Shown here piece after piece: positions 1 through 64,000 of a stretch of 64,000 bases of DNA. Both the position numbers and the translations under genes were made by a program. Location: contig JAKVBX010000001.1 in NCBI GenBank assembly GCA_022446795.1, forward strand, positions 89,357 through 153,356, written 5' to 3'. Position 1 is the first letter of the stretch, and each line of letters begins with the position of its first letter. The notes below the pieces were generated by a model that saw nothing but the letters and a program-made list of their open reading frames with translations, made no database searches and had not been told where the DNA came from. The stretch is from Phycisphaerales bacterium. GTDB lineage: Bacteria > Planctomycetota > Phycisphaerae > Phycisphaerales > SM1A02.

Positions 1-456
1 GCGCCGTGGCCCGCGGACCTTGATCCCGTGGCCATCGCCGCCAACGAGACGATGCTCGCGGTTGCCGACGGCCGCACCGGCCGAATCCACCTGTTCGACA
101 CCGAGGGACACCCGCAACAGATCATCGGGCCCGCCCCCGGGGTCGCCCATCCCTGGCCCGGGGGCATCGCCATCCTGGATGACGGCAGCATTGCCGTCTC
201 CGATACGGCCGCCGACCGCATTGACCACTATGCTGCGACCGGTGATCACCTGTCGACCTTGTCCAGTTCGGGTGGAGACCATGGCCAGGTCTGGATGCCC
301 GGCGAGATCACGCAGGACGCCATGGGCCGCATTGTCGTCCTCGACCACGGGAACCACCGCATGCAGGGCTTCCAGCCGGGTACCGGGTGGGTCCTCACCT
401 TCGGGCTCGGCCGAGCCATGACACCGGAACGACTGAAACGGAGCGCTCCACCATGA
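1..456 (+). CDS. NHL/six-bladed propeller protein, C-terminal part
   Basis: This is the 3' end of a gene that enters from the left edge; 151 residues are visible. The protein shows NHL-type propeller strands, with repeated patterns such as LAVADGRTGRIHLFDTEG, IAVSDTAADRIDHY and IVVLDHGNHRMQGF, spaced about 45 residues apart. NHL propellers are usually extracytoplasmic binding or scaffold domains; no catalytic residue is apparent. Its stop codon overlaps the ATG of the lipoprotein gene (ATGA at 453-456), and that gene in turn overlaps the di-heme peroxidase gene, so the three are probably one translationally coupled unit. The N-terminus, and thus the signal peptide and full domain content, lies outside the window. 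Confidence 0.75.
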   Translation, partial: APWPADLDPVAIAANETMLAVADGRTGRIHLFDTEGHPQQIIGPAPGVAHPWPGGIAILDDGSIAVSDTAADRIDHYAATGDHLSTLSSSGGDHGQVWMPGEITQDAMGRIVVLDHGNHRMQGFQPGTGWVLTFGLGRAMTPERLKRSAPP

Positions 457-872
457 TTCGCCTTCTCCTGATCGCCAGCCTCCTGCTCCTCTCCGCCTGT
501 CACTCGGGAATGAACACCCTGGTGGCCTCGCCCGTCGCCCGGACGGTCGCCTCGAATGACGGCTCGTTCACGGTGTACTGGGTTCCGAAACCCGACCCGA
601 TCCCGCTCAACCAGTTCTTCCAGATCGAGATCCAGGTACTGGACATCGCCGCCAATCCGATCACACCCGAGGACGCCACCTTGAAGGTCGATGCCGGCAT
701 GCCGCAACATGGACACGGCATGAACCATGTCGCCCGCGTGGTTCCCCAGGAAGATGGCACGTGGCTGGCGGAAGGCCTGCTCATGCACATGCCCGGTGAC
801 TGGCAGTTGTACTTCGACCTGGAACAGGACGGTGTCTCCCGAAGAGCCCAGACACCGCTGGTGGTGGATTGA
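453..872 (+). CDS. YtkA/FixH-like lipoprotein
   Basis: A 139-residue predicted lipoprotein. The start at 453 gives a short hydrophobic signal ending in a lipobox (LLLLSAC, Cys 14 as acylated residue). The mature part is a small beta-sandwich-like domain with a His/Met-containing motif (DAGMPQHGHGMNH) typical of YtkA/FixH-like domains, which occur in periplasmic proteins near copper or cytochrome functions. The neighbours fit: an NHL propeller upstream and a MauG-type di-heme peroxidase downstream, both overlapping by 4 bp. I infer a periplasmic helper of the peroxidase, perhaps metal-binding, but no specific partner can be proved from sequence. Confidence 0.75.
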   Translation: MIRLLLIASLLLLSACHSGMNTLVASPVARTVASNDGSFTVYWVPKPDPIPLNQFFQIEIQVLDIAANPITPEDATLKVDAGMPQHGHGMNHVARVVPQEDGTWLAEGLLMHMPGDWQLYFDLEQDGVSRRAQTPLVVD

Positions 873-2140
873 CGATCGCCGGCCTCATCCTGCTTGCCAC
901 GCTGGGACTGACCCCCCCCCTCGGCGAGGTCGAGCAACGGCGAGCGTCCGGTCTCAGTCCCGTCGCGGCCACGGCACCCGACCCCACCAACACCGCCTGG
1001 GACCATCCCGTCGCCGCCAGGCTTGGCCAACGGGTCTTCTTCGATCCCGGGTTCTCCCGCAACGGCGCCGTCTCCTGCGCCACGTGCCACGATCCGAAAC
1101 TGGCGTTCACCGATGGCAAGCCTCTGCCGATGGGCCTGGACCAGGGATTTCGCCACACGCCCTCGCTGCTCAACGTAGCGCACCACCGCTGGTTCTTCTG
1201 GGATGGCCGGGCCGACACGCTCTGGTCCCAGGCGCTTCATCCCTTCGAACGTGATGAGGAATTCGGAACCTCGCGGCTGGCCGCACTGCATCGAGTCCAC
1301 GATGACGAGGTTCTCCGGCAGGAGTACGAACAGGTCTTCGGACCGATGCCGCCGCTTGACGACCTCGATCGGTTTCCGGCCAATGCCGGCCCCGGACCCG
1401 ATCCGACCGATCCCCGGGTCATCGGCTGGAACGCGATGACCGACGACGATCGCGAGACCGTGAACCGCGCGTTCTCGAACCTCGGCAAGGCCATCGCCGC
1501 CTACGAGCATCGGCTCATCTCGCCACCGAGTCCCTTCGACCAGTTCGTCGCGGCCATGAAGGCCGGGGACGAAGAGGGCATGAACATCCTGTCTCCGTCG
1601 GCCCGCCGCGGGCTGGTGCTGTTCGTCGGCGAAGCCGGCTGCCGCCAGTGTCACAACGGTGCCCTGCTCAGTGACCGGGAGTTCCACAACATCGGTATTC
1701 CCACCGCCGGGGAGGACCTCCCCTCCGACGCGGGCCGCTGGGAGGGCATCCGGCTGCTGAAGGAAAATCCCTTCCGTGCCAACGGGACCTATTCCGATGC
1801 CCCGGACAGCCAGCGTGGACGGTCGACCGGATCGGTGATCCGCAACAGCGAGCACTGGGGGGCCTTCCGGACGCCGTCTCTCCGGAATCTCAATCGAACG
1901 GCCCCGTACATGCACCATGGGCAGTTCGCGACCCTGGCCGACGTCCTGGGCTACTACAACACCCTGGAGGACATGGTGGTCGTGGATCACCACCAGGAGA
2001 CCGTCCTGCAGCCCCTGGACCTGAGCCCGGAGCAGTTGGCCGACCTGGAGGCCTTTCTCCTGAGTCTCTCCAGCCCCCCGATCGATCCGGCCCTGCGATC
2101 CGCCCCGCCCCGGCCTGGCACCGGATCACCTGATAAGTAG
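869..2140 (+). CDS. di-heme cytochrome c peroxidase / MauG family protein
   Basis: A 423-residue exported di-heme protein. Two heme c attachment sites are visible: CATCH at about residues 70-74 and CRQCH at 258-262, the arrangement of the bacterial cytochrome c peroxidase/MauG family, which reduces hydrogen peroxide or modifies a partner protein in the periplasm. I chose the TTG start at 869, which overlaps the upstream stop (TTGA) and begins with a hydrophobic signal segment. A later start would remove the export signal. A run of nine C residues (912-920) falls inside the signal region. Family assignment is firm; peroxidase versus MauG-type activity cannot be separated here. Confidence 0.88.
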   Translation: MTIAGLILLATLGLTPPLGEVEQRRASGLSPVAATAPDPTNTAWDHPVAARLGQRVFFDPGFSRNGAVSCATCHDPKLAFTDGKPLPMGLDQGFRHTPSLLNVAHHRWFFWDGRADTLWSQALHPFERDEEFGTSRLAALHRVHDDEVLRQEYEQVFGPMPPLDDLDRFPANAGPGPDPTDPRVIGWNAMTDDDRETVNRAFSNLGKAIAAYEHRLISPPSPFDQFVAAMKAGDEEGMNILSPSARRGLVLFVGEAGCRQCHNGALLSDREFHNIGIPTAGEDLPSDAGRWEGIRLLKENPFRANGTYSDAPDSQRGRSTGSVIRNSEHWGAFRTPSLRNLNRTAPYMHHGQFATLADVLGYYNTLEDMVVVDHHQETVLQPLDLSPEQLADLEAFLLSLSSPPIDPALRSAPPRPGTGSPDK

Positions 2141-2259
2141 CCTCCGGGCCCCCCGAAACCGAGTTTCGGGAACCGGACTCGCCCCCGGCCACGTATCCAG
2201 TAGAGTGGTATTGGGGTGCATGACGGGCCCTGGAGGCCCCCTGAGAGAGGAGTTGACCC

Positions 2260-4515
2260 GTGCTCAAGTTGCAGGCACTGTCCGCCGTCCTGGCGGGAGT
2301 TGCTATCGGTGCTACCGCCCTGGCCCACCAGGATGACCCGAAGTTGCGTGATCGGCAGCCTCCCGTCCAGGCCCCGGCCTTCCGGGCTGACGTGAACGGC
2401 ATCAATGCCCACAGCCAACGTGGCGGATTCACCTCCGAAGGTGTCACCCTCCTGAGTTGGCTGTCCCTCTCGGCACTGGGCGGCTATGACACCGGCAATG
2501 ACTGCTGGGGCTACGTCTCTCCCAGTGGCCGCGAGTACGCCATCATGGGCGTCAACTCCGCGACGATCTTCATCGATATCACGAACCCCGGGAACGCCCA
2601 GATCATCGCGACGATCTCCGGCCCCGACAGCCTGTGGCGGGATGTCAAGATCTTCGGACACCACTGCTACGCCGTGTCAGAAGGTGGCAGCGGCATCCAG
2701 GTCATCGACATGGTCAACATCGACATCGGTGTCGTGACACTGGTCAACGTCATCGATGATGTCGGCACGTCCGCGACCCACAACGTGGCCATCGACACGG
2801 TCAGTGGTTTCCTCTATCGCCTCGGTGGTTCCGACAACGGGTGTCGGATCTACGATCTCAACAGCAACCCCGCCTCACCGGCGTACGTGGGAAGCTGGAA
2901 TGACAAGTACGTCCATGACGCCCAGTTCGTCACGTATCCCGCGGGCACGCCCTATGCCGGAAAGCAGATCGGATTCCTCTGCGCCGGTTTCAATGGCGGC
3001 TGGGAGCAGACCGGCCTGACCATCCTGGACTTGACCGACAAGTCGAATATCGTCCAGCTGTCCTCCTACCAGTACAGCAACAACAACTATTCGCACCAGG
3101 GTTGGCTGACGGAAGACTTCCAGCGGTTCTACCTGAACGACGAGTTGGACGAGTCGAACACCGGCTCGGTCACGACCACGCGGATCCTGGATGTGTCCAA
3201 CCTCTCTGCACCCACGCAGGCTGGAACCTGCACGACTGGACTGAGCTCGATCGATCACAACCTGTACATCAAGGGCAACCGGATGTACCAGGCCAACTAT
3301 CGAAGCGGACTCCAGATCTTTGACATCAGCGATCAACTCAACCCGACCCGGGTGGCCTGGTTTGACACCTACCCGTCCGATGACGGAGCCAGTTTCAACG
3401 GGGCCTGGAGTTCATTCCCGTACTTCCCCAGTGGCACGATCATCGTCAGCGACCTGGAACGTGGCTTCTTCGCCTTCCAGACCGCCGACATCGAGATCGC
3501 GCTGGTGGATGACCTGCCATCCATGCTCCCATCCAATGGCGCCAGCCTGGACGTCCGGATCCGTGGACTGGGATCAGGCCAGCCCGACTCGACCACCTTC
3601 TTCCTGAGCGTGGACGATGGATCCGGCAGCCAGGACATTCCGCTCGCCGCCACGGCCGACCCGGATATCTGGACGGTGAACTTTCCCGACATGACGTGCG
3701 GAAACTTCGCCAACTGGTCCCTCTCGGCATCCTCGACCTCCGGTCAGACCGTCACGCTTCCGATCGGTGGCTCGAATTACGAGACGCTGGTCGCCGACGG
3801 TGCGGTCACCGGATTCAGCGACGACTTCGAGTCGGATCTCGGCTGGACCGTTGACAGCACCTGCACCGACGGGCCATGGGGCCGGGGCGTCCCGGTCGAC
3901 AGCGACCGCGGTGATCCCCCGAGCGATGCGGACGGCAGCGGCCAGTGCTACGTCACGGACAATGCCAGCGGCAACTCCGATGTCGATGGCGGCTTGACGG
4001 TCCTGACCTCGCCGGCCATGGATGCGTCCGCTCCCGGCGCCATCCTGAGTTACTGGCGGTGGTACTCCAACGACTTCGGCGGCGCCCCCAATGCCGACGT
4101 CTTCACCGTCGAAGTCTCCGATGACAACGGCGGCACCTGGTCGGTCCTCGAGATCGTCGGCCCCACCGGCATCGAGTGTTCCGGTGGGTGGTACAACAAG
4201 CAGTTCCCGATCGCCGGGATGCCCGGGATCTCCCCCTCGGCGACGTTCCGGGTGAGGTTCACGGCGGAAGATGCCGGAAACGGCTCGGTCATCGAGGCCG
4301 GTGTCGACGGTGTCTCCATCAGCGCCATCGAGTGTGATGAAGTCAATGACTGCCCGGCTGACTGTGCCAACGGCGACGGCGTCGTGGATGTCACCGACGT
4401 CCTGGCCCTGCTGGCCCAGTTCGGCAATCCAGGTGGCTGTGATATCGACAACAGTGGCGTGGTGGATGTCAACGACATGCTCGACGTGATCGCCAGTTGG
4501 GGCCTGTGCCCCTAG
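2260..4515 (+). CDS. choice-of-anchor B propeller protein with dockerin-like C-terminus
   Basis: A 751-residue secreted protein. It starts at a GTG preceded by a purine-rich GAGAGG site and a signal peptide ending near ALA. Residues about 60-410 match the choice-of-anchor B domain with LVIVD-type repeats (for example GIQVIDM, GLTILDL, TTRILDVSN, GLQIFDISD), a propeller-like fold. Residues about 515-695 form a jelly-roll-like domain beginning FSDDFESDLGWTV, as in choice-of-anchor J or MAM-type modules. The end carries two calcium-loop repeats (NGDGVVDVTDVLALL and NSGVVDVNDMLDVI) followed by SWG. Function is likely at the cell surface; no enzyme motif is seen. A strong terminator follows. Confidence 0.85.
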   Translation: MLKLQALSAVLAGVAIGATALAHQDDPKLRDRQPPVQAPAFRADVNGINAHSQRGGFTSEGVTLLSWLSLSALGGYDTGNDCWGYVSPSGREYAIMGVNSATIFIDITNPGNAQIIATISGPDSLWRDVKIFGHHCYAVSEGGSGIQVIDMVNIDIGVVTLVNVIDDVGTSATHNVAIDTVSGFLYRLGGSDNGCRIYDLNSNPASPAYVGSWNDKYVHDAQFVTYPAGTPYAGKQIGFLCAGFNGGWEQTGLTILDLTDKSNIVQLSSYQYSNNNYSHQGWLTEDFQRFYLNDELDESNTGSVTTTRILDVSNLSAPTQAGTCTTGLSSIDHNLYIKGNRMYQANYRSGLQIFDISDQLNPTRVAWFDTYPSDDGASFNGAWSSFPYFPSGTIIVSDLERGFFAFQTADIEIALVDDLPSMLPSNGASLDVRIRGLGSGQPDSTTFFLSVDDGSGSQDIPLAATADPDIWTVNFPDMTCGNFANWSLSASSTSGQTVTLPIGGSNYETLVADGAVTGFSDDFESDLGWTVDSTCTDGPWGRGVPVDSDRGDPPSDADGSGQCYVTDNASGNSDVDGGLTVLTSPAMDASAPGAILSYWRWYSNDFGGAPNADVFTVEVSDDNGGTWSVLEIVGPTGIECSGGWYNKQFPIAGMPGISPSATFRVRFTAEDAGNGSVIEAGVDGVSISAIECDEVNDCPADCANGDGVVDVTDVLALLAQFGNPGGCDIDNSGVVDVNDMLDVIASWGLCP

Positions 4516-4549
4516 GCCACCGAGCCCGTCAGTTCCCTATAGCATGCGA

Positions 4550-4585
4550 CGAGGGCCGATCCTGGTGGATCGGCCCTCGTTTCTT
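4550..4585 (+). terminator. rho-independent terminator
   Basis: A perfect 12-bp stem (4550-4561 with 4568-4579), six-base loop and TTTCTT tail follow the choice-of-anchor B gene and precede the next start by 20 bp. Confidence 0.85.
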
Positions 4586-4599
4586 CACCGGGCGGGCTC

Positions 4600-6561
4600 A
4601 TGGGTTGTGGCGAATGCAAATCATGTGAGGGTGGTCCCTGCCGCGGACTGCTGCCGGAGGCCGAGCTTCCGACCAACCTGCCGCTGGTGGTCTACGACGG
4701 TGACTGCGGGTTCTGCCGGCGATGGCTGAAGCGCTACGAAGCCGTATCACCGCCGGACCGCCTCGCCTGGGCCCCCTACCAGAAGGCCGCGGGCCAGTTC
4801 CCCGGGATCCCGGAGTCCGCCTTTGCCGAGGCAATCCACCTGGTCCAGCCTGATGGATCGTCTGCACGCGGCGCGGAAGCGGTCTACGAGATCATGGATC
4901 GGGTCGATGTCCGATCGTGGCCGCTTCGCCTCTACCGCTGGTTGCCTCCGTTCCGCGGTGTCTCCAACCTGGGGTATCGACTGGTCGCCAACCATCGAGG
5001 CGGCGCCGCCATCGGTGGCAAGCTGCTGTGGGGCAAGATCCAGGTCCCCTCGACCACGCTGCTCACGCGACGGGTCTTTCTTCGTCTGCTCGGGTTGATC
5101 TACCTGATCGCCATGTTGTCGATCGGGTACCAGATGGACGGTCTCTTCGGACCGGAAGGCCTTCGTCCCTTCGAGAACTACCTGGAACTCGTCGCGGCAC
5201 ACGGCGGCTCCGACCGCCCCTTCTTCACCCTGCCCACGACCATGTGGTTCGGCGGAACCGGGATGCTGGAGGCGACCTGGATCACCGGGGTGGTCGCTTC
5301 GACAGCGCTGCTGCTTGGACTGGTTCCCATGCTGTCCATGGCCCTGGCCTGGTTCGCCTACCTGTCGATCGTCAACATCGCCGGCATCTTCATGAGCTAC
5401 CAGTGGGATGTGCTGCTGCTGGAGATCGGCTTCCTCGCCATCTTCTGGGCTCCGTGCGCCTGGCGGCTCAACAGCCCGGCGGTGCGACGACCATCCACGG
5501 TGCTGCGGTGGATGCTGATCTGGCTGCTGCTGCGGTTCATGTTCCTCTCGGGCTGGCTCAAGCTGGCCAGCCAGGACTCCGCCTGGTGGGATCTGACGGC
5601 CCTGGACTACCACTACTGGACACAGCCGTTGCCGCTGTGGACCGCCTGGTACGCCTGGCAGTTGCCGATGTGGTGGCAGAAGCTCAGTTGCCTGCTCATG
5701 TTCATCATTGAACTGGGCATCCCGTTCCTCATCCTGTTCCCACGCATTCCAAGGCTGATCGCCTTCACCACCCTGGTGCTCCTGCAGGTCGGCATCCTGC
5801 TCAGTGGCAACTACGGCTTCTTCAACTGGCTGACGATCGTGCTCTGTGTCGTCCTCCTGGATGACAGCCAGTTGCTCTGGATGTGGCCCAGGCGTGCGCG
5901 TGGACTGATCCGCGTGGGACTCGCCCGACGAGAGTGCCTGCCACGTCGCAGTCTCAACACCCTGGTGGCAGCGCTCCTGCTGAGCATGAGTATTCCGCTC
6001 ACCATGATGCAACTCAGCGACGACCGCTCGCCTCGGCAACGACCCGCCCTGGCGGGCTGGCATCTCGTCAACGGCTACGGTCTCTTCCGCGTGATGACGA
6101 AGACGCGACCGGAGATCCTGATCGAAGGCTCCGCTGACGGCGTGACCTGGGAACCCTACGTGTTCCGATGGAAGCCTGGACCGCTTGATCGCGCTCCAGC
6201 CTGGTGCCAACCCGACATGCCGCGGCTGGACTGGCAACTCTGGTTCGACGGACTGGACTACGAGTACCTGGCCAAGGCGGGTGTCCTGGACCGCCGGCTG
6301 GCCGGCATTCCCAGCGTCGATGGCTCGCAGGTCCTGCCCGACCTGGTTCGAGCCCTGGCGGAGGATCGAGCAGACGTGATCGACCTGCTGGAGTCCAGCC
6401 CGTTTCCAGCCGGCGAACCGCCCCGGTACCTCCGTTGGCACCTGGACCTCTACCGCTTCACCACGAGCTCCCAACGCGACGAGACCGGGGACTGGTGGAC
6501 CCGGGAGCGACTGTATTCCTCGCCGCCGTTGAGCCTGAACGGTCCCGGCAGCCCTGGCTGA
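4600..6561 (+). CDS. DCC thioredoxin-like domain fused to lipase maturation factor-like membrane domain
   Basis: A 653-residue predicted membrane protein made of two parts. Residues about 27-140 are a DCC/DUF393 domain with the hallmark DGDCGFC (Cys 36 and Cys 39), a thioredoxin-like fold with a redox-type CxxC. From about residue 160 on there are many hydrophobic spans and the features of the lipase maturation factor family, whose animal members help fold lipases in the ER. The first 14 residues hold four Cys (3, 6, 9, 14), an unusual tail that may bind metal or be redox active. I infer an envelope factor coupling disulfide chemistry to folding of exported enzymes. It is flanked by a terminator upstream and stands alone. 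Confidence 0.8.
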   Translation: MGCGECKSCEGGPCRGLLPEAELPTNLPLVVYDGDCGFCRRWLKRYEAVSPPDRLAWAPYQKAAGQFPGIPESAFAEAIHLVQPDGSSARGAEAVYEIMDRVDVRSWPLRLYRWLPPFRGVSNLGYRLVANHRGGAAIGGKLLWGKIQVPSTTLLTRRVFLRLLGLIYLIAMLSIGYQMDGLFGPEGLRPFENYLELVAAHGGSDRPFFTLPTTMWFGGTGMLEATWITGVVASTALLLGLVPMLSMALAWFAYLSIVNIAGIFMSYQWDVLLLEIGFLAIFWAPCAWRLNSPAVRRPSTVLRWMLIWLLLRFMFLSGWLKLASQDSAWWDLTALDYHYWTQPLPLWTAWYAWQLPMWWQKLSCLLMFIIELGIPFLILFPRIPRLIAFTTLVLLQVGILLSGNYGFFNWLTIVLCVVLLDDSQLLWMWPRRARGLIRVGLARRECLPRRSLNTLVAALLLSMSIPLTMMQLSDDRSPRQRPALAGWHLVNGYGLFRVMTKTRPEILIEGSADGVTWEPYVFRWKPGPLDRAPAWCQPDMPRLDWQLWFDGLDYEYLAKAGVLDRRLAGIPSVDGSQVLPDLVRALAEDRADVIDLLESSPFPAGEPPRYLRWHLDLYRFTTSSQRDETGDWWTRERLYSSPPLSLNGPGSPG

Positions 6562-6804
6562 GCCCACGGGTGATCAACCCCGACCACGGGGCCTGCAACG
6601 GGCCTTGATTCGAAAATTACCGCGAAACATGGCCTGCCATGGCGTCATTGTCCGATCTGGGCCGATGCCTACCGGCTAGGAGTCAAGGTGTTTTTTTGGA
6701 ATTTCAGCCGATTTGCCGTGATTGAGAACACGCCAGACCGCAGAACCCGTAGCGGAGGTAGAGACCGACCTTCTCCATCCCACCTCTCCCCAGGAACCAC
6801 ACCA

Positions 6805-7002
6805 ATGGCTGGCACATTCCAAGCATGGCAGCAGAAACTCAGAACGATCCTGTCCCGGACAGAGGCGTCGTATGAGCTGCCACAGGGCGAGGTTCTCACC
6901 GCCACCGGTACGACCGATGGTGACCTCCAGGAGCTCTTCAGCTACGGCTGGACGCCCGAGGAGACCGCACGAACGATCACCGAGACGCTCGGACTGCGCT
7001 GA
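6805..7002 (+). CDS. small hypothetical protein, 65 residues
   Basis: A short gene starting at ATG 6805 after an AGGA site and followed closely by a strong terminator. The 65-residue product is soluble, with a polar amphipathic start (FQAWQQKLRTILSR) and an end rich in Thr, Glu and Leu (PEETARTITETLGLR). No signal peptide, cysteine or known motif is visible. The frame is open further upstream, but the longer form would begin within an apparent leader containing a seven-T run (6691-6697), so I prefer the shorter start. Function is unknown; the ribosome site and terminator are the main support that it is a real gene. Confidence 0.55.
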   Translation: MAGTFQAWQQKLRTILSRTEASYELPQGEVLTATGTTDGDLQELFSYGWTPEETARTITETLGLR

Positions 7003-7053
7003 TCCAGGGGGAACCTCGGTTCCCTGCACTCCGAGCCAGACTCGATCGAAAAG

Positions 7054-7087
7054 ACAGCACCCCGCCCTTGGCGGGGTGCTGTTCTTC
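7054..7087 (+). terminator. rho-independent terminator
   Basis: An 11-bp perfect stem (7055-7065 with 7071-7081), loop CCTTG and a T-rich tail TTCTTC lie about 50 bp after the 65-residue gene. Confidence 0.8.
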
Positions 7088-7265
7088 TCATGGAGGCCTC
7101 CAGGGGGCCCTGGAATGCCCAGATCGCTCCTGGAAGGCAAAAAAACAGGCATCCGGGGCCTGATCTCGCTCGAATTGTCCTTGTAGCGATGCTCCCGCGG
7201 GATTCCGGTCCTGCGGGAGATACCGGTTGACGGACCATTCTCGGCCCCGATCGGAACATCCGAGG

Positions 7266-7293
7266 TTGCATTCGTGTACAGACCCAATAGGCT
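7266..7293 (+). promoter_or_regulatory. putative sigma-70-type promoter
   Basis: TTGCAT (7266-7271) and TAGGCT (7288-7293) are separated by 16 bp and lie 42 bp before the ATG at 7336, with a purine-rich ribosome site (AAGGGGA) in between. The same TAGGCT hexamer occurs ahead of the genes starting at 37195, 29765 (minus) and 44936 (minus). Confidence 0.4.
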
Positions 7294-7335
7294 TACAGGG
7301 TTACGTGAAGGGAAGGGAAGGGGATTAGAGCACCC

Positions 7336-7917
7336 ATGTCACCGAAGAACTGGCTCACGGTAGCCGCCATCATCGGCTGCGGATCAACCGCCGCCATGGC
7401 TGACGGATCGATCGAGATCGACCTGGGAGGAAATCTCTTCTCGGGCTACGAGATCTCGTCCATCGGTGACTACTACGCCGGCGAAGCCCACGCCGGAGCC
7501 AAGATCATCAGCATCGACTGGAGTGGTCTTGAACTGGTGACCTTCAACAACGTTGGCGTTCCGTACTACGGCAGCGAAGCCCTGATCGGTATCGAAGGCG
7601 AGGATGAGTTCGGTAGTGACAACACCTACTGGTTCTTCCCGCTTCCGGATGCCAACTACCAGGGCACCCCGGACAACCCCATCGTCCAGGACGACCCGAT
7701 GTCGATGAACGTCGAGTCCTTCGGCCTTCACCTGGACCCGATGGGCGGTATCGGCGCCCTGCTCACCGCAGCCTGGAACGACGGTTCCGGCCTGGACGCC
7801 GGCCAGTGGATCAACGGTATCGTGACGATCCACTACGAGAAGATCCCGGCCCCTGGTGCCCTGGCCCTGCTGGCCCTGGCAGGCGTTGCCGGATCACGCG
7901 GTCGCCGACGGCACTGA
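7336..7917 (+). CDS. exported protein with PEP-CTERM-like sorting tag
   Basis: A 193-residue secreted protein of unknown function. It has an N-terminal signal peptide ending near AMA and a C-terminal tag made of PAPGALALLALAG, a hydrophobic stretch and a final GSRGRRRH, the tripartite pattern of PEP-CTERM-like sorting signals that are processed by an exosortase-type system. The middle part is acidic and rich in aromatic and Gly residues, with no cysteine. No exosortase gene is present in the window. The same kind of tag is found on the protein encoded at 15293-15934. A likely promoter lies at 7266-7293. Confidence 0.75.
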   Translation: MSPKNWLTVAAIIGCGSTAAMADGSIEIDLGGNLFSGYEISSIGDYYAGEAHAGAKIISIDWSGLELVTFNNVGVPYYGSEALIGIEGEDEFGSDNTYWFFPLPDANYQGTPDNPIVQDDPMSMNVESFGLHLDPMGGIGALLTAAWNDGSGLDAGQWINGIVTIHYEKIPAPGALALLALAGVAGSRGRRRH

Positions 7918-7940
7918 GCCACCGCCACACAACACGTTGA

Positions 7941-8141
7941 TCATTCCTCGGTCTGGACTGTTCCAGCCATGCTGTCGATGTTCGGTCCCGCTTCCGGGCG
8001 ACCGTCGCCGATAGGCCAGTCATTGCCGAGGAACGTCCGCTCGTTGTAGGGATCAGGAGCCATGGGCGCCTTCTGGTATCCACATCCCGTGAGACATCCA
8101 AGAAGAGCCATCACGCCAATCGTCATCATTGCTCGTTTCAC
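7941..8141 (-). CDS. small lipoprotein, 66 residues
   Basis: A short minus-strand gene beginning at a GTG (8139-8141) with an AGGAG ribosome site six bases upstream. The product has a basic start, a hydrophobic core and a lipobox LTGC (Cys 20), then a 46-residue polar tail rich in Pro, Asp and Glu. It would be a small lipid-anchored envelope protein; nothing indicates its role. It is convergent with the tagged exported protein (23 bp between stops) and divergent from the feo operon, with 182 bp between them. Confidence 0.7.
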   Translation of the reverse strand: MKRAMMTIGVMALLGCLTGCGYQKAPMAPDPYNERTFLGNDWPIGDGRPEAGPNIDSMAGTVQTEE

Positions 8142-8248
8142 TGGTCACTCCTGCCGGTCAAATCCGGTCGATCTGGCCCCCTCGTGAAGGGCTTGAGATA
8201 CGGCAGCGTACCGTCCGACATGAGACTTGCGAATCGTCCGTCCCCGAC

Positions 8249-8278
8249 TTGTGTCGGGCAGGCCGGATCCGCTATCCT
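8249..8278 (+). promoter_or_regulatory. putative promoter of the feo operon
   Basis: TTGTGT (8249-8254) and TATCCT (8273-8278) are spaced 18 bp apart. The Fur-type palindrome lies just downstream, so that a repressor bound there would block initiation. Confidence 0.5.
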
Positions 8279-8287
8279 GCATGTAGT

Positions 8288-8302
8288 TGAGACTGAATCT
8301 CA
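8288..8302 (+). promoter_or_regulatory. Fur-type operator upstream of feoA
   Basis: The 15-bp sequence TGAGACTGAATCTCA is a 7-1-7 inverted repeat with one mismatch between the arms. It resembles the classic Fur box core TGAGAAT-n-ATTCTCA. It sits 10 bp after the -10-like box and 21 bp before the feoA start. A half site TGAGACT also occurs at 8221-8227. Confidence 0.6.
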
Positions 8303-8323
8303 GCCCTTTGGGAGCCTGATGTC

Positions 8324-8545
8324 ATGAGCCACGCGACCACCTTGGATGCACTGACGACCGGCAGCGAGGTCGTTGTCCTGGATACCCCGGTCGATGACGG
8401 TCCGCTGCTGCAGGCCATGGGCCTCGAGCCCGGCGGCCGCGTCCGGGTGGCCCGACAGGGTGAACCGTGCATCGTCGAGGTCAATGGTTCCCGAATCGGT
8501 CTCTCCAGTGAGATCTGCCGCCAAGTCCAGGTCGAGTCCACCTGA
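8324..8545 (+). CDS. feoA: ferrous iron transport protein A
   Basis: A 73-residue cytoplasmic SH3-like protein of the FeoA family. The signature stretch is visible: LLQAMGLEPGGRVRVAR followed by the second strand pair and the IGLSSEICRQVQV ending. FeoA is a small accessory of the FeoB ferrous iron transporter. The start has a GGAG site nine bases upstream. feoB begins 23 bp after its stop. The upstream Fur-type palindrome suggests repression under iron sufficiency. Confidence 0.92.
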   Translation: MSHATTLDALTTGSEVVVLDTPVDDGPLLQAMGLEPGGRVRVARQGEPCIVEVNGSRIGLSSEICRQVQVEST

Positions 8546-8568
8546 CCCCGGATGCCCTGAGCTCACCC

Positions 8569-10548
8569 GTGTCACCCCAGACCGCACCGTCGAGGACTGA
8601 TGCACCGACTCGGACAACGGTGACGCTGGTTGGCAATCCCAACGTCGGCAAGACCACGCTCTTCAATCGCCTCTGTGGACTCCGTGCCAAGGCCACCAAC
8701 CTGCCCGGTACCACGGTCGAAGCCCGCCGGGGATCCTGCCGCTGTGATGGCCAGGACATCCAGGTGGTTGATCTCCCGGGCGTCTACAGCATCGGGCTTG
8801 ACCAGCCGGAATCCCGATGCGCCGCCGCGTGCATCAATGGTGACCTGAGCGGCACACCGCAGCCGGATGTCGTGCTGCTGGTTCTCGACGCGACCAACCT
8901 GGCGAGAAACCTGCGAATCGCCAACGAGGTACTCAACACCGGTGCCCGCTGTGTCGTTGCGCTGACCATGACCGATGCGGCGTCACGAAAGGGACTGACC
9001 CTCGACGCCTCTCGAATTGAAGCCTATCTCGATTGCCCGGTTGTTCCCGTGATCGCACGCAACGGCACGGGCATCGAGACCCTGAAGGCCAGCCTGGCAC
9101 ACGCGAGATCAACCTCAGCGTCCCTTCCGGATCCCACCGACCAGCAGGCGGTCACGCAGTGGTCCAATGGCATCGTCCGCGAAGCCGCCGGTGGTGAACC
9201 CGGGGCCGCTGCAACCGGTCGATTATCCGATCGCCTCGATCTGGCCTTCGTTCATCCCGTGAGTGGCTTGCTGCTGTTCGCGGCCATCATGGCGGGGCTC
9301 TTCTACGTCATCTTCGCGCTGGCCGGAATCCCGATGGACCTGATCGAGTTGATCTTCGGGCACGTCGGTGGATGGCTGTCATCGGTGATGCCGGAGGGCG
9401 CCATACGCGACCTGGTCGTCGACGGCATCGTCGGAGGACTGGCGGGAACCGTCGTCTTCCTGCCCCAGATCCTGTTGCTGTTCTTCCTGATCAGCCTGCT
9501 GGAGGACACGGGCTACCTGGCCCGGGCCGCCTTCGTCATGGATCGGGTCATGCGGCGATTCGGCCTGCCCGGTCAAGCCTTCGTCCCGATGCTGTCGGCT
9601 CACGCCTGCGCCATCCCGGCCATCATGTCGGCCCGCCTGGTTCCGGATCGACGAGATCGAATCGCGGTCATCCTGGTCGCCCCCTTCCTCTCCTGCTCTG
9701 CTCGTCTGCCGGTCTACGTGCTGCTTCTCGGTGTCCTCTTCGCCGAACGACCGGCCCTGGCCGGCCTGGTATTCGCTGGTTGTTACGCCCTTGGCATCAT
9801 CGCCGCACTGCTTTCCGCACTGCTGGCCCGACGAACGCTGCTCAAGGGTCGCGCCCGTCCCATGGTGCTGGAACTGCCCGCGTATCGATGGCCATCCCTG
9901 CGAACCGCGCTGCTGACCGCCTGGGATCGCGGACTGCTGTTCATCCGCAAGGCCGGAACGGTGATCCTCGGCATCGTGATCGTGTTGTGGTGGCTCAGCG
10001 CCTATCCAAAGTACGACGCTTCCGCAGGAGTCGCCTCAGCCCAATCCGACACCACGGCGATCGTGGAGACCGGCGGCTCGGATCCGGCAATGACTCAACT
10101 GGAAACCGAGGACGCTGAGAGCCGTGCGGCCATGGCCCACTCCTTCGCCGGGCGCATCGGCCGCTTCGTCCAGCCCGTCTTTGAACCACTGGGATATGAC
10201 TGGCAACTGACCGTCGGCGTCATGACATCATTCGCAGCGCGGGAAGTCTTCGTGTCCACGATGGCCGTACTCGTCAGCGGTAGTGATGACGTCGATGATC
10301 CCTCGGTCATCACCCGGATCGAACAGGCCAGGCAGGACGATGGCAGCCCGATGCTCACACCGTCCACGGCCGCGAGCCTGCTGGTCTTCTTCGTCCTGGC
10401 CATGCAGTGCCTTCCCACGCTGGCCGTCACCGCCCGTGAAGCCGGCGGTTGGAAGTGGGCCATCCTGCAACTGGCCTGGATGACAGCGGTCGCCTGGGGG
10501 GCCGCCTGGATCACGCGAATGCTGGTTCAGGCCGGGGGCCTTGCCTGA
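8569..10548 (+). CDS. feoB: ferrous iron transporter B
   Basis: A 659-residue membrane GTPase that imports Fe(II). The N-terminal G domain shows G1 (GNPNVGKT, residues 22-29), the switch region TNLPGTTVE, and G3 (DLPGVYS). The membrane part contains the two Gate-type regions with conserved Cys, for example in APFLSCSARLPVYVLLLG, which fits FeoB. One oddity is the G4 motif, usually NxxD, which reads TMTD here, so the Asn that contacts guanine is missing. The protein is shorter than E. coli FeoB (about 770) but normal for the wider family. Start GTG 8569 follows feoA closely; the gene overlaps the next by one base. Confidence 0.93.
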   Translation: MSPQTAPSRTDAPTRTTVTLVGNPNVGKTTLFNRLCGLRAKATNLPGTTVEARRGSCRCDGQDIQVVDLPGVYSIGLDQPESRCAAACINGDLSGTPQPDVVLLVLDATNLARNLRIANEVLNTGARCVVALTMTDAASRKGLTLDASRIEAYLDCPVVPVIARNGTGIETLKASLAHARSTSASLPDPTDQQAVTQWSNGIVREAAGGEPGAAATGRLSDRLDLAFVHPVSGLLLFAAIMAGLFYVIFALAGIPMDLIELIFGHVGGWLSSVMPEGAIRDLVVDGIVGGLAGTVVFLPQILLLFFLISLLEDTGYLARAAFVMDRVMRRFGLPGQAFVPMLSAHACAIPAIMSARLVPDRRDRIAVILVAPFLSCSARLPVYVLLLGVLFAERPALAGLVFAGCYALGIIAALLSALLARRTLLKGRARPMVLELPAYRWPSLRTALLTAWDRGLLFIRKAGTVILGIVIVLWWLSAYPKYDASAGVASAQSDTTAIVETGGSDPAMTQLETEDAESRAAMAHSFAGRIGRFVQPVFEPLGYDWQLTVGVMTSFAAREVFVSTMAVLVSGSDDVDDPSVITRIEQARQDDGSPMLTPSTAASLLVFFVLAMQCLPTLAVTAREAGGWKWAILQLAWMTAVAWGAAWITRMLVQAGGLA

Positions 10549-10733
10549 TGCCCGTGGGCGACTGGCAATTCTGGGTCGTCACCGTCCTGGCGGCCGGAGC
10601 GGCCCTGGTATTGCTGAGACCGTTGTTCTCCCGGCTCAAGACCGGACGAACAGCCCGCTCCAGCCGGGCCAGCCTGACGGTCGAGGGTCGACAGGTGAGA
10701 CAATCCCGACGATCCTCTGCAGACAATGGTTGA
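10548..10733 (+). CDS. small single-span membrane protein after feoB
   Basis: A 61-residue protein whose ATG overlaps the feoB stop (TGATG). Residues about 7-24 form one transmembrane helix (FWVVTVLAAGAALVLLR) followed by a basic cytoplasmic tail rich in Arg and Ser. Position and shape resemble the FeoB-associated small membrane proteins found after feoB in other bacteria, but the cysteines of that family are absent. I infer a minor Feo accessory. Its last codons overlap the start of the DUF2520 gene by 8 bp. Confidence 0.6.
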   Translation: MPVGDWQFWVVTVLAAGAALVLLRPLFSRLKTGRTARSSRASLTVEGRQVRQSRRSSADNG

Positions 10734-11595
10734 TCGATCCACGCCCATCACGATCGTCGGTGCCGGTGCGCTGGGCCAGGCCCTGGCCAGGAGCATCCAC
10801 GCGGCCGGCCGCCCGGTCGACACGATCGTGAGCCGCTCGAATGAACGAGGCGCCACGCTCGCCGAGGAGGTCAACGCCCAGTTGGTGAACTCCGCCCGGG
10901 ACATAGCCAGTGCAGCCGTCATCCTCTGTGTTCCCGATGACCACATCACCGGTGTCGCAGAACTGCTGGAGGCGCCCGCTGGCGGCATCGTCACCCATTG
11001 CGCCGGTTCACGGGGACTCGATGTTCTGCGAAACGCCGTATCGACCAGCGCCCATGTCGGCTCGCTGCATCCGGTCATGGTCCTGGCCCAGGCCGGCCGA
11101 GGACCCGATGCCCTGCGCGGCGCCACCGCGGCCATCGAAGGCGATGAGGTCTCCGGTCCCTGGTTGAGTGATCTCGCTACCGACATCGGCATGCGCCCGG
11201 TCGACATCCCCCCCGATCAACGAGCGCTCTACCACCTCTCGGCCGCCATGGTCGGTGGACTGATGACTGGCCTGCTCGCGGCTGCCGCGGACCTCTGGCA
11301 ACTGCTGGACCTGGATCGGGACACCGCCGTGTCTGCACTGGCGCCCATGGTCCGGGAAGCTGGCCGGAATCTCGAGGTGCTCGGTGTCCCCGCGGTGGTC
11401 ATGGGACCCGCTGCACGGGGAGACACAGGCACCATCCAGAAGCACCTCGATGAGTTGGCCGATCACGCACCGCACCTGCTGCCGTTGTACCGCGAGCTGG
11501 TGCTGCTGAGCATCCCCTATGCCCAGGAACAGGGCATACTGGATACCGATACCGCGTCAGCGGTGCAGCGCGTCATCGACTCCACTCGATCATGA
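10726..11595 (+). CDS. Rossmann-fold DUF2520 dehydrogenase-like protein
   Basis: A 289-residue protein with an N-terminal nucleotide-binding motif (ITIVGAGALGQALA, GxGxxG) and a C-terminal helical domain of the DUF2520 type. Proteins of this architecture resemble F420/NADP-dependent reductases and ketopantoate-type dehydrogenases; in many bacteria they lie near pantothenate genes, which are absent here. The motif GSLHPVMVLAQ in the middle matches the conserved SxHP segment. The gene overlaps the small membrane protein by 8 bp and so is probably translated from the feo transcript, although a link to iron is not evident. The stop codon lies inside a 14-bp perfect palindrome shared with the convergent gene. 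Confidence 0.8.
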   Translation: MVDRSTPITIVGAGALGQALARSIHAAGRPVDTIVSRSNERGATLAEEVNAQLVNSARDIASAAVILCVPDDHITGVAELLEAPAGGIVTHCAGSRGLDVLRNAVSTSAHVGSLHPVMVLAQAGRGPDALRGATAAIEGDEVSGPWLSDLATDIGMRPVDIPPDQRALYHLSAAMVGGLMTGLLAAAADLWQLLDLDRDTAVSALAPMVREAGRNLEVLGVPAVVMGPAARGDTGTIQKHLDELADHAPHLLPLYRELVLLSIPYAQEQGILDTDTASAVQRVIDSTRS

Positions 11596-11606
11596 TCACG
11601 TGATCA
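11593..11606. repeat. 14-bp palindrome containing both convergent stop codons
   Basis: TGATCACGTGATCA is a perfect palindrome. Its first TGA is the stop of the plus-strand DUF2520 gene and its last TCA is the reverse complement of the TGA stop of the minus-strand gene. Confidence 0.8.
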
Positions 11607-12917
11607 GGAAGACCACTCGGACAACAGCAGCAGGACGTCATCGACGTCCACGGTCCCGTCGAAATCCAGGTCCGGACCACAACTGCCGGTCCACGGGCCC
11701 CATGATTCCAGGATCAGCAGCAGATCGTCAACGCCGACATCGCCATCACCATTGGCATCGCCCGGCGAGAGCTTGACCGCCATGACGTCCGACCCGCCAA
11801 GCGTCGAAACGGCCATGTGGCCGCCCGGCGACATCGGACCGAAACTGGAAGCAACGTCCAGGTAACTGCCGAACACGCGATCCTCCAGGGGCACGATCTC
11901 GCTGGTTCCGGCTGGCCAGAGGTACATCTTCGAGTCGTAGTTGGGAAGCTCAAGCGTCATGAGGATGACGGCACCACTGCTGTCGATCTCCGCCGTCGCG
12001 AGTTGGACCTCTTCCGGCAGGATGAGGATCTCCGGTTCACCACCGGGCATGCCCCGCCAGACGCTGAACATGGCATCGGCCTGGAAGTCCCGACCGATGC
12101 CGGCCAACTGACCGGTCTCGATATTGAACGTGGTCTCGTTCAACCAGGACACCGCGGGCCCATTGACCACCTCACCACTGATCGGGTCATAGGTCGCCAC
12201 TGTCCACTCGGACAGGCTCTTGGCCGTCGCCGCGTAGATGACGCCATCTGTCGTCAGACCGAGGAGGCTGGATGAGTTGACGGCCCCGAGCGTGTCATGG
12301 ATGTCGATGGCCGGAAGACCGTCGTTGAAGTACCAAAGGAACGCGTGGTACTGCTGAGCCACTTCCATGATGCCACAGGCCACCGGCGAACCATCCGAGA
12401 GGCGACCAACCACTTCCGGGAAAAGTGAACCGTCACCGCCCTCGATGGTCACGACGCTTCCATCCTCGCGGCAATGCCGACCGGTCCACACGGACGAGCC
12501 GTGGCCACCGGAGTTCCGAACGACCGCCTGGCCATCAATGCCGCCAACGAAGGACGTCCACGCCGGCGTTGACGGCACGACCCAGTGATCCGTGATCGTG
12601 CCTTCGAAGTTGATGCGGAAGGCGCGGGAGCCTCCGCCGTGCTCGGCGTCACCCCACAGGGCGTCGTTCTCACCCAGCGACATGCCACGGGAAGAGCTGT
12701 AGGTCGAGACATCAAGAACCAGTTCGCCGGCTCGCCAGGTCGCCGCTCGGGTGGGACCCGTCGAGGTATTGAACAGCGAACCTGATACACGAAGATCATC
12801 AGACACCGAACTGATGGACACCCGGGGGAAATCCGGGTGAGCCTCCAGTTCGACAATGGCGTACCGATCCGTCCCCAGGAGGCAGGACACGGCAAGTGAA
12901 ACGGTGGCAAGGATCAT
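11604..12917 (-). CDS. exported repeat protein with dockerin-like C-terminus
   Basis: A 437-residue secreted protein. I chose ATG 12917, preceded by GAAAGG, because it places a signal peptide (ILATVSLAVSCLLG) at the N-terminus; the open frame extends 24 codons upstream without export features. The body has short repeats in which a phrase such as HAFLWYFNDG or RAATWRAGE recurs, reminiscent of HAF-type extracellular repeats, and probably forms a propeller. The end carries two calcium-loop repeats (NGDGDVGVDDLLLIL and DFDGTVDVDDVLLLL) and ends SEWSS. Function is unknown; surface attachment or secretion is likely. Confidence 0.75.
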   Translation of the reverse strand: MILATVSLAVSCLLGTDRYAIVELEAHPDFPRVSISSVSDDLRVSGSLFNTSTGPTRAATWRAGELVLDVSTYSSSRGMSLGENDALWGDAEHGGGSRAFRINFEGTITDHWVVPSTPAWTSFVGGIDGQAVVRNSGGHGSSVWTGRHCREDGSVVTIEGGDGSLFPEVVGRLSDGSPVACGIMEVAQQYHAFLWYFNDGLPAIDIHDTLGAVNSSSLLGLTTDGVIYAATAKSLSEWTVATYDPISGEVVNGPAVSWLNETTFNIETGQLAGIGRDFQADAMFSVWRGMPGGEPEILILPEEVQLATAEIDSSGAVILMTLELPNYDSKMYLWPAGTSEIVPLEDRVFGSYLDVASSFGPMSPGGHMAVSTLGGSDVMAVKLSPGDANGDGDVGVDDLLLILESWGPWTGSCGPDLDFDGTVDVDDVLLLLSEWSS

Positions 12918-13046
12918 GGACAGGCCTTTCTTCGTTGGCGCAAAGCACCAGACCAGTGATGAAGCATCTCGGCTCTCACCGTTCTGCAACCGGATTCGCC
13001 TCTCCCAAGACCAGTCCGGTTGTGCCCCAACGAGGGGCCCATGGGG

Positions 13047-13649
13047 TCAGTCGTCGCCTTCCCTGACGATAGTGACCTCGGGTTCAAAGTCAATGCGTTT
13101 GACGGGCGCCGGCTTGCCGATCCGCGTTCCGCAGTTCGAACAAGTCGATTTCTGCTCGTCCGCCCAGAATTCCTCCATGGCCTGGGCAAAGTGCTCGACG
13201 ATGTCGGCACAGTCGAATTCCTGATCATGCACCAGTTCGAAGCACGATGGGCAGTAGAACTGCTGGTGCTCCGTCTCCCCTGGCGGGCGTCGACGCTCCA
13301 CCACCACGCCGATGGTGCCGGGTGGACGCTGAGGCGCATGAGGAACACCGCCCGGGATGAAGAACGTCTCACCCTCCCGGATCGGGACCGGCTTCAGCCC
13401 GTCCTCGTCCCGGATGATGACGACGATGTCGCCCTTCAACTGGAAGAAGTACTCCTCCGAATTGGTCACGTGAAAGTCGTTGCGGGCGTTGGGCCCACCG
13501 ATGACCATGACAAAGAAGTTCTTACCGTCATAGAGATACTTGTTGCCCACTGGCGGCTTGAAGTCTGCCGCATTCTCGACAACCCACTTGGCGAGGTTGA
13601 CCGGGGCTTCGCAGGCATGAAGGTCCAGGGACATGTCGCGGGGCTCCAT
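13047..13649 (-). CDS. nbaC: 3-hydroxyanthranilate 3,4-dioxygenase
   Basis: A 200-residue cupin enzyme that opens the ring of 3-hydroxyanthranilate, a step of tryptophan breakdown or NAD synthesis through quinolinate. The iron ligands are visible as His 60 and Glu 66 (NDFHVTNSEEYFFQ) and His 104 (VPHAPQRP). The C-terminus holds the second metal site of bacterial enzymes, with CPSC (133-136) and CSNC (170-173). The frame is open to 14063, but the family length supports ATG 13649; a second ATG at 13634 has a better placed GGAG and could be the true start. No other kynurenine pathway gene is in the window. Confidence 0.9.
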   Translation of the reverse strand: MEPRDMSLDLHACEAPVNLAKWVVENAADFKPPVGNKYLYDGKNFFVMVIGGPNARNDFHVTNSEEYFFQLKGDIVVIIRDEDGLKPVPIREGETFFIPGGVPHAPQRPPGTIGVVVERRRPPGETEHQQFYCPSCFELVHDQEFDCADIVEHFAQAMEEFWADEQKSTCSNCGTRIGKPAPVKRIDFEPEVTIVREGDD

Positions 13650-13674
13650 CGGGCTCGGGGGCACGGATCGGCGG

Positions 13675-13680
13675 TACCCT
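13675..13680 (+). promoter_or_regulatory. TANNNT box 8 nt before a start codon
   Basis: TACCCT lies eight bases before ATG 13689, and no Shine-Dalgarno is present. This is the spacing expected for a leaderless transcript. Confidence 0.45.
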
Positions 13681-13688
13681 AGCACGCC

Positions 13689-14108
13689 ATGGACCCCCTC
13701 AAGCGTGCCCGATTCGACAAGTTGCTGGAATCCGTCCTGAACAGCCTGCATAACCGGATCCACCGCCTGCTGGAGGAAGTGCCCCTGGTCGTTGAGGACA
13801 CCCCCGCCCCGGAACTCCTCGAGGAACTGAACTGTGCACCGGATGAGATCTGCGGGCTCTACAGTGGCCTGATGCTGACGGAGCGCAGCATTGACGACCT
13901 GCCGAGCCTCCCGGACACCATCTACCTCTACCGCGAGGGCATCCTGGCGATCGCCGGAGGCTGGGACACCTGGAATGATGAAGAGGATGGCACGCCAATG
14001 GGAGGAGATGACGTCATCCGCGAGGAAATCCGGATCACGATCCTGCACGAGGTGGGACATCACTTCGGTCTCGAGGAGGACGACCTCGAAGCCCTGGGCT
14101 ATGCCTAG
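13689..14108 (+). CDS. zincin-like metallopeptidase family protein
   Basis: A 139-residue cytoplasmic protein of the small metallopeptidase (Zincin_1, former DUF1025) family. The zinc-binding signature HEVGHHFGL lies at residues 120-128 with Glu 121 as the would-be catalytic base, followed by an acidic EEDDL segment that can supply the third ligand. Family members are about 110-140 residues, so the length is normal. Substrates are not established for this family. The start ATG 13689 has no ribosome site but a TANNNT box eight bases upstream. The gene is divergent from the dioxygenase gene and nearly abuts the convergent proline-racemase-family gene. Confidence 0.85.
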   Translation: MDPLKRARFDKLLESVLNSLHNRIHRLLEEVPLVVEDTPAPELLEELNCAPDEICGLYSGLMLTERSIDDLPSLPDTIYLYREGILAIAGGWDTWNDEEDGTPMGGDDVIREEIRITILHEVGHHFGLEEDDLEALGYA

Positions 14109-14111
14109 ACC

Positions 14112-15116
14112 CTAGTGCAGCAGGAACCCACCGCCCAGGGGATCGTCATCCTCCACGATGAACTCATGCCGTCCGGTCAGGCTCGCCCGCCCCGTCACCT
14201 CGGGAATGATGACTTCACGCTGCCCGATCCGGTCGACCTCCGCCACGCTCACGTCGAAGGTCGTCCCGAGGATGCTCTCGATGGTGATGACCTCCCCGGT
14301 GGCCAGGTCGCCGCGGGCGTGATGAATCGCCGCTCGACCACTGACGCCGGTCCCGGTCGGTGATCGATCGACTTCACCGTCAGCAAAGACGCAGACATTC
14401 CGGCTGTGGGCCTCACCGTGCGCCGGCCCGACCAGGATCACGCCGTAGAGGAAATCCAGGTCACTCGCCTGCGGAGCATGCTTGATCTCCCGGGACGCCA
14501 TGACGGAATGCTTGATCGCCATCGCCACCTCGACGATGCGATCCGTTGCCCCGGGCACCAGCGGCACGTCCAGTTCGGCGGCATCAACGTAGGCATAGAA
14601 CGCCCCGCCGAAGGCCAGGTCGAACCGGACCTCGCCCAGCCCGGGCACCTCGACCTGCCCGCCAGACTCGGCCACGAATGACGGAACGTTCCGGAATGAA
14701 ACGCGATCGATCCCATCACCGTCGAATTGAACACGGGCCGTGACGCGACCGGCCGGGGTGTCGAAGCGGATCACCGGATCCGACGGGTCCAACGGAATCA
14801 GACCCTCCGGCGGCCCCAGCATCGCCAACGCGATGATCCCATGACCACACATCGTGCTGAATCCCTCGTTGTGAAGGAACAGCACACCGACATCACCATC
14901 AGTGGTCGCCGGAGGTGTCAGGATCGCGCCGTACATGTCCCGATGCCCACGCGGCTCCCACATCAAGACACGTCGAAGTTCGTCGAAATGTTGCATGGCA
15001 TGCGCCCGACGTTCCAGCATGGTCTCGCCGAGCATCGCAGGAACACCATCAACAATGATGCGCAGCGGCTCACCCGCCGTGTGCCCGTCAATCGTTTTCC
15101 AGAACCGTCTGGCCAT
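14112..15116 (-). CDS. proline racemase family; probable trans-3-hydroxy-L-proline dehydratase
   Basis: A 334-residue enzyme of the proline racemase superfamily. The first active-site motif is intact (MCGHG, Cys 90). The second, DRSPCGTG in racemases and 4-hydroxyproline epimerases, reads DRSPTGTG with Thr 254 in place of Cys. A Cys/Thr pair is the known signature of trans-3-hydroxy-L-proline dehydratases, which convert the substrate to pyrroline-2-carboxylate. I therefore favour dehydratase activity; collagen-type material would be a natural source of the substrate. No pyrroline-2-carboxylate reductase is seen nearby. The start has no ribosome site but TACCGT six bases upstream. Confidence 0.85.
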   Translation of the reverse strand: MARRFWKTIDGHTAGEPLRIIVDGVPAMLGETMLERRAHAMQHFDELRRVLMWEPRGHRDMYGAILTPPATTDGDVGVLFLHNEGFSTMCGHGIIALAMLGPPEGLIPLDPSDPVIRFDTPAGRVTARVQFDGDGIDRVSFRNVPSFVAESGGQVEVPGLGEVRFDLAFGGAFYAYVDAAELDVPLVPGATDRIVEVAMAIKHSVMASREIKHAPQASDLDFLYGVILVGPAHGEAHSRNVCVFADGEVDRSPTGTGVSGRAAIHHARGDLATGEVITIESILGTTFDVSVAEVDRIGQREVIIPEVTGRASLTGRHEFIVEDDDPLGGGFLLH

Positions 15117-15122
15117 GCCACT

Positions 15123-15128
15123 ACGGTA
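15123..15128 (-). promoter_or_regulatory. TANNNT box 6 nt before a start codon
   Basis: On the minus strand TACCGT ends six bases before the ATG at 15116, with no Shine-Dalgarno between them. Confidence 0.45.
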
Positions 15129-15292
15129 CCGTGCCCATGCGAGACTTCAACCGATTCTGAAACGGGCCGAACACCACAGCCACAGGCAACCTCAAGCGAT
15201 TACTGGACGTAGGCCTTGGTAGCGGTGGTGCCACGCTCGGAGACCACCGCCCAGGTGCAGTTCGATACCACGGGACAGTGAGGAGTCTCCCA

Positions 15293-15934
15293 ATGAAATC
15301 GACATACATCATTGCTGTCGGTGCGCTCGCATTCGCCACCACGGCAACGTCGACGACCTTTGATTCGAACCTGATCGTCAATGGTTCATTCGAGGAACAC
15401 ATCGTCAGTGGAAGTTGGGACCTCTATGAGGAGATTCCGGGATGGACCCTGGAATCAGGCCCGGGTATCGAACTGCAACGTGGAGTGGGCGGCTGGGACG
15501 CCCACCACGGAGAGCAGTGGCTGGAACTGGACGCGGACGAAAACGGGCCCGGCGGCGGTCGCATCTCCGGCGAACAGGGATCATCCGTGCTGTCGCAGCA
15601 TGTGCAGACCGTCATGGGCCAGTACTACATGCTGACGCTGTCCTTCTCACCTCGACCGGGGGTGGACGACAACCATCTCATCGTCAAGTGGAACCACGAG
15701 GTGATCATCGACCATGTCGACAGTGGACTCGGTCTGAAGAACACGTCCTGGCAGACCATCAACATCCTGATCCAGGGCGATGGCGGACTGTCCAAGCTCG
15801 AACTGGGTGATATGAGCGTCAATGACACGCTGGGGACCTTCGTCGATGGCGTGAGCCTGGTGGCCGTACCGGCCCCCGCGACACTCGCCCTGCTCGTCCT
15901 GCCGCTTGCCGCCCGAAGTCGTCGGCGCCGATGA
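15293..15934 (+). CDS. exported carbohydrate-binding-like protein with sorting tag
   Basis: A 213-residue secreted protein. ATG 15293 is preceded by AGGAG and gives a signal peptide. The mature part begins NLIVNGSFEE and continues with PGWTLESGPGIELQ and GEQWLELD, the pattern of DUF642/choice-of-anchor C modules that have a galactose-binding-like jelly-roll fold. The C-terminus is a sorting tag: VPAPATLALLVLPLAARS followed by RRRR, similar to that of the protein at 7336-7917. It probably binds an outer-surface polysaccharide. No cysteine is present in the mature domain. Confidence 0.75.
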   Translation: MKSTYIIAVGALAFATTATSTTFDSNLIVNGSFEEHIVSGSWDLYEEIPGWTLESGPGIELQRGVGGWDAHHGEQWLELDADENGPGGGRISGEQGSSVLSQHVQTVMGQYYMLTLSFSPRPGVDDNHLIVKWNHEVIIDHVDSGLGLKNTSWQTINILIQGDGGLSKLELGDMSVNDTLGTFVDGVSLVAVPAPATLALLVLPLAARSRRRR

Positions 15935-15959
15935 CCGACACAATCGGGCCTGGGTGACA

Positions 15960-15965
15960 TAGTCT
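15960..15965 (+). promoter_or_regulatory. TANNNT box 7 nt before a start codon
   Basis: TAGTCT lies seven bases before ATG 15973 and no Shine-Dalgarno is evident. Confidence 0.35.
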
Positions 15966-15972
15966 GTCCGGA

Positions 15973-16962
15973 ATGTCCGTACGTTCCATTTCGGCAATCT
16001 GCTTCTTCTCCGTTCTCCTTGGCACCAGCCTGGTCGCGTGCCGCACACCGGAAACACGGTCGCTGCTGGGCCAGTCGCTGCAGGCGCCCGAACTTCCTGA
16101 TGACGTCATGGCCAAACGCAGCATGGCACTGGAACATGCCCGGACCATTCTCGCGGTACATCCCGAGAGCGAAGAGGCCCTGATCTGGGTTGGCCGCCGG
16201 ACCGCCTACCTGGGCCGGTACCGCGAAGCCGTCGACATCTACACCGACGCCCTGCTCCTGCACCCGGACAGCCATCGGCTCCGGCGACATCGCGGACACC
16301 GGTACATCACCCTGAGGCAGTTCGATGCCGCCATCGCCGATCTGCAGGAAGCCGATGCGCTTTCACGCGATCTTCCTGATCGTGTGGAAGCAGATGGCAT
16401 GCCCAATGCCCAGGGGCGACCCCGAAGCACGACCAAGGGGAACATCCTCTACCACCTCGCGCTGGCCCGGTATCTCACGGGCGACTACGCCACGGCAGCC
16501 CTCGACTTCAAGCGATGTCTTGACCTGGCCACCAATGACGACATGCGGGTCGCCGCCGCCTACTGGGTCTATCTCTCCGCCCGCCGGGCTGACGAACAGG
16601 ACCTGGCTTCCGACGCCCTGGCGGTTGCCACACCCGACATGGACCTGCTCGAGAACCACACCTATCACGTGCTCCTGCTGACCTTCCAGGATGTCGCGAT
16701 CGAGGATGGACCACCCTCTCACCTGGACGCCGGCGTCGATGAAGCCACCCTGTCCTACGGCCTGGCCATGAACGCCGCCCTGGCTGGACGTGACGAGGAG
16801 GCCCGCGACAAGTTGCTGTCCATCATTGAAGAAACCAACTGGGCGGCCTTCGGGCACATCGCTGCCGAAGCGGACCTGGCCAGAGCTCCCTCTGGATCGA
16901 TCCTGCTCGCGTCCCCCGACTCCGCTGATCTGCCCGCCGAACCAGTCCAGCCCAAAAAGTGA
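15973..16962 (+). CDS. TPR lipoprotein
   Basis: A 329-residue predicted lipoprotein with lipobox LVAC (Cys 23). The mature part is helical with tetratricopeptide repeats, seen as pairs such as AKRSMALEHARTILAVHPES, ALIWVGRRTAYLGRYREAVD and the conserved spacing of Ala, Gly, Tyr and Pro over about residues 50-190. TPR lipoproteins act as periplasmic scaffolds in envelope complexes. No enzyme domain is visible. The gene stands alone between a tagged exported protein and a hairpin terminator. Confidence 0.78.
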   Translation: MSVRSISAICFFSVLLGTSLVACRTPETRSLLGQSLQAPELPDDVMAKRSMALEHARTILAVHPESEEALIWVGRRTAYLGRYREAVDIYTDALLLHPDSHRLRRHRGHRYITLRQFDAAIADLQEADALSRDLPDRVEADGMPNAQGRPRSTTKGNILYHLALARYLTGDYATAALDFKRCLDLATNDDMRVAAAYWVYLSARRADEQDLASDALAVATPDMDLLENHTYHVLLLTFQDVAIEDGPPSHLDAGVDEATLSYGLAMNAALAGRDEEARDKLLSIIEETNWAAFGHIAAEADLARAPSGSILLASPDSADLPAEPVQPKK

Positions 16963-16996
16963 CAGGCCCCTCTCCCTTTCGGGTTCGGGGCCTGTC
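16961..16996 (+). terminator. hairpin after the TPR lipoprotein gene
   Basis: GACAGGCCCC (16961-16970) pairs perfectly with 16987-16996 and overlaps the stop codon. There is no T tract afterwards, so termination may be weak or factor-dependent. Confidence 0.5.
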
Positions 16997-17324
16997 GACC
17001 GTTCAATAACGTCCGTTAATGGTCTGGTGTTACCCTTCCCTGGGTATCGTTACACGCCTCCGGTTTCCTTCGGTCTTTCGCGTCCTCGTGTTTCCACGTG
17101 TCGGCGACAGTCCGCGTTCCGCCTTCGACTCCGGCCATCGTCTTTGTTCGCTTCGTCGACTTTCCCGTGTTTCCACGGTTCTGTCTGCCTCGTCGTGTTT
17201 CCACGTCTTGGCGTGATTTCCGCGTCTTCCAACGACGACTGCATCTTGCCTGCGTCCAGCCAAACATGCAAGGCTTGTGCAAAAAGTGCACATTCCGTGG
17301 ACGACAGGTGGAACGACCGGTGGA
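16963..17324. other. non-coding region, 362 bp, with repeats
   Basis: Between two convergent genes. It holds the hairpin terminator of the TPR gene and the three copies of a 12-bp mini-hairpin listed separately. Open frames inside it have odd composition (for example the minus-strand one at 17016-17291 with very high Arg, Lys and Thr content) and no start context, so I see no protein gene. Confidence 0.55.
17087..17205 (-). repeat. three identical GAAA-tetraloop mini-hairpins
   Basis: CGTGTTTCCACG occurs exactly at 17087-17098, 17166-17177 and 17194-17205. Read on the minus strand it is CGTG-GAAA-CACG, a four-base stem closed by a GNRA tetraloop; the middle copy has a five-base stem. This lies just downstream of the minus-strand thioredoxin-like gene, so it could be in its 3' untranslated region or in a separate RNA. 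Confidence 0.5.
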
Positions 17325-18581
17325 TCAGTTCATGGTCGATCGCTTGTCAAAGGCCTCGAGGACTCGCGTCGGCCCGACGTAATTCCCGTTCACATAACTC
17401 TTTTGGACAGCCGTGTCCGCTGCATTCAACCAGACCAGGTTGGGAATACCTCGATCACCGTAGGTCTTCTTGATGCCGCTGGCAGACACGCGATCGAACG
17501 GAACCGCATAGAAATTCATCTTGTAATCCGACATGTACTTGGCCATGTCGTCCGAGGAGCGATCCGAACTGACCAGGATGACCGTGAAGTTGCCGTCTGC
17601 GGCATGGTCATCGAAGTACTTCACCAGCGTGGGCGTGAAGGCCCGGCACGGCGGGCACCACTTGGCCGAGAAGTACAGCAGGACGTTTTCCTTGTCCGCC
17701 AGGACGGAACTGGGGACCACCTCCCCGGCCCCGTTCACGAGGGTCGGACCGACCATGGACATCAGTCGGGCGTGAGTCCCGCCCGCCACCTCGGCCGGTG
17801 GCGTCGTTGAGTCCTGGTTCGAGGTCTTGGCCTTGACCGCCTCGGGCAGATCGAACATCCCCTTCGCAATCTCCGGGTTGTTGACGAGTTCCTTCAACTG
17901 CATGGTCATCACGCCACTGGCTGAACGAAGTTCCCACCGCGCCGGAGTCAGGGCGCCATCCGTATCCCGGTAGTCCAGGACGGTCATCTTGAGATCACGC
18001 TGCCGATCCTGGGCATTGAGCAGGGAAGTCGAAAAACCTCGCCACCGACCGGTTTCGACGGAGAAGTACAACTCGACGGGCTTTCCAACCTTCGGCAGGC
18101 ACAGCACCCGCCAGCAGGCCTCATCGGCAAAGACGGTCTTCTTGGTCGTCTTGATCTCGGCGAACGCCTTGTCCAACGAACGTGGCCAGGCTGGATTCTC
18201 GACGAACCGGTAGTGGGCCAGCATGGCCGGGGTCATGATCTCCACATCACCGCGTGGAGTCATCATCCAGCCCACGGTGCCGTCAGAGCCCATCTTCTCG
18301 ACGGCGTTCCTCTCCGCAATTGTCGCCGTGACCAGGAAGCGACCCTTGACGTCGGAGAGCCTCACGGCCTCTCCCGTCTGGCCGCGGGCCTCGAATGTCC
18401 ACGTGAGCTTCCGCCCCTTCATGGTCTCGTAGAACTCGGCGCCACCGGAGAGTTCCATCCAGCGGTCCGCCAGTTCCTGGGGAGTCGGTGTTGCATCCAC
18501 CGGCCCTCTACCGACCTGGGCAGTGGCGACGGACGTGAGCAGGATGGCAAGAAGAGCGGGCAGGGCTTTCAACATGTTCAT
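17325..18581 (-). CDS. exported thioredoxin-like (nucleoredoxin/TlpA type) protein
   Basis: A 418-residue secreted protein. It has a signal peptide ending ATAQ. Residues about 35-240 form a LolA-like beta domain found in outer-membrane lipoprotein-sorting and related proteins. From about residue 275 there is a thioredoxin-like domain with the active site WCPPC near residue 305 and the nucleoredoxin-like features of an FTVILVSSDRSSDDMAKYM segment and a cis-Pro (GIPNL). It probably reduces or rearranges disulfides in the periplasm, which suits a neighbourhood encoding many cysteine-rich surface proteins. The pairing of the two domains is uncommon to me. Confidence 0.8.
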   Translation of the reverse strand: MNMLKALPALLAILLTSVATAQVGRGPVDATPTPQELADRWMELSGGAEFYETMKGRKLTWTFEARGQTGEAVRLSDVKGRFLVTATIAERNAVEKMGSDGTVGWMMTPRGDVEIMTPAMLAHYRFVENPAWPRSLDKAFAEIKTTKKTVFADEACWRVLCLPKVGKPVELYFSVETGRWRGFSTSLLNAQDRQRDLKMTVLDYRDTDGALTPARWELRSASGVMTMQLKELVNNPEIAKGMFDLPEAVKAKTSNQDSTTPPAEVAGGTHARLMSMVGPTLVNGAGEVVPSSVLADKENVLLYFSAKWCPPCRAFTPTLVKYFDDHAADGNFTVILVSSDRSSDDMAKYMSDYKMNFYAVPFDRVSASGIKKTYGDRGIPNLVWLNAADTAVQKSYVNGNYVGPTRVLEAFDKRSTMN

Positions 18582-18602
18582 TCTCCAGAAAGGGCCTTCA
18601 GG

Positions 18603-18613
18603 CCCCCACTATA
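18603..18613 (-). promoter_or_regulatory. TATAGTGGGGG element upstream of the thioredoxin-like gene
   Basis: The minus strand reads TATAGTGGGGG, 22 bp before the start at 18581. The identical 11-mer occurs 33 bp before the operon at 26349 (26382-26392). TATAGT could be the -10 box. Confidence 0.4.
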
Positions 18614-18839
18614 TGGACAGATCTCGGCGGCCGTGGCCCGGCCCCGGAGATCGCCCCTGATCGGGCCACCGCACCAGTTCCGGCCAGGAGGCAACACGCC
18701 CCCTGGTGGACCGTGGGACGCTCATTCCACCTCTTTTTTTCGCTTCACCTGATAGGTCACCGGTCCTCGCACCGAGCACTGTATGGAGTGTCCACGCCAA
18801 ACGGGTGATGTGTTCCACCCCCATAGAGGATTTCACTGC

Positions 18840-21467
18840 ATGCTTCAGCGTACCCCCCGGCGAGGTATTGCCGCCCTGGCAATCGCCATCGCACCCACGT
18901 GCCTTCTGCTCACGTCCCCCTTCGACATCCAGGCCACCACGGCCCCGGCCCCGGGCGTCACGGCGCCCAAGCATGTCGTCGATCATGCCAAGCGGAGCCA
19001 GGTCACCCTGGACGATCCTGGCGCCTGGCGAGGCAAGGCCAAGGCCGCCAAGGCCAACCGCGAGGCCGGCTTCCGCAGCAACAACGCGGTCACCGGCGTG
19101 CTCGAGGTGCCCGTGATCTGCTTCGGTTACAACAACATCGCCCTGCCGGTCAACACCGTTCCGGATCTTCAGCAGGAGCTCTTCGATGGGCCCTGGCCCA
19201 CCGGGACCCTGTCCGAGTACTACCTGGAGATCTCGTACAACAAGTTCACCTTTGATGGCCAGGTTCTCGATGTCGGCGCCTTGGCCAACAATGACAACGT
19301 GTACGAAGGTGGACAGAACGGACTCGGGGCCAACCAGCCCTTCGTGTACGTGAACGAAGCCCTGGACCTCGCGGACGGCATGGTCGATTTCGGCATCTAT
19401 GACAACGATGGCCCCGACGGCATTCCCAACTCCGGTGATGACGACGGCATCGTCGACCTCGTCGCCCTGGTTCACCCGGAAATCGGTGGCGAGTGCGGCA
19501 ATGGCAATCTCTGGTCTCACCGCTGGACGTATGCCTCCGCCAATTTCTACGCCAACAACTCGTTCACCCGCTACTCGACCGGCGATCCCTCCGCCAATGG
19601 CGGCATGATCGAGATCGATGACTACACGCTCATGCCGGCACTCTCCTGTGGCAATTCACTGATCGAGATCGGCGTGTTCTGCCATGAGTTCGGCCACGCC
19701 CTCGGGCTGCCGGACCTCTACGGCCGAAGCCCGTCGATCAACGCCGGTTGCGGTCACTTCTGCCTGATGGCGTCGGGGAACTGGAACCAGCCGGACACCC
19801 CGGCCCACATGTCCGCCTGGTGCCGCGCCGAGATGGGTTGGGTCCAGCCCCAGCTCCTGATCGGTGACTACACCGGGCTGTCCATTCCCGCCGTCGAGGT
19901 GGAGCCATTCGCGCTGAAGATCCAGCATGATCCCGACAGCAGCGAGTACATGCTCATCGAGAACCGGCAGCCAATCGGGTTCGATCAGCACCTCCACGGT
20001 TGTGGCCTGGCCATCTGGCACATCGACCCCGCCGTCGGTACCGGCAACGACAACGGCTGGTGCGGTGGCGCGCCGAATGCCGCGCACAGTTTCATCGCCC
20101 TGGAACAGGCTGATGGACTGTGCGAGATGGAGTGGGGCAATCGAGGCGATGACGATGATCTCTGGTCCGCCGCGGGCCCGGCCAACGCGTTCGGCCCCAA
20201 TACGTTTCCCAGTTCCCGCCCCTACTCGGGTGTCGACACCGGGTTCGATGTGTCCAACATCTCCCTGTGCGCCCACCCGATGACCGCGGACATCTTCGTC
20301 AATCCCCTTCCCATCACCGAGCCGCGTGAACTGGACGTCCTGTTCATCTTCGACGTCTCGGGCAGCTACTGGGACGACATGCCGGAGATGCTCGCCCAGA
20401 TGCCATCCGTCATCTCGGCCATCTCCGCGGACTTCCCGAACCCCCGTTTCGGCGTGGCCAGCTTCAAGGACTTCCCGGTCAATCCCGTGGGAAGCCCCAG
20501 CGACTACGCGTGGAACATCGATCTTGACTTCAATGCGAATGCCACGGCCGTCACCAATGCCATGTCGTCCCTGGTCGTCAGCGGCGGCAATGACCTCCCC
20601 GAGTCCCAGTACGAGGCGGTCTACCAGGCCATGACGGGCGCCGGCCTGGACCTCAACAACGATGGCGACTTCCTCGATCCCGGGGAGATCGCCGCGCAGC
20701 TGCCCTCCTGGGACGCAACGCGTGCACCGATCATCTTCCTGATGACTGATGCCGACTTCCACGATGCGGATCTCGAGGATTACCCCCCGGGCGCCGGTGA
20801 AGCTCATGGTCGCATTGCCCTGCTGAACGAACTGGCCGCACCCAGCGTCATGGCCGAGGCCCCGCGGGTCTTCACGCTCAATGCCGCCTGGGGCGGGCCC
20901 GAGATCAGCAGTGGCGCGTGGGGCGGCGGCGACAGCGATGATCCCGGTGACAACAACACGCTTCATCACCAGGCGACCGAACTGGGTGAAGCCTCTGGCG
21001 GCAAGCTGATCTATGCCGGCAACAACACCGTCGAGTTCCTGGAAGCCATCCAGGAAGCCCTGGACGTCATCGAGGGTGACATCCCCACCGTCGGAACCTG
21101 CTGCACGAACAATGGCGAGTGCGTCGATGGCGTCACCCGCTCCTGGTGCACCAGCACGATCGCCGGCGTCTGGACCACCGAACTGAACGGCTGCGAAAAG
21201 GACTGTAACCAGAACTGGTTCCCCGACTCCTGCGAGATCGCCCTGGGCATCACGCAGGATGAGAATGGCAATGGCATCCCCGACGAGTGTGAATGCCCCG
21301 GTGATGTTGACGGCAACGGCGTGGTCAACGTGGATGACATGCTCAAGATCATCGGGAACTGGGGTTGCCAGGACAGTTGTCCCAATTCCGATGTCAATGA
21401 CGACGGCGTCACCGACATCAATGACCTCCTGTTGGTCTTTGACAGTTGGGGCACCTGCGCCCGTTGA
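18840..21467 (+). CDS. M6-type metalloprotease with VWA and dockerin-like domains
   Basis: An 875-residue secreted protease. ATG 18840 follows TAGAGGA by nine bases and opens a signal peptide. Residues about 85-470 are an M6-type (immune inhibitor A-like) metalloprotease with HEFGHALGLPD at 282-292: His 282 and His 286 as ligands, Glu 283 catalytic, Asp 292 the likely third ligand. From about 495 a von Willebrand A-like domain begins with a MIDAS motif DVSGS. Near residue 745 there is one six-cysteine module of the kind repeated in the proteins at 31761 and 45050, then two dockerin-like repeats (NGNGVVNVDDMLKII-type and NDDGVTDINDLLLVF). It probably digests extracellular protein. Confidence 0.88.
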   Translation: MLQRTPRRGIAALAIAIAPTCLLLTSPFDIQATTAPAPGVTAPKHVVDHAKRSQVTLDDPGAWRGKAKAAKANREAGFRSNNAVTGVLEVPVICFGYNNIALPVNTVPDLQQELFDGPWPTGTLSEYYLEISYNKFTFDGQVLDVGALANNDNVYEGGQNGLGANQPFVYVNEALDLADGMVDFGIYDNDGPDGIPNSGDDDGIVDLVALVHPEIGGECGNGNLWSHRWTYASANFYANNSFTRYSTGDPSANGGMIEIDDYTLMPALSCGNSLIEIGVFCHEFGHALGLPDLYGRSPSINAGCGHFCLMASGNWNQPDTPAHMSAWCRAEMGWVQPQLLIGDYTGLSIPAVEVEPFALKIQHDPDSSEYMLIENRQPIGFDQHLHGCGLAIWHIDPAVGTGNDNGWCGGAPNAAHSFIALEQADGLCEMEWGNRGDDDDLWSAAGPANAFGPNTFPSSRPYSGVDTGFDVSNISLCAHPMTADIFVNPLPITEPRELDVLFIFDVSGSYWDDMPEMLAQMPSVISAISADFPNPRFGVASFKDFPVNPVGSPSDYAWNIDLDFNANATAVTNAMSSLVVSGGNDLPESQYEAVYQAMTGAGLDLNNDGDFLDPGEIAAQLPSWDATRAPIIFLMTDADFHDADLEDYPPGAGEAHGRIALLNELAAPSVMAEAPRVFTLNAAWGGPEISSGAWGGGDSDDPGDNNTLHHQATELGEASGGKLIYAGNNTVEFLEAIQEALDVIEGDIPTVGTCCTNNGECVDGVTRSWCTSTIAGVWTTELNGCEKDCNQNWFPDSCEIALGITQDENGNGIPDECECPGDVDGNGVVNVDDMLKIIGNWGCQDSCPNSDVNDDGVTDINDLLLVFDSWGTCAR

Positions 21468-21480
21468 CATGCCTCCACAA

Positions 21481-21528
21481 ATCGTCCACAAGGTCGCCCA
21501 TCACCGGGATGGGCGCCTTGCGGACGAT
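21481..21528 (+). terminator. long imperfect hairpin after the M6 protease gene
   Basis: ATCGTCC (21481-21487) pairs with GGACGAT (21522-21528), and inside it AAGG-CGCCCAT pairs with ATGGGCG-CCTT around a small loop. There is no T tract, so this may be a processing or factor-dependent site. Confidence 0.45.
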
Positions 21529-21616
21529 CCGGAGCGATCGGCATCCTTCGACCGTGATCAACCAATCGCCCGGGAATGGTCTTGATACCCGGAACACGAT
21601 CAATCAGACGCGACGA

Positions 21617-21647
21617 CGCCCCGGCCTTCTCAAAGGCCGGGGTTGTC
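21617..21647. terminator. bidirectional terminator between convergent genes
   Basis: A perfect 10-bp stem CCCCGGCCTT (21619-21628) with 21633-21642 and a four-base loop, followed by TTGTCATT on the plus strand. It lies between the protease gene and the FAD oxidase gene. Confidence 0.6.
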
Positions 21648-21673
21648 ATTCCTCGGGATGGTGTATCCGCACG

Positions 21674-23140
21674 CTAGGCCGATGCCACGTCGAGACCGAG
21701 CTTGCCCGGGCAGAGGATGCCGTTGGGATCAAGACCAGTCTTGATGCCCTGCAGCATGACCATGCCGCCTTCACCCAGTTGATCACCCAGGTAGTCATTC
21801 AGCCGCATGCCCACCCCGTGATGGTCATTGATCACGGCCCCTGACTCCAGCGCCGCTTCGGTCGCGGCCTTGACGATGGCGTCATGCAGCCCAAGCGCCT
21901 CATCACGATCATCCGGCCCCTTGGGAACGCCGAACCGCGGATAGATCATCGACCCCCATGGGTACCAGTGGGAGAAGTGCGTCTTGAGCGTCATGTTCCA
22001 CTTCGGATCGATGGCGCCCATCATGGCCTCGGTAACGGCGTCATAGACGCCGCGGATATGGGCGAAGTCCGCCACCACGTCCATCGTCGCCCAGATCTGC
22101 GGAAGCTCGGGCGCATGGGGCGGATAGTAGAAGTCGTAGCGACGCTTCCACCAGATCTCCCCGGCTTCCGAACCATGGTCGATACCACCGTGCTTCAGGC
22201 ATTTCTCGATTCCGGCCGCCGCCTCGGCCTGGACGACCGAATCCACATCACCATCGAACATGAGCACCATGGCGGCCCGGTCGATCCCGCACTCCACGGC
22301 TCGTTCCAGTGAACCCGTTGCGGCAGCCTTGTCGTAGAGCCGCATGACCGGCGGACGAAGTCCATCCACCATGATCTCTCGACCAGCGGCAATACCGGCG
22401 TCCAGGTCATCGAAGAGCAGGCATCGGAAAATACGCGTTGCCGGAACCTGCCGCAGGGCGACCGTCGCCGCCGTCACGATGCCCAGCACGCCCTCGGCAC
22501 CGACGAAGAGCTGCGTCAGTTCCGGTCCAGCGGCATGCCGCGGCACGGCTGGCGTATGGACGATATCCCCCGTGGGCAGGACAACCTCGACGCTGAGAAT
22601 GTGTTCCTCGATCTTGCCGTACTTGGTCGACAGCACGCCGCTCCCTCGCGCCGCAATGCAGCCGCCGAGGGTCGCCCACTCGGCCGACGCGGGATAGTGC
22701 GTGAAGGACAGACCGTCAGCATTGAAGCCTGCTTCCAGCTCACGGATCACGTGGCCGGCTTCCACGACCGCGGTCATCGACTCTCGATCGACGGTCCGAA
22801 CCTTGTTGAGACGCTTGAGCGAGACGACGATCCCGCCTCGATCCGCATTGGCGGCGCCCTGGACCCCGGACCCACCGCCGAAGGGCGTCACCGGAACACC
22901 CAGCCGATTGGCCAGGAGCACGATCTCGGAAACCTCCTCGGTGGTGCTGGGAAACACCAGGGCATCCGGCCGACTGAGCGGCTTGCCGATGGCCGCCGCC
23001 GAGATGGTCAGCCAACTCATGTCACCGGTGTGAACCTTGGCGGCCGCGTCCCGATCCAGGACATGGTCATCACCCACGATCCCCGAGAGCATCTGCACGA
23101 GTGACGCCGTGGCGCCGGGATCAAGCGTTGAGGTATCCAT
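21674..23140 (-). CDS. FAD-linked oxidase (GlcD-like)
   Basis: A 488-residue cytoplasmic flavoenzyme of the FAD_binding_4/FAD-oxidase_C family (glycolate oxidase subunit D, D-lactate dehydrogenase and alkylglycerone-phosphate synthase relatives). The FAD PP-loop stretch VPVTPFGGGSGVQGAAN is at about residues 75-91 and the family ending GILCPGKLGL is present. The start ATG 23140 is preceded by GGAG; the frame extends 18 codons further. It is the last gene of a four-gene minus-strand operon with an isomerase, a UPF0261 protein and a creatininase-like enzyme, so it likely oxidises a 2-hydroxyacid intermediate of that pathway. The substrate is unknown. Confidence 0.85.
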   Translation of the reverse strand: MDTSTLDPGATASLVQMLSGIVGDDHVLDRDAAAKVHTGDMSWLTISAAAIGKPLSRPDALVFPSTTEEVSEIVLLANRLGVPVTPFGGGSGVQGAANADRGGIVVSLKRLNKVRTVDRESMTAVVEAGHVIRELEAGFNADGLSFTHYPASAEWATLGGCIAARGSGVLSTKYGKIEEHILSVEVVLPTGDIVHTPAVPRHAAGPELTQLFVGAEGVLGIVTAATVALRQVPATRIFRCLLFDDLDAGIAAGREIMVDGLRPPVMRLYDKAAATGSLERAVECGIDRAAMVLMFDGDVDSVVQAEAAAGIEKCLKHGGIDHGSEAGEIWWKRRYDFYYPPHAPELPQIWATMDVVADFAHIRGVYDAVTEAMMGAIDPKWNMTLKTHFSHWYPWGSMIYPRFGVPKGPDDRDEALGLHDAIVKAATEAALESGAVINDHHGVGMRLNDYLGDQLGEGGMVMLQGIKTGLDPNGILCPGKLGLDVASA

Positions 23141-23159
23141 TGGACTCCGGGCCCTTTCG

Positions 23160-24173
23160 TCAGGTGGACATTGTCTTGCCACTGGTCCAGTCACGGTTGT
23201 GAACCTTGACCTTCACCTTCTCGAGTTCGTGGACCGCATCGACCAGGTGATTGCTGAAGCGGCGGAAGGCCACCTCACCCTTGCCCGCGGTGCCACGCTC
23301 CGGATTGCCCATGACCCCGGACTCCGTGAACTCGGCATGCTCGAATGGGAAGTTGAAGTACTGGTAGCCCTGGAACTCGGCGTCCGGCATCCCGTCCTTC
23401 TTGGCCCAGGCGTCGCCCAGCCACTTCGGGGCATGGGCTCGCGAGACGGCCGCACGGTCCATGCGGACCATGGTGGGATCGTGACAGAGGCACTGGCTGG
23501 TTTCCAGTTCACCGGCGTGCCACCCCGGGGTCTCCTCCACCGGTCCCTCGAGAACGTCCTTGAGCATCCCGATGTACCGCTCGGCATAGGGCTTGTAATA
23601 ACAGATCAGTGCGCCGGTCTCGTTCCGAAGCTTGCGAAGGACCGGATCGACGACCTTGACATTGGACCCGTGGCCGTTGACGAAGATGAGCCGGTTGAAG
23701 CCATGGTGAATCAGGCTGCGACCGATGTCGTAGAGCAGGTTGGTATACGTTTCCGACCGAAGGGTCACCGTTCCGGTTCCCTGCCCGGGCTCACGCATGT
23801 GCTGGGGCGAATAGCCAAGCCACAGTGGCGGCGTGTACATGATCCCGGCCTGTTCACCAGCGCGGCTGGCAACCTCCAGCGACGTGATCGTGTCGCAATA
23901 CAGGGGCAGGTGCGGGCCATGCTGTTCCAGGCTCGCCTTGGGAATCAGGATGGTGTCGGAGTGCTTGAGGTACTCGGCCACGTCCACGCAGGTGAGGTCG
24001 CCCAGGCAGAAGGATGGAAAGTCCAGGCCAAGCGTCTTGCGTCGTGGCGCATGCGCCTCATCCTGGTAGATCTTCTCGCCGGGCAGTTCCTCGCGAGACA
24101 GTCCCGCCATTCCGTTCGGGCCGCCCTCGCCACCCTGGTTGCCAAGCGTCCGTACCGTGTCCTTGCGACTCAT
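23160..24173 (-). CDS. creatininase family amidohydrolase-like protein
   Basis: A 337-residue protein of the creatininase/creatinine amidohydrolase family, which includes creatininase, MftE and other metal-dependent hydrolases. The metal-binding segment is visible as PKASLEQHGPHLPLYCDT (Glu, His and Asp ligands), followed by FVNGHGSN and HAGELETS, the second and third conserved blocks. The N-terminus carries about 55 extra residues before the core, with a Gly/Asn-rich start. Its ATG overlaps the stop of the upstream UPF0261 gene (TGA inside ATGA at 24170-24173). It probably opens a lactam, lactone or amide in a catabolic route; the true substrate cannot be read from sequence. Confidence 0.85.
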   Translation of the reverse strand: MSRKDTVRTLGNQGGEGGPNGMAGLSREELPGEKIYQDEAHAPRRKTLGLDFPSFCLGDLTCVDVAEYLKHSDTILIPKASLEQHGPHLPLYCDTITSLEVASRAGEQAGIMYTPPLWLGYSPQHMREPGQGTGTVTLRSETYTNLLYDIGRSLIHHGFNRLIFVNGHGSNVKVVDPVLRKLRNETGALICYYKPYAERYIGMLKDVLEGPVEETPGWHAGELETSQCLCHDPTMVRMDRAAVSRAHAPKWLGDAWAKKDGMPDAEFQGYQYFNFPFEHAEFTESGVMGNPERGTAGKGEVAFRRFSNHLVDAVHELEKVKVKVHNRDWTSGKTMST

Positions 24174-25456
24174 CCAGGTTCTCCTTCCGCGTGGGAAGGC
24201 CCCACCTTACGGTGCCCGGCCACGCTTCGCCATGCGGCCAGCACCGCCTTGGCACAATCCTGGTCATTGATGTGGGCATCAACTTCCACGAGTTCGATCT
24301 CATCACTGAGCTGATTCCGCAGGAGGTCGCGAAACGCCCCGCTGATGGCCGCGTCCTGGAACTCAGCGCCGGGCGCGTCCGGTACGGACAGCCCGCCCAT
24401 GGGAAGCACGATGACCACCGGCCCCCGGGCGTCATTCACGCGAGTCACCAGCCGCCGCCCCACCTCGAGTTGCTCCTCGGCGGTCAGCCGAACCAGGGTG
24501 AACTTGGGATTGTGATAGTGGCTGGGCCGGCCCTGCTTGTCCTCGGGAATCTCGGTCCGGGGACCATGAACCGTGAAATCGACACATCCCGGAACGATGA
24601 CCTGGGGCAGCCCCAGTCGGCCGGCCTCGACCAGCCGCGTCCGATCGGCACAGACGTGGAACCCCCCGGCCACCTCCCCGGCCAGTTCGCTCAACGTGTA
24701 ATCAATCACCCCGGTGAAGTGACCAGCCAGAACAGCTTCCTCCATGGCCGCGCCACCAACGCCATTGGCATGGAAGATCACCAGTTCCTGCTGTTCAGCA
24801 GCCAACTGCTCGCGGATCCACATCAGGGGCCTGGTGGTGTTGCCGAGCATGGTGGCCGCCACCTGCTGCCCACCGGCATGAGCACCGGGCAGCCCGGAGC
24901 GGGAATGAAAGGCGATGGCCATGCCGGCGATCGCCGCCGATGCATTCTCAAAGATCTCCATCGCAATCGAGTTGAGTCCAAGGATGTCCACCACCGAGTG
25001 CATGACCGTCACGTCGCGGGTTCCGACGAAAGGATCGAAGATGCGCCGCCCGGAAGCGATGGGCGAAACCAGCAGCTTGGGGAGACCCACCGGAAGTTGC
25101 GTCATGGTGGCTGCCGCCAGGACGGATCCCTCGGCACCGCCAAGCGCCACGACGCCGTGAAGGCGGCCCTCGTCAAGCAACCGCTGGCCGATGACCTGCA
25201 CGCCCTTGAGCATCTGCTCGATGGCTGCGCCACGGGAACCAGCGTCGCGCAGGGCCTCGATGGTTGTGCCCGCGGCTCGAGCCGCCTCCTCGCGGGAGAT
25301 ATCGGGGACGACTCCCTCGGGACCTCCGAGGATGCCACAGTCGAGAATGATGGTGTCACAGCCCCGCTGTCGAATCCCCTCCGCCAGCACCCGGGTCTCG
25401 GGCCCCTTGGTATCCAGGGTGCCGAGGCACAGGACGGACGGCCGCTGTTCGCTCAT
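24170..25456 (-). CDS. UPF0261 / Tm-1-like ATP-binding domain protein
   Basis: A 428-residue protein of the UPF0261 family, related to the N-terminal ATP-binding part of the tomato Tm-1 resistance protein. Conserved features are the opening VLCLGTLDTKGPE, the GVVALGGAEGSVLAA glycine-rich stretch, and PKLLVSPIASGRR. Bacterial members often stand beside a phosphoenolpyruvate hydrolase-type partner, which is absent here. Its start overlaps the stop of the isomerase gene by 4 bp (25453-25456) and its stop overlaps the creatininase-like gene. The enzymatic role is not established; a nucleotide-dependent step in the same pathway is my inference. Confidence 0.85.
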   Translation of the reverse strand: MSEQRPSVLCLGTLDTKGPETRVLAEGIRQRGCDTIILDCGILGGPEGVVPDISREEAARAAGTTIEALRDAGSRGAAIEQMLKGVQVIGQRLLDEGRLHGVVALGGAEGSVLAAATMTQLPVGLPKLLVSPIASGRRIFDPFVGTRDVTVMHSVVDILGLNSIAMEIFENASAAIAGMAIAFHSRSGLPGAHAGGQQVAATMLGNTTRPLMWIREQLAAEQQELVIFHANGVGGAAMEEAVLAGHFTGVIDYTLSELAGEVAGGFHVCADRTRLVEAGRLGLPQVIVPGCVDFTVHGPRTEIPEDKQGRPSHYHNPKFTLVRLTAEEQLEVGRRLVTRVNDARGPVVIVLPMGGLSVPDAPGAEFQDAAISGAFRDLLRNQLSDEIELVEVDAHINDQDCAKAVLAAWRSVAGHRKVGPSHAEGEPG

Positions 25457-26349
25457 GAAACCGCTTGGGGCAGGCAGGACTTGAGGTACTTGGCAGTCTG
25501 TTCGAAGGAAGCGCTGTAGGTCTCGTTGTCCTGGAGATCACTGCCGTGATCCCGGATGAACTTCAGCTCCTCGGCCGAGCCCTCGGTCCCGGCATCCTTG
25601 GCGGCGCCGCCGAGCGGAGAACGATCTGCCGGATTGACGAACTCGGTCGTCAAGCAACCGGTGTAGTTGATCTCATCCAGGGTCTTGAGCAGCTTCTTCC
25701 AGTCCCAGGCCCCTTCACCGGGCGCCCGGCGGTTGGTGTCTGCGATGTGAAAATCGTGCAAGCGGCTGCCCACGGCCCGAATGGCCTCGTAGGGATCAGC
25801 CTCCTCGATATTGATATGGAAGGCATCCAGGCAGACGCCGATGTCGTCGCCCACGGCATCCGCCAGGCACAGGGCCTGGTCATGACGATTGAGGAAGTTG
25901 GTTTCGAACCGGTTCAACGGCTCCAGCGCAATCCGGACATCCTGCTGGCGAGCGTGGTCGGCCACCCGGTTGAGGCTCTCGACCGCCCACTTCCACTCGA
26001 TCTCGGGATCCGCCATGGGCGTGATCTTGCCGACCTCGCTGGGCACGATGCACATCACTTCACCACCGAGTTCGTGCACCATCGTGATGCAGTCCTTGAG
26101 GTACTCGATGGACCCCAGCCGCAGGTACTTGTCGGCGTGAATCAGATCGCGGCACTGGAGCATGATGGACACGGCCCCCCAGCATCGGACGCCGTGCTTC
26201 TCAAGCAGCTTCCGCGTCTCGCGGGGCTCGTACTTGTCCGGTTCGCCCATGATCTCGATGCCCTCGTAGCCATAGCGGGCCAGGCGTTCCAGCGTGATCT
26301 CCAGCGGTTCCGGACGCATCCAGTTGTGAGCGGCCAATCGCAGGTCCAT
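25453..26349 (-). CDS. sugar phosphate isomerase/epimerase (TIM barrel)
   Basis: A 298-residue AP-endonuclease-2-type TIM barrel of the sugar isomerase/epimerase superfamily. The usual metal ligands can be read from IALEPLNRFE (Glu), VCLDAFHINIEE (Asp, His), LHDFHIADTN (His) and LTTEFVNP (Glu). ATG 26349 has an excellent ribosome site (AAGGAG, seven bases away); an upstream frame of 19 codons lacks one. It is the first gene of a four-gene coupled operon and would interconvert a keto-sugar or sugar acid. The conserved TATAGTGGGGG element lies 33 bp upstream. Confidence 0.88.
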   Translation of the reverse strand: MDLRLAAHNWMRPEPLEITLERLARYGYEGIEIMGEPDKYEPRETRKLLEKHGVRCWGAVSIMLQCRDLIHADKYLRLGSIEYLKDCITMVHELGGEVMCIVPSEVGKITPMADPEIEWKWAVESLNRVADHARQQDVRIALEPLNRFETNFLNRHDQALCLADAVGDDIGVCLDAFHINIEEADPYEAIRAVGSRLHDFHIADTNRRAPGEGAWDWKKLLKTLDEINYTGCLTTEFVNPADRSPLGGAAKDAGTEGSAEELKFIRDHGSDLQDNETYSASFEQTAKYLKSCLPQAVS

Positions 26350-26381
26350 GGTGTCTCCTTCCCAGTCCCCGGTATCGAGGA

Positions 26382-26392
26382 CCCCCACTATA
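26382..26392 (-). promoter_or_regulatory. TATAGTGGGGG element upstream of the catabolic operon
   Basis: The 11-mer is identical to the one upstream of the thioredoxin-like gene (18603-18613) and lies 33 bp before the operon start. TATAGT may be its -10 box. Confidence 0.4.
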
Positions 26393-26446
26393 GCCCACGC
26401 GATCAAATGCCCGGAATCGACCGGTCACGAGTGGCATTGACTCTCC

Positions 26447-26452
26447 TATACT
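26447..26452 (+). promoter_or_regulatory. -10-like box TATACT
   Basis: TATACT lies 45 bp before ATG 26498 in the context CCTATACTCGA. A near twin, CCTACACTCGA, is found at 42148-42158 before another exported protein gene. Confidence 0.4.
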
Positions 26453-26497
26453 CGACGCAGGCGGCCGGCTCCGGATCGGCCGATGGAGAGTGAAGCA

Positions 26498-28417
26498 ATG
26501 GCCCACCTGATCCTGGCCGTGTCACTGGCATTGAGCGGCTCAAGCGAGGTCGTCCCCAAGCAGATCGGTGCGCCAGCATCCGATCTCCTGAACGGGCGAC
26601 TGCGAGCACCTGATCCCAGCGAGATCGGACGCCCGTTCGGCCACGCCATGATCCCGATTCAACTGGATGACACCGGTGCCTGGTCAACGGTTCTCCCGGT
26701 CCCACCGACTCGACACCTCGCGATCATGCCCATCGGGCCTGGCTGTGATCGATGGTCCGTCACGATCACCGATCCGGTCGGACTCCAGGATGGCCCGGAC
26801 TGGCTGTCCCACGAGGGTGATCTTCAACCGTTCTTCCCGCAACTGGCCACTCGCTTTGACCTGCCGGAACCCACGCCGGGTGACTGGACCATCGAGGTGG
26901 ACGGTGGCCAACCCGGCGCCAGCGGCTACCTCGTCGTGCGGGACCATTCCGGTGTCGCCCTGCAGGTCCATCCCACGTCTCACGTCGCGCTGGTCGGGCA
27001 TCCCATCACCCTGCGAGCGGCGCTTGCGGAGGTCGATACCAGTGGCTCCGCGCTGGACAACGCGATCAGCGGTGTCGCCTCTGGATTGGACGTCGTGAAC
27101 GCCACAATCCAGTGGCAGGGCGCCAACGGCACACGCGAGTCCCTCGAGGTCCAGCAGCGCGGCCCATGGCTGGAGAGCACCTTCACTCCCCAGGCGACCG
27201 GCCACCAGGCCTGTCACTTCCAGGTGCAAGGCGTGGATGCGGATGGCTTCAGGTTCATCCGATCAGGCACCTATCACTTCCATGTTGACCAGGAGGTCTC
27301 GATTCTCGGCGTGGACACACACGAGCTCGATGACCACCGGCTGGCGATTGACCTCAAAGTGGACGACCGGGACCATCGCACCAAGTTCCTCCTCGGGGCG
27401 GAAGTCTGGGGCGAGGGAAGCGGCGGTCTTCAGCCAAGATGCTGGATCGGCGGAATGACCCGGCCGGACCAGGGACACGTCAGACTGATCCTGGATCGCC
27501 GATGGCTCACCGTGGAAGGGGCGACTGGGCAGAACGTCGAACTCCGCGCCGTCCGCGTGGCGTCCCCCGGCAACGTGCAACCACTGCTGGCCTCCGGCAG
27601 CCTGCCGACCATCAGCCTGGGCGACCTGGCGATCCCGGGGTCGGTCGATCTTGACCCGGCCAGCATCCAGGCCATGCACCGCGGCCGCGGCGACCAGCCT
27701 GGCTGGATTGGAATGGAATCGGGAAACCAGGCCATCAATCGGGCTGATCAATACGGTGGGCACAACCTCATCCTCAGCCATGGCTACTGTTCCGATGCCG
27801 ACTCCTGGCCGGAAAGCGATTTCAGTGGTGATGTCAGCATGTACATCAACACGTACCAGAACTTCACCCACGACGAGTTCGCGATGGACATCTGGTACCA
27901 CGGCGGCCAGTACAAGAGCTACGGCATCGCCGGTCATTCCCAGGGCGGCAATGCCGCATTGCATCTCTATGCCTTCTATTGGAGTGGCATGGACTGGGCC
28001 AGTGATGGACGACTGGTCCAGGCCCTTGGCACGCCGTTCACGGGCACCTCGCTGGCTGGAGATATCTCCATTCTCGGTGAACTCTTCGGCTTCGGGTGCG
28101 GCGTCAATTCGGACATGACCTATGACGGCGCCGCCCAGTGGCTCTCGTACGTCCCGACCGTCGCCCGACAGGAAACCTGGACCTGGACCTCCACCTTCGA
28201 GGACGACTGGTGGTCCTATGACTACTGCCACATCCTCACGGACCTGATCCTGTGGGATCCAGAGGACGGCGTGGTCGAGAATTCCGAGGGCGACCTGGAT
28301 GGCGGCAACAACATGGGCACCACGGTCGGCTGGTGCCATATCAAGAACATGTCCGAACCACGTGAAGTGAACGACACGAATCGAACATCCGAGATGGATG
28401 CGGAGGCGGCACGATGA
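26498..28417 (+). CDS. exported alpha/beta-hydrolase-like protein
   Basis: A 639-residue secreted protein. ATG 26498 has a GGAGAG site and a signal-like start. The first 400 residues are beta-rich, with Ig-like or fibronectin-like segments. Residues about 415-560 look like an alpha/beta hydrolase: NLILSHGYCSDADSW supplies the His-Gly oxyanion motif and YGIAGHSQGGNAALHLY the nucleophile elbow (GHSQG). Downstream Asp and His residues could complete the triad. The layout resembles proteins annotated as conditioned medium factor in marine bacteria, which I recall only loosely. The gene overlaps the next by 4 bp (ATGA), so the hydrolase and the P-domain protein are probably co-made. Confidence 0.65.
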   Translation: MAHLILAVSLALSGSSEVVPKQIGAPASDLLNGRLRAPDPSEIGRPFGHAMIPIQLDDTGAWSTVLPVPPTRHLAIMPIGPGCDRWSVTITDPVGLQDGPDWLSHEGDLQPFFPQLATRFDLPEPTPGDWTIEVDGGQPGASGYLVVRDHSGVALQVHPTSHVALVGHPITLRAALAEVDTSGSALDNAISGVASGLDVVNATIQWQGANGTRESLEVQQRGPWLESTFTPQATGHQACHFQVQGVDADGFRFIRSGTYHFHVDQEVSILGVDTHELDDHRLAIDLKVDDRDHRTKFLLGAEVWGEGSGGLQPRCWIGGMTRPDQGHVRLILDRRWLTVEGATGQNVELRAVRVASPGNVQPLLASGSLPTISLGDLAIPGSVDLDPASIQAMHRGRGDQPGWIGMESGNQAINRADQYGGHNLILSHGYCSDADSWPESDFSGDVSMYINTYQNFTHDEFAMDIWYHGGQYKSYGIAGHSQGGNAALHLYAFYWSGMDWASDGRLVQALGTPFTGTSLAGDISILGELFGFGCGVNSDMTYDGAAQWLSYVPTVARQETWTWTSTFEDDWWSYDYCHILTDLILWDPEDGVVENSEGDLDGGNNMGTTVGWCHIKNMSEPREVNDTNRTSEMDAEAAR

Positions 28418-29193
28418 AGATCCTCTTCACGATCATGGCTGCCGGCATCGTGTCCACGATCGGCTCGGCTGACACCTTCTACGGATCCGGTGACGCGGCG
28501 ATTCCCGATGGCGGATCCAGCGGAACCGCCTGGACCTTCGACGTGACCAGCGAGGGCCTCGTGACCGACGCCCGCGTCTTCGTGCAGGTCAACCACCCGT
28601 GGGTCGGCGACCTCCGACTGCAGCTCCAGGCCCCTGATGGTGTCTCCGTCACGCTCATGGATCGACCCGGCATGCCCGAGGGCGGTTGGATCGGTCCCTG
28701 GGGATGCGGTGGCGACGACATCAGCGGCATGTTTACCGACGCCGCCGATGTCACGGCCGAAGCGATGTGCTCCACCACCGAGGTTCCCGTCCTGCATGGC
28801 AACATGCTGCCCGCCGAGCCACTCTCGGTGCTCGACGGCCACCCCGCCCAGGGCACCTGGACGCTGACGGTCTTCGATGATTCCCCGGTCGATGCCGGTA
28901 CCGTCCAGTTGCTGTCGGTGATCCTGGAGACCGCGCCTGACTGCAATGGCAACGGCGTCCCCGATGGAGATGACATCGCCGATGGTTCATCGCCGGATGC
29001 CAACGGAAACGGCATCCCGGACGAGTGCGAATGCCCGGGTGACCTCAATGGCAACGGCCAGGTCGACGTCGATGACATGTTGCAGGTCCTCGGCGACTTC
29101 GGACAGGCCGGTGGTCCCGGCGACCTGGATGGCAGCGGTGAAGTGGATGTCGCCGACATCCTGATCGTGATCGGGAACTGGGGCAGTTGCTAG
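28414..29193 (+). CDS. P-domain protein with dockerin-like C-terminus
   Basis: A 259-residue secreted protein. After a signal peptide ending GSA, residues about 25-175 form a proprotein-convertase P domain: the signature VQVNHPWVGDLRLQLQAPDG and the closing GTWTLTVFDDSPVDAGTVQ are clear. P domains usually accompany subtilases and stabilise or target them; here no protease domain is attached. The C-terminus has Asp/Asn-rich loops and two dockerin-like repeats (NGNGQVDVDDMLQVL, GSGEVDVADILIVI) ending NWGSC. It overlaps the hydrolase gene and shares a CTAG stop overlap with the convergent DJ-1 gene. It may be a binding accessory for the hydrolase. Confidence 0.85.
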   Translation: MKILFTIMAAGIVSTIGSADTFYGSGDAAIPDGGSSGTAWTFDVTSEGLVTDARVFVQVNHPWVGDLRLQLQAPDGVSVTLMDRPGMPEGGWIGPWGCGGDDISGMFTDAADVTAEAMCSTTEVPVLHGNMLPAEPLSVLDGHPAQGTWTLTVFDDSPVDAGTVQLLSVILETAPDCNGNGVPDGDDIADGSSPDANGNGIPDECECPGDLNGNGQVDVDDMLQVLGDFGQAGGPGDLDGSGEVDVADILIVIGNWGSC

Positions 29194-29765
29194 ACCGCGG
29201 CGCCGTTGAGGATTTCACTGAACGCCCGCATCCACGGGGCGTTGCTCATCCACGTTGAGGCGGTCACCAGGACACCATCAACCTCGATGCCGTCCAGTCC
29301 ACGGTCCACCCAGTTGGCACCGGCCATCTCGACCTCCGGGCGACAGAATGGAACGGCCGTCACGGTCCGACCCGGCAGGACACCGGCCGCCGCCAGGATC
29401 TGGATGCCGTGACAGGTGCAGGCCACCGGCTTGGACGACTCGAAGAAATGGCGAACCACGTCGAGGATGCGGTCGTCGCACCGGTGGTACTCCGGGGCAC
29501 GTCCGCCCGGCACGACCAGCGCGTCATAGGTGGTGGCATCGATCGAATCGAAATCGTGCGTGACCGGGAAGGCATGCCCCCGGGCCTCGGTGTAGGTCTG
29601 GAGCGAGGTGTCCGACAGATCGTGCACGGCCGTCACGACACTGGAGCCGGCCGGCTTCCCGGGTGAGACCGAGTGAAACTCGTGCCCGAGCATCTCCATC
29701 GCCTGCTGCGGGAACCGGACCTCGAGGTCCTCGTTGTAGTCACCGACGATCATCAGGATGCGCAT
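29190..29765 (-). CDS. DJ-1/PfpI family protein
   Basis: A 191-residue cytoplasmic protein of the DJ-1/PfpI superfamily. The nucleophile elbow is ACTCHG with Cys 118 followed by His 119, and Glu 13-Asp 14 near the N-terminus takes the conserved acidic position. ATG 29765 is preceded by AAGGAG; the longer frame lacks a ribosome site. Members act as glyoxalases, deglycase-like or stress proteins, or proteases; this cannot be resolved here. A TAGGCT box lies 32 bp upstream. The gene converges on the P-domain gene with overlapping stops. Confidence 0.85.
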   Translation of the reverse strand: MRILMIVGDYNEDLEVRFPQQAMEMLGHEFHSVSPGKPAGSSVVTAVHDLSDTSLQTYTEARGHAFPVTHDFDSIDATTYDALVVPGGRAPEYHRCDDRILDVVRHFFESSKPVACTCHGIQILAAAGVLPGRTVTAVPFCRPEVEMAGANWVDRGLDGIEVDGVLVTASTWMSNAPWMRAFSEILNGAAV

Positions 29766-29816
29766 GGCTCTTCTCCTTGCCGGGTCGCGGCACAACAGCC
29801 TAGCCGACACCGGACC

Positions 29817-31202
29817 TCACGGCGTGCCCGGGGCCGGTGTCCACGTGTCAGGAAGCCGAAGATCATCTCCCGACGCAACCATCTGCTTCGCCAGGTCACG
29901 GGCCATCCGGGCCACGCGTTCCGGGTGATCCGCCGCCACGTTTCGCTGCTCGTGAGGATCGGTTTCCAGGTCATACAACTGCACCAGTCCGACGGCGGGA
30001 TACGCGATCAACTTCCACCGCGATTCCACCAGGGCACGCTGGCCGTCGCGGTAGTGCAGCACCAGTTGCGTCCGCTTGCCGGTCTCGAGGTGACGACCGT
30101 GCAGGTCCTTCGGGTGATCCAGGCCCGCCTCGTCCAGCAACCATGGCACGGTGTCATGCAGGTACACCAGGCTGTCGCGACGTTCACCGGGCGTGATCCC
30201 CGGCCCCGCCACCACCAGGGGAGCGCCCATGCTGTGCTCGTAGAGGTTCTGCTTGCCCAGCAGCCCGTGGCTGCCCATCCCCAGGCCATGATCCGCCAGG
30301 AACACGACGATCGTGTCGTCGGCTCGGCCAGCGTCTTCCAGCGACGCCAGGATGCGACCGATCTGGCTGTCCATCTGTTCGATCATGCCGTAGTAATCGC
30401 CCAGGTGTCGCCGCAGGGCCTCCGGTGTCCGTGGCCACGCTTCCAGCTTCTCATCACGGATCCTGAGTTCCCCGTTATCGAAGGGATGCTCGGGCAGCAC
30501 GTTGGGCGGCAGTGTCAGCGTCGCATCGTCATACGTGCTGCGAATGGCCGCCGGCGGTGTCCGGGGATCGTGGGGTGCCGTGAACGACACCCAGGCCAGG
30601 AACGGCTCGGACGAATTGGCATTGGTCGAGATGAACTCGATGGCGGCATCGGCGAAGCCGGTACTGGAGAAGGCCGGCATCGCCCGGCTGTCCGCCTTGG
30701 GGTACATGCCGGTCGGATCGAACGAGTGGACCTTCAACCCCTCGTGCGGACCCATGCCCCCGAAGAAGATGGCCTCGCCCTCGTCGAAGCAGGTTTGAAA
30801 ATGCGGCTTCCTCTGGTGCCACTTGCCGGTAGCAAACGTCCGCCACCCATGGCGACGAAAGAGCTCCGGCAGCATGGGCGGCACCGGTTCACCAGTCGCC
30901 GGCCCCCACGGCACCAGGACGTCCTGCGGGATCTCGAACCGGCTTCGGCCCGTGAGCAGCATCGCCCGGCTGGGCGCACACACGGCCCCGGAGTTGGAAC
31001 CCATGCAGTACGCCCGGTCATAGCTGCGGCCCCTGGCCATCAAGGCATCGAGATGCGGGGTGCGGACATCCGGATTGCCGTTGGCCCCGATCGCATCCGG
31101 CCGAAGATCATCCGCGATCAGGACCAGCACATTGGGGCGCGTGTCGGCGGCACCGCCGACCGCCATCATGGCCAGGAACAGGACTGTCAGCGGGAATCGC
31201 AT
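29817..31202 (-). CDS. type I sulfatase (iduronate-2-sulfatase-like)
   Basis: A 461-residue exported sulfatase. After a signal peptide, the metal pair Asp 31-Asp 32 (LIADDLRPD) and the active-site signature CAPSR (Cys 75, to be converted to formylglycine) are intact. The GKWHQRKPH and FLADHGLGMG blocks complete the family pattern, and the arrangement resembles iduronate-2-sulfatase-type enzymes. It would remove sulfate esters from polysaccharides in the periplasm or outside. The maturation enzyme is not in the window. ATG 31202 has a TANNNT box eight bases upstream and no well-placed ribosome site. Confidence 0.9.
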   Translation of the reverse strand: MRFPLTVLFLAMMAVGGAADTRPNVLVLIADDLRPDAIGANGNPDVRTPHLDALMARGRSYDRAYCMGSNSGAVCAPSRAMLLTGRSRFEIPQDVLVPWGPATGEPVPPMLPELFRRHGWRTFATGKWHQRKPHFQTCFDEGEAIFFGGMGPHEGLKVHSFDPTGMYPKADSRAMPAFSSTGFADAAIEFISTNANSSEPFLAWVSFTAPHDPRTPPAAIRSTYDDATLTLPPNVLPEHPFDNGELRIRDEKLEAWPRTPEALRRHLGDYYGMIEQMDSQIGRILASLEDAGRADDTIVVFLADHGLGMGSHGLLGKQNLYEHSMGAPLVVAGPGITPGERRDSLVYLHDTVPWLLDEAGLDHPKDLHGRHLETGKRTQLVLHYRDGQRALVESRWKLIAYPAVGLVQLYDLETDPHEQRNVAADHPERVARMARDLAKQMVASGDDLRLPDTWTPAPGTP

Positions 31203-31210
31203 GGCTCCCG

Positions 31211-31216
31211 AGCATA
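31211..31216 (-). promoter_or_regulatory. TANNNT box 8 nt before a start codon
   Basis: On the minus strand TATGCT lies eight bases before ATG 31202. The only purine stretch, GGAG, is two bases from the ATG and too close to act as a ribosome site. Confidence 0.4.
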
Positions 31217-31236
31217 CCCCGGGGCGGGCATCTGGG

Positions 31237-31242
31237 TACCGT
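31237..31242 (+). promoter_or_regulatory. TANNNT box 6 nt before a start codon
   Basis: TACCGT lies six bases before ATG 31249 with no Shine-Dalgarno. The same hexamer at the same spacing precedes the gene starting at 15116 on the minus strand. Confidence 0.45.
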
Positions 31243-31248
31243 GTCCGC

Positions 31249-31692
31249 ATGACGACCGATGTCCTGACATGGCACGAGCTTCCTCCGATCCCCGACCGCG
31301 TGGACGAGCCCTGGGAAGGATTCGACTGGACGCGATGGGAGGCCATGCTTCACGAGCGTGGTGCCGTCATTGACCGACCGGCGCGCACCGCTCACCCGGA
31401 CCATCCCTCGATCATCTACCCGATTGACTATGGCCATCTCCCCGGTACGCGCGGCGGCGATGATCACGAGGTCGACGTGTGGTCCGGAACGGGAGCCGCT
31501 GGTCTCGTGGGCGTCATCATCACCCGCGATCACGTCAAGCAGGACCGGGAAGTCGACCTGCTCTGGAACTGCACGCCGGCCGAGGTGTACCTGGTCAATG
31601 GATTCGTGAACTTCGACCAGGACCTGCTGGAAGGCCGCCTGCTGCTTCGACAGGCCATGCGCCACCAGTGGTCCCAGGTCCTTGCCAAATGA
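31249..31692 (+). CDS. inorganic pyrophosphatase-like protein
   Basis: A 147-residue cytoplasmic protein related to family I soluble pyrophosphatases, as shown by IIYPIDYGHLPGT followed by DDHEVDVWSG. In classical enzymes the signature is D-x-D-P-x-D-V; here the central Asp is replaced by His (DDHEVDV), and the protein is shorter than the usual 175 residues. It may still bind metal and pyrophosphate, or may have a changed function. It is divergent from the sulfatase gene, with only 46 bp between starts, and appears to have a leaderless-type promoter. Confidence 0.7.
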   Translation: MTTDVLTWHELPPIPDRVDEPWEGFDWTRWEAMLHERGAVIDRPARTAHPDHPSIIYPIDYGHLPGTRGGDDHEVDVWSGTGAAGLVGVIITRDHVKQDREVDLLWNCTPAEVYLVNGFVNFDQDLLEGRLLLRQAMRHQWSQVLAK

Positions 31693-31725
31693 AAACGCCC
31701 CGGCCGGAGAACCGACCGGGGCGTT
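31691..31725 (-). terminator. terminator of the 8-module surface protein gene
   Basis: A 10-bp stem (31694-31703 with 31716-31725) is followed by TTTTC when read on the minus strand. It closely resembles the terminator at 34941-34970 behind the paralogous gene. Confidence 0.7.
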
Positions 31726-31760
31726 GATCAACCGTATCAGGCGGGTGACTCCCGCGGAGT

Positions 31761-34715
31761 TCAGGACCAGTTCTCCAGCACGATGAGCAGGTCACTGATT
31801 CCCACGACGCCATCACCATCCTGGTCGGCCGTGCAGTCGTCATCATCATCACACTGGTCACCCCAGCGTTCGATGACGGCCAGCAGGTCCGTGATGTCGA
31901 CCTTGAAGTCGTAGTTGACATCACCGGGGCCCGGCTCCTGGCAGATGGGCGTCTGGAAGCACATCTCGTCGCTGCAGACCGTGCCGTCGGTAAAGACCGC
32001 CGTCAGCGTCAGGCAGATGGTCTGACCACCCGGGGCGCCGTACATCCGGATGTCCACCGGGTAGCTCTGGTACGGCGGGTACGGACCGACGAGAGTGCCG
32101 GGGTTGAAGGTCACGCCGGAAGGACCGCTGATCTGGACCTCGGCAATCGTGCCGGAACCCATGGCGGAGAAACCGAACTCGACCTTGTGATACACGCCGT
32201 TGAAGTGGTGGTACCGGCACTTGGCATCGAAGAACGTGAGCGTCATGCACGGCTGCTCGCCGGCCTCGGTCACGACCAGGTCACCAAGCATCGTCTTGTC
32301 CTGGGCCGCCAGGTTGTCCTGGTAGTCGATGAGAACGCTGTCCGCGATCGTGCCGCCGGTCGCCGGCATGCCCTGGAAGCCGTAGATGTTCTGGTACGGC
32401 GCCGGGTGATTGAGATGCAGCGCGTCGCCAGCAGCCCAGGTGCGGTTCACGTCCGCATCCACGCCACCGGACCCGTTGCTGCCACCATACTCGCCGACAT
32501 CGAAGGTATTGCCGCTGGGCACCCAGGCACCAGCCTGGCACTCGTACTCGAGAACACGGGCGTTGTGTGCCACCAGGCCCTCGAAGCTCACCATGGTGCG
32601 CTCCGCCAGGAGCATGGTGCCGCGAGGCGAGAAGCGGATATCGGAAACCGGAGCGCTCCAATTCGTGTTGTTGTAACTCGGCATCGTGACCTCGAGGACC
32701 TCGCTGCCGACGGGCATGCCGCTGGCATCCAGTTCCACGGACCAGATCTCATTGTCCATGCCGGTCAGCGCCTGGCCGGAATTCTCGTTCCACATGGAGA
32801 AGTACAGGCGACCGGCATGGACCTCGACGGCCCACGGGCGATCACCCAGTGCGACGGGTCCCGGGGCACCCGTCCACGGCAGGGCCGGATCGAAGGTATC
32901 CAGGATGTTGCCACTGGTATCGAGCCGGTAGATCAGCCCGTCTTCCATGTTGGACACGAAGAAGACATCGTGATCGCAATCCCAGGTGATGCTCCCGAGA
33001 CCGCTCGCGATGTTCGGCAGCGTGGCGAAGACACTGACGTCACCGGTCACCCGGTCGAGGCGGTAGACCGCACCCCAACCACCGGGACCCACGTAATCCG
33101 TCTGCCAGGAACGCGTGGCCGTCACGAAGATGTCGCCATCGTTGTCGACCGCCAGGCCGTAGACGCTGCCGAGCTGGTTCTGGTTCCAGTCCGGATCACT
33201 GTATCGATCCAGGGCGAACCAACTGTTCAGCGGCGCCGCGTTGATGTCCGTCAGGTCGAACACCGTGACGACGGATCCTCCAAGGATGCTCGGGGATGCC
33301 GTCTGGACGGCGATCTGCCCGTGACCGAAGACCTGGGCGAAGTCCGGATCGACGTAGGCCGGGCGACCAGCACACTGGGAACCGGGCGTGACGATGCAGT
33401 CGTTGCTCGGGAGATCACACTCGACCTGGGGGTCGGTGCAGAGCACACCAATACCGTAGAAGTAACTACCAGGCAGGGTCGCGCACTGGTCCGCAGACAC
33501 CATCGTGCAGATGAAACCAAGATCCGCATCCTGGTAGCAGCACGCGCCGGGATCGTCCGAAGGACCATCACAGTCGACGACGGGATCGGTGCAGAGCACG
33601 GCAACGCCATACCAGATGCCGTTGAGCGTCTCGCAGTCGGCCGCGTTGACCTCGATGCAGTTCAACGTGCCATCCGCCTGGCCATAGCAGCAGGCGCCCT
33701 TGTCACCAGCAGGCAAGTCGCACTCGACCTGCGGGTCGGTGCAGGCCACGCCCGCGCCGTACCAGTAGGAGCCGGGCAGGTTGGCGCACTGATCAGCCGT
33801 GACCTGCACGCAGATGAAGCCGAGGTCGGCATCTTCGTAGCAGCAGGCACCGGGATCATCCATCGTGTTGTCGCAGTCGACCACGGGATCGGTACACAGC
33901 ACGGCAACGCCGTACCACGTCCCGTTGAGCGTCTCGCAGTCAGCCGCATTCACCTCGATGCACACCAGGGTGCCATCCGCCTCGGCGTAGCAGCAGGCGC
34001 CCTTGTCGCCACCAGGCGGCAGGTCGCATTCGACCTGGGGCGCCGTGCAGGGCACACCAGCGCCATACCAGTAGCCGCCGGGCAGACTGAGGCAATCGTG
34101 TTCCGTCACCTGGATGCAGATGAACCCGAGATCGGCGTCCTGGTAGCAGCAGGCACCGGGGTCACCGCCGGGCAGGTCGCATTCGACCTGCGGGTCCGTG
34201 CAGAGGACGCCCGCGCCATACCAGTAGCTCCCGGGAAGACCGTGGCAGTCCAGTTCGGTCACCATCGTGCAGATGAACCCGAGATCGGGATCCTGGTAGC
34301 AGCAGGCGCCGGGGTCACCACCGGGCAGGTCGCATTCGACCTGGGGAGCGGTGCACGGGACGTTCGGGCCATACCAGTAGCCACCGGCATCGAGGCAGAA
34401 CTCCTCGATCATCATGGCGCAGATGAACCCCAACTGGGGATCGTCGTAGCAGCAGGCGCCCTGGATGTCGCCAGGTGAATCACAGTTGACCTGGGCATCC
34501 GTACAGGACACGTTCGGGCCATACCAGAATCCCTGGTAGTCGCCACAGACATGGTCGCTGAGCATTTCACAGACCATGCCATTGCCCCAGTACTCATGGC
34601 AACAGGCACCGACGGGATCACCCGCGGTGTCGGCTTGAACGGTACTGGTCATCGCCAGGGAAAGAGTGGCCATGCTCACAAGGGACATGGCCTTTACAGC
34701 ACGAAAGATAGTCAT
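31761..34715 (-). CDS. surface protein: eight six-Cys modules, propeller, dockerin-like end
   Basis: A 984-residue secreted protein. ATG 34715 gives a signal peptide ending VQAD. Residues 36-439 hold eight modules of about 50 residues, each starting GACC and containing six cysteines (CC, C, C, C, C). Then comes a propeller-like region (about 445-760) with blades such as GSVYGLAVDNDGDIFVTATR and RFSPRGTMLLAERT, a beta domain, and two dockerin-like repeats ending VLENWS. The modules look adhesive or structural rather than catalytic. Its paralog at 34998-36890 has the same order with one module, and the two share upstream elements and near-identical terminators. Confidence 0.85.
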   Translation of the reverse strand: MTIFRAVKAMSLVSMATLSLAMTSTVQADTAGDPVGACCHEYWGNGMVCEMLSDHVCGDYQGFWYGPNVSCTDAQVNCDSPGDIQGACCYDDPQLGFICAMMIEEFCLDAGGYWYGPNVPCTAPQVECDLPGGDPGACCYQDPDLGFICTMVTELDCHGLPGSYWYGAGVLCTDPQVECDLPGGDPGACCYQDADLGFICIQVTEHDCLSLPGGYWYGAGVPCTAPQVECDLPPGGDKGACCYAEADGTLVCIEVNAADCETLNGTWYGVAVLCTDPVVDCDNTMDDPGACCYEDADLGFICVQVTADQCANLPGSYWYGAGVACTDPQVECDLPAGDKGACCYGQADGTLNCIEVNAADCETLNGIWYGVAVLCTDPVVDCDGPSDDPGACCYQDADLGFICTMVSADQCATLPGSYFYGIGVLCTDPQVECDLPSNDCIVTPGSQCAGRPAYVDPDFAQVFGHGQIAVQTASPSILGGSVVTVFDLTDINAAPLNSWFALDRYSDPDWNQNQLGSVYGLAVDNDGDIFVTATRSWQTDYVGPGGWGAVYRLDRVTGDVSVFATLPNIASGLGSITWDCDHDVFFVSNMEDGLIYRLDTSGNILDTFDPALPWTGAPGPVALGDRPWAVEVHAGRLYFSMWNENSGQALTGMDNEIWSVELDASGMPVGSEVLEVTMPSYNNTNWSAPVSDIRFSPRGTMLLAERTMVSFEGLVAHNARVLEYECQAGAWVPSGNTFDVGEYGGSNGSGGVDADVNRTWAAGDALHLNHPAPYQNIYGFQGMPATGGTIADSVLIDYQDNLAAQDKTMLGDLVVTEAGEQPCMTLTFFDAKCRYHHFNGVYHKVEFGFSAMGSGTIAEVQISGPSGVTFNPGTLVGPYPPYQSYPVDIRMYGAPGGQTICLTLTAVFTDGTVCSDEMCFQTPICQEPGPGDVNYDFKVDITDLLAVIERWGDQCDDDDDCTADQDGDGVVGISDLLIVLENWS
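33399..34610 (-). repeat. eight tandem six-cysteine (GACC) modules
   Basis: Eight in-frame repeats of about 150 bp. Two subtypes are seen: one with DLGFIC and GSYWYGAGV, another with ADGTLxCIEVNAADCETLNG. They alternate in the second half (repeats 5-6 resemble 7-8), so the array grew in part by duplication of a two-module unit. Confidence 0.8.
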
Positions 34716-34835
34716 CACGGTAGTCGTCTCCAGCACGGGGTTTGCACGTTGAGTGCAGGAAGCATCGATCTCAACTGCTGGTCGCACCGGGGACTCCCCC
34801 CCCGGGGCAACGGTTCATCCGCATGAACCACAGTA

Positions 34836-34899
34836 ATTGGACCGAAAGTCCCTGCTCACTAGAACTCTGCGGATTGGGACGGAATCTCACAGGCGAATC
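34836..34899 (-). promoter_or_regulatory. conserved upstream element, copy A
   Basis: A 64-bp stretch, 121 bp before ATG 34715, aligns without gaps to 36998-37061 upstream of the paralog. Conserved blocks on the plus strand are ATTGGA, CCCTGC, TCTGCGG and ATCTCACAGGC. Confidence 0.6.
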
Positions 34900-34940
34900 A
34901 CGCAATCGGCGTTTTTTTGCATTCCGCCCGCCCCGGCACG

Positions 34941-34970
34941 AAAAACCCCGGCCGGAAAACCGGCCGGGGT
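34941..34970 (-). terminator. rho-independent terminator of the one-module paralog
   Basis: A perfect 11-bp stem (34945-34955 with 34960-34970), a four-base loop, and a TTTTT tail on the minus strand follow the gene that ends at 34998. Confidence 0.8.
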
Positions 34971-34997
34971 CTTCATCACGGGCCTGGACCGGGCGTA

Positions 34998-36890
34998 TCA
35001 GTCCGACCAGTTTTCAAGTACGACGAGCAGATCCCCGATGCCCACGACGCCATCGCCATCCTGGTCGATCCGACAGTCACTGTCGGCATCGCAGTACTGG
35101 CCCCAGGCGTCGATGATCAGCAGCAGATCGAGAATGTCGACCGTGTAGTCCGCATTGATGTCACCGGGCTCGGCATCGCAATAGGGAACCGGGAAGCAGA
35201 GTTCCTCGGAGCAGGAGGTGCCATCAGCCCGCGTGATGACGACATCGATGCAGAGGGAGCCGGGATTGGCACCATACAACTTGGTCGCCAGGGGATAGCT
35301 CTGGTACGGCGCGAAGGGACCGGTGAAGGTCGACGGTGTCGCCGTCACACCGGATGGCAGGGCCAGGCTCACCTGGGTGATGTCCAGCGGTCCCATGTTG
35401 GAGAAGCCGAAGTTGATCTCATGATGGACACCGATACCAGGTGCGAATCGGCAGTTGATGCTGGAGAAATGCGTCTCGATGCAGGGCACTTCCACGTACG
35501 TGGTGACCACCAGGTCGCCCAGCATCGTCTTGTCGGTGATGTTCATGTTGTCCTGGTAATCCACGAGCACGCTGTTGGCGACCGTGCCGCCAGCGACCGG
35601 CAGACCCTGGAATCCGTAGATATTCGTGTAAGGGGCCGGGTGGCTCAGGTGCATGGCATCCGCGCCGGCCCAGGTCCGCTTGATGTCGACATCGACACCA
35701 CCGGTGGCATTCGCCTCATCCATGAACTCGCCGATGCCGTAGGTCGTGCTGCTGGGTACCCAGCCGTATCCATCGCATTCGTACTCCAGGACGCGAGACG
35801 AATGAGCCGACAGCGAGTTGTAGGTGTAGTTGGATCGCTCCGCCAGCAGCATCGTCCCGGTCGGCGAAAACCGCATGTCGCCGACGGGAGCACTCCAGTC
35901 ATGGGTCCCCAGGGCCGGCAGGGTCACCTCGAGTTCCTCGGAACCGTAGGGCGTGCCGAATCCATCCAGGGCGACCGACCAGATCTCGTTGGAGACGGTT
36001 GCATTGCCGTTGAACGTGGATTCGTTCCACATCGAGTAGAACAACCGACCGTTGTGAGCCTCAACGGCGAACGGACGATCGCCCAGGGCGACCGGGCCAA
36101 CGGCACCAGTCCAGGGTGCTGCCGGATCAAAGGTGCTCACGACGGCCCCCGTGTCATCAAGCTGGTAGATGAGGCCATCCTCGAAATTCGTGACATAGAA
36201 ACTGTTGTGAACACAGTTCCAGGTGATGTTGCCCAGCCCACAGCCGTTGTTGGGCAAGGTCGCGAAGATGCTGATATCGCCGGTCACGTGATCAAGGCGG
36301 TAGACGGCACCCCATCCCCCGACGCCCATTTCATCAGTGTTCCAGGTCCTGGTGGCCGTGACGAAGATGTCTCCATCTTCATTGACCGCGAGCCCGTAGA
36401 CGCTGCCCAGCTTGTCGCGGGTCCAATCCGGATCGCTGTAGCGGTCCAGGCTCCACCAGCTGTCCACGGGCGCAGAGTCAACACCACTCAGGTCGAACAC
36501 GGTGACGACAAAGCCACCGAGAATGGACGGTGCCGCGGTCTGGACCGCGACCTGGCCATCGCCGAAGACCTGCGAGAACGCCGTGTCGGTATAGGCCGGA
36601 CGACCAGCGCAGTCCATGCCGGCGGCCACCTGGCAGTCGCCCCAGCCGATCGGTTCACATTCCACGCCCGGATCAAAGCACCCGGCGCCTGCCCCGTACC
36701 ACACGCCGCCGGGCAACGCCTGGCAATCGGTCATGGTTTCCTGGCTGCAGATGTAGCCGTGGACGGGATCCTGGTGACAGCAGGCACCAAGTGGGTCGCC
36801 CGTCGTCGAGGCCAGCGTGGTCGTTGAACAGGCCAGGGTGGCGACGAGCCTCAGGGCCATGGAATTGCTGATGATCTGGGTACGGTTCAC
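34998..36890 (-). CDS. surface protein: one six-Cys module, propeller, dockerin-like end
   Basis: A 630-residue secreted protein, paralog of the one at 31761-34715. I chose GTG 36890 because AAGGAGAGG stands six bases upstream; it gives a signal peptide ending TLAS. One GACC module (about residues 36-80) is followed by the propeller region (KLGSVYGLAVNEDGDIFVTA, FSPTGTMLLAERS), a beta domain and two dockerin-like repeats ending VLENWSD. The whole order matches the paralog, with only the number of cysteine modules changed. Likely cell-surface role; no catalytic motif. Confidence 0.85.
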   Translation of the reverse strand: MNRTQIISNSMALRLVATLACSTTTLASTTGDPLGACCHQDPVHGYICSQETMTDCQALPGGVWYGAGAGCFDPGVECEPIGWGDCQVAAGMDCAGRPAYTDTAFSQVFGDGQVAVQTAAPSILGGFVVTVFDLSGVDSAPVDSWWSLDRYSDPDWTRDKLGSVYGLAVNEDGDIFVTATRTWNTDEMGVGGWGAVYRLDHVTGDISIFATLPNNGCGLGNITWNCVHNSFYVTNFEDGLIYQLDDTGAVVSTFDPAAPWTGAVGPVALGDRPFAVEAHNGRLFYSMWNESTFNGNATVSNEIWSVALDGFGTPYGSEELEVTLPALGTHDWSAPVGDMRFSPTGTMLLAERSNYTYNSLSAHSSRVLEYECDGYGWVPSSTTYGIGEFMDEANATGGVDVDIKRTWAGADAMHLSHPAPYTNIYGFQGLPVAGGTVANSVLVDYQDNMNITDKTMLGDLVVTTYVEVPCIETHFSSINCRFAPGIGVHHEINFGFSNMGPLDITQVSLALPSGVTATPSTFTGPFAPYQSYPLATKLYGANPGSLCIDVVITRADGTSCSEELCFPVPYCDAEPGDINADYTVDILDLLLIIDAWGQYCDADSDCRIDQDGDGVVGIGDLLVVLENWSD

Positions 36891-37194
36891 GGGATTCCTC
36901 TCCTTGCACAGAGATGTGGTCATGCCAGGACAGGGCGTCACGGGACTGACAGCGATACCACCCACTCCCCGGGGATGCGGTCAGTTCACGGCACGTGATT
37001 GGATCAATACGCCCTGCCTACGAGAGATCTGCGGGAGACCATTGGATCTCACAGGCAAATCCCGGCTTCTGGGTGATTTAGTGGTGCATGAGCCCTCACT
37101 ACCCCCTGGAGGGCCATCGCCGCGGTCCATCCCGGGCCGGGACCCGCTAGGCTGCTTGATCTGGCTCGAAACAGAGCCTGCAGGAGAAGACCTC
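36891..37194. other. divergent intergenic region, 304 bp
   Basis: It separates the minus-strand propeller paralog from the HtrA-type protease gene. It contains the conserved upstream element copy B (36998-37061) and, close to the protease gene, a TAGGCT box at 37148-37153. I see no coding sequence. Confidence 0.6.
36998..37061 (-). promoter_or_regulatory. conserved upstream element, copy B
   Basis: It lies 108 bp before the GTG at 36890 and matches copy A at about 44 of 64 positions by hand count, concentrated in four blocks. Confidence 0.6.
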
Positions 37195-39276
37195 ATGATC
37201 CGTATTTCACACCTTGTCGCCGCCAGCGTGATCGCCTTGGCAGCCTCCACCGCGGCCCAGGCGAAGAACGACATCGACACGGCACGGGAGGCGGTCTACC
37301 CCGCCCTGGTCAACATCGCCGTCGTGGGCACCCAGTACCAGAACGGCCGGCTCCGTCGATTCCCCGCCGCAGGCAGCGGCGTGATCGTCTCGCCGGAAGG
37401 CCATGTCCTGACGAATTTCCACGTGGCCGGCGAGACCACCCGGATCACCTGCACGCTGCCGGATGGCCGGACGTTCGAAGCGACACCCATCGTCCTGGAT
37501 CCACTGACGGACCTGGCTGTTCTCCAACTGGAGACCGAGGGCGATGACACGGCCCTCCCCTACGCCATGCTCGGCGACTCGGAACGACTGGAAGTCGGTG
37601 ATGACGTCCTGGCGATGGGCAACCCCCTGACCTTGTCCAGTTCCATGACACGCGGCATCGTGTCCAACCCCCACCGGGTCTTCACGAGCTTTACCGGCGC
37701 CGAAATGGAAGAGACGGACCTGGGCGGCGGACAGCGCACCGGGATCTTCACTCGATGGATCCAGCACGATGCCCTGATCCTGGGCGGCAACAGTGGCGGC
37801 CCCCTCGTCAACATGAAAGGCGAGGTCGTCGGCATCAATGACCGTGGTGGCAGTGGCATGAGCTTCGCCATCCCGTCGAACATCGCCGCCGATGTCCTGG
37901 CCGAGGCCCTGGAGCACGGCGAGATCCGCCGAGGCTGGTTCGGCCTGTCCTTCAAGCCCGTGGACAAGATGGACGACCAGGAAGGCGCGCTCGTGACGTG
38001 GGTCGTCGAAGGTGGACCAGCCGACGACGCCGGTCTCCAACCCGGTGACCTCCTGACCAGCGTTGATGGCGAGGCCATCCACGTATCGACCTTCGAGGGC
38101 ATCCCCCCCCTGCTGAAGCGGATGGCGGACGTGAAGCCCGGGCAGGTCGCCCGCCTCGAATGGACGCGACCGATCCCCGGTGCCGAGCCCGACGAACTGG
38201 GAGTGACCCGTGATCGAACCCCGATGACCGCGGAAGTCATGGCGGCACCATTGGAGCAGTACCTCGGGGAACAGTCGGTCATCGACCCGTGGGGAATCAC
38301 GGTGCGTGATGTCACCATCCAGATGGCCTTGTCACGCAAGTACCCCAATGCCGATGGCGTCATGGTCACCGGCGTCCGCCCTGGTCGACCCGGGGAGAAG
38401 GCCCAACCGAGCCTCCGTCGAGGTGATGTGATCACCGCCATTGACGGCACACCCGTGAAGACACTGGAGGACTTTGAATCCACCATGAAGACCATCACGC
38501 CCGGGACCAGCAGCCTGGTCACGATGCGGCGCGGTGATGCGGAAGTCCTGACGGTCGTGGAGACCGTTCCCGAGCGCGAAAGCGTGCGAGGCAGTTCGGA
38601 ACTGGCCAAGGCCTGGCTGGGCATCGAGACCCAGGTCCTCACCCGCCCCGTCGCCGAGTCGCTTGGACTCGGCCGGACCAACGGTTTCCGGATCACGCGT
38701 GTCTACCCTGGATCGGAAGCCGCCGCAGCGGGACTCACCGGCGGTGACATCATCACCGCCGTCAATGGCTCCCCCTTGCGAGCCTCGCGGCCGCAGGACT
38801 CCGGTCGGCTCACGAGGCGAATCGAGACCATGCCCGTGGGCGAAACGGCTGAACTGACCCTGCACCGGGACGGCAAGCCCGAGATGGTGGCCGTGACCCT
38901 GGAAGCCACACCCGCCGGTGCCAATTCCGCGGAGAACTACGAGGCCGAGACGCTCGAGTTCACGGTGCGCGACCTCGTGTACATGGACACCATCGAGAAT
39001 CGCTGGGGATCCGATCTGCAGGGCGTCATCGTGACCGCCGTGGAGAATGGCGGATGGGCCAGCCTGGCCGGGCTGGCCAGCGGTGACCTCGTGGTGTCGC
39101 TCAATGACATACCCGTCAGTGATACGGCCTCCTTCGAGGACGCCATCTCGACCATCGAGGCCCAGCGACCGGATGTCGTCAAGGCCTTCGTCTACCGGGG
39201 ATACCGAACGACCTTCGTCTTCATGGAACCGGACTGGCCCGAGGATGACGAACTGGTCGACGCCGATTCGGACTGA
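37195..39276 (+). CDS. HtrA/DegP-type serine protease with several PDZ domains
   Basis: A 693-residue exported protease. The signal peptide ends AQA, and AGGAG lies eight bases before ATG 37195. The trypsin-like domain has the triad His 76 (NFHVAGE), Asp 106 (PLTDLAVL) and Ser 200 (GGNSGGPLV). It is followed by an unusually long C-terminal half with at least three PDZ-like domains, marked by PADDAGLQPGDLLTSVDG, QPSLRRGDVITAIDGTPV, AAAAGLTGGDIITAVNG and GWASLAGLASGDLVVSLND. Classical DegP has two PDZ domains and about 450 residues. It would act in envelope protein quality control. The next gene encodes a degenerate relative. Confidence 0.9.
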   Translation: MIRISHLVAASVIALAASTAAQAKNDIDTAREAVYPALVNIAVVGTQYQNGRLRRFPAAGSGVIVSPEGHVLTNFHVAGETTRITCTLPDGRTFEATPIVLDPLTDLAVLQLETEGDDTALPYAMLGDSERLEVGDDVLAMGNPLTLSSSMTRGIVSNPHRVFTSFTGAEMEETDLGGGQRTGIFTRWIQHDALILGGNSGGPLVNMKGEVVGINDRGGSGMSFAIPSNIAADVLAEALEHGEIRRGWFGLSFKPVDKMDDQEGALVTWVVEGGPADDAGLQPGDLLTSVDGEAIHVSTFEGIPPLLKRMADVKPGQVARLEWTRPIPGAEPDELGVTRDRTPMTAEVMAAPLEQYLGEQSVIDPWGITVRDVTIQMALSRKYPNADGVMVTGVRPGRPGEKAQPSLRRGDVITAIDGTPVKTLEDFESTMKTITPGTSSLVTMRRGDAEVLTVVETVPERESVRGSSELAKAWLGIETQVLTRPVAESLGLGRTNGFRITRVYPGSEAAAAGLTGGDIITAVNGSPLRASRPQDSGRLTRRIETMPVGETAELTLHRDGKPEMVAVTLEATPAGANSAENYEAETLEFTVRDLVYMDTIENRWGSDLQGVIVTAVENGGWASLAGLASGDLVVSLNDIPVSDTASFEDAISTIEAQRPDVVKAFVYRGYRTTFVFMEPDWPEDDELVDADSD

Positions 39277-39326
39277 CACGAACAGATATCACCTAATGCC
39301 CCCTGTACCGGGCAGGAGAGACTGGA

Positions 39327-40244
39327 ATGCTTGTAACAACCTTGACCATCACCGCTGCCCTGTTCATGGGCTTCCCTGCCCAGGACGCCGTCCAGGCTGA
39401 CCCACATGCCCGTCACAGTCATGATGGAAGTGACCCCTATGGCGTCTTCCTGGACCATACGGCTCCGGCCATCTGCACCGTGACGTTCATCCTGGACGTC
39501 CGTGGGGGCGGCGGGCAGATGGACCGCGAGGTCCCCATGACGGCGACGGGCACGATCGTCTCATCGGACGGCCTGATCATGATGTCATCCGCCGCCATGG
39601 ACATGGCTACCCGGGGTGGCCAGTGGATGCGCCGTGGCCGCGGTGGTCGCGGTGGCGGTGAAGGTCGCGACATGGACATCGAAGCAACGCCCACGGACAT
39701 CCGGATCATGCTCGGCGGCGACTTCGAGGAACATGACGCCGAACTCGTCGCCAAGGACTCGACCATGGGCCTGGCCTTCCTGAAGGTCACGGATCCGACG
39801 CCCCTCTCCAACGTGGAACACGTCACGTTCGACACCCCCGACCGCATGCGTGTCGGTGAGGAACTGATCGGCATCAGCCGCCTCAGTGAACGCTACGACT
39901 ACGAGGCCTACCTGGGCTGGCTCAAGCTGTCCGGACGCGTTGACCAGCCCCGCCGGATGTGGACCGTTTCCTCCGGTTACAACGGTCGTGGACTGCCGCT
40001 GTTCAACCGGTTCGGACAGGCCGTCGGCGTCCTCACCACTTCACAGCGCAGCGATGATGCCGGTGAGGGTGGCCGTGGTGGCCGCATGATGGGCGGCGGT
40101 GGCGGTGGCGGCGGCGCTGAACGCGTCTTCCTCATCCCCTCTGCCGACGTCAATGCCGTCATCGAGCAGGCCCGCAAGAAGGTCGCCGACGCCGAGGAAG
40201 CGGCGGACGCTGCCCAGCAGGTCACGGCCACCGAGAGCGAGTGA
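39327..40244 (+). CDS. catalytically dead trypsin-like (HtrA-related) protein
   Basis: A 305-residue exported protein, 50 bp after the HtrA-type gene. Strand patterns follow a trypsin-like fold: TGTIVSSDGLIMMSS aligns with the GSGVIVSPEGHVLTN of the neighbour, DSTMGLAFLKV with the Asp block, and GYNGRGLPLFN with the serine block GGNSGGPLV. The His is replaced in MMSSAAMDM and the Ser by Arg, so peptidase activity is very unlikely. Two Gly/Arg-rich low-complexity inserts are present (about residues 98-112 and 245-263). I infer a pseudoprotease partner or regulator of the upstream protease. PDZ domains are lacking. Confidence 0.65.
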   Translation: MLVTTLTITAALFMGFPAQDAVQADPHARHSHDGSDPYGVFLDHTAPAICTVTFILDVRGGGGQMDREVPMTATGTIVSSDGLIMMSSAAMDMATRGGQWMRRGRGGRGGGEGRDMDIEATPTDIRIMLGGDFEEHDAELVAKDSTMGLAFLKVTDPTPLSNVEHVTFDTPDRMRVGEELIGISRLSERYDYEAYLGWLKLSGRVDQPRRMWTVSSGYNGRGLPLFNRFGQAVGVLTTSQRSDDAGEGGRGGRMMGGGGGGGGAERVFLIPSADVNAVIEQARKKVADAEEAADAAQQVTATESE

Positions 40245-40297
40245 TCCGCTGAATCGACTGGCACGCCTGGACCGGTGTGCCCGCAAGATGCCCCTTG

Positions 40298-40330
40298 AAG
40301 CCCCTGGAGAGCCCCTCCAGGGGCTTTTTC
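40298..40330 (+). terminator. rho-independent terminator after the protease pair
   Basis: A perfect 10-bp stem (40299-40308 with 40316-40325), seven-base loop and a TTTTT tail. Confidence 0.85.
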
Positions 40331-40457
40331 TGCAATATCGCGGCATCTGCTGACAGATCCGATTCCTGCCCGTCGCAGCCCCTGTAGTCGACACCTCCTC
40401 GCGAAACGGCGGTGTCAGCCCCTCAACGAAAACGGGAAAACGAGCAAGGACACAACC

Positions 40458-42002
40458 ATGAACCCCACCACCACGACAACAACGCTTCTGCTTACGGCAA
40501 TGATCTCTCCCCTGGCATTGGCCGTCGATACGCCGGACTGGACGCACTCCCGTCTCGCCACCGACTACGTACAGGTCATCCCGGCTGCCAATGGCGGCGT
40601 GATCGCCATGGGCGAAACCACCTCCCAGGACTCCATCAGTGACTCCGACGTGTACGTGACCCAGTTGAATGCTGACGGCACCGAGGCCTGGTCTCACCAG
40701 TGGCAGGGCAACATCTCTGACCCGGACTACTCCATCCGCACCGACCGGTTCGTCGATGCGGTGGCGCGACCCGACGGTGGCGTTGCCGTGCTTGGCCTTT
40801 ACCGTGACGCCGATGCCGCTGGCAACGCCTCGGGCCGACTGACTGTCAAACAGATCGACGGCAACGGTCAACTCGTGGCCTCGACCGACCTCGATTGGAC
40901 AAACCTGTCGTATTGGGCCCTGAGCGGCATCCACCTGGGCGCCGGATCGAACGGACAGATCATCGTCGCTCGAAGCGACTATGCCTCCAGCATGAATGCC
41001 GGCCTGGTCTCCCTGGATGCTGATGGCCAGGTCAACTGGTCCGTGGATCTGCATGACACGATCACCGAGGGCGGCATCCAGGTGCTCGACCTGGTGATGT
41101 CCGCCGACGGGCGATCCATGATCTGTGGCGAGGTCCAGCACTTCGGCAACCCCCAGGGGATGCTGGCCGCCTCGTTCGACAACGCCGGCAACCTGGAGTG
41201 GTCGCAGATCTTCGAGACCCCCATCACCTACGGCTTCCAGAAGGGTCATGCCGCCGTCGATGCCGCCGGCAACCTGCACGTGTGTGGCGACCTGGTCAAC
41301 CTCGACTTCGACAGCGATCTCCATGCGGCCAAGATCGATCCCGCGGGCACCGTGCTCTGGCAGTACACCCTGCAGGAGTCGCAGACCAGCTTCTTCCCCT
41401 GTGGGATCGAGGTCGCTGCCAACGGCAACGTCTACATCGGCACAAGCCTGCATCTCCCTGATGGCAACAACAGCTTCGACGGCGGGTTCCGGATCGTGGG
41501 CCTGGATGCGATGGGCGCCCCGCTCTGGAACTCCGAAAACAAGGTGTACTCCGACATCTTCTCGATCGCAGCCAATGGCCTGGCGGTCGCCCCCGATGGT
41601 CGGATCAACATCGTCGGCAGTGGCTGGGTCGGTGTCCAGGATTCCGCCCAGATGATCCTCACCTGGAATCCCGACGGCACGTTCAAGAACATGGACCTCT
41701 GGAATGAGGACACGAGTCATGAGGCGGCGCTCGACAGCTGCTACGACGCGAATGGCGACCTCTATGTCAGCGGCCAGGGCGCCTACATCAACCACCGCTA
41801 CACGGGTACGGTTCGCCACTTCCCCGAGACCTCCTGCCCCGGCGATCTGAATCGTGACGGCCAGGTCTCCGTCGGTGATCTCCTGAACCTGCTGGCCGCC
41901 TTCGGCTCCAACGATCTCACCGCCGACATCAACAACGACGGTACGGTCGACATCAGCGACCTGCTGACGCTCCTGGGCAACTGGGACGGCTGCAACGCCT
42001 GA
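40458..42002 (+). CDS. exported propeller protein with dockerin-like C-terminus
   Basis: A 514-residue secreted protein. The start (MNPTTTTTT) has an AAGGA site and the signal peptide ends LALA. The body is built of repeats such as LNADGTEAWSHQWQG, IDGNGQLVASTDLDW, LDADGQVNWSVDL and FDNAGNLEWSQIF, each with Asp-x-x-Gly and a Trp, the pattern of a multi-bladed propeller. It ends with two dockerin-like repeats (NRDGQVSVGDLLNLL and NNDGTVDISDLLTLL). No catalytic residues are seen. The gene is monocistronic between a terminator and a long intergenic leader of the next gene. Confidence 0.8.
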   Translation: MNPTTTTTTLLLTAMISPLALAVDTPDWTHSRLATDYVQVIPAANGGVIAMGETTSQDSISDSDVYVTQLNADGTEAWSHQWQGNISDPDYSIRTDRFVDAVARPDGGVAVLGLYRDADAAGNASGRLTVKQIDGNGQLVASTDLDWTNLSYWALSGIHLGAGSNGQIIVARSDYASSMNAGLVSLDADGQVNWSVDLHDTITEGGIQVLDLVMSADGRSMICGEVQHFGNPQGMLAASFDNAGNLEWSQIFETPITYGFQKGHAAVDAAGNLHVCGDLVNLDFDSDLHAAKIDPAGTVLWQYTLQESQTSFFPCGIEVAANGNVYIGTSLHLPDGNNSFDGGFRIVGLDAMGAPLWNSENKVYSDIFSIAANGLAVAPDGRINIVGSGWVGVQDSAQMILTWNPDGTFKNMDLWNEDTSHEAALDSCYDANGDLYVSGQGAYINHRYTGTVRHFPETSCPGDLNRDGQVSVGDLLNLLAAFGSNDLTADINNDGTVDISDLLTLLGNWDGCNA

Positions 42003-42149
42003 GCCAGCGAACATCAACCTGTTCACCACCTGACCGGTCGGGACTCCTTCCATGGGGTCCCGACCGGCTTCTTGTTCACGAGAACCGCCTGATTGGCTGA
42101 TATTCACGCGAATCCAGATTGCTGCTTCTCTACCGATGATCCTGTCCCC

Positions 42150-42155
42150 TACACT
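42150..42155 (+). promoter_or_regulatory. -10-like box TACACT
   Basis: TACACT in the context CCTACACTCGA, 89 bp before ATG 42245. The same context with one change occurs at 26445-26455. A run of eight G (42173-42180) lies between the box and the gene. Confidence 0.35.
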
Positions 42156-42244
42156 CGAAACTGATTCAACGAGGGGGGGGAAGAACCCGGGATTCGTATT
42201 CCTGGAAGTCTCCTCGTGACGACCGATTGCAAGGAGATCCCAGG

Positions 42245-43414
42245 ATGAACCCAATGGCATCACTCGGCCTGTTGACCGCAACCCTTGGCCTGACCGCCGG
42301 CCTGAGCCTGGCCGGCGTACCCATCGGCGGTGGCGGTGCGGAACTGGTACAGAGTGGACTGGCTGGCCCCCTCGGGCTTGAAGTCGACAATCGGGCCCGG
42401 GCCTGGCTGTCACAGATGGGACCCCCTGTCAATCCGGGCAGTGGCAGCATCAGTTGGTTCTATGTCGACCAGATGACCGCCAGCCCGAACGCGTTCATCA
42501 CGGACTACCCCGTCGCGATCAACCCGTTCAATGGAGAAGCCGCTGGCGTTGCCCATGTCGCCATCGCCGCCAATGGCAACCTGCTGCTGGCCGCCGGTGG
42601 CCCCGCCGTTCATCCGATGCTGGGTGGCGCTGTCCGATACGACACGACACCGGCCATCGTTGAAGGTCAGAGCCATGCGCCGGATGGCGCGCCCCTCCTG
42701 GAAATGGTCACGACGGCACCCTATGCCACCACGATCCCCGGCGTCACCGAGAGCAACACCTATTCCATCGCCGAGGACAATGCCGGCAACCTGTATGTCG
42801 CCGATGCAGGGGCCAATGCGATCATCAAGATCGACAACGCCAACGGATCCCTCTCCACCTTCGCCGTCTTCCCGGACTCCAACATCAACGTGCAGTCGGT
42901 TCCGACGCGGATGATCAGCGTGCCCAATGACGGTTCACCCGGTGCGACGGCTTTCGTCATCGTCGAATTGACCGGCGTACCGTTCTTTGCCAACGAGGCC
43001 CGCGTCTGGGGAGCGACCAACGACGGCACGTTGTCGATTCTCGCCAGTGGACTCAGCACGCTCGTGGACTGCGAACTGGACGAGGATGGCTCGCTGCTGG
43101 TCTGCTCCGCAGGCCAGTTCGACTTCGTCGACAGCATCTTTGCACCGGGCACGGGGGCGATCCAACGCGTCAACCTGGCCACGGGCGCGGTCAGCACCGT
43201 CCGCAGTGGACTCTGGCTGCCCACCGGCATCGAGGTCATCGGCGGGGACATCTACTTCTGCACCTTCTACGAAGGCAACATGTATCGCTTTGATCCGGCC
43301 AACTGGCCCGAGTACTGCGACACCGACGTGAACCGGGACGGTGCCGTCGACGTCAACGACATCCTCCTGCTCCTGGAGGACTGGGGCAATCCAAACTGCG
43401 CCGTCAATCCCTGA
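42245..43414 (+). CDS. ScyD/ScyE-like propeller protein with single dockerin-like repeat
   Basis: A 389-residue secreted protein. AAGGAG lies eight bases before ATG 42245. The domain opens GAELVQSGLAGPLGLEVD and contains IAEDNAGNLYVADAGANAIIKI, typical of the ScyD/ScyE family of propellers named from cyanobacterial scytonemin clusters but widespread in surface proteins. It ends with one calcium-loop repeat (NRDGAVDVNDILLLL) and DWGNPNCAVNP, where most neighbours have two. There is no sign of scytonemin genes, so I take it as a binding or scaffold protein. Confidence 0.8.
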   Translation: MNPMASLGLLTATLGLTAGLSLAGVPIGGGGAELVQSGLAGPLGLEVDNRARAWLSQMGPPVNPGSGSISWFYVDQMTASPNAFITDYPVAINPFNGEAAGVAHVAIAANGNLLLAAGGPAVHPMLGGAVRYDTTPAIVEGQSHAPDGAPLLEMVTTAPYATTIPGVTESNTYSIAEDNAGNLYVADAGANAIIKIDNANGSLSTFAVFPDSNINVQSVPTRMISVPNDGSPGATAFVIVELTGVPFFANEARVWGATNDGTLSILASGLSTLVDCELDEDGSLLVCSAGQFDFVDSIFAPGTGAIQRVNLATGAVSTVRSGLWLPTGIEVIGGDIYFCTFYEGNMYRFDPANWPEYCDTDVNRDGAVDVNDILLLLEDWGNPNCAVNP

Positions 43415-43465
43415 CACGGCGCGGCACCGCATGATCCCGGTCATGCCGATCACGTGAATACCGGC

Positions 43466-43498
43466 AACGCCCTGGCCTCCTGGCCGGGGCGTTGTTCC
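43466..43498. terminator. bidirectional terminator between convergent genes
   Basis: A 12-bp stem with one G-T pair (43466-43477 with 43482-43493) and a four-base loop, between the ScyD-like gene and the sulfatase gene. Confidence 0.6.
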
Positions 43499-43499
43499 A

Positions 43500-44936
43500 T
43501 CAGCCCTGGTCGGGCTTGTCTTCCTGGGGAAGCCGCCCGGGTTCGCGGACACCGGTTCCGGTCCGTTCCACCAGGTTGTCGCCCAGGTCGGCCCGAGCCG
43601 CCTCGACCAGTTCGAGCATGTGCGCCATGACTTCCGGATGCGCATGACTGACGTCCGTCGTCTCACCCGGGTCGACCTTGATGTCATACAGGGCCAGGCC
43701 CTGCTTGACGCCGTAGGTGTACTTGGTCGGTTTGCCACCGGTACCACCTGGTCGACCTTCCATCGATCGGTAGGCATGGGGCACGTGCAGTTTCCAACGC
43801 CCCCACCGGATCGCCTCCAGGTTGTTGCGGCCGTAGTAGAAGAGGTAGACCTCCTGGGGCGATGAGGCCCCCGGCTCACTCACCAGCACGGCAGTCGCAT
43901 CACGACCGTCGATCGGGCGCTGGGGCATGTCCGCATCAAGCAGATTGACCACCGTCGGGAGGACGTCGATCGTCATCCACGTGGTGTCATTGACGTGACC
44001 CGCCTTCACGTGACCGGGCCAGCGTGCAATGCATGGAACCCGCACACCACCGCCGAAGGTCGTGCCCTTGGCCTCGCGGAGATGAGCCGTGGTTCCGGCA
44101 TGATCGCCGTAGTTGATCCACGGACCGTTATCCGAACTGAAGATCACCAGCGTGTTGTCCGCGACGCCCTCCTCGTCCAGGGCCTCCAGGATCTGGCCCA
44201 TCGACCAGTCGATCTCCTGCATCACGTCGCCGTAGAAGCCCTGCTCGCTGCTGCCCTTGAACCGGGGGTCGGCGCCCAGTGGAACATGCGGCTGTGGATG
44301 CGGGACGTACAGGAAGAACGGCTCGTCGGCATGTCGATGGATGAAGTCGACCGCCCCCTCGGTCAACCGGCGGGTGATCACATCCTGGTCGTCATAATCC
44401 TCGATGATCTCGATGGTCTCATCACCCTCGATCAGCGGCAACGGCGGCCAGTTCTTGGGCGTGACCGGGTGCCCCGGCCACATGTCATTGGAATAGGGAA
44501 TACCCAGGTACTCGTCGAAGCCATGATGCACCGGCAGGAACTGCTTGTGATGCCCCAGGTGCCACTTGCCGAACATGCCCGTGGCATACCCCTTGGACTT
44601 CGCGATCTCCGCCAGGGTCGTCTCCTCCTCGTGGATCCCGTGCTTGGCCGATGGGGCCAGCGCGCCGTGAATGCCGAGTCGATTGGGATAGCACCCGGTC
44701 AGCAACGCCGCACGCGAAGCTGAACACACGGGCTGCGCCACGAGGAAGTCAGTGAAGCGGGTTCCCTCCTGCTCCAACCGAGCCAGGTTGGGCATCTCCC
44801 AGCCAGTGGCTCCTTGAGAGGGCAGGTCACCCCAGCCCATGTCATCCACGTACATGATGACGATGTTGGGTGGGCGGGACTCCGGCTGGGGCTGGGCGAG
44901 GAGGACAGAGGACAGTAGAAGTGAAGGCAGGATCAT
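43500..44936 (-). CDS. type I sulfatase (arylsulfatase A-like)
   Basis: A 478-residue exported sulfatase. The signal peptide is followed by the metal-binding DDMGWGD (Asp 31, Asp 32) and the formylglycine signature CSASR (Cys 71), then GKWHLGHH and FSSDNGPW, a standard arylsulfatase A set. It would cleave sulfate esters of algal or host polysaccharides or aromatic compounds. Sequence blocks differ clearly from the sulfatase at 29817-31202, so the two are not recent copies. ATG 44936 has no ribosome site but TAGGCT six bases upstream. Confidence 0.92.
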   Translation of the reverse strand: MILPSLLLSSVLLAQPQPESRPPNIVIMYVDDMGWGDLPSQGATGWEMPNLARLEQEGTRFTDFLVAQPVCSASRAALLTGCYPNRLGIHGALAPSAKHGIHEEETTLAEIAKSKGYATGMFGKWHLGHHKQFLPVHHGFDEYLGIPYSNDMWPGHPVTPKNWPPLPLIEGDETIEIIEDYDDQDVITRRLTEGAVDFIHRHADEPFFLYVPHPQPHVPLGADPRFKGSSEQGFYGDVMQEIDWSMGQILEALDEEGVADNTLVIFSSDNGPWINYGDHAGTTAHLREAKGTTFGGGVRVPCIARWPGHVKAGHVNDTTWMTIDVLPTVVNLLDADMPQRPIDGRDATAVLVSEPGASSPQEVYLFYYGRNNLEAIRWGRWKLHVPHAYRSMEGRPGGTGGKPTKYTYGVKQGLALYDIKVDPGETTDVSHAHPEVMAHMLELVEAARADLGDNLVERTGTGVREPGRLPQEDKPDQG

Positions 44937-44942
44937 GCCTGC

Positions 44943-44948
44943 AGCCTA
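44943..44948 (-). promoter_or_regulatory. TANNNT box 6 nt before a start codon
   Basis: On the minus strand TAGGCT ends six bases before ATG 44936 with no Shine-Dalgarno. Confidence 0.4.
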
Positions 44949-44967
44949 CCCGGAGAAACCGATCCCG

Positions 44968-45002
44968 GGGCCCGGACCCGGCGCGAACCCAGGTCCCGGC
45001 CC
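44968..45002 (-). terminator. possible hairpin terminator of the beta-helix protein gene
   Basis: GGGCCCGGACC (44968-44978) can pair with 44992-45002 with one mismatch. No T tract follows, so confidence is low. Confidence 0.3.
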
Positions 45003-45049
45003 ATCTCCCGATGGCCTGGCGACGACCAACGCCTTCAGCGCGGCCGTCG

Positions 45050-48000
45050 CTATGCGCACTGGCCCCAGTTGCCGATCACGACCAGCAAGTCGTCGATGTT
45101 GACGGCGCCGTCCCCGGTCATGTCCGCATCGGAACCACCCCAGTCATCCAGGATGGCCAGGATGTCCGCGATGTCGACGACTCCATCACCGTTCGTGTCT
45201 CCATCGCAGAAGTCCTCGCAGTCATCGGGAATGTCGTTGTCGTTGACATCCGTGCAGGTCTCGACGATGCAGTTGTCACCAGCATCATCCCAGGACCCGC
45301 CGATGTTGTCGGGCAGGTTGCCACACAGGATGTCATTGTCGAGACTGGGACCCGAGCCACCGATCGTACGAATGCCGGCGCCCAGGGCGGTTGCCGTGTT
45401 GTCCCTGATCGTGGTTCCGGTGACGACCGGGCTGCTGTACCAGCAGTAGATGCCACCGCCATAGGTGTCCGCCGTATTGCCCTCGATGAGGCAGTTCTCG
45501 ACCACCACCGGGGAGCTGTCGGAGTAGATCGCACCACCACTGCCCTGGCCACCATTGTTGCCCGTGGCTTCGTTCCCCGTGAACGTGCAGCCCCGGTAGA
45601 CCGCCGGTGAGTTGTAGCTCGCCGCGAGGCCGCCACCCAGGCTGTCCGCCATGTTGTCGGAGATCAGGCAGCCATCAAAGACCGGAACGCTGTCTTCCTG
45701 GGTGTGTGCGGCACCACCCCGGACGGCCCAGTTCCCCTGGATCGTGACATTGGTCAGTTCCGGGGATGAGCGATAGATCCGAAGTCCGCCACCACGATTC
45801 GATGCCGAGTTGGCCCCGATGAGCCCACCGGTCATCGTGGCGTTGCTGTCGATCAGGTAGAACCCTCCGCCGAACGGCGAACTGTTGCCCGTCACCTCGC
45901 AATCAGTCATCGACGGACTGCCGCCCTCGATGTACACACCGCCGCCACTCACCGTGCCCGAGCTGTCCCGGAACGCGCAGTTCGTGATGGTCGGGCTGCC
46001 GAGGCAATACAGCGCACCACCCTTCTCCGCCAGGCCGTTGATGCACTCGACCAGGTCGATGACCGTGTCGGCATTCTCGCCACTGGCACAGACAAGGCAG
46101 GGCCTCTGGTTCTGGCCGTCGATGTAGACCTTCCCCGCTCGCTTGGGCTCGCCGACCAGTTCAATGGCCTTGCCCTTCATGTCGACGACGGGAATCGAGG
46201 CATCCCCGGACCCGGTATAGGTTCCGTGCTTGACCAGGACGGTATCCCCATCGACGGCCGCATCCACGGCTTCCTGGATCGTCAGGTAATCACCGGTTCC
46301 ATTCCAGTCCACGACCAGTGTCTGCGGACATGAGAACTCGGGATCAAGACATCCCTCGAAGCCGGGCGAATAGTAGTCACCACCCACCGCGATGCAATCG
46401 ACATAGAGCAGTTGCTCGCATTTTCCATCTATGCAGCAGTTCCCCCGCGAGCAATACGCCACCTCGCAGTCGGTCCAGGGCAGCCAGTAGCCGCCGATCG
46501 AGTCACAATCGTCCTGCGTCGTGTAGTCATAACACTCGCCATATCCACCCGGGCAACAGGCCCCCCGCGTCGCGCACGGATCAAAGGACACGCAGTCTTC
46601 ACCCGTCTCCCCCGGTTCCCCGCCCTGCTCCAGGCAGTACTCGTACGTGTAGTTCGCGCAGGTCTCACCGAAGCAGCAGGACGTGACCGCGCACATCCAG
46701 GCGTCATCGCACGTGGTCCCGACCCCCTGGAAGTACCCGCCGGACATGATGCACTCGAGCTCGGAATAGTCGGAGCAGTAGTTACTGAAGCAACAGGCAC
46801 CCGGCTCGCTGCCGGGACACTCGGTCTCTTCGCACAGGATGTTCCGACCCTGGAAGAGGCCGCCACGATCCTCGCACTCGTTGATCGTCAGCAGATCACA
46901 GGTGTCTTCATAGCAACAGGCCCCGTAGCAGCTGAAGTCCTCACACGTCGTGCCGGGCCCCATCCATTCACCTTGAAGCAGATCCTCACACCAGTCCTCC
47001 GTCAATTCGAGGCAGTTGTCACCACCCCCGGTGCAACACGCGCCCTCTGCATCACCACATGCCACCCCATTGCAATCGACGATGGGTGACCAGAAACCGG
47101 CCTGTTCCACGCACCACTGCAACTCGACCGCGGGATAGCAGTCATAGCCCACGCAGCAATCAAGCGTCCCTGGACAGTTGTCTGCAAACGTATTGTTCCC
47201 GTCATCGACATAACTTCCGCTGTACTGGTCGGGCGTGTTGCCGCAGCCCAGCGTATTGAGAACCGACATGGTGCCGGTGCCCAGGTAGACGCCACCACCG
47301 CCGGATGAGGCCGAGTTCCCGGAGACGGTGCAGCCATTCAGGATGCCGCCGCCATACTCGTACAGGCCGCCACCCAGGCCCTCACAGGTATTCCCCGTGA
47401 ATGTACAGGCCCCGAATACCGCGGCAGACTCGTTGGTAGACGCGCCGCCACCATTGGTCTCGGAGTAATTGCCCTCGAAGATGCACTCGGAAAACACCGG
47501 GGCGCCCTTGTAGCACCGGGTGCCACCACCATTCCCGGCGGAGTTCCCCGAGATGACGCAGCCACTGATCCGTGGCGCGTTTACTTCACCGGCGGGCGCG
47601 GCATAGCAGTAGATGCCGCCGGCATAGGCCGCGGCGGAATTGCCGGTGATCCGGCAGTTGACGATGACCGCCTCGCTGTCGCGGAGGTAGATACCACCCC
47701 CGTGGACCTCCGACGTGTTGTCGGTGATGTCACAATTGGAGATCGTGGGACTGGAGGACACGCAGTAGATCGCCCCGCCCCAACCATCGGCCGTGCCCGT
47801 ACCACCAGTCAGGATGAGACCATCGATGAGGGTGCTGTCCGTCTCACCGGAGGTGATGGAGAACACGGGCCCGGACTGCTGGGCATCGATCGTGGCCGCC
47901 GGTGTTCCATCTTCATTGAGGGCACCGAGAATCGTGATCGCCTTGCCCGAGGTCGTGATCGAATGCTCAATATAGGTGCCGGCGGCAACAGTGATCACAT

Positions 48001-48736
48001 CACCATCGCTGCTGGCATCGATCGCGGCCTGGATGGTCGCATACTCGCCGGGAACTCGGAGGTTGTACGGCTCACTGCATGTGGAGGTGAAGCAGGAGGC
48101 GTGGTCATCGAAGTACTCACCACCCAGGGCCTCGCAGTTTTCCTCCAGCGTTTCCACGCAGACATGATCACCCAGGCAACAGGCACCCGGGTCACAATCG
48201 GCCGACCAGCAACTGACACCATCACCGAACCATTCGCCACCGCTGTCGGCGCAGTCGGACTCCGAGACATCCTCCAGGCAGGTGCCCTCCGCCTGCAGGC
48301 AGCAGGCACCGTTCGGGACACCACAGATATCGGGAACATCACAATCCACCGAATCGCCCCACTCCCCACCCTGGTCATCACACCAGGATTCCAGGACATC
48401 GGGATAGCAGTCATAGCCCACGCAACACCCCGCCAGGCAGACGGCATCCTCGCACGCGATTTCAAAGCCGACGAAGGTCCCCGCCGAGGTGGCGCACCCG
48501 GACTCGGTCAGGTAGGCACATCCGCTGGGGATGCAGCAGGCACCGTAATTGCACGGGGCCTGCGTGCATTGAATATTGTCGTAGTACTCGCCACCAAGCG
48601 TGGCACAACCGACTTCGGAGGTCCCGTCATAACAGTCACCGGGCCCCAGGCAGCAGGCACCCGTGCCCCAGGCCTGGCTCGTGAAGGTCACGAGCACCGT
48701 CAGAAGAATACCGATCGACGAAATACGATTGAACAT
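45050..48736 (-). CDS. giant surface protein: two cysteine arrays, two beta-helices, dockerin-like end
   Basis: A 1228-residue secreted protein with a duplicated layout. After the signal peptide (ending AWG) come five six-cysteine modules (about residues 26-220), a right-handed parallel beta-helix (about 225-515, motifs such as GEYATIQAAIDAASDGD-like start, GGAIYCVSSSPTISNCDI, GGGIYLRDS), seven more cysteine modules (about 526-803), a second beta-helix (about 805-1140, again opening DYLTIQEAVDAAVDGDTV) and two dockerin-like repeats ending NWGQCA. Beta-helices of this pectate-lyase-like kind bind or cleave polysaccharide; no catalytic residues can be assigned. It is the third and largest member of the cysteine-module family here. 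Confidence 0.85.
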   Translation of the reverse strand: MFNRISSIGILLTVLVTFTSQAWGTGACCLGPGDCYDGTSEVGCATLGGEYYDNIQCTQAPCNYGACCIPSGCAYLTESGCATSAGTFVGFEIACEDAVCLAGCCVGYDCYPDVLESWCDDQGGEWGDSVDCDVPDICGVPNGACCLQAEGTCLEDVSESDCADSGGEWFGDGVSCWSADCDPGACCLGDHVCVETLEENCEALGGEYFDDHASCFTSTCSEPYNLRVPGEYATIQAAIDASSDGDVITVAAGTYIEHSITTSGKAITILGALNEDGTPAATIDAQQSGPVFSITSGETDSTLIDGLILTGGTGTADGWGGAIYCVSSSPTISNCDITDNTSEVHGGGIYLRDSEAVIVNCRITGNSAAAYAGGIYCYAAPAGEVNAPRISGCVISGNSAGNGGGTRCYKGAPVFSECIFEGNYSETNGGGASTNESAAVFGACTFTGNTCEGLGGGLYEYGGGILNGCTVSGNSASSGGGGVYLGTGTMSVLNTLGCGNTPDQYSGSYVDDGNNTFADNCPGTLDCCVGYDCYPAVELQWCVEQAGFWSPIVDCNGVACGDAEGACCTGGGDNCLELTEDWCEDLLQGEWMGPGTTCEDFSCYGACCYEDTCDLLTINECEDRGGLFQGRNILCEETECPGSEPGACCFSNYCSDYSELECIMSGGYFQGVGTTCDDAWMCAVTSCCFGETCANYTYEYCLEQGGEPGETGEDCVSFDPCATRGACCPGGYGECYDYTTQDDCDSIGGYWLPWTDCEVAYCSRGNCCIDGKCEQLLYVDCIAVGGDYYSPGFEGCLDPEFSCPQTLVVDWNGTGDYLTIQEAVDAAVDGDTVLVKHGTYTGSGDASIPVVDMKGKAIELVGEPKRAGKVYIDGQNQRPCLVCASGENADTVIDLVECINGLAEKGGALYCLGSPTITNCAFRDSSGTVSGGGVYIEGGSPSMTDCEVTGNSSPFGGGFYLIDSNATMTGGLIGANSASNRGGGLRIYRSSPELTNVTIQGNWAVRGGAAHTQEDSVPVFDGCLISDNMADSLGGGLAASYNSPAVYRGCTFTGNEATGNNGGQGSGGAIYSDSSPVVVENCLIEGNTADTYGGGIYCWYSSPVVTGTTIRDNTATALGAGIRTIGGSGPSLDNDILCGNLPDNIGGSWDDAGDNCIVETCTDVNDNDIPDDCEDFCDGDTNGDGVVDIADILAILDDWGGSDADMTGDGAVNIDDLLVVIGNWGQCA
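46330..47161 (-). repeat. second cysteine-module array (seven modules)
   Basis: Seven in-frame six-cysteine modules of about 39-40 residues between the two beta-helix domains. Most start GACC; others start DCC, SCC or GNCC. Confidence 0.75.
48077..48661 (-). repeat. first cysteine-module array (five modules)
   Basis: Five in-frame six-cysteine modules of about 39 residues directly after the signal peptide. One of them (CCVGYDCYP) is nearly repeated at the start of the second array, which suggests that module plus beta-helix was duplicated as a unit. Confidence 0.75.
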
Positions 48737-48980
48737 GTGTTTCCCCTCTCAACCCGGACCCTCAACTTCGGGACTCGATCGTAACACCCTGAAATCACGT
48801 CGCCAATACCCCATTCGGGAGACGGAGAAACGCCGGGCCTGGTGGACCGGGGAGCCCCGTTTCCCGGCCCGAAATCCCGCCCCTTGGCCCCGAGGACGGC
48901 ATGGCTTGCGACGTCACACCGTCACCTGATACAACCCAGGCCAGGTCAACCAGGCGGGCCTGACGGAGTCTCCTCTATCC

Positions 48981-50402
48981 ATGCGAATGCGGCTGGCCCA
49001 GGCGGGCCTCCATCTCCAGGACTGCCGGACCCGGCTGCCCTTTCGATTCGGCATGCACACGCTGACCAGCGCGCCCCTGGGCACGCTTCATGTGCAGATG
49101 CTGATCGAGGGTGGTGGCGCGGGTGATGGCCACGCATCCGACCTGCTTGTTCCCAAGTGGTTCGAGAAGGACCCGGCAAAGACTCCCGCCGAGGACATCG
49201 ACGCGCTCATCGCCTCCGCGACGACCGCGATCGATGTCGCCACCGAACTGGGCAACCAGCATCGAACGGTGTTCGACCTCTGCCAGGAGATCTGGAATCA
49301 CTGCCTGGACGGCATCCCGATCGACGCGCCGGACCGACTGGTTCACGGATGGGGACCGAGCCTGGTGGAGCGGGCCATCATCGACGCGGCCTGCCGAGCC
49401 GCCACCCTTCCGTTTCACGAGGCCCTTCGGTCAGGACTGCTGGCGTTCGATGCCGGGCGACTGGACGATGCCGTTGCCGACTGGACACCCGATCAACTGG
49501 CACCACCACGGGACACCATCACGCTGAGACATACGGTCGGCCTCGCCGACGCGCTGCACCGATCGGAGATCCAGGACCCCGTCAACGATGGACTTCCCGA
49601 GTCCCTGGACGAGGACATCGAAGCCCACGGCCTGACGCACTTCAAGGTCAAGGTCGGCGGCGACATCGAACAGGATCTCGATCGTCTCCTGCGTGTGGCT
49701 GATGTGGTCCTGTCCCGTGTCGAGACTCCCGCCTTCACGCTGGATGGCAATGAACAGTATCGCTCCATGTCCGCCGTCGCTGAACTGCTGGATCGCCTCA
49801 ACGAGAATCCGCAGGGCAAGCACCTGCTGGAGAACCTGCTGCTGATCGAGCAACCCCTTTCCCGATCGATCACGTTCCAGGAGGAACCCAACCAAGGCAT
49901 TGAGAAGGTCTCTGCACACGCCCCGGTGATCATCGACGAAGCAGATGGTGACCGGGACAGCCTGCACCGAGCCGCGGCGCTGGGCTACGGCGGGGTCTCG
50001 GCCAAGAACTGCAAGGGCGTCTTCCGAGCCGTGCTGAACCGGGCCCGATGCCAGGGAACCGGACTGGTACTTTCTGCGGAAGACCTCACGACCCTTCCCG
50101 TCATTGCCGTACAACAGGATCTCGTCACGGTGGCCACCCTCGGCCTCACGCACGTGGAACGGAACGGACATCACTATTTCCGTGGACTCGATCACCTGCC
50201 CGGCGAGGAAGCTGACCTGGCCCTGCACCATCACCCGGACCTCTATGAACGACATGGCCAGGGCGATACTCGCCTCCGGATCCGCGATGGTGCCCTGGAA
50301 ATCTCATCCCTTCATCAGCCCGGCTTCGGATACGCTGAACCGCCGGACCTGTCCCTGCGAACTCCAGTAGACCAGTGGCAAGGCAGCGAGGACCTCGGTT
50401 GA
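48981..50402 (+). CDS. enolase superfamily (mandelate racemase/muconate lactonizing type) enzyme
   Basis: A 473-residue protein with the C-terminal barrel of the enolase superfamily. The general base lysines sit in HFKVKVGG (K-x-K, about residue 215-222), and the metal ligands in TLDGNEQY (Asp), LLIEQPL (Glu) and VIIDEADGD (Asp/Glu). Such enzymes abstract the alpha proton of a carboxylate, giving racemisation, dehydration or cycloisomerisation. It is about 80-100 residues longer than usual, with insertions in the capping domain. It is the first gene of a four-gene coupled operon with an old-yellow-enzyme type reductase, a transporter and a DUF993 protein. Substrate unknown. Confidence 0.8.
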   Translation: MRMRLAQAGLHLQDCRTRLPFRFGMHTLTSAPLGTLHVQMLIEGGGAGDGHASDLLVPKWFEKDPAKTPAEDIDALIASATTAIDVATELGNQHRTVFDLCQEIWNHCLDGIPIDAPDRLVHGWGPSLVERAIIDAACRAATLPFHEALRSGLLAFDAGRLDDAVADWTPDQLAPPRDTITLRHTVGLADALHRSEIQDPVNDGLPESLDEDIEAHGLTHFKVKVGGDIEQDLDRLLRVADVVLSRVETPAFTLDGNEQYRSMSAVAELLDRLNENPQGKHLLENLLLIEQPLSRSITFQEEPNQGIEKVSAHAPVIIDEADGDRDSLHRAAALGYGGVSAKNCKGVFRAVLNRARCQGTGLVLSAEDLTTLPVIAVQQDLVTVATLGLTHVERNGHHYFRGLDHLPGEEADLALHHHPDLYERHGQGDTRLRIRDGALEISSLHQPGFGYAEPPDLSLRTPVDQWQGSEDLG

Positions 50403-51859
50403 TGAAATACACGCCCCCGGGCCGAATCAAGTCCGTCGAAGAGTTCCGGGAGACGCTTGGCCGGCATGCCGGAACCATCGACTGCCTGGAAGATCATGGC
50501 GGCCGTCACGGACCGTTGGGGCGCAGCATCCGGATCCTCGGCCGAACGGTGTCGAATCGATTCTGTGTCCAGCCGATGGAAGGCTGGGACGGCCAACCGG
50601 ACGGTAGTCCCTCGGCGCATACGATCCGCCGATGGGCTCGATTTGGAGAAAGCGGCGCCGAGTTGATCTGGGGTGGCGAGGCCTATGCCGTCCAGGCGGA
50701 CGGCCGGGCGAACCCCAACCAGTTGTTCATGAACCCCGATGGCGACAACCGCGCCTGGCTGGGCACCCTGCTGGACGCCTTGCGACAAGGTGCCGTGAAG
50801 ATGGGAGACGATCCCGACACGCGCATCATCGGTTTGCAATTGACCCACTCGGGTCGATTCAGCCGTCCAACGAAAGAGGGCCCCCGCCCCTTGATCGTGC
50901 ACCCCCATCCCCAGTTGGCTCACAAGTACGGGCTTGACCATGACCATCCGCTGATCACGGATGACGAGCTTCGAGTCATCCGCGACCGCTTCATCGAGGC
51001 CGCTCAACTGGCTCACGAGGCCGGCTTCGACTTCGTCGACATCAAGTGCGCGCATGGATACCTGCTGCACGAGCTCCTCGCGGCCCGGACACGCGAGGGC
51101 GACTACGGTGGATCGCTGGACAACCGCCTGCGATTGATCCGCGAGATCATCGAGGGCATCAAGCAGACCTGTCCCAAGCTGGGGATCGGTGTCCGGGTCT
51201 CGCTGACCGACCGGCCGCCGTTCGAACGGGATCCCGACTCCGGCGAGGGCGTCCAGATGAAACGGGACGCGGGCCCGTGGCCCTGGGGATTTGGTGTCGC
51301 CGAGCGCAACCCGGACAAGGCTGATCTCTTCGAGCCCTTCGCATTTCTCGCGATGCTCCAGATGCTGGGGGTCCGCCTGGTCAACATCTCGGTCGGCTCC
51401 CCCTACTACTGCCCACACGTCCAGCGACCGGCGACCTATCCACCCAGCGACGGTTACCTGCCGCCGGTCCATCCGCTGGATGGCGTGCGTCGGCACATCG
51501 AGGCCACGCGAGCGTGCAAGGAGCGATACCCCGACCTTGTTGTTGTCGGCAGCGGGTACTCCTGGTTGCAGGAGTACCTCCCACATGTCGCGGCCATGGA
51601 AATCGACGACAACCACGTGGACTTCATCGGCCTTGGACGCATGATGCTGAGCTACCCGCACCTGCCACGACACTTCCTGGATGATGGTGTGCTGGATGGC
51701 AAGCAACTATGCCGGACCTTCAGCGACTGTACGACCGGGCCACGCAATGGCATGATCAGCGGCTGCTACCCGCTGGACCCCTACTACTCGAAGATGCCAC
51801 AGGCGGTCACGATCAGCGGCCTGCGTCGCGAGGTCATGAAAGGGGGACGTGGATCATGA
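50402..51859 (+). CDS. NADH:flavin oxidoreductase (old yellow enzyme family)
   Basis: A 485-residue FMN-binding TIM barrel. ATG 50402 overlaps the previous stop (TGATG). The OYE pattern is visible in RFCVQPMEGWDG, IGLQLTHSGRFS, FDFVDIKCAHGYLLHELLA and the phosphate-binding VVGSGYSWLQ and FIGLGRMMLSYP. No 4Fe-4S cluster cysteine set or pyridine nucleotide domain of the 2,4-dienoyl-CoA reductase type is attached, so it is a single-domain enzyme with an extended C-terminus (CRTFSDCTTGPRNG). It probably reduces an activated double bond in a carboxylic acid intermediate of the operon's pathway. Confidence 0.88.
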   Translation: MKYTPPGRIKSVEEFRETLGRHAGTIDCLEDHGGRHGPLGRSIRILGRTVSNRFCVQPMEGWDGQPDGSPSAHTIRRWARFGESGAELIWGGEAYAVQADGRANPNQLFMNPDGDNRAWLGTLLDALRQGAVKMGDDPDTRIIGLQLTHSGRFSRPTKEGPRPLIVHPHPQLAHKYGLDHDHPLITDDELRVIRDRFIEAAQLAHEAGFDFVDIKCAHGYLLHELLAARTREGDYGGSLDNRLRLIREIIEGIKQTCPKLGIGVRVSLTDRPPFERDPDSGEGVQMKRDAGPWPWGFGVAERNPDKADLFEPFAFLAMLQMLGVRLVNISVGSPYYCPHVQRPATYPPSDGYLPPVHPLDGVRRHIEATRACKERYPDLVVVGSGYSWLQEYLPHVAAMEIDDNHVDFIGLGRMMLSYPHLPRHFLDDGVLDGKQLCRTFSDCTTGPRNGMISGCYPLDPYYSKMPQAVTISGLRREVMKGGRGS

Positions 51860-53232
51860 GCCGGGAACTGGAACGCATCCGCCAACTGGAAACTCGTCCG
51901 TGGCTGCCGCGGACATTCGGCTACCTGCGCCTCATGGGCCCCGGGTACCTGCAGTCGGCCATGACCCTCGGCGGTGGTACCGCGTTCGCGTCGATCTTCG
52001 CGGGCGCCGCCTTCGGCTATCAACTGCTCTGGGTCGCGCCCGTCGCCATGCTGCTGGGACTCATCGTGCTCTCGGCGGTGGCCTGGCAGACCCTCAGTAC
52101 CGGCCAGGAACCCTTCGCGGCGATGAAGAAGCACGCTGGCCCCTTCTTCGCCTATGGCTGGGCGATCAGCGGAATCCTCTCCTCGATCATCTGGCAGTTC
52201 GCGCAGTATGCCCTGGCCAGTGCGATGCTCACCATGCTCGCCCGCAACCTGGGCTGGGAAGCGGAGACCTGGGTCATGGGCCTGGTCGCCCTGGGGTGGT
52301 GCGTGCTTGTCGCGATGCTCTATGGCCGGGCCCGAAGACTGGTCCGCTCCTACGAACTGCTGTTGACCCTGATGGTCTGGTTCATCGTGGCCTGCTTCGC
52401 CTGGGTGGTCATCCGAACGGGCATCCCCCATCCGGAAGACCTGCTGAAGGGCATCATTCCCTTCAACGTGCCCGGCGAGAGCAAGGGTGTCGCGGGACTC
52501 TCCCTGGTCGTGGCCGGCCTGGCCGCAGCCGTCGGCGCCAACATGGTCTTCGTCTATCCCTACACGCTTCGACGTCGACAATGGGGTCGGGAACATCGGC
52601 GCCTGGCCCGCCTGGACCTGGGTTGGGGCATGTTCGTGCCCTACACCATCGCGGCAAGCCTGATGCTCATCGCAGCCGCGAGCATCTTCCACTACCAGGA
52701 CCCGGAACTGTTCACGGGCAAGAAGATCAGCCCGGTCCAGGCCGCCGAGATCCTGGCTACGCCCGAACGGCTGGGTGATACGGTCGGGCTCTGGGTGTTC
52801 GGACTGGGCATCGTGGCCATGGCCCTCTCGTCGATCACGATGCAGATGCTCTGCTCCGGCTTTGCCCTCTCGGTCATGTGCAACAAGCCCAGCGAAGGCT
52901 GGACCTACCGCCTGGGCATGATGCTCCCCGCGATTGGCGTCCTGGGCGCCGTGTTCTGGAACGAAGTCAGGCTCTGGATGGCTGTCCCGACCACGATCAT
53001 CTGCGGCTTCCTGCTGCCGCTGGTCTACGTCGCCTTCATGATCATGCAGACCAGGACCAACTACCTCGGTGCGGATCGACCCCGCGGGGCGTTGGGCACA
53101 TGGTGGATGATCGGCATGGGCGTCTCGACCCTCGTGTTGATCGTGTTCCTGGGATGGCAGGCCATGACGACGCTGCCCGGATGGCTCGAGTCGATCTTCC
53201 CGCCGGCCACGGAAGCACCCGTGACCTCATGA
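51856..53232 (+). CDS. Nramp-like transporter lacking canonical metal-binding motifs
   Basis: A 458-residue integral membrane protein with about eleven hydrophobic spans, related to the Nramp (SLC11) fold. ATG 51856 overlaps the previous stop by 4 bp. The opening MGPGYLQSAMTLGGGTAFAS corresponds to the first helix, where true manganese/iron Nramps carry DPGN; here the position reads LGGGT. The sixth-helix motif MPH is also absent (AVGANMVFVYPYTLRRR). Metal transport is therefore unlikely. Given the operon, I infer a transporter for the organic substrate of the pathway. Hydrophobicity and LeuT-like repeats support the fold. Confidence 0.7.
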   Translation: MSRELERIRQLETRPWLPRTFGYLRLMGPGYLQSAMTLGGGTAFASIFAGAAFGYQLLWVAPVAMLLGLIVLSAVAWQTLSTGQEPFAAMKKHAGPFFAYGWAISGILSSIIWQFAQYALASAMLTMLARNLGWEAETWVMGLVALGWCVLVAMLYGRARRLVRSYELLLTLMVWFIVACFAWVVIRTGIPHPEDLLKGIIPFNVPGESKGVAGLSLVVAGLAAAVGANMVFVYPYTLRRRQWGREHRRLARLDLGWGMFVPYTIAASLMLIAAASIFHYQDPELFTGKKISPVQAAEILATPERLGDTVGLWVFGLGIVAMALSSITMQMLCSGFALSVMCNKPSEGWTYRLGMMLPAIGVLGAVFWNEVRLWMAVPTTIICGFLLPLVYVAFMIMQTRTNYLGADRPRGALGTWWMIGMGVSTLVLIVFLGWQAMTTLPGWLESIFPPATEAPVTS

Positions 53233-54425
53233 CCACGACCTCCGTCGAGTTCGGCGGCCGCACCATCACGATCCCCCACGATCCGTGGCGAGAGATCCGC
53301 GAACGAACACCGGTTGGCCTCCCGCCCTGCCGCGTGGTCCAGGCGGCGGCGCATGTCGTGATGCAACCGTCCTATGCCGCGGTCGATCACTCCACGGGCT
53401 CACCCGGTCACCCGGATGAGATCGCCCAGCACGTCGACTGGGAGGCCACCATGGCCTTTCGCTCGCACCTGGCGGCCCATGGCTTCGGCATCGCCGAGGC
53501 CATGGACACGGCCCAGCGATTCGAACTGGGCTGGACGGCCGCTCGCGAACTCATCCGTCGATGTGGAGACCTCCGATTGCCGACGGGGTTCGTGGCCGGC
53601 GCCTCCGTCGATCACCTCGACGAGGTGTCGACGCCATCACAGTTGATCGATGGCGTGATCGAACAGGTCGGCATCATCCAGGCCGCCGGTGGCATCGCGG
53701 TCCTCCTGCCGATGCCGCTGCTGACGCGATGGCAGGCGGATGAACAACAGTATGTCGATGTCTACACCGCGATCATCGACGGTTGCGAAGGTCCGTTGAT
53801 CACGCACTGGCTCGGCGAGATGTTCCTGCCGGAACTGGCCGGGTACTTCCCGGGTGATTCGTTCCTCCGCATCATGCGACACGATCCCACCACGGTGCGG
53901 GCGGCCAAGCTCTCGCTGCTGGATCCGAACGTCGAACGTCGACTGGCTCACGAGCTTCGACAACAGGATCAGTTCATGCTCACCGGCGATGACTACAACT
54001 TCGCGCCTCTGCTGACCGGCGTGGGCACCCCCGACGGCCAGACGAGCCTGGGCGACATTCCCGTCCCGCTCGGACCCTTCAGCCACGGGCTGCTGGGCAT
54101 CTTCGATGGCATCGCCGCCCCCGCCGAGATCGGTCTTCGCGCGTTGGCGGCGGGCCACCGCGACGATGCCATGATGGTGCTCATGGCCTGTCAGCAACTC
54201 GGGCGGGCCATCTTCGAACCGCCCGTGCACCGGTACAAGGCCGGGCTGGCGTTCCTGGCCTGGCTCAATGGACACCAGGACACCTTTGACCTGGTGAACC
54301 ACGTGCAACGTGAACGATCACTGGATCACTACGCGATGGTTCTGCAACTGGCCGCCGATGCAGGCGCCCTGACCGACGTGGAAACGGCCACCGACCGACT
54401 GGGGCGATTCCCGGCGCTCGATTGA
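53229..54425 (+). CDS. DUF993 family protein (dihydrodipicolinate synthase-like)
   Basis: A 398-residue cytoplasmic protein of the DUF993 family, predicted to be a TIM barrel related to dihydrodipicolinate synthase and N-acetylneuraminate lyase. Lys 227 in VRAAKLSLLD is at the place where a Schiff-base lysine would be expected. ATG 53229 overlaps the transporter stop (ATGA). Family members occur in sugar-acid and inositol-like gene clusters and their reaction is not established. As the last gene of the operon it may carry out an aldol cleavage that ends the pathway. The stop is four bases from the convergent LamG protein gene. Confidence 0.82.
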   Translation: MTTTSVEFGGRTITIPHDPWREIRERTPVGLPPCRVVQAAAHVVMQPSYAAVDHSTGSPGHPDEIAQHVDWEATMAFRSHLAAHGFGIAEAMDTAQRFELGWTAARELIRRCGDLRLPTGFVAGASVDHLDEVSTPSQLIDGVIEQVGIIQAAGGIAVLLPMPLLTRWQADEQQYVDVYTAIIDGCEGPLITHWLGEMFLPELAGYFPGDSFLRIMRHDPTTVRAAKLSLLDPNVERRLAHELRQQDQFMLTGDDYNFAPLLTGVGTPDGQTSLGDIPVPLGPFSHGLLGIFDGIAAPAEIGLRALAAGHRDDAMMVLMACQQLGRAIFEPPVHRYKAGLAFLAWLNGHQDTFDLVNHVQRERSLDHYAMVLQLAADAGALTDVETATDRLGRFPALD

Positions 54426-54429
54426 GCCC

Positions 54430-57400
54430 TCAGTCGTCCACGTGCGTGCGGCCCGACTCCGGCGCCAACTGGTGAACCGTCAGGTGGGCGTAGCCCTCGT
54501 GGTCCGATCCGCCGACCGGGACCGCGTAGTCCACGTGCACCTGCATCGCTGGTGACATGTCCGGAACCTGAAGCCACACGGTTCGCCGATCCGGCGACAG
54601 GTGCACCTTGGTCACGGGCCAGTTCGTCCGGCCCGCGTCACCGTTCAACTTGAATTCCGGCGAACCGTACCGGGCCGTCCACTTGTAGTTCCACGCCTTG
54701 AGATCCCAGCGATCGGGATCCGCCGCCGTCGGGTCCAGTGGCTGCGTGAAGTGCAGAACCAGTCCGTCGTTCACGGCGCGGAAATCATCCGGCAGCGGCG
54801 GCAATGGTCCGGTGGATCGAACGCGGTACAGGCCACCATCGACCGTGCCGTCAGACGACCACCCCACCAGCCCACAGGCATAGAGGTGCCCATCCGTTGG
54901 ATTGAATCGAGCCGACATCAGACCCGTGGGCACCTGGATCGGCAACTTGACCACGCCACCCTGGTGCAGGCCGTCGATCTCGTCTTCCAGGATCAGATAG
55001 ATCTCACCGGTGCCGTATGACAGGCCGAGCAGTCGCCCGTTGAGATCGCCCCATGCCGGAGTCGTCACCCGGATCTGCGATGATGGAGACCGATCAACCG
55101 TCGGATGAACCCAGGCCAATGGCGGGTCATAGGTATCCAGGTCGGTCATCGGCGTTCCCGTCCAGTTGTTGCCGTAGAAGCCACCGTCGGTGATCCGATT
55201 GAGTCGATTGGCCGGCATCCAGTGGCCTTCCTGGTCCGAGCCGAAGAAGGCACCGTCGGGCTCGACCGCCAGGCCATTGGGGGCACGGAATCCCGAGGCG
55301 AGGATCGTCGACCTGGAACCATCCGCCTCGACCTTCACCAGCGTGCCATGATGAGGATGAATCGCATCCTTGGCATGACGGGCAGCCTTCAAGTAGTAGA
55401 AGTGACCCGCAGCATCGGTCTGCAGACCGCTGGCCGGCTCGTGAAAGTGCTCCGAGTTCATCGTGTCGTTGTTGAAGTTCTCATAGAAGTCCGTCACCCA
55501 GTCCCCGTTGAGATCTCGCAAGCGGGTGATCTGGTCCCGGCCGAGCACGAAGATCTCTCCATCGCGGACGCGAAGCCCCAGCGGCTGGCTCAGGCCGGAC
55601 GCGATCCGGGTCCAGGTGAGTTCCTCAAGTGCCGGATCATCCAGCCCTTCCACCAACCAGACGTCGCCACTCCAGGTCGACACCACCGCTGCGTCGGTCC
55701 CCGGCAGGAAGTCCACGGCACCGAAACGCATCCAGGCATCCCACGGGTTTTCCTCCGGCCGAGTCAGCAGGTCAACAGTGAAGGCATCACGGACGGGTGC
55801 CGCCAGGCCACGAAGACGAGTGATCGCGTCATCCAGGTTTGGCTCGGGACCACTCCACGTCAAGAGGCTCGCTTCGCGTCGATCCGGTTCCGAAGGCAGG
55901 TGCAGGACCACGTCGCCGCCACCAATCCGCCGCCAGGTGGCGCCGGGCCATTCGCCACGGACCAGCCAGGCCTGGACCAGCGCTGCGCCCGTTTGCCCGG
56001 CCACCTCGGACAGTTGACCCTCGTCCAGTCGCGCGTGAAAGACCTGCACGCCTTCCATGAATCCACTGAACCACGTCGGGCTTGGGAAGTTCTCTGCCGT
56101 GAAGCCCAGCTGGACCACCGATTCGTCCACCGGCCCACCGACGGGAAGCGTGCCCGAGGCCTCCTCTCGACCATCGACATAGAGCCGGACCGCGCCATCA
56201 TGATGAGACCAGTTGAAGGCCACGTGATGCCAGGAACCGTCGGCGACATTCGTTGAACCATGGACGACCCCGACCCAGCCCACGTCGAACGCGAGTCGAC
56301 CCTCGCGAACGAAGAAGGTCACGCCATCGGGAACCCATTCCCCCTCCGGCCGGGTCTTGGACATGATCGTGCCGTCGGCCGTGGTGTAGATCCAGGCCGC
56401 GAAGGTGAGATCTGATCGCGTGAAGTCCATGTGGTTGCCGGACCAGGTGGCCCGGGCCGTGCCGTCGAAATCGAGACAACGACCCTTGAGCCCTCGTCGC
56501 CAGGTCACGCCATCCAGTTCCAGATCACGCCGACCGGTCACCTCGTTGCGCATGGCTTCGCCTTCCCCCTCGTCAAACGTCCAGGAGGCGACGGGACCGG
56601 GCATGGTGGCGTTGCTGGTGACGCTCGCCCAGGCGTAGGCCTCGTCAACCGGAACATCGGCATCCGTCCGCACGGTTCCATTGAACGCCGTGATGCCCAT
56701 CGTGGCCGAAGACGCGGCCTTCAGCGCGATGTTGCGTGCCGGCGCACCGGCTTCCGCAACGATCGGAATCGAATCATCGATGGAGAACGGGTCGTACCCG
56801 GTCTGGCCGGAGGTCGCCACGCTGGGAATCCACTGGTCCTGTGGCAGAACTGAAAAATCAGCGAACGGCTTGGGAAGGGACAACCCACGAAGGATGCCCG
56901 TGAAGGTCTCGAGTTCCTCCTCATCTTCGATCGATGCCACGGCGACCAGGACTCGAGCCGGCCCCGCGTGCTTCCCTGGATTCAAGACGAGCCTGATGTC
57001 CGGTCCCTGCTGGACCACCCTGGCCTCTCCTGATGTGGCCTCCACGATCCCGATGGCCTGGCGGAGTTCCTGGCCCGAGCGGACCACCACGGCGAAGTGA
57101 TCCGGTGCCCCTGCTGCGGCCGAGGGGTCCGGCGCGACATCGAGCCACTGCAGGGACTCCCGCGGAGCCTTGAGCAGGCCAAGCATCAGTTCCGCATCAG
57201 TCCCTTCGTACTCGATGCCGCGGGTATAGACGGACAGGCCATCCTTGACGACCAGTCCCGGTTGCTCGCGAATCTCGGTCTGGCCAACCCGGTATCGCAG
57301 CGCGAGATCGTCATCCTTGACGTGGATTCCCTCCCATCGCATTCGCTGGCCATCGATCGGACCATAGGGCCAGGCTCGAAGGTCGGCGAAGTCACCATCC

Positions 57401-57753
57401 ACGGATACCCCGGGCCCCGTGTTCGTGGACCAGTCGGGTTCTCCGTCGATGCCCGGGTGAATGCCATGGGGACCGTCATAGACGATGCCACGCAAGTCCA
57501 CGCCACCACCTCGCCAACCAGCGGCCCATCGGAGAACATCCGTATCAAAGAGCATCGTGGCCTCGCCCTCGGGGGTATCGCCAACGGTCACGGCAATGCC
57601 CTTGTACGCAATATTGCCCGGTTCCACCTCGATGGCCGCGGAGAGGAAGGGGCCATAGTCCATGGCCTCCCAGGGCGGTGCATCCTGGGCCCGTGCCGTC
57701 AGCGTGGAACACAGCAGCAGAACGCCAAGAACCCGGGACATCAACAACAGCAT
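54430..57753 (-). CDS. large exported LamG/propeller (DUF6797-type) protein
   Basis: A 1107-residue secreted protein. GAGGAGG lies eight bases before ATG 57753 and the signal peptide ends ARAQ. The N-terminal 330 residues resemble the DUF6797-type domain of planctomycete and verrucomicrobial proteins. Residues about 395-570 are a LamG/concanavalin-like domain (VASWTFDEGEGEAM, LTFAAWIYTTADGTIMSKT, WHHVAFNWSHHDGAVRLYVDG). The rest (about 630-1000) is a glucose/sorbosone-dehydrogenase-like propeller (ASGFRAPNGLAVEPDGAFFGSDQEGHW). Such proteins are abundant on planctomycete surfaces and may oxidise or bind carbohydrate. No heme c motif is present. Confidence 0.75.
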   Translation of the reverse strand: MLLLMSRVLGVLLLCSTLTARAQDAPPWEAMDYGPFLSAAIEVEPGNIAYKGIAVTVGDTPEGEATMLFDTDVLRWAAGWRGGGVDLRGIVYDGPHGIHPGIDGEPDWSTNTGPGVSVDGDFADLRAWPYGPIDGQRMRWEGIHVKDDDLALRYRVGQTEIREQPGLVVKDGLSVYTRGIEYEGTDAELMLGLLKAPRESLQWLDVAPDPSAAAGAPDHFAVVVRSGQELRQAIGIVEATSGEARVVQQGPDIRLVLNPGKHAGPARVLVAVASIEDEEELETFTGILRGLSLPKPFADFSVLPQDQWIPSVATSGQTGYDPFSIDDSIPIVAEAGAPARNIALKAASSATMGITAFNGTVRTDADVPVDEAYAWASVTSNATMPGPVASWTFDEGEGEAMRNEVTGRRDLELDGVTWRRGLKGRCLDFDGTARATWSGNHMDFTRSDLTFAAWIYTTADGTIMSKTRPEGEWVPDGVTFFVREGRLAFDVGWVGVVHGSTNVADGSWHHVAFNWSHHDGAVRLYVDGREEASGTLPVGGPVDESVVQLGFTAENFPSPTWFSGFMEGVQVFHARLDEGQLSEVAGQTGAALVQAWLVRGEWPGATWRRIGGGDVVLHLPSEPDRREASLLTWSGPEPNLDDAITRLRGLAAPVRDAFTVDLLTRPEENPWDAWMRFGAVDFLPGTDAAVVSTWSGDVWLVEGLDDPALEELTWTRIASGLSQPLGLRVRDGEIFVLGRDQITRLRDLNGDWVTDFYENFNNDTMNSEHFHEPASGLQTDAAGHFYYLKAARHAKDAIHPHHGTLVKVEADGSRSTILASGFRAPNGLAVEPDGAFFGSDQEGHWMPANRLNRITDGGFYGNNWTGTPMTDLDTYDPPLAWVHPTVDRSPSSQIRVTTPAWGDLNGRLLGLSYGTGEIYLILEDEIDGLHQGGVVKLPIQVPTGLMSARFNPTDGHLYACGLVGWSSDGTVDGGLYRVRSTGPLPPLPDDFRAVNDGLVLHFTQPLDPTAADPDRWDLKAWNYKWTARYGSPEFKLNGDAGRTNWPVTKVHLSPDRRTVWLQVPDMSPAMQVHVDYAVPVGGSDHEGYAHLTVHQLAPESGRTHVDD

Positions 57754-58041
57754 GGACGACCTCCTCTGGAACTGCTCGTTCCACTTGCCCTGAGTCTACG
57801 TGCTGAGCCCCCGGCATGATGCACCCCCGGACCGGGCCCTGGTGATTCCTGCCGGCACAACCGGTGTCTCCAACGCCCACAGGCGGGTTTCAGGGTGAAG
57901 GGTGCTTTCCCGCGCCGACATCCCGCCGTCGAGACTCTCTTGACCAGCGACCGGATCACGGGGATGAACCGCCGCTTGTCCCGGCCGGGGGGCCGGGATA
58001 CACGACGCTTCAGAAACACGCACAAGAAGGGACAGACCATC

Positions 58042-58515
58042 ATGAAGACCACGTCATCCTGCGCGCCGAATGCCGATCGACCGCTGCTCCGAACACTCGG
58101 GTTCAGCGTTGCCCTGCTTCTCCTGGCCGCAACGTCATCCGTCCAGGCCGGCAGTTACTGGAACAACTACGGCTATACCACCGCAACCGGCACCAACTGG
58201 GGTGCTGCCGCAACGGCCTACACCAATCCGTATGCCGCCTACGCCAACCCCTATGCCACCTATGCCAATCCGTACGCTGGCTATGCCGCGTCCTACGTGG
58301 CACCGGCCGCGACGACTGACCTCTACAGCAGTTACGCCACACTGGCCAGCGCCTTCACCTGGGACTACGACGATCTCTACGATCTCTTTGACTGGGGCTA
58401 TGACGACTACAGCTACGACTACGGCACCTCCAGCACGTATGACTACTACGACTACAGCTACAACGACTACATGTACGACAACTACTACTACGAGCCGACG
58501 TACTACAGCTTCTAG
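58042..58515 (+). CDS. tyrosine-rich secreted protein 1
   Basis: A 157-residue secreted protein of no family I know. The signal peptide ends SVQA. The mature 120 or so residues contain about 31 Tyr, many Asp, Ala and Trp, and not one Lys, Arg or Cys. The first half has an Ala-Asn-Pro-Tyr repeat; the second half is an Asp-Tyr-rich stretch. Two proteins of the same kind are encoded at 61777 and 62306. The composition suggests a structural or adhesive matrix protein, possibly cross-linked through tyrosine, or an amyloid-like protein. It is followed by a strong terminator. Confidence 0.75.
   Translation: MKTTSSCAPNADRPLLRTLGFSVALLLLAATSSVQAGSYWNNYGYTTATGTNWGAAATAYTNPYAAYANPYATYANPYAGYAASYVAPAATTDLYSSYATLASAFTWDYDDLYDLFDWGYDDYSYDYGTSSTYDYYDYSYNDYMYDNYYYEPTYYSF
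58219..58290 (+). repeat. Ala-Asn-Pro-Tyr coding repeat
   Basis: Three to four imperfect copies of a 24-bp-scale unit that encodes (T/A)NPYAxYA. Codons differ between copies, so the repeat is selected at the protein level rather than a recent DNA expansion. Confidence 0.6.
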
Positions 58516-58561
58516 CAAGTCCACCGGGTTGCCCCGGCAGCCAATCACCCCATCCCCCCAT

Positions 58562-58586
58562 CGCCGCACCCCGTGCGGCGTTTTTC
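58562..58586 (+). terminator. rho-independent terminator
   Basis: CGCCGCAC (58562-58569) pairs with 58573-58580, loop CCC, tail TTTTT. Confidence 0.85.
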
Positions 58587-58628
58587 ATTCACCCGTCGAG
58601 GTTGCAGGAATGGGCTCTGCCGTAGACC

Positions 58629-60338
58629 ATGCCGGACATCATGACTCCACTTCTCGCCGCCATGCCGCTGAGTGTCTGGGACGCCGTCGTCTTCTTCGGT
58701 TTCCTCGCCTTCGTCGTCGTCGTCAGCCTCTGGGCCTCGCGTAACAACAGGACGTCGGAGGACTACTTCCTCGCGGGACGGAAGCTCACGTGGCCCCTGA
58801 TCGGCATCTCGCTGATCGCATCGAACATCTCCTCCGAGCACTTCGTCGGCATGACGGGTGCCGCCTTCGGCGAACAGGGACTGGCCGTGGCCGCCTGGGA
58901 GTGGATCGCCGCGATCGCACTGGTTCTCGTGGGCTGGTTCATGCTGCCACGGTTCCTCTCGGCCGGCATCTACACCATTCCGCAGTACCTGGAGTTCCGC
59001 TACAACCCGGCGACCCGGTCGATCATGGCCACCTACATGTTGATCATCTATGTCATCGGCCTCTTCGCCATGACGCTGTATGGCGGCGCGGTGGCGATCG
59101 ACGCCCTCTTCGATCTGTCGACTTCCTTTGCCGACTGGTTCGGGCTGATGCCCGCGAGCGAAGTCCTCGCACGGGAGGCCAATGGTGAGACCATTGCACT
59201 CATGGACCAGGCATCATGGTGGGCCACCGTCGCGGGTATCTGGCTCATCGGGATCATCGCTGGCGCCTATACCGCCTGGGGTGGACTGCCGGCCGTCATC
59301 TGGACCGACTTCATCCAGGGCATCACGCTCCTGGTCGGCGGCACGCTGGTGCTCTGGTTCGCCGTCACTGAACTGGGAGAGGGGTCCTTCTTCGAAGGCT
59401 GGTCCGCCTTCACGGAACACAGCCATGAGAAACTGCACCTGATCAAGGACCGTGATCATGAGGCGCTGCCCTGGACCGCGCTCCTGGCGGGCATCTGGAT
59501 CCCGATCATCTTCTACTGGGGGCTCAACCAGTTCATCACGCAGCGGGCCCTGGCCGCCAAGAGCGTTGCCGAGGGACAGCGTGGTGTCATCCTCGCCGCG
59601 GCACTGAAACTCTACCTGCCGTTGATCGTCGTGATCCCGGGCATCATCGCCTGGCAGATGTATGCCGATGACAAACCGGAGATGGGCGACAAGGCCTACC
59701 CGTTCATGATCGCCGAGATCCTGCCATGGTGGCTTCGCGGCATCCTGCTCGCCGCACTGGCCGGGGCCGTCATGAGTACATTCAACTCCGGGCTCAATGC
59801 CGCCTCGACGATCTACACCATCGATGTTCATAAGCGGTGGTTCCAGCCGGGGATCTCATCGCGAGGCGAACTTCGCGTCGGCCGGATCGCCACGGTCTTC
59901 CTGGTCATCTTCGGCTGCCTGTGGGCCCCGGTGATTTCACAGTTCGGTGGCATCTTCCAGTACATCCAGGAAGTCAATCTCTACGTCTCCGCGCCGATCC
60001 TGGCGGTCTTCGTCGTCGGGATGATCGACCCGAAGATGCCTCCGCTCTCCGCGGTCTGTGGACTGATCATCGGACCGGTGATCTACGGGATCTGCCGGGA
60101 AGGTGATGTCCTGGTCCCGGCGATGTCCGCCTTCAACGAGTGGTCCTTCCTGCATCACGGCCTGATCGTGTTCCTCTCGGTCGCGGCCATCATGTGGATC
60201 ATTCGACTGGCGGCGCCACTGCCGAAACGACGGGCGATGCCACGCAGCGAACTGGACACGCGGACCCCGATGGACGTGTGGGTCTGCGGCGTGCTCGTGA
60301 TCGTGATCACGGCCGGGCTGTATGTCTGGCTGGCCTGA
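58629..60338 (+). CDS. sodium/solute symporter (SSS family)
   Basis: A 569-residue integral membrane protein of the sodium:solute symporter (SLC5) family, with about 13-14 hydrophobic spans. Family blocks include SEDYFLAGRKLTWPLIGISLIASNISSEHFVGMTG near the N-terminus (read in two adjoining segments) and AALAGAVMSTFNSGLNAAST in the middle, which contains the Na2-site residues. Members carry sugars, amino acids or organic acids with sodium. Long insertions between helices resemble SGLT-type sugar transporters. The exact substrate is unclear. ATG 58629 or a second ATG at 58641 could be the start; no strong ribosome site is visible. Confidence 0.88.
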   Translation: MPDIMTPLLAAMPLSVWDAVVFFGFLAFVVVVSLWASRNNRTSEDYFLAGRKLTWPLIGISLIASNISSEHFVGMTGAAFGEQGLAVAAWEWIAAIALVLVGWFMLPRFLSAGIYTIPQYLEFRYNPATRSIMATYMLIIYVIGLFAMTLYGGAVAIDALFDLSTSFADWFGLMPASEVLAREANGETIALMDQASWWATVAGIWLIGIIAGAYTAWGGLPAVIWTDFIQGITLLVGGTLVLWFAVTELGEGSFFEGWSAFTEHSHEKLHLIKDRDHEALPWTALLAGIWIPIIFYWGLNQFITQRALAAKSVAEGQRGVILAAALKLYLPLIVVIPGIIAWQMYADDKPEMGDKAYPFMIAEILPWWLRGILLAALAGAVMSTFNSGLNAASTIYTIDVHKRWFQPGISSRGELRVGRIATVFLVIFGCLWAPVISQFGGIFQYIQEVNLYVSAPILAVFVVGMIDPKMPPLSAVCGLIIGPVIYGICREGDVLVPAMSAFNEWSFLHHGLIVFLSVAAIMWIIRLAAPLPKRRAMPRSELDTRTPMDVWVCGVLVIVITAGLYVWLA

Positions 60339-60352
60339 GTGACGCCCGAAGA

Positions 60353-61114
60353 TCAGTGCGTCGTCGTGCCGCCGTTCACGTGCAGGTTCTGCCCGGTCAG
60401 GAAGCTGGAGGCCTCGCTGGCCAGGAAGACCACGGCGCCGGAAAGATCCGTCGGAACACCCATGCGGCCCAGCGGTACGGTCGATCGGTAGTTTTCCAAC
60501 TGGTCGGGCTGCGCCCCGGAATGCCGTTCCACCGGGATCCACCCCGGCGAGATCATGTTGACCGTGATCCCCTGGGGGGCCAGTTCGGTCGCCATGCTCC
60601 GCGTCCATCCGTTCTGCGCGCCCTTGGCCGCCACGTAGGGGCTGAAGTTGGGCGTTCCCCGGAGAAAGACCTCCGAACCGATGTTGATGATCCGACCCCA
60701 CTGCTGCGACCGCATGTGCGGCAGCGTCCGACGAGTCAGCAGGAACGGGCTCTTGACGAAGAAGTCGAGCATCTGCTGGTGGAAGTCCCAGTCGTATTCC
60801 TCGATCGGTCGCTGGGGCTGCTCCGGGGTGGCATTCACGACGAAGATGTCGATGCCCCCGAGGGCCGCTTCGGCTTCGCTGCAGATCCGATCGACCTCGG
60901 CCTCGTCGATGACCGACCCCCGCGAGAGGATGCCTTCGTACCCGGCCGCCTTGAATTCATCGAAACAGGCCGTCGCCCGCTCGACATTGTTGGCATAGTT
61001 CAGGACGACCCTGGCCCCATGAGCGGCCAGGGCAAAGGCCATGGCTCGACCCAGGCCGGTCGTGCTGCCGGTGACCAGTGCGACTCGGCCGGTGAGATCA
61101 AAGTCCGCATGCAT
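60353..61114 (-). CDS. SDR family oxidoreductase
   Basis: A 253-residue short-chain dehydrogenase/reductase. The cofactor motif TGSTTGLG (residues 15-22) and the catalytic YVAAK with Ser in NIGSEVF are present; the NAG motif reads VVNAT. Classical SDRs of this size act on sugars, steroids or acyl chains with NAD(P). It follows the STAS gene by five bases and converges on the symporter gene, 14 bp apart. The pairing with an anti-sigma antagonist is odd and may only reflect shared transcription. Confidence 0.88.
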   Translation of the reverse strand: MHADFDLTGRVALVTGSTTGLGRAMAFALAAHGARVVLNYANNVERATACFDEFKAAGYEGILSRGSVIDEAEVDRICSEAEAALGGIDIFVVNATPEQPQRPIEEYDWDFHQQMLDFFVKSPFLLTRRTLPHMRSQQWGRIINIGSEVFLRGTPNFSPYVAAKGAQNGWTRSMATELAPQGITVNMISPGWIPVERHSGAQPDQLENYRSTVPLGRMGVPTDLSGAVVFLASEASSFLTGQNLHVNGGTTTH

Positions 61115-61119
61115 CGTAT

Positions 61120-61494
61120 TCAGTCCTCGCTCGGAGTTGAGCTGCTGGAGTCATCCGGCCGAAATGCCAGCCGAGCCTGCCCGAGATCGGGGTAGATGCC
61201 GAACAGGCGATCAAGCCTGATGACCTGGAGCGCCTGCACAACGAGCCCCTTGACATTGCAGAGTTTCACGTCCCCACCGGCCGACTTCATCCTCTTCTTG
61301 AGAACGAGCAACGTCCCCAGCCCCGTACTGGAGATGTACTCCAGTTTCGAGCAGTCGATGATGAGCTTCGAGAACCCATTTCGAACCATCGCCTCGACAT
61401 CATCGGTGAACTGCTGGGCGTTCTCCCGGTTGATGCCGCCGTCCGCCACCAGGACGAAGACGTCCCGATCGATCTCGTGGGGGATGAACTCCAT
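61120..61494 (-). CDS. STAS domain anti-anti-sigma factor-like protein
   Basis: A 124-residue cytoplasmic STAS-domain protein. The phospho-acceptor segment is intact (DCSKLEYISSTGLGTLLVL), with the Ser that is phosphorylated by an anti-sigma kinase in SpoIIAA/RsbV-type proteins. A Ser/Asp-rich tail closes it. The frame is open another 65 codons upstream, but that part is a Gly/Arg-rich non-domain sequence, and ATG 61494 fits the fold. No anti-sigma kinase is seen in the window. The gene has a TATCCT box nine bases before the start and no ribosome site. Confidence 0.85.
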   Translation of the reverse strand: MEFIPHEIDRDVFVLVADGGINRENAQQFTDDVEAMVRNGFSKLIIDCSKLEYISSTGLGTLLVLKKRMKSAGGDVKLCNVKGLVVQALQVIRLDRLFGIYPDLGQARLAFRPDDSSSSTPSED

Positions 61495-61503
61495 GGACCG
61501 CGG

Positions 61504-61509
61504 AGGATA
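61504..61509 (-). promoter_or_regulatory. TANNNT box 9 nt before a start codon
   Basis: On the minus strand TATCCT ends nine bases before ATG 61494, with no Shine-Dalgarno. Confidence 0.35.
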
Positions 61510-61674
61510 CTCGCCCGGGGATCGGCCGTGTTCTCCCGGGGACTCACCGGATCGGTCCCCCCGGCCCAGGCCGGCGCCAGCCCCGGCGAGGCTCGTTTGG
61601 CCAATCAACCCGGCCCGGCATGGGACCCTTCTGAACCCCGCGACTCCATTTTTCCGTTGCCGGGAGTCTTGCCG

Positions 61675-61703
61675 TTGACAGACCACCACAAGTGGTAGAC
61701 CAT
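61675..61703 (+). promoter_or_regulatory. putative promoter with inverted repeat, tyrosine-rich gene 2
   Basis: A consensus -35 TTGACA (61675-61680) is followed by the inverted repeat ACCAC-n5-GTGGT (61682-61696). The -10 box is ambiguous (TAGACC at 61696 or GACCAT at 61698). The gene starts at 61777. The repeat could be an operator. Confidence 0.4.
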
Positions 61704-61776
61704 CGGAGCCGGCAAGTGAGACTACGGCATGTCAATCGGGATGACACCGGGAAGCATGCTCCTGGAGAATACAGAC

Positions 61777-62229
61777 ATGATGAAGATCAAAGAATCAGCC
61801 GGACGGCCCGGTTCCCCTTGGCGTCACCGGTCACTGACCCGTGCCCTGTCCTGCCTGGCTGCCATCGCGGTGACCGCCGCCGTCGGCAGCAACCAGGCCG
61901 AGGCGTCCAGTTCCATGTGGACGTACACGGACAACTCGTACGACCAGTGGGCCTATACCCAGCACCCGACCCTGGGCTATTCCAACAACTACTACTTGCA
62001 GTGGAATACCAGCTACGCCCCGTCATACCCCTACTACGACTACGGCTGGACCAACTACTACAACTACGCGCTCTATGGCCTGAGCTACTACGGCGCATAT
62101 GTTCCGCTCCAACCGAGCGTAGACAACGGCGGCAACCCACCGGGCGTGGTGTCGTCCAACCATGGCTACTGGCCCTGGTCGACCCCCTTCGACTCCTATT
62201 ACTGGCAACAGATCTACTGGAACCAGTGA
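61777..62229 (+). CDS. tyrosine-rich secreted protein 2
   Basis: A 150-residue secreted protein. GGAG lies nine bases before ATG 61777. A basic stretch (residues 1-22) and a hydrophobic core form a signal peptide ending AEA. The mature part has about 22 Tyr and eight or nine Trp, many Asn, Ser and Pro, and no Lys, Arg or Cys. It ends with an aromatic, Gln-rich tail (YYWQQIYWNQ). It matches the proteins at 58042 and 62306 in composition, not in alignable sequence. The last of these follows 76 bp downstream, probably in the same transcript. Confidence 0.72.
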   Translation: MMKIKESAGRPGSPWRHRSLTRALSCLAAIAVTAAVGSNQAEASSSMWTYTDNSYDQWAYTQHPTLGYSNNYYLQWNTSYAPSYPYYDYGWTNYYNYALYGLSYYGAYVPLQPSVDNGGNPPGVVSSNHGYWPWSTPFDSYYWQQIYWNQ

Positions 62230-62305
62230 GCCCGACGACAATCCCCACCGGAAGATGACAGAACCGGCCCGCAGCATGATGCTGCCGCCATTGAGGAGCA
62301 TGAGA

Positions 62306-62725
62306 ATGAACAACGCAATCAATTCAACGCTGGCCCGAGCCCGCTTCGGATCGCTTGGCTGCCTGTGCGTGATCGCCCTGGCCGCCATGATGGTTCAGCC
62401 GAGCTCGGCCAATGCCACCGGCTGGAACTACTACACGAGTCCCGCAATCTCGAATCCCTACCTGCCCTACTCGGCGAACTACTACGTCGATCACTACTAC
62501 GACTACAGCTACAGCCTGTTCCAGGATGATTTCGTCGAGACATACGATGGCTTGAACCCGGGCAGCTACGGTTCGGCCGTCTACGACGCCACCTATCCTG
62601 GCTACTTCAGCAGCCTGTTGAACGGAATGGCGTCGTCCTACACGAACACGTACTCCTATTGGAGCACGTACAACTGGAGCTACGACGTGCTCTACTACAA
62701 CTACGCGTGGAGCTACCTGTTCTGA
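62306..62725 (+). CDS. tyrosine-rich secreted protein 3
   Basis: A 139-residue secreted protein. GAGGAG lies seven bases before ATG 62306; an in-frame ATG six bases earlier is too close to it. The signal peptide ends ANA. The mature 101 residues contain 24 Tyr, five or so Trp, many Ser and Asn, and no Lys, Arg or Cys. The sequence is dominated by Tyr-Tyr, Ser-Tyr and Asn-Tyr pairs (NYYVDHYYDYSYS). A terminator follows. With the gene before it, it forms a likely two-gene unit for surface material. Confidence 0.72.
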   Translation: MNNAINSTLARARFGSLGCLCVIALAAMMVQPSSANATGWNYYTSPAISNPYLPYSANYYVDHYYDYSYSLFQDDFVETYDGLNPGSYGSAVYDATYPGYFSSLLNGMASSYTNTYSYWSTYNWSYDVLYYNYAWSYLF

Positions 62726-62751
62726 TCACCGTATTCACACGGATCACCAGG

Positions 62752-62785
62752 AAGGGCGTGGGAAAATCTCCCACGCCTTTTCTCT
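62752..62785 (+). terminator. rho-independent terminator
   Basis: GGCGTGGGA (62755-62763) pairs with 62769-62777, extended by A/T pairs, and is followed by TTTTCTCTT. Confidence 0.85.
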
Positions 62786-62795
62786 TGCGCCGTGA

Positions 62796-64000
62796 TCAGT
62801 CCCGGCCCGAACGAAGATGCGCCGTCCATGACCAGGGCATCGGATCCGGACCGTCCTGGTCCGTCATGCCATACCGCCCATGAAGCCAGGACCCCGTTCG
62901 TGAGAAGGTCAGTTTGAATGGCCCGTTCGCCTGCCTCGATGACCAGGTGCCCGTAATGGTGTCGCCCTTCAGAACACCCGTGATCGTGCCGGCCGGTCCT
63001 CCGAAGGTACCGGTCACTCGATCGCCCTCGATCGACAGGAGCATCGCCCCTCGACTGCTGGACCACTCGGCCGTGGGTGGACGAGCCGTATCGGGCTCCA
63101 GGGCGAAATCCAGGTCGGACAACGGCACACGACGTCGGATGACCTCCCGGCCATGTACATCGCTGATCCCGAGGATCACGACTGGACCCGGCTTCGCTTC
63201 CCAGTCGATCTCGATGGTGCCGAAGTTCGCACCCAGGTATGGGCGGCCGATCCGATTGCGATTGGGTGCCACACCCGTCCAGACCTCCGTGAGTCCGCTG
63301 GAGGTCAGGTCATACAGGGGGTAGAGACCGGGCTCCTCGGCGCGTGACACCTCCGCCCAGTGGGTGTCACCACTGATGAAGACGACACCCTCGGCCCTCG
63401 TGCGACGAATGAGGTCAATCAGGCGCTGGCGTTCATGAGGCATGTTGGCCCAGGCCTCCCAGCCATTGAACACCGGAAGGAACTGGGTACTCATCCCGAA
63501 CACGCGCAGGTCCGCAGGCTCCTGCAGCTGCTGCTCCAACCACTTCCATTGCGCCTCGCCGAGCATGGTTGATTCCGCATCATCGCGCGTGTCATAGGGG
63601 CCGATGAAGCCCTCCTCCATCGCTGGAGTGATCTCACGCTTCTGCAGCGGGGTTCGAAACGTCCGGACATCAAGAAGGATCAACTGCACACGCTGACCGG
63701 GCGGGCCCAGCAGGTACGAGTGGTAGATCCCGGGATGGGTTCGCCGGGACGAGTCCTCGGGCTCTTCGAAGAACGTCATGAAGACATCCTTGGACGCTTC
63801 CTTCTTCGAATATTCCAGGCCCGCATCATTGGCGCCGTAGTCATGGTCATCCCAGGTCGCGGCGATGGCCGAGTTGGCCTTCAGTTCCTCGTACCCGGGC
63901 TTGGCGCCCAGCATCGCGTACTTGTCGGCCAGGACCACCATGTCCTCGGTATCTCCATAGACGTTGTCCCCGAGAAACACGAACACGTCCGGATGCCAAC
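62796..64000 (-). CDS. PhoD-like alkaline phosphatase family protein, partial
   Basis: The C-terminal part (401 codons) of a minus-strand gene that runs out of the window on the right, so the start and signal are missing. Motifs of the PhoD-like metallophosphatase fold are clear: FVFLGDNVYGDTE (metal-binding Asp/Asn), TWDDHDYGANDAG, LDVRTFRTP, and ISGDTHWAEV. PhoD enzymes cleave phosphate mono- or diesters outside the cell and usually use iron and calcium. About 95 residues after the last phosphatase motif form an extra beta domain (residues near the end such as GTFGGPAGTITGVLKGDTITGTW), which may bind glycan or membrane. Confidence 0.85.
   Translation of the reverse strand, partial: WHPDVFVFLGDNVYGDTEDMVVLADKYAMLGAKPGYEELKANSAIAATWDDHDYGANDAGLEYSKKEASKDVFMTFFEEPEDSSRRTHPGIYHSYLLGPPGQRVQLILLDVRTFRTPLQKREITPAMEEGFIGPYDTRDDAESTMLGEAQWKWLEQQLQEPADLRVFGMSTQFLPVFNGWEAWANMPHERQRLIDLIRRTRAEGVVFISGDTHWAEVSRAEEPGLYPLYDLTSSGLTEVWTGVAPNRNRIGRPYLGANFGTIEIDWEAKPGPVVILGISDVHGREVIRRRVPLSDLDFALEPDTARPPTAEWSSSRGAMLLSIEGDRVTGTFGGPAGTITGVLKGDTITGTWSSRQANGPFKLTFSRTGSWLHGRYGMTDQDGPDPMPWSWTAHLRSGRD

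Follow-up and report, generated by a model that had tools for sequence, protein, structure and literature searches.

A recurrent four-gene operon in Planctomycetota joins a UPF0261 protein, a likely kinase, to a creatininase-family protein

A four-gene operon and its distribution

The window analysed here is a 64,000-nucleotide stretch of a Phycisphaerales bacterium genome (contig JAKVBX010000001.1), in which four minus-strand open reading frames encoding an isomerase, a UPF0261 protein, a creatininase-like protein and an FAD-linked protein span positions 21674 to 26349 (Table 1). These limits, together with the two 4-bp overlaps and the 19-bp gap separating the creatininase-like gene from the FAD gene, had been given in the original prediction and were confirmed on the sequence. 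All four proteins exceed the curated Pfam cut-offs for their families (AP_endonuc_2, UPF0261 N and C, Creatininase, and FAD_binding_4 with FAD-oxidase_C). By Pfam the operon is flanked by genes for a P-domain protein, an M6 peptidase, a thioredoxin-type protein and one protein without a family; none of these is catabolic, which counts against reading the operon itself as catabolic.

Table 1. Genes and junctions of the four-gene operon (positions within the window).
Feature	Position	Strand	Evidence
Sugar isomerase/epimerase with a TIM barrel (PF01261); opens the operon	25453..26349	-	AP_endonuc_2, 154 bits
4-bp ATGA overlap, isomerase stop / UPF0261 start	25453..25456	-	sequence
UPF0261 protein (PF06792 + PF23189), likely ATP-dependent kinase	24170..25456	-	Pfam, 171.3 + 207 bits
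4-bp ATGA overlap, UPF0261 stop / creatininase-like start	24170..24173	-	sequence
Creatininase-family protein (PF02633), probably a metal-dependent hydrolase	23160..24173	-	197 bits
FAD-linked oxidoreductase, GlcD / alkyl-DHAP synthase type (PF01565 + PF02913)	21674..23140	-	133 + 82 bits

The full set was also found in seven further genomes of the same phylum, distributed over four coded families, and this recurrence bears out the earlier proposal that the genes are one coupled unit. Conservation of gene order in related genomes had been suggested as a check, and the order UPF0261-creatininase-FAD was retained in all eight loci, own locus included, leaving the unit unrefuted; the isomerase gene has been relocated in two of them. 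Ranked by sequence identity, the eight loci fall into roughly the same order whichever of the four genes is compared. Close creatininase relatives (E<=1e-60) occurred in 7 of 392 genomes of the phylum, source genome counted, a lower bound because few candidates were scored per genome. Since every one of these seven has a UPF0261 gene no more than 4 kb away, the association is more than chance. A 349-genome draw around the genome of a Rhizobiales locus, made without a positive control and so uninformative, contained no creatininase relative at E<=1e-45, the sole match in a 121-genome draw from the order of genome G169 was G169 itself, and a UPF0261 scan of genome contigs returned one distant locus. 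The four genes form a real conserved unit, scattered across related genomes, of which we found no description in the titles and abstract openings of literature on UPF0261, Tm-1-like and creatininase-family topics.

The UPF0261 protein and its probable kinase role

Both UPF0261 Pfam domains score far above their cut-offs (171.3 and 207 bits against 27 each), and family-conserved residues are kept at 16 of 16 positions checked in a 107-row alignment that includes the operon's own protein. The predicted model (pLDDT 91) superimposes on Tm-1 (PDB ID 3wrw) with a Z score of 41.7 and an rmsd of 4.6 over 390 residues. The closest bacterial structure, and the only bacterial UPF0261 protein among the 50 matches listed, is Saro_1862 with acetovanillone bound (PDB ID 9mpy; Z 32.9, rmsd 9.1 over 388 residues). 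No DUF1537-type kinase appeared among those 50 matches, which excludes nothing.

Acetovanillone use in Novosphingobium aromaticivorans begins with MarK, a single-component kinase; passages of PMC13406360 contained no information on MarK. We infer that Saro_1862 and MarK are very likely the same protein, and because of this the ATP-linked step that the original prediction had given to UPF0261 has moved from a guess to a fair deduction. By the same analogy the operon's protein may fairly be taken as an ATP-dependent kinase. It shares with Saro_1862 the UPF0261 fold, 27 of 31 hand-picked conserved positions and a presumed catabolic role, but differs from it in having only 31% identity in the structural alignment, and the ligand of Saro_1862 is a phenolic ketone. 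The statement that UPF0261 proteins lack a settled function needs correction, for the family, with one likely biochemical assignment to date as far as the sources covered go, is no longer wholly unassigned.

In our tree the UPF0261 proteins of the four-gene type form a single clade (SH-aLRT 100), marked in 8/8 members by P132 and an inserted F140. The node joining the two creatininase-linked UPF0261 groups has a support of 83 in what is a quick tree without bootstrap, with long branches flagged at that join. We had also considered N206, present in 10/10 creatininase-linked sequences, as a mark of both groups; it was dropped as it also occurs in 6 of 77 TBST-linked and 4 of 20 other rows.

Partners of UPF0261 genes

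A TBST gene (PF09370) adjoins UPF0261 in 77 of the 107 loci examined and a creatininase-like gene lies near it in 10; no locus has both and 20 have neither. PF09370 had no match in the operon's own genome, a 96% complete draft, and in the four-gene type the neighbour of UPF0261 has changed from TBST to a creatininase-like protein. The operon resembles the UPF0261-TBST pairs and the plant Tm-1 fusion, as described in passages of PMC5028733, in its UPF0261 family and tight pairing with a neighbour, but differs from them in its partner. Reading UPF0261 as a kinase leaves the part played by TBST in most loci unexplained.

Among the 20 loci with neither partner, the 14 inspected by eye had mixed neighbours. 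One of the 20 (L065) carries an HpaI-type aldolase gene and another (L079) genes for RuBisCO-like, RpiB, TPI-type and class II aldolase proteins; probes from L065, L079 and a further locus (L081) found no match near UPF0261 in the remaining 18. These loci do not support the notion that a UPF0261 gene with no TBST nearby always has some other bond-breaking partner.

A different creatininase-UPF0261 arrangement occurs on Thermus plasmids and in a genome of the same phylum (G388), where class II aldolase, Zn-dehydrogenase and tripartite-transporter genes are added. The operon's isomerase and FAD genes had no match in these clusters, nor had the Thermus TIM barrel any in loci of the four-gene type (tblastn, E<=1e-5 and 1e-6), so the Thermus and G388 clusters bear on the UPF0261 and creatininase-like genes only. 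The D-threonate/erythronate (otn) route comprises a dehydrogenase, a TIM-barrel isomerase, a kinase and a class II aldolase. It follows the same enzyme logic, and is nearest to the Thermus arrangement, but its kinase belongs to another family, and our operon has a creatininase-like gene and no aldolase.

The three accompanying enzymes

D-tagatose 3-epimerases are the best solved relatives of the isomerase, in which E143, E149, D175, H201, R207 and E236 are invariant in 8/8 sequences; these match the E, E, D, H, R, E set of the ketose 3-epimerase superfamily and we take them, after D-tagatose 3-epimerase, to be the metal and acid/base residues. The creatininase-like protein clearly passes PF02633 (196.6 against 31.3 bits). 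Its residues E83, H85, D94, E222 and E224 are invariant in 10/10 sequences and H168 is kept in 8/10, all six presumably having metal roles; the Gln found at H168 in two relatives (L045 and L046), in place of an expected metal ligand, would count against a hydrolase. A model of this protein built from 9 rows for a fold search had a mean pLDDT of 59.7 and was set aside. For the FAD protein the best solved relatives are alkyl-DHAP synthase (6.4e-45) and glycolate oxidase (8.4e-41).

No NCBIfam function model was reached by any of the three: the top match of the isomerase is IolO, a 5-keto-L-gluconate epimerase (138.9 bits, cut-off 300), the creatininase-like protein falls below all three models matched (creatininase 109.3/235, MftE 96.5/172, IolN 81.3/245), and the FAD protein scores 179.3 bits against the GlcD cut-off of 567.9. 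In GlcD/GlcF pairs a CCG-domain gene comes after the FAD gene. Such a gene follows the FAD gene in two loci of the four-gene type, which together with the FAD domains recalls GlcD/GlcF-type dehydrogenases, but the operon itself lacks it and its FAD protein stays under the GlcD cut-off. FAD relatives at two other loci (L081 and L083) sit with FGGY kinase, KduI/IolB and class II fructose-bisphosphate-aldolase genes.

A proposed pathway and its alternatives

We give even odds to the reading that the four genes are one operon for breaking down a sugar-acid-like compound, with UPF0261 as a kinase working alongside the epimerase, the FAD oxidase and the hydrolase. The FAD enzyme would turn a hydroxyl group into a ketone by oxidation, next to which the TIM-barrel enzyme would isomerize or epimerize via an enediol; UPF0261 would phosphorylate an acidic or enolic hydroxyl at the expense of ATP, and the creatininase-family enzyme would hydrolyse a C-C, ester or amide bond. 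Here the kinase activity is argued by analogy from MarK, a carbohydrate-type substrate is suggested because of the epimerase matches and the gene company of relatives, and the order of the steps is conjectural. The catabolic context of the original prediction finds support in these results; the sugar-acid or lactone substrate, the opening of a ring or amide by the creatininase-like protein and the 2-hydroxyacid oxidation that it also proposed stay at the level of conjecture.

As the substrate of MarK is a phenol, the family could act on aromatics here too, and the operon might then serve to break down an aromatic compound, phenolic or otherwise, with a MarK-like phosphorylation of a phenol by UPF0261 and an FAD protein that works like vanillyl-alcohol or cresol oxidases. 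The acetovanillone bound by the sole bacterial UPF0261 protein among the structure matches listed favours this, as do matches of the FAD protein to vanillyl-alcohol and eugenol oxidases, but the latter are far weaker (about 1e-16, versus 1e-45 to 1e-41 for its best relatives) and a TIM barrel of tagatose-epimerase type would be an odd fit for an aromatic route, which we regard as improbable. Thermotoga breaks down inositol with IolN, which cleaves a C-C bond of a diketo-cyclitol by hydrolysis, and with the 5-keto-L-gluconate epimerase IolO. Our operon likewise combines a creatininase-family hydrolase with an epimerase-type TIM barrel, and could follow such a route, one intermediate being phosphorylated by UPF0261. 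The isomerase has IolO as its top NCBIfam match, IolN is one of three matches of the creatininase-like protein, and two FAD relatives have genes of the KduI/IolB family nearby. However, both proteins miss the respective cut-offs, the generic creatininase model outscores IolN, the UPF0261 and FAD genes are additional and the conserved set comprises four genes only, with no IolG/IolM-type gene noticed; we give this route a low probability.

UPF0261 might instead stand outside the pathway chemistry, binding nucleotides and assisting or regulating the creatininase-like hydrolase. Consistent with this, 87/107 loci place UPF0261 next to either a TBST or a creatininase-like gene, and passages of PMC5028733 describe Tm-1 as an inhibitor acting by binding. 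The intact conserved positions (16/16) and the binding of a catabolic substrate by Saro_1862 speak against such a role, to which we assign a slightly lower probability.

Beyond the sugar-acid operon, the UPF0261 family, which passages of PMC5028733 place in bacteria, archaea, fungi and plants, may be a broad one whose members are single-component kinases acting on acidic hydroxyls, enolic or phenolic. Its partners for a later bond-breaking step would vary from genome to genome (TBST, creatininase-like, class II aldolase, RuBisCO-like and HpaI-type), and the operon would be an undescribed route in which a hydrolase of the creatininase family splits a sugar-acid intermediate that carries a phosphate. 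This wider reading is speculative and we consider it rather unlikely.

In this operon UPF0261, a family recently tied to a kinase, is joined to an unusual partner, a creatininase-like hydrolase. The Thermus cluster brings its own transporter binding protein, of TctC type (locus L092, 17718-18665), which is open to ligand screening, and a small recurrent operon with a fixed second partner turns the substrate of UPF0261 into a testable question. Should the kinase reading be true, it would be a guide for annotating the much larger UPF0261-TBST group.

Operon layout

The four genes (table) are arranged head to tail and, as the original prediction had it, the isomerase/UPF0261 and UPF0261/creatininase-like junctions overlap by 4 bp, with a gap of 19 bp before the FAD protein gene; both overlaps read ATGA. 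Shine-Dalgarno-like stretches lie upstream of the isomerase (aaggaga) and creatininase-like (aaggag) genes, and none is evident in the window sequence upstream of the UPF0261 gene, which would be compatible with translational coupling. All four proteins exceeded Pfam cut-offs, while the genes flanking the operon on both sides are non-catabolic by Pfam (a P-domain protein, an M6 peptidase, a protein of thioredoxin type and a fourth with no family assigned). Upstream of the operon and past two plus-strand genes, DJ-1/PfpI protein and sulfatase genes occupy the operon's strand at 29190-31346.

Genes of the operon in the window
Gene	Position	Strand	Order
Isomerase (TIM barrel)	26349-25453	minus	operon gene 1
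UPF0261	25456-24170	minus	operon gene 2
Creatininase-like	24173-23160	minus	operon gene 3
FAD protein	23140-21674	minus	operon gene 4

Conservation of the four-gene set

Relatives of the window UPF0261 protein at ≥50% identity form a separate group (next best 43%), represented by seven loci in same-phylum genomes of four coded families (G035, G026, G170, G201, G360, G260 and G169). The original prediction treated the four genes as a unit, and in all seven loci the creatininase-like, FAD and isomerase genes do accompany UPF0261 on one strand. A further 33 UPF0261 loci, all more distant and retrieved alongside (L047-L079), gave neither a creatininase nor an FAD match at E≤1e-4. With the window counted, the UPF0261-creatininase-FAD order is maintained in 8 of 8 loci, and the isomerase gene stands first in six and, in L045 and L046, last. 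For all four genes, identity to the window proteins declines in roughly one order, a pattern that would fit common descent of the set. Against the genus-mate G035, UPF0261 shows 68% identity and its three operon neighbours 88-91%; by this comparison UPF0261 is evidently changing much faster than the other operon genes.

Among 392 genomes of the phylum, taken to be Planctomycetota, searches that scored few candidates per genome found a creatininase relative (E≤1e-60) in at least 7 and an FAD relative (E≤1e-60) in at least 11. Six genomes possess both, and all six carry the cluster. In the seventh creatininase genome, G388, UPF0261 adjoins in a different arrangement (L080), and it is absent from the fetched stretches of the five remaining FAD genomes (six places, L081-L086). 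Of 61 genomes drawn from the window's family, 8 have a UPF0261 match (E≤0.001), three of them, window genome included, at ≥60% identity, and the distribution of the operon is therefore patchy. Some copies have additional genes: in three genomes a DeoR-type regulator lies upstream (one assigned by Pfam, the other two through 59-84% identity), the G170 and G201 copies have a second TIM barrel gene, and the G201 copy has a Zn-dehydrogenase gene. Sulfatase genes are nearby in G170, G201 and the window, but carry little weight because sulfatases are common in the phylum.

Partners of UPF0261

We examined 107 UPF0261 loci, a count that excludes the window and 11 further places without wide flanks and takes two near-identical Thermus plasmids separately. 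The PF09370 gene (TBST) lies within 4 kb of UPF0261 in 77, always on the same strand (77/77) and within 500 bp in 73, whereas a creatininase-like partner is found in 10, neither in 20 and both in none. The UPF0261-TBST pairing is already known: Yang and colleagues report UPF0261 in 491 of 504 TBST-bearing bacterial genomes, with correlated evolution (PMC5028733). A PF09370 search gave no match in the window genome, G035, G026 or G388, which are drafts with a completeness of 84 to 96%. G170, G201, G360, G260 and G169 each gave one to three matches, and several of these genes adjoin a second UPF0261 gene.

A quick tree built on 107 rows groups the UPF0261 proteins of the window-type loci (window plus seven relatives) in one clade of 8 rows (SH-aLRT 100), which the Thermus/G388 type joins with a support of 83, although long branches may affect this join. 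P132 marks the window type in 8/8 rows versus 0/99 others, and an inserted F140 in 8/8 versus 1/99.

Six Thermus records top the match list, and in the two examined, both plasmids, a creatininase-like gene (49% to the window) is accompanied by genes for UPF0261, a class II aldolase and a tripartite tricarboxylate transporter, as well as a divergent GntR regulator, a Zn-dehydrogenase, a CBS protein and a TIM-barrel gene. In G388, one run of genes encodes a creatininase-like protein (68% to Thermus), an aldolase, UPF0261, a Zn-dehydrogenase, a TctC-type protein and TctA. These clusters look like systems that take up and break down a carboxylic compound. The window isomerase and FAD genes have no match in either of them, and the Thermus TIM barrel has none in window-type loci.

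Elsewhere, a UPF0261 gene with no TBST nearby adjoins an HpcH/HpaI-type aldolase gene (L065, 7243-9291; PF03328, 110 bits). At a further G388 locus (L079, 6435-10960), Pfam identifies a metallo-beta-lactamase-type gene before a divergent UPF0261 gene and, after it, genes of RuBisCO-like, RpiB, triosephosphate-isomerase and class II aldolase type; ORFs resembling sugar transporters, judged by eye, also precede it. The set resembles OiaX/erythrulose-phosphate routes, and there is no kinase among the five ORFs scanned.

Predicted functions of the encoded proteins

The window TIM barrel is nearest to D-tagatose 3-epimerases and the Thermotoga inositol-route enzyme IolO, and retains the residues presumed to be catalytic. 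The creatininase-like protein retains most of what we assume to be metal-site residues (H168 is Q in two relatives), and falls below the cut-offs of the creatininase, MftE and IolN models.

The closest relatives of the FAD protein are alkyl-DHAP synthase and glycolate oxidase. In L045 and L046, a CCG-domain gene separates the FAD gene from the isomerase gene, and at the two annotated of six FAD-relative places (L081, L083) the relatives are grouped with genes for an FGGY kinase, KduI/IolB and a class II fructose-bisphosphate aldolase. From these relatives and neighbours, the protein is most likely a dehydrogenase whose target is a hydroxyl group on a sugar-like compound. Since the window operon has no CCG gene, it may use a different electron acceptor. 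L081 and L083 also share, by eye, GH4-type and isomerase genes, and their common set perhaps serves a sugar or cyclitol route of its own.

The predicted structure of the window UPF0261 protein (pLDDT 91) matches Tm-1, a plant protein with UPF0261 fused to TBST (3wrw, Z 41.7), and acetovanillone-bound Saro_1862 of Novosphingobium aromaticivorans (9mpy, Z 32.9), followed at a distance by the fold of UDP-GlcNAc 2-epimerase (Z 11.9, N domain). We infer that Saro_1862 is MarK, the single-component kinase that starts acetovanillone use in that organism. The window protein retains 16/16 family-conserved positions checked and is identical to 9mpy at 27/31 hand-picked conserved positions. Taken with the link to MarK, this makes the ATP-linked step originally proposed for UPF0261 a reasonable prediction, and by analogy with MarK the protein would supply the kinase step of the operon. 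Two-component kinases, HpeHI and AcvAB, serve the other known acetovanillone routes; HpeI is an ATP-grasp protein and hence of another family than UPF0261 (PMC9618137, PMC12167813, PMC13101465). On a Thermomicrobium roseum plasmid (L094, 7998-17164), annotated UPF0261, PEP hydrolase (TBST), PEP/pyruvate-binding, PEP-utilising, FAD-binding and fumarylacetoacetate-hydrolase genes may place UPF0261 alongside HpeHI-like parts.

We did not find the gene set described among the titles and abstract openings listed in searches of openly accessible literature. The operon is real, conserved and uncommon, and defines a creatininase-partnered branch of UPF0261.
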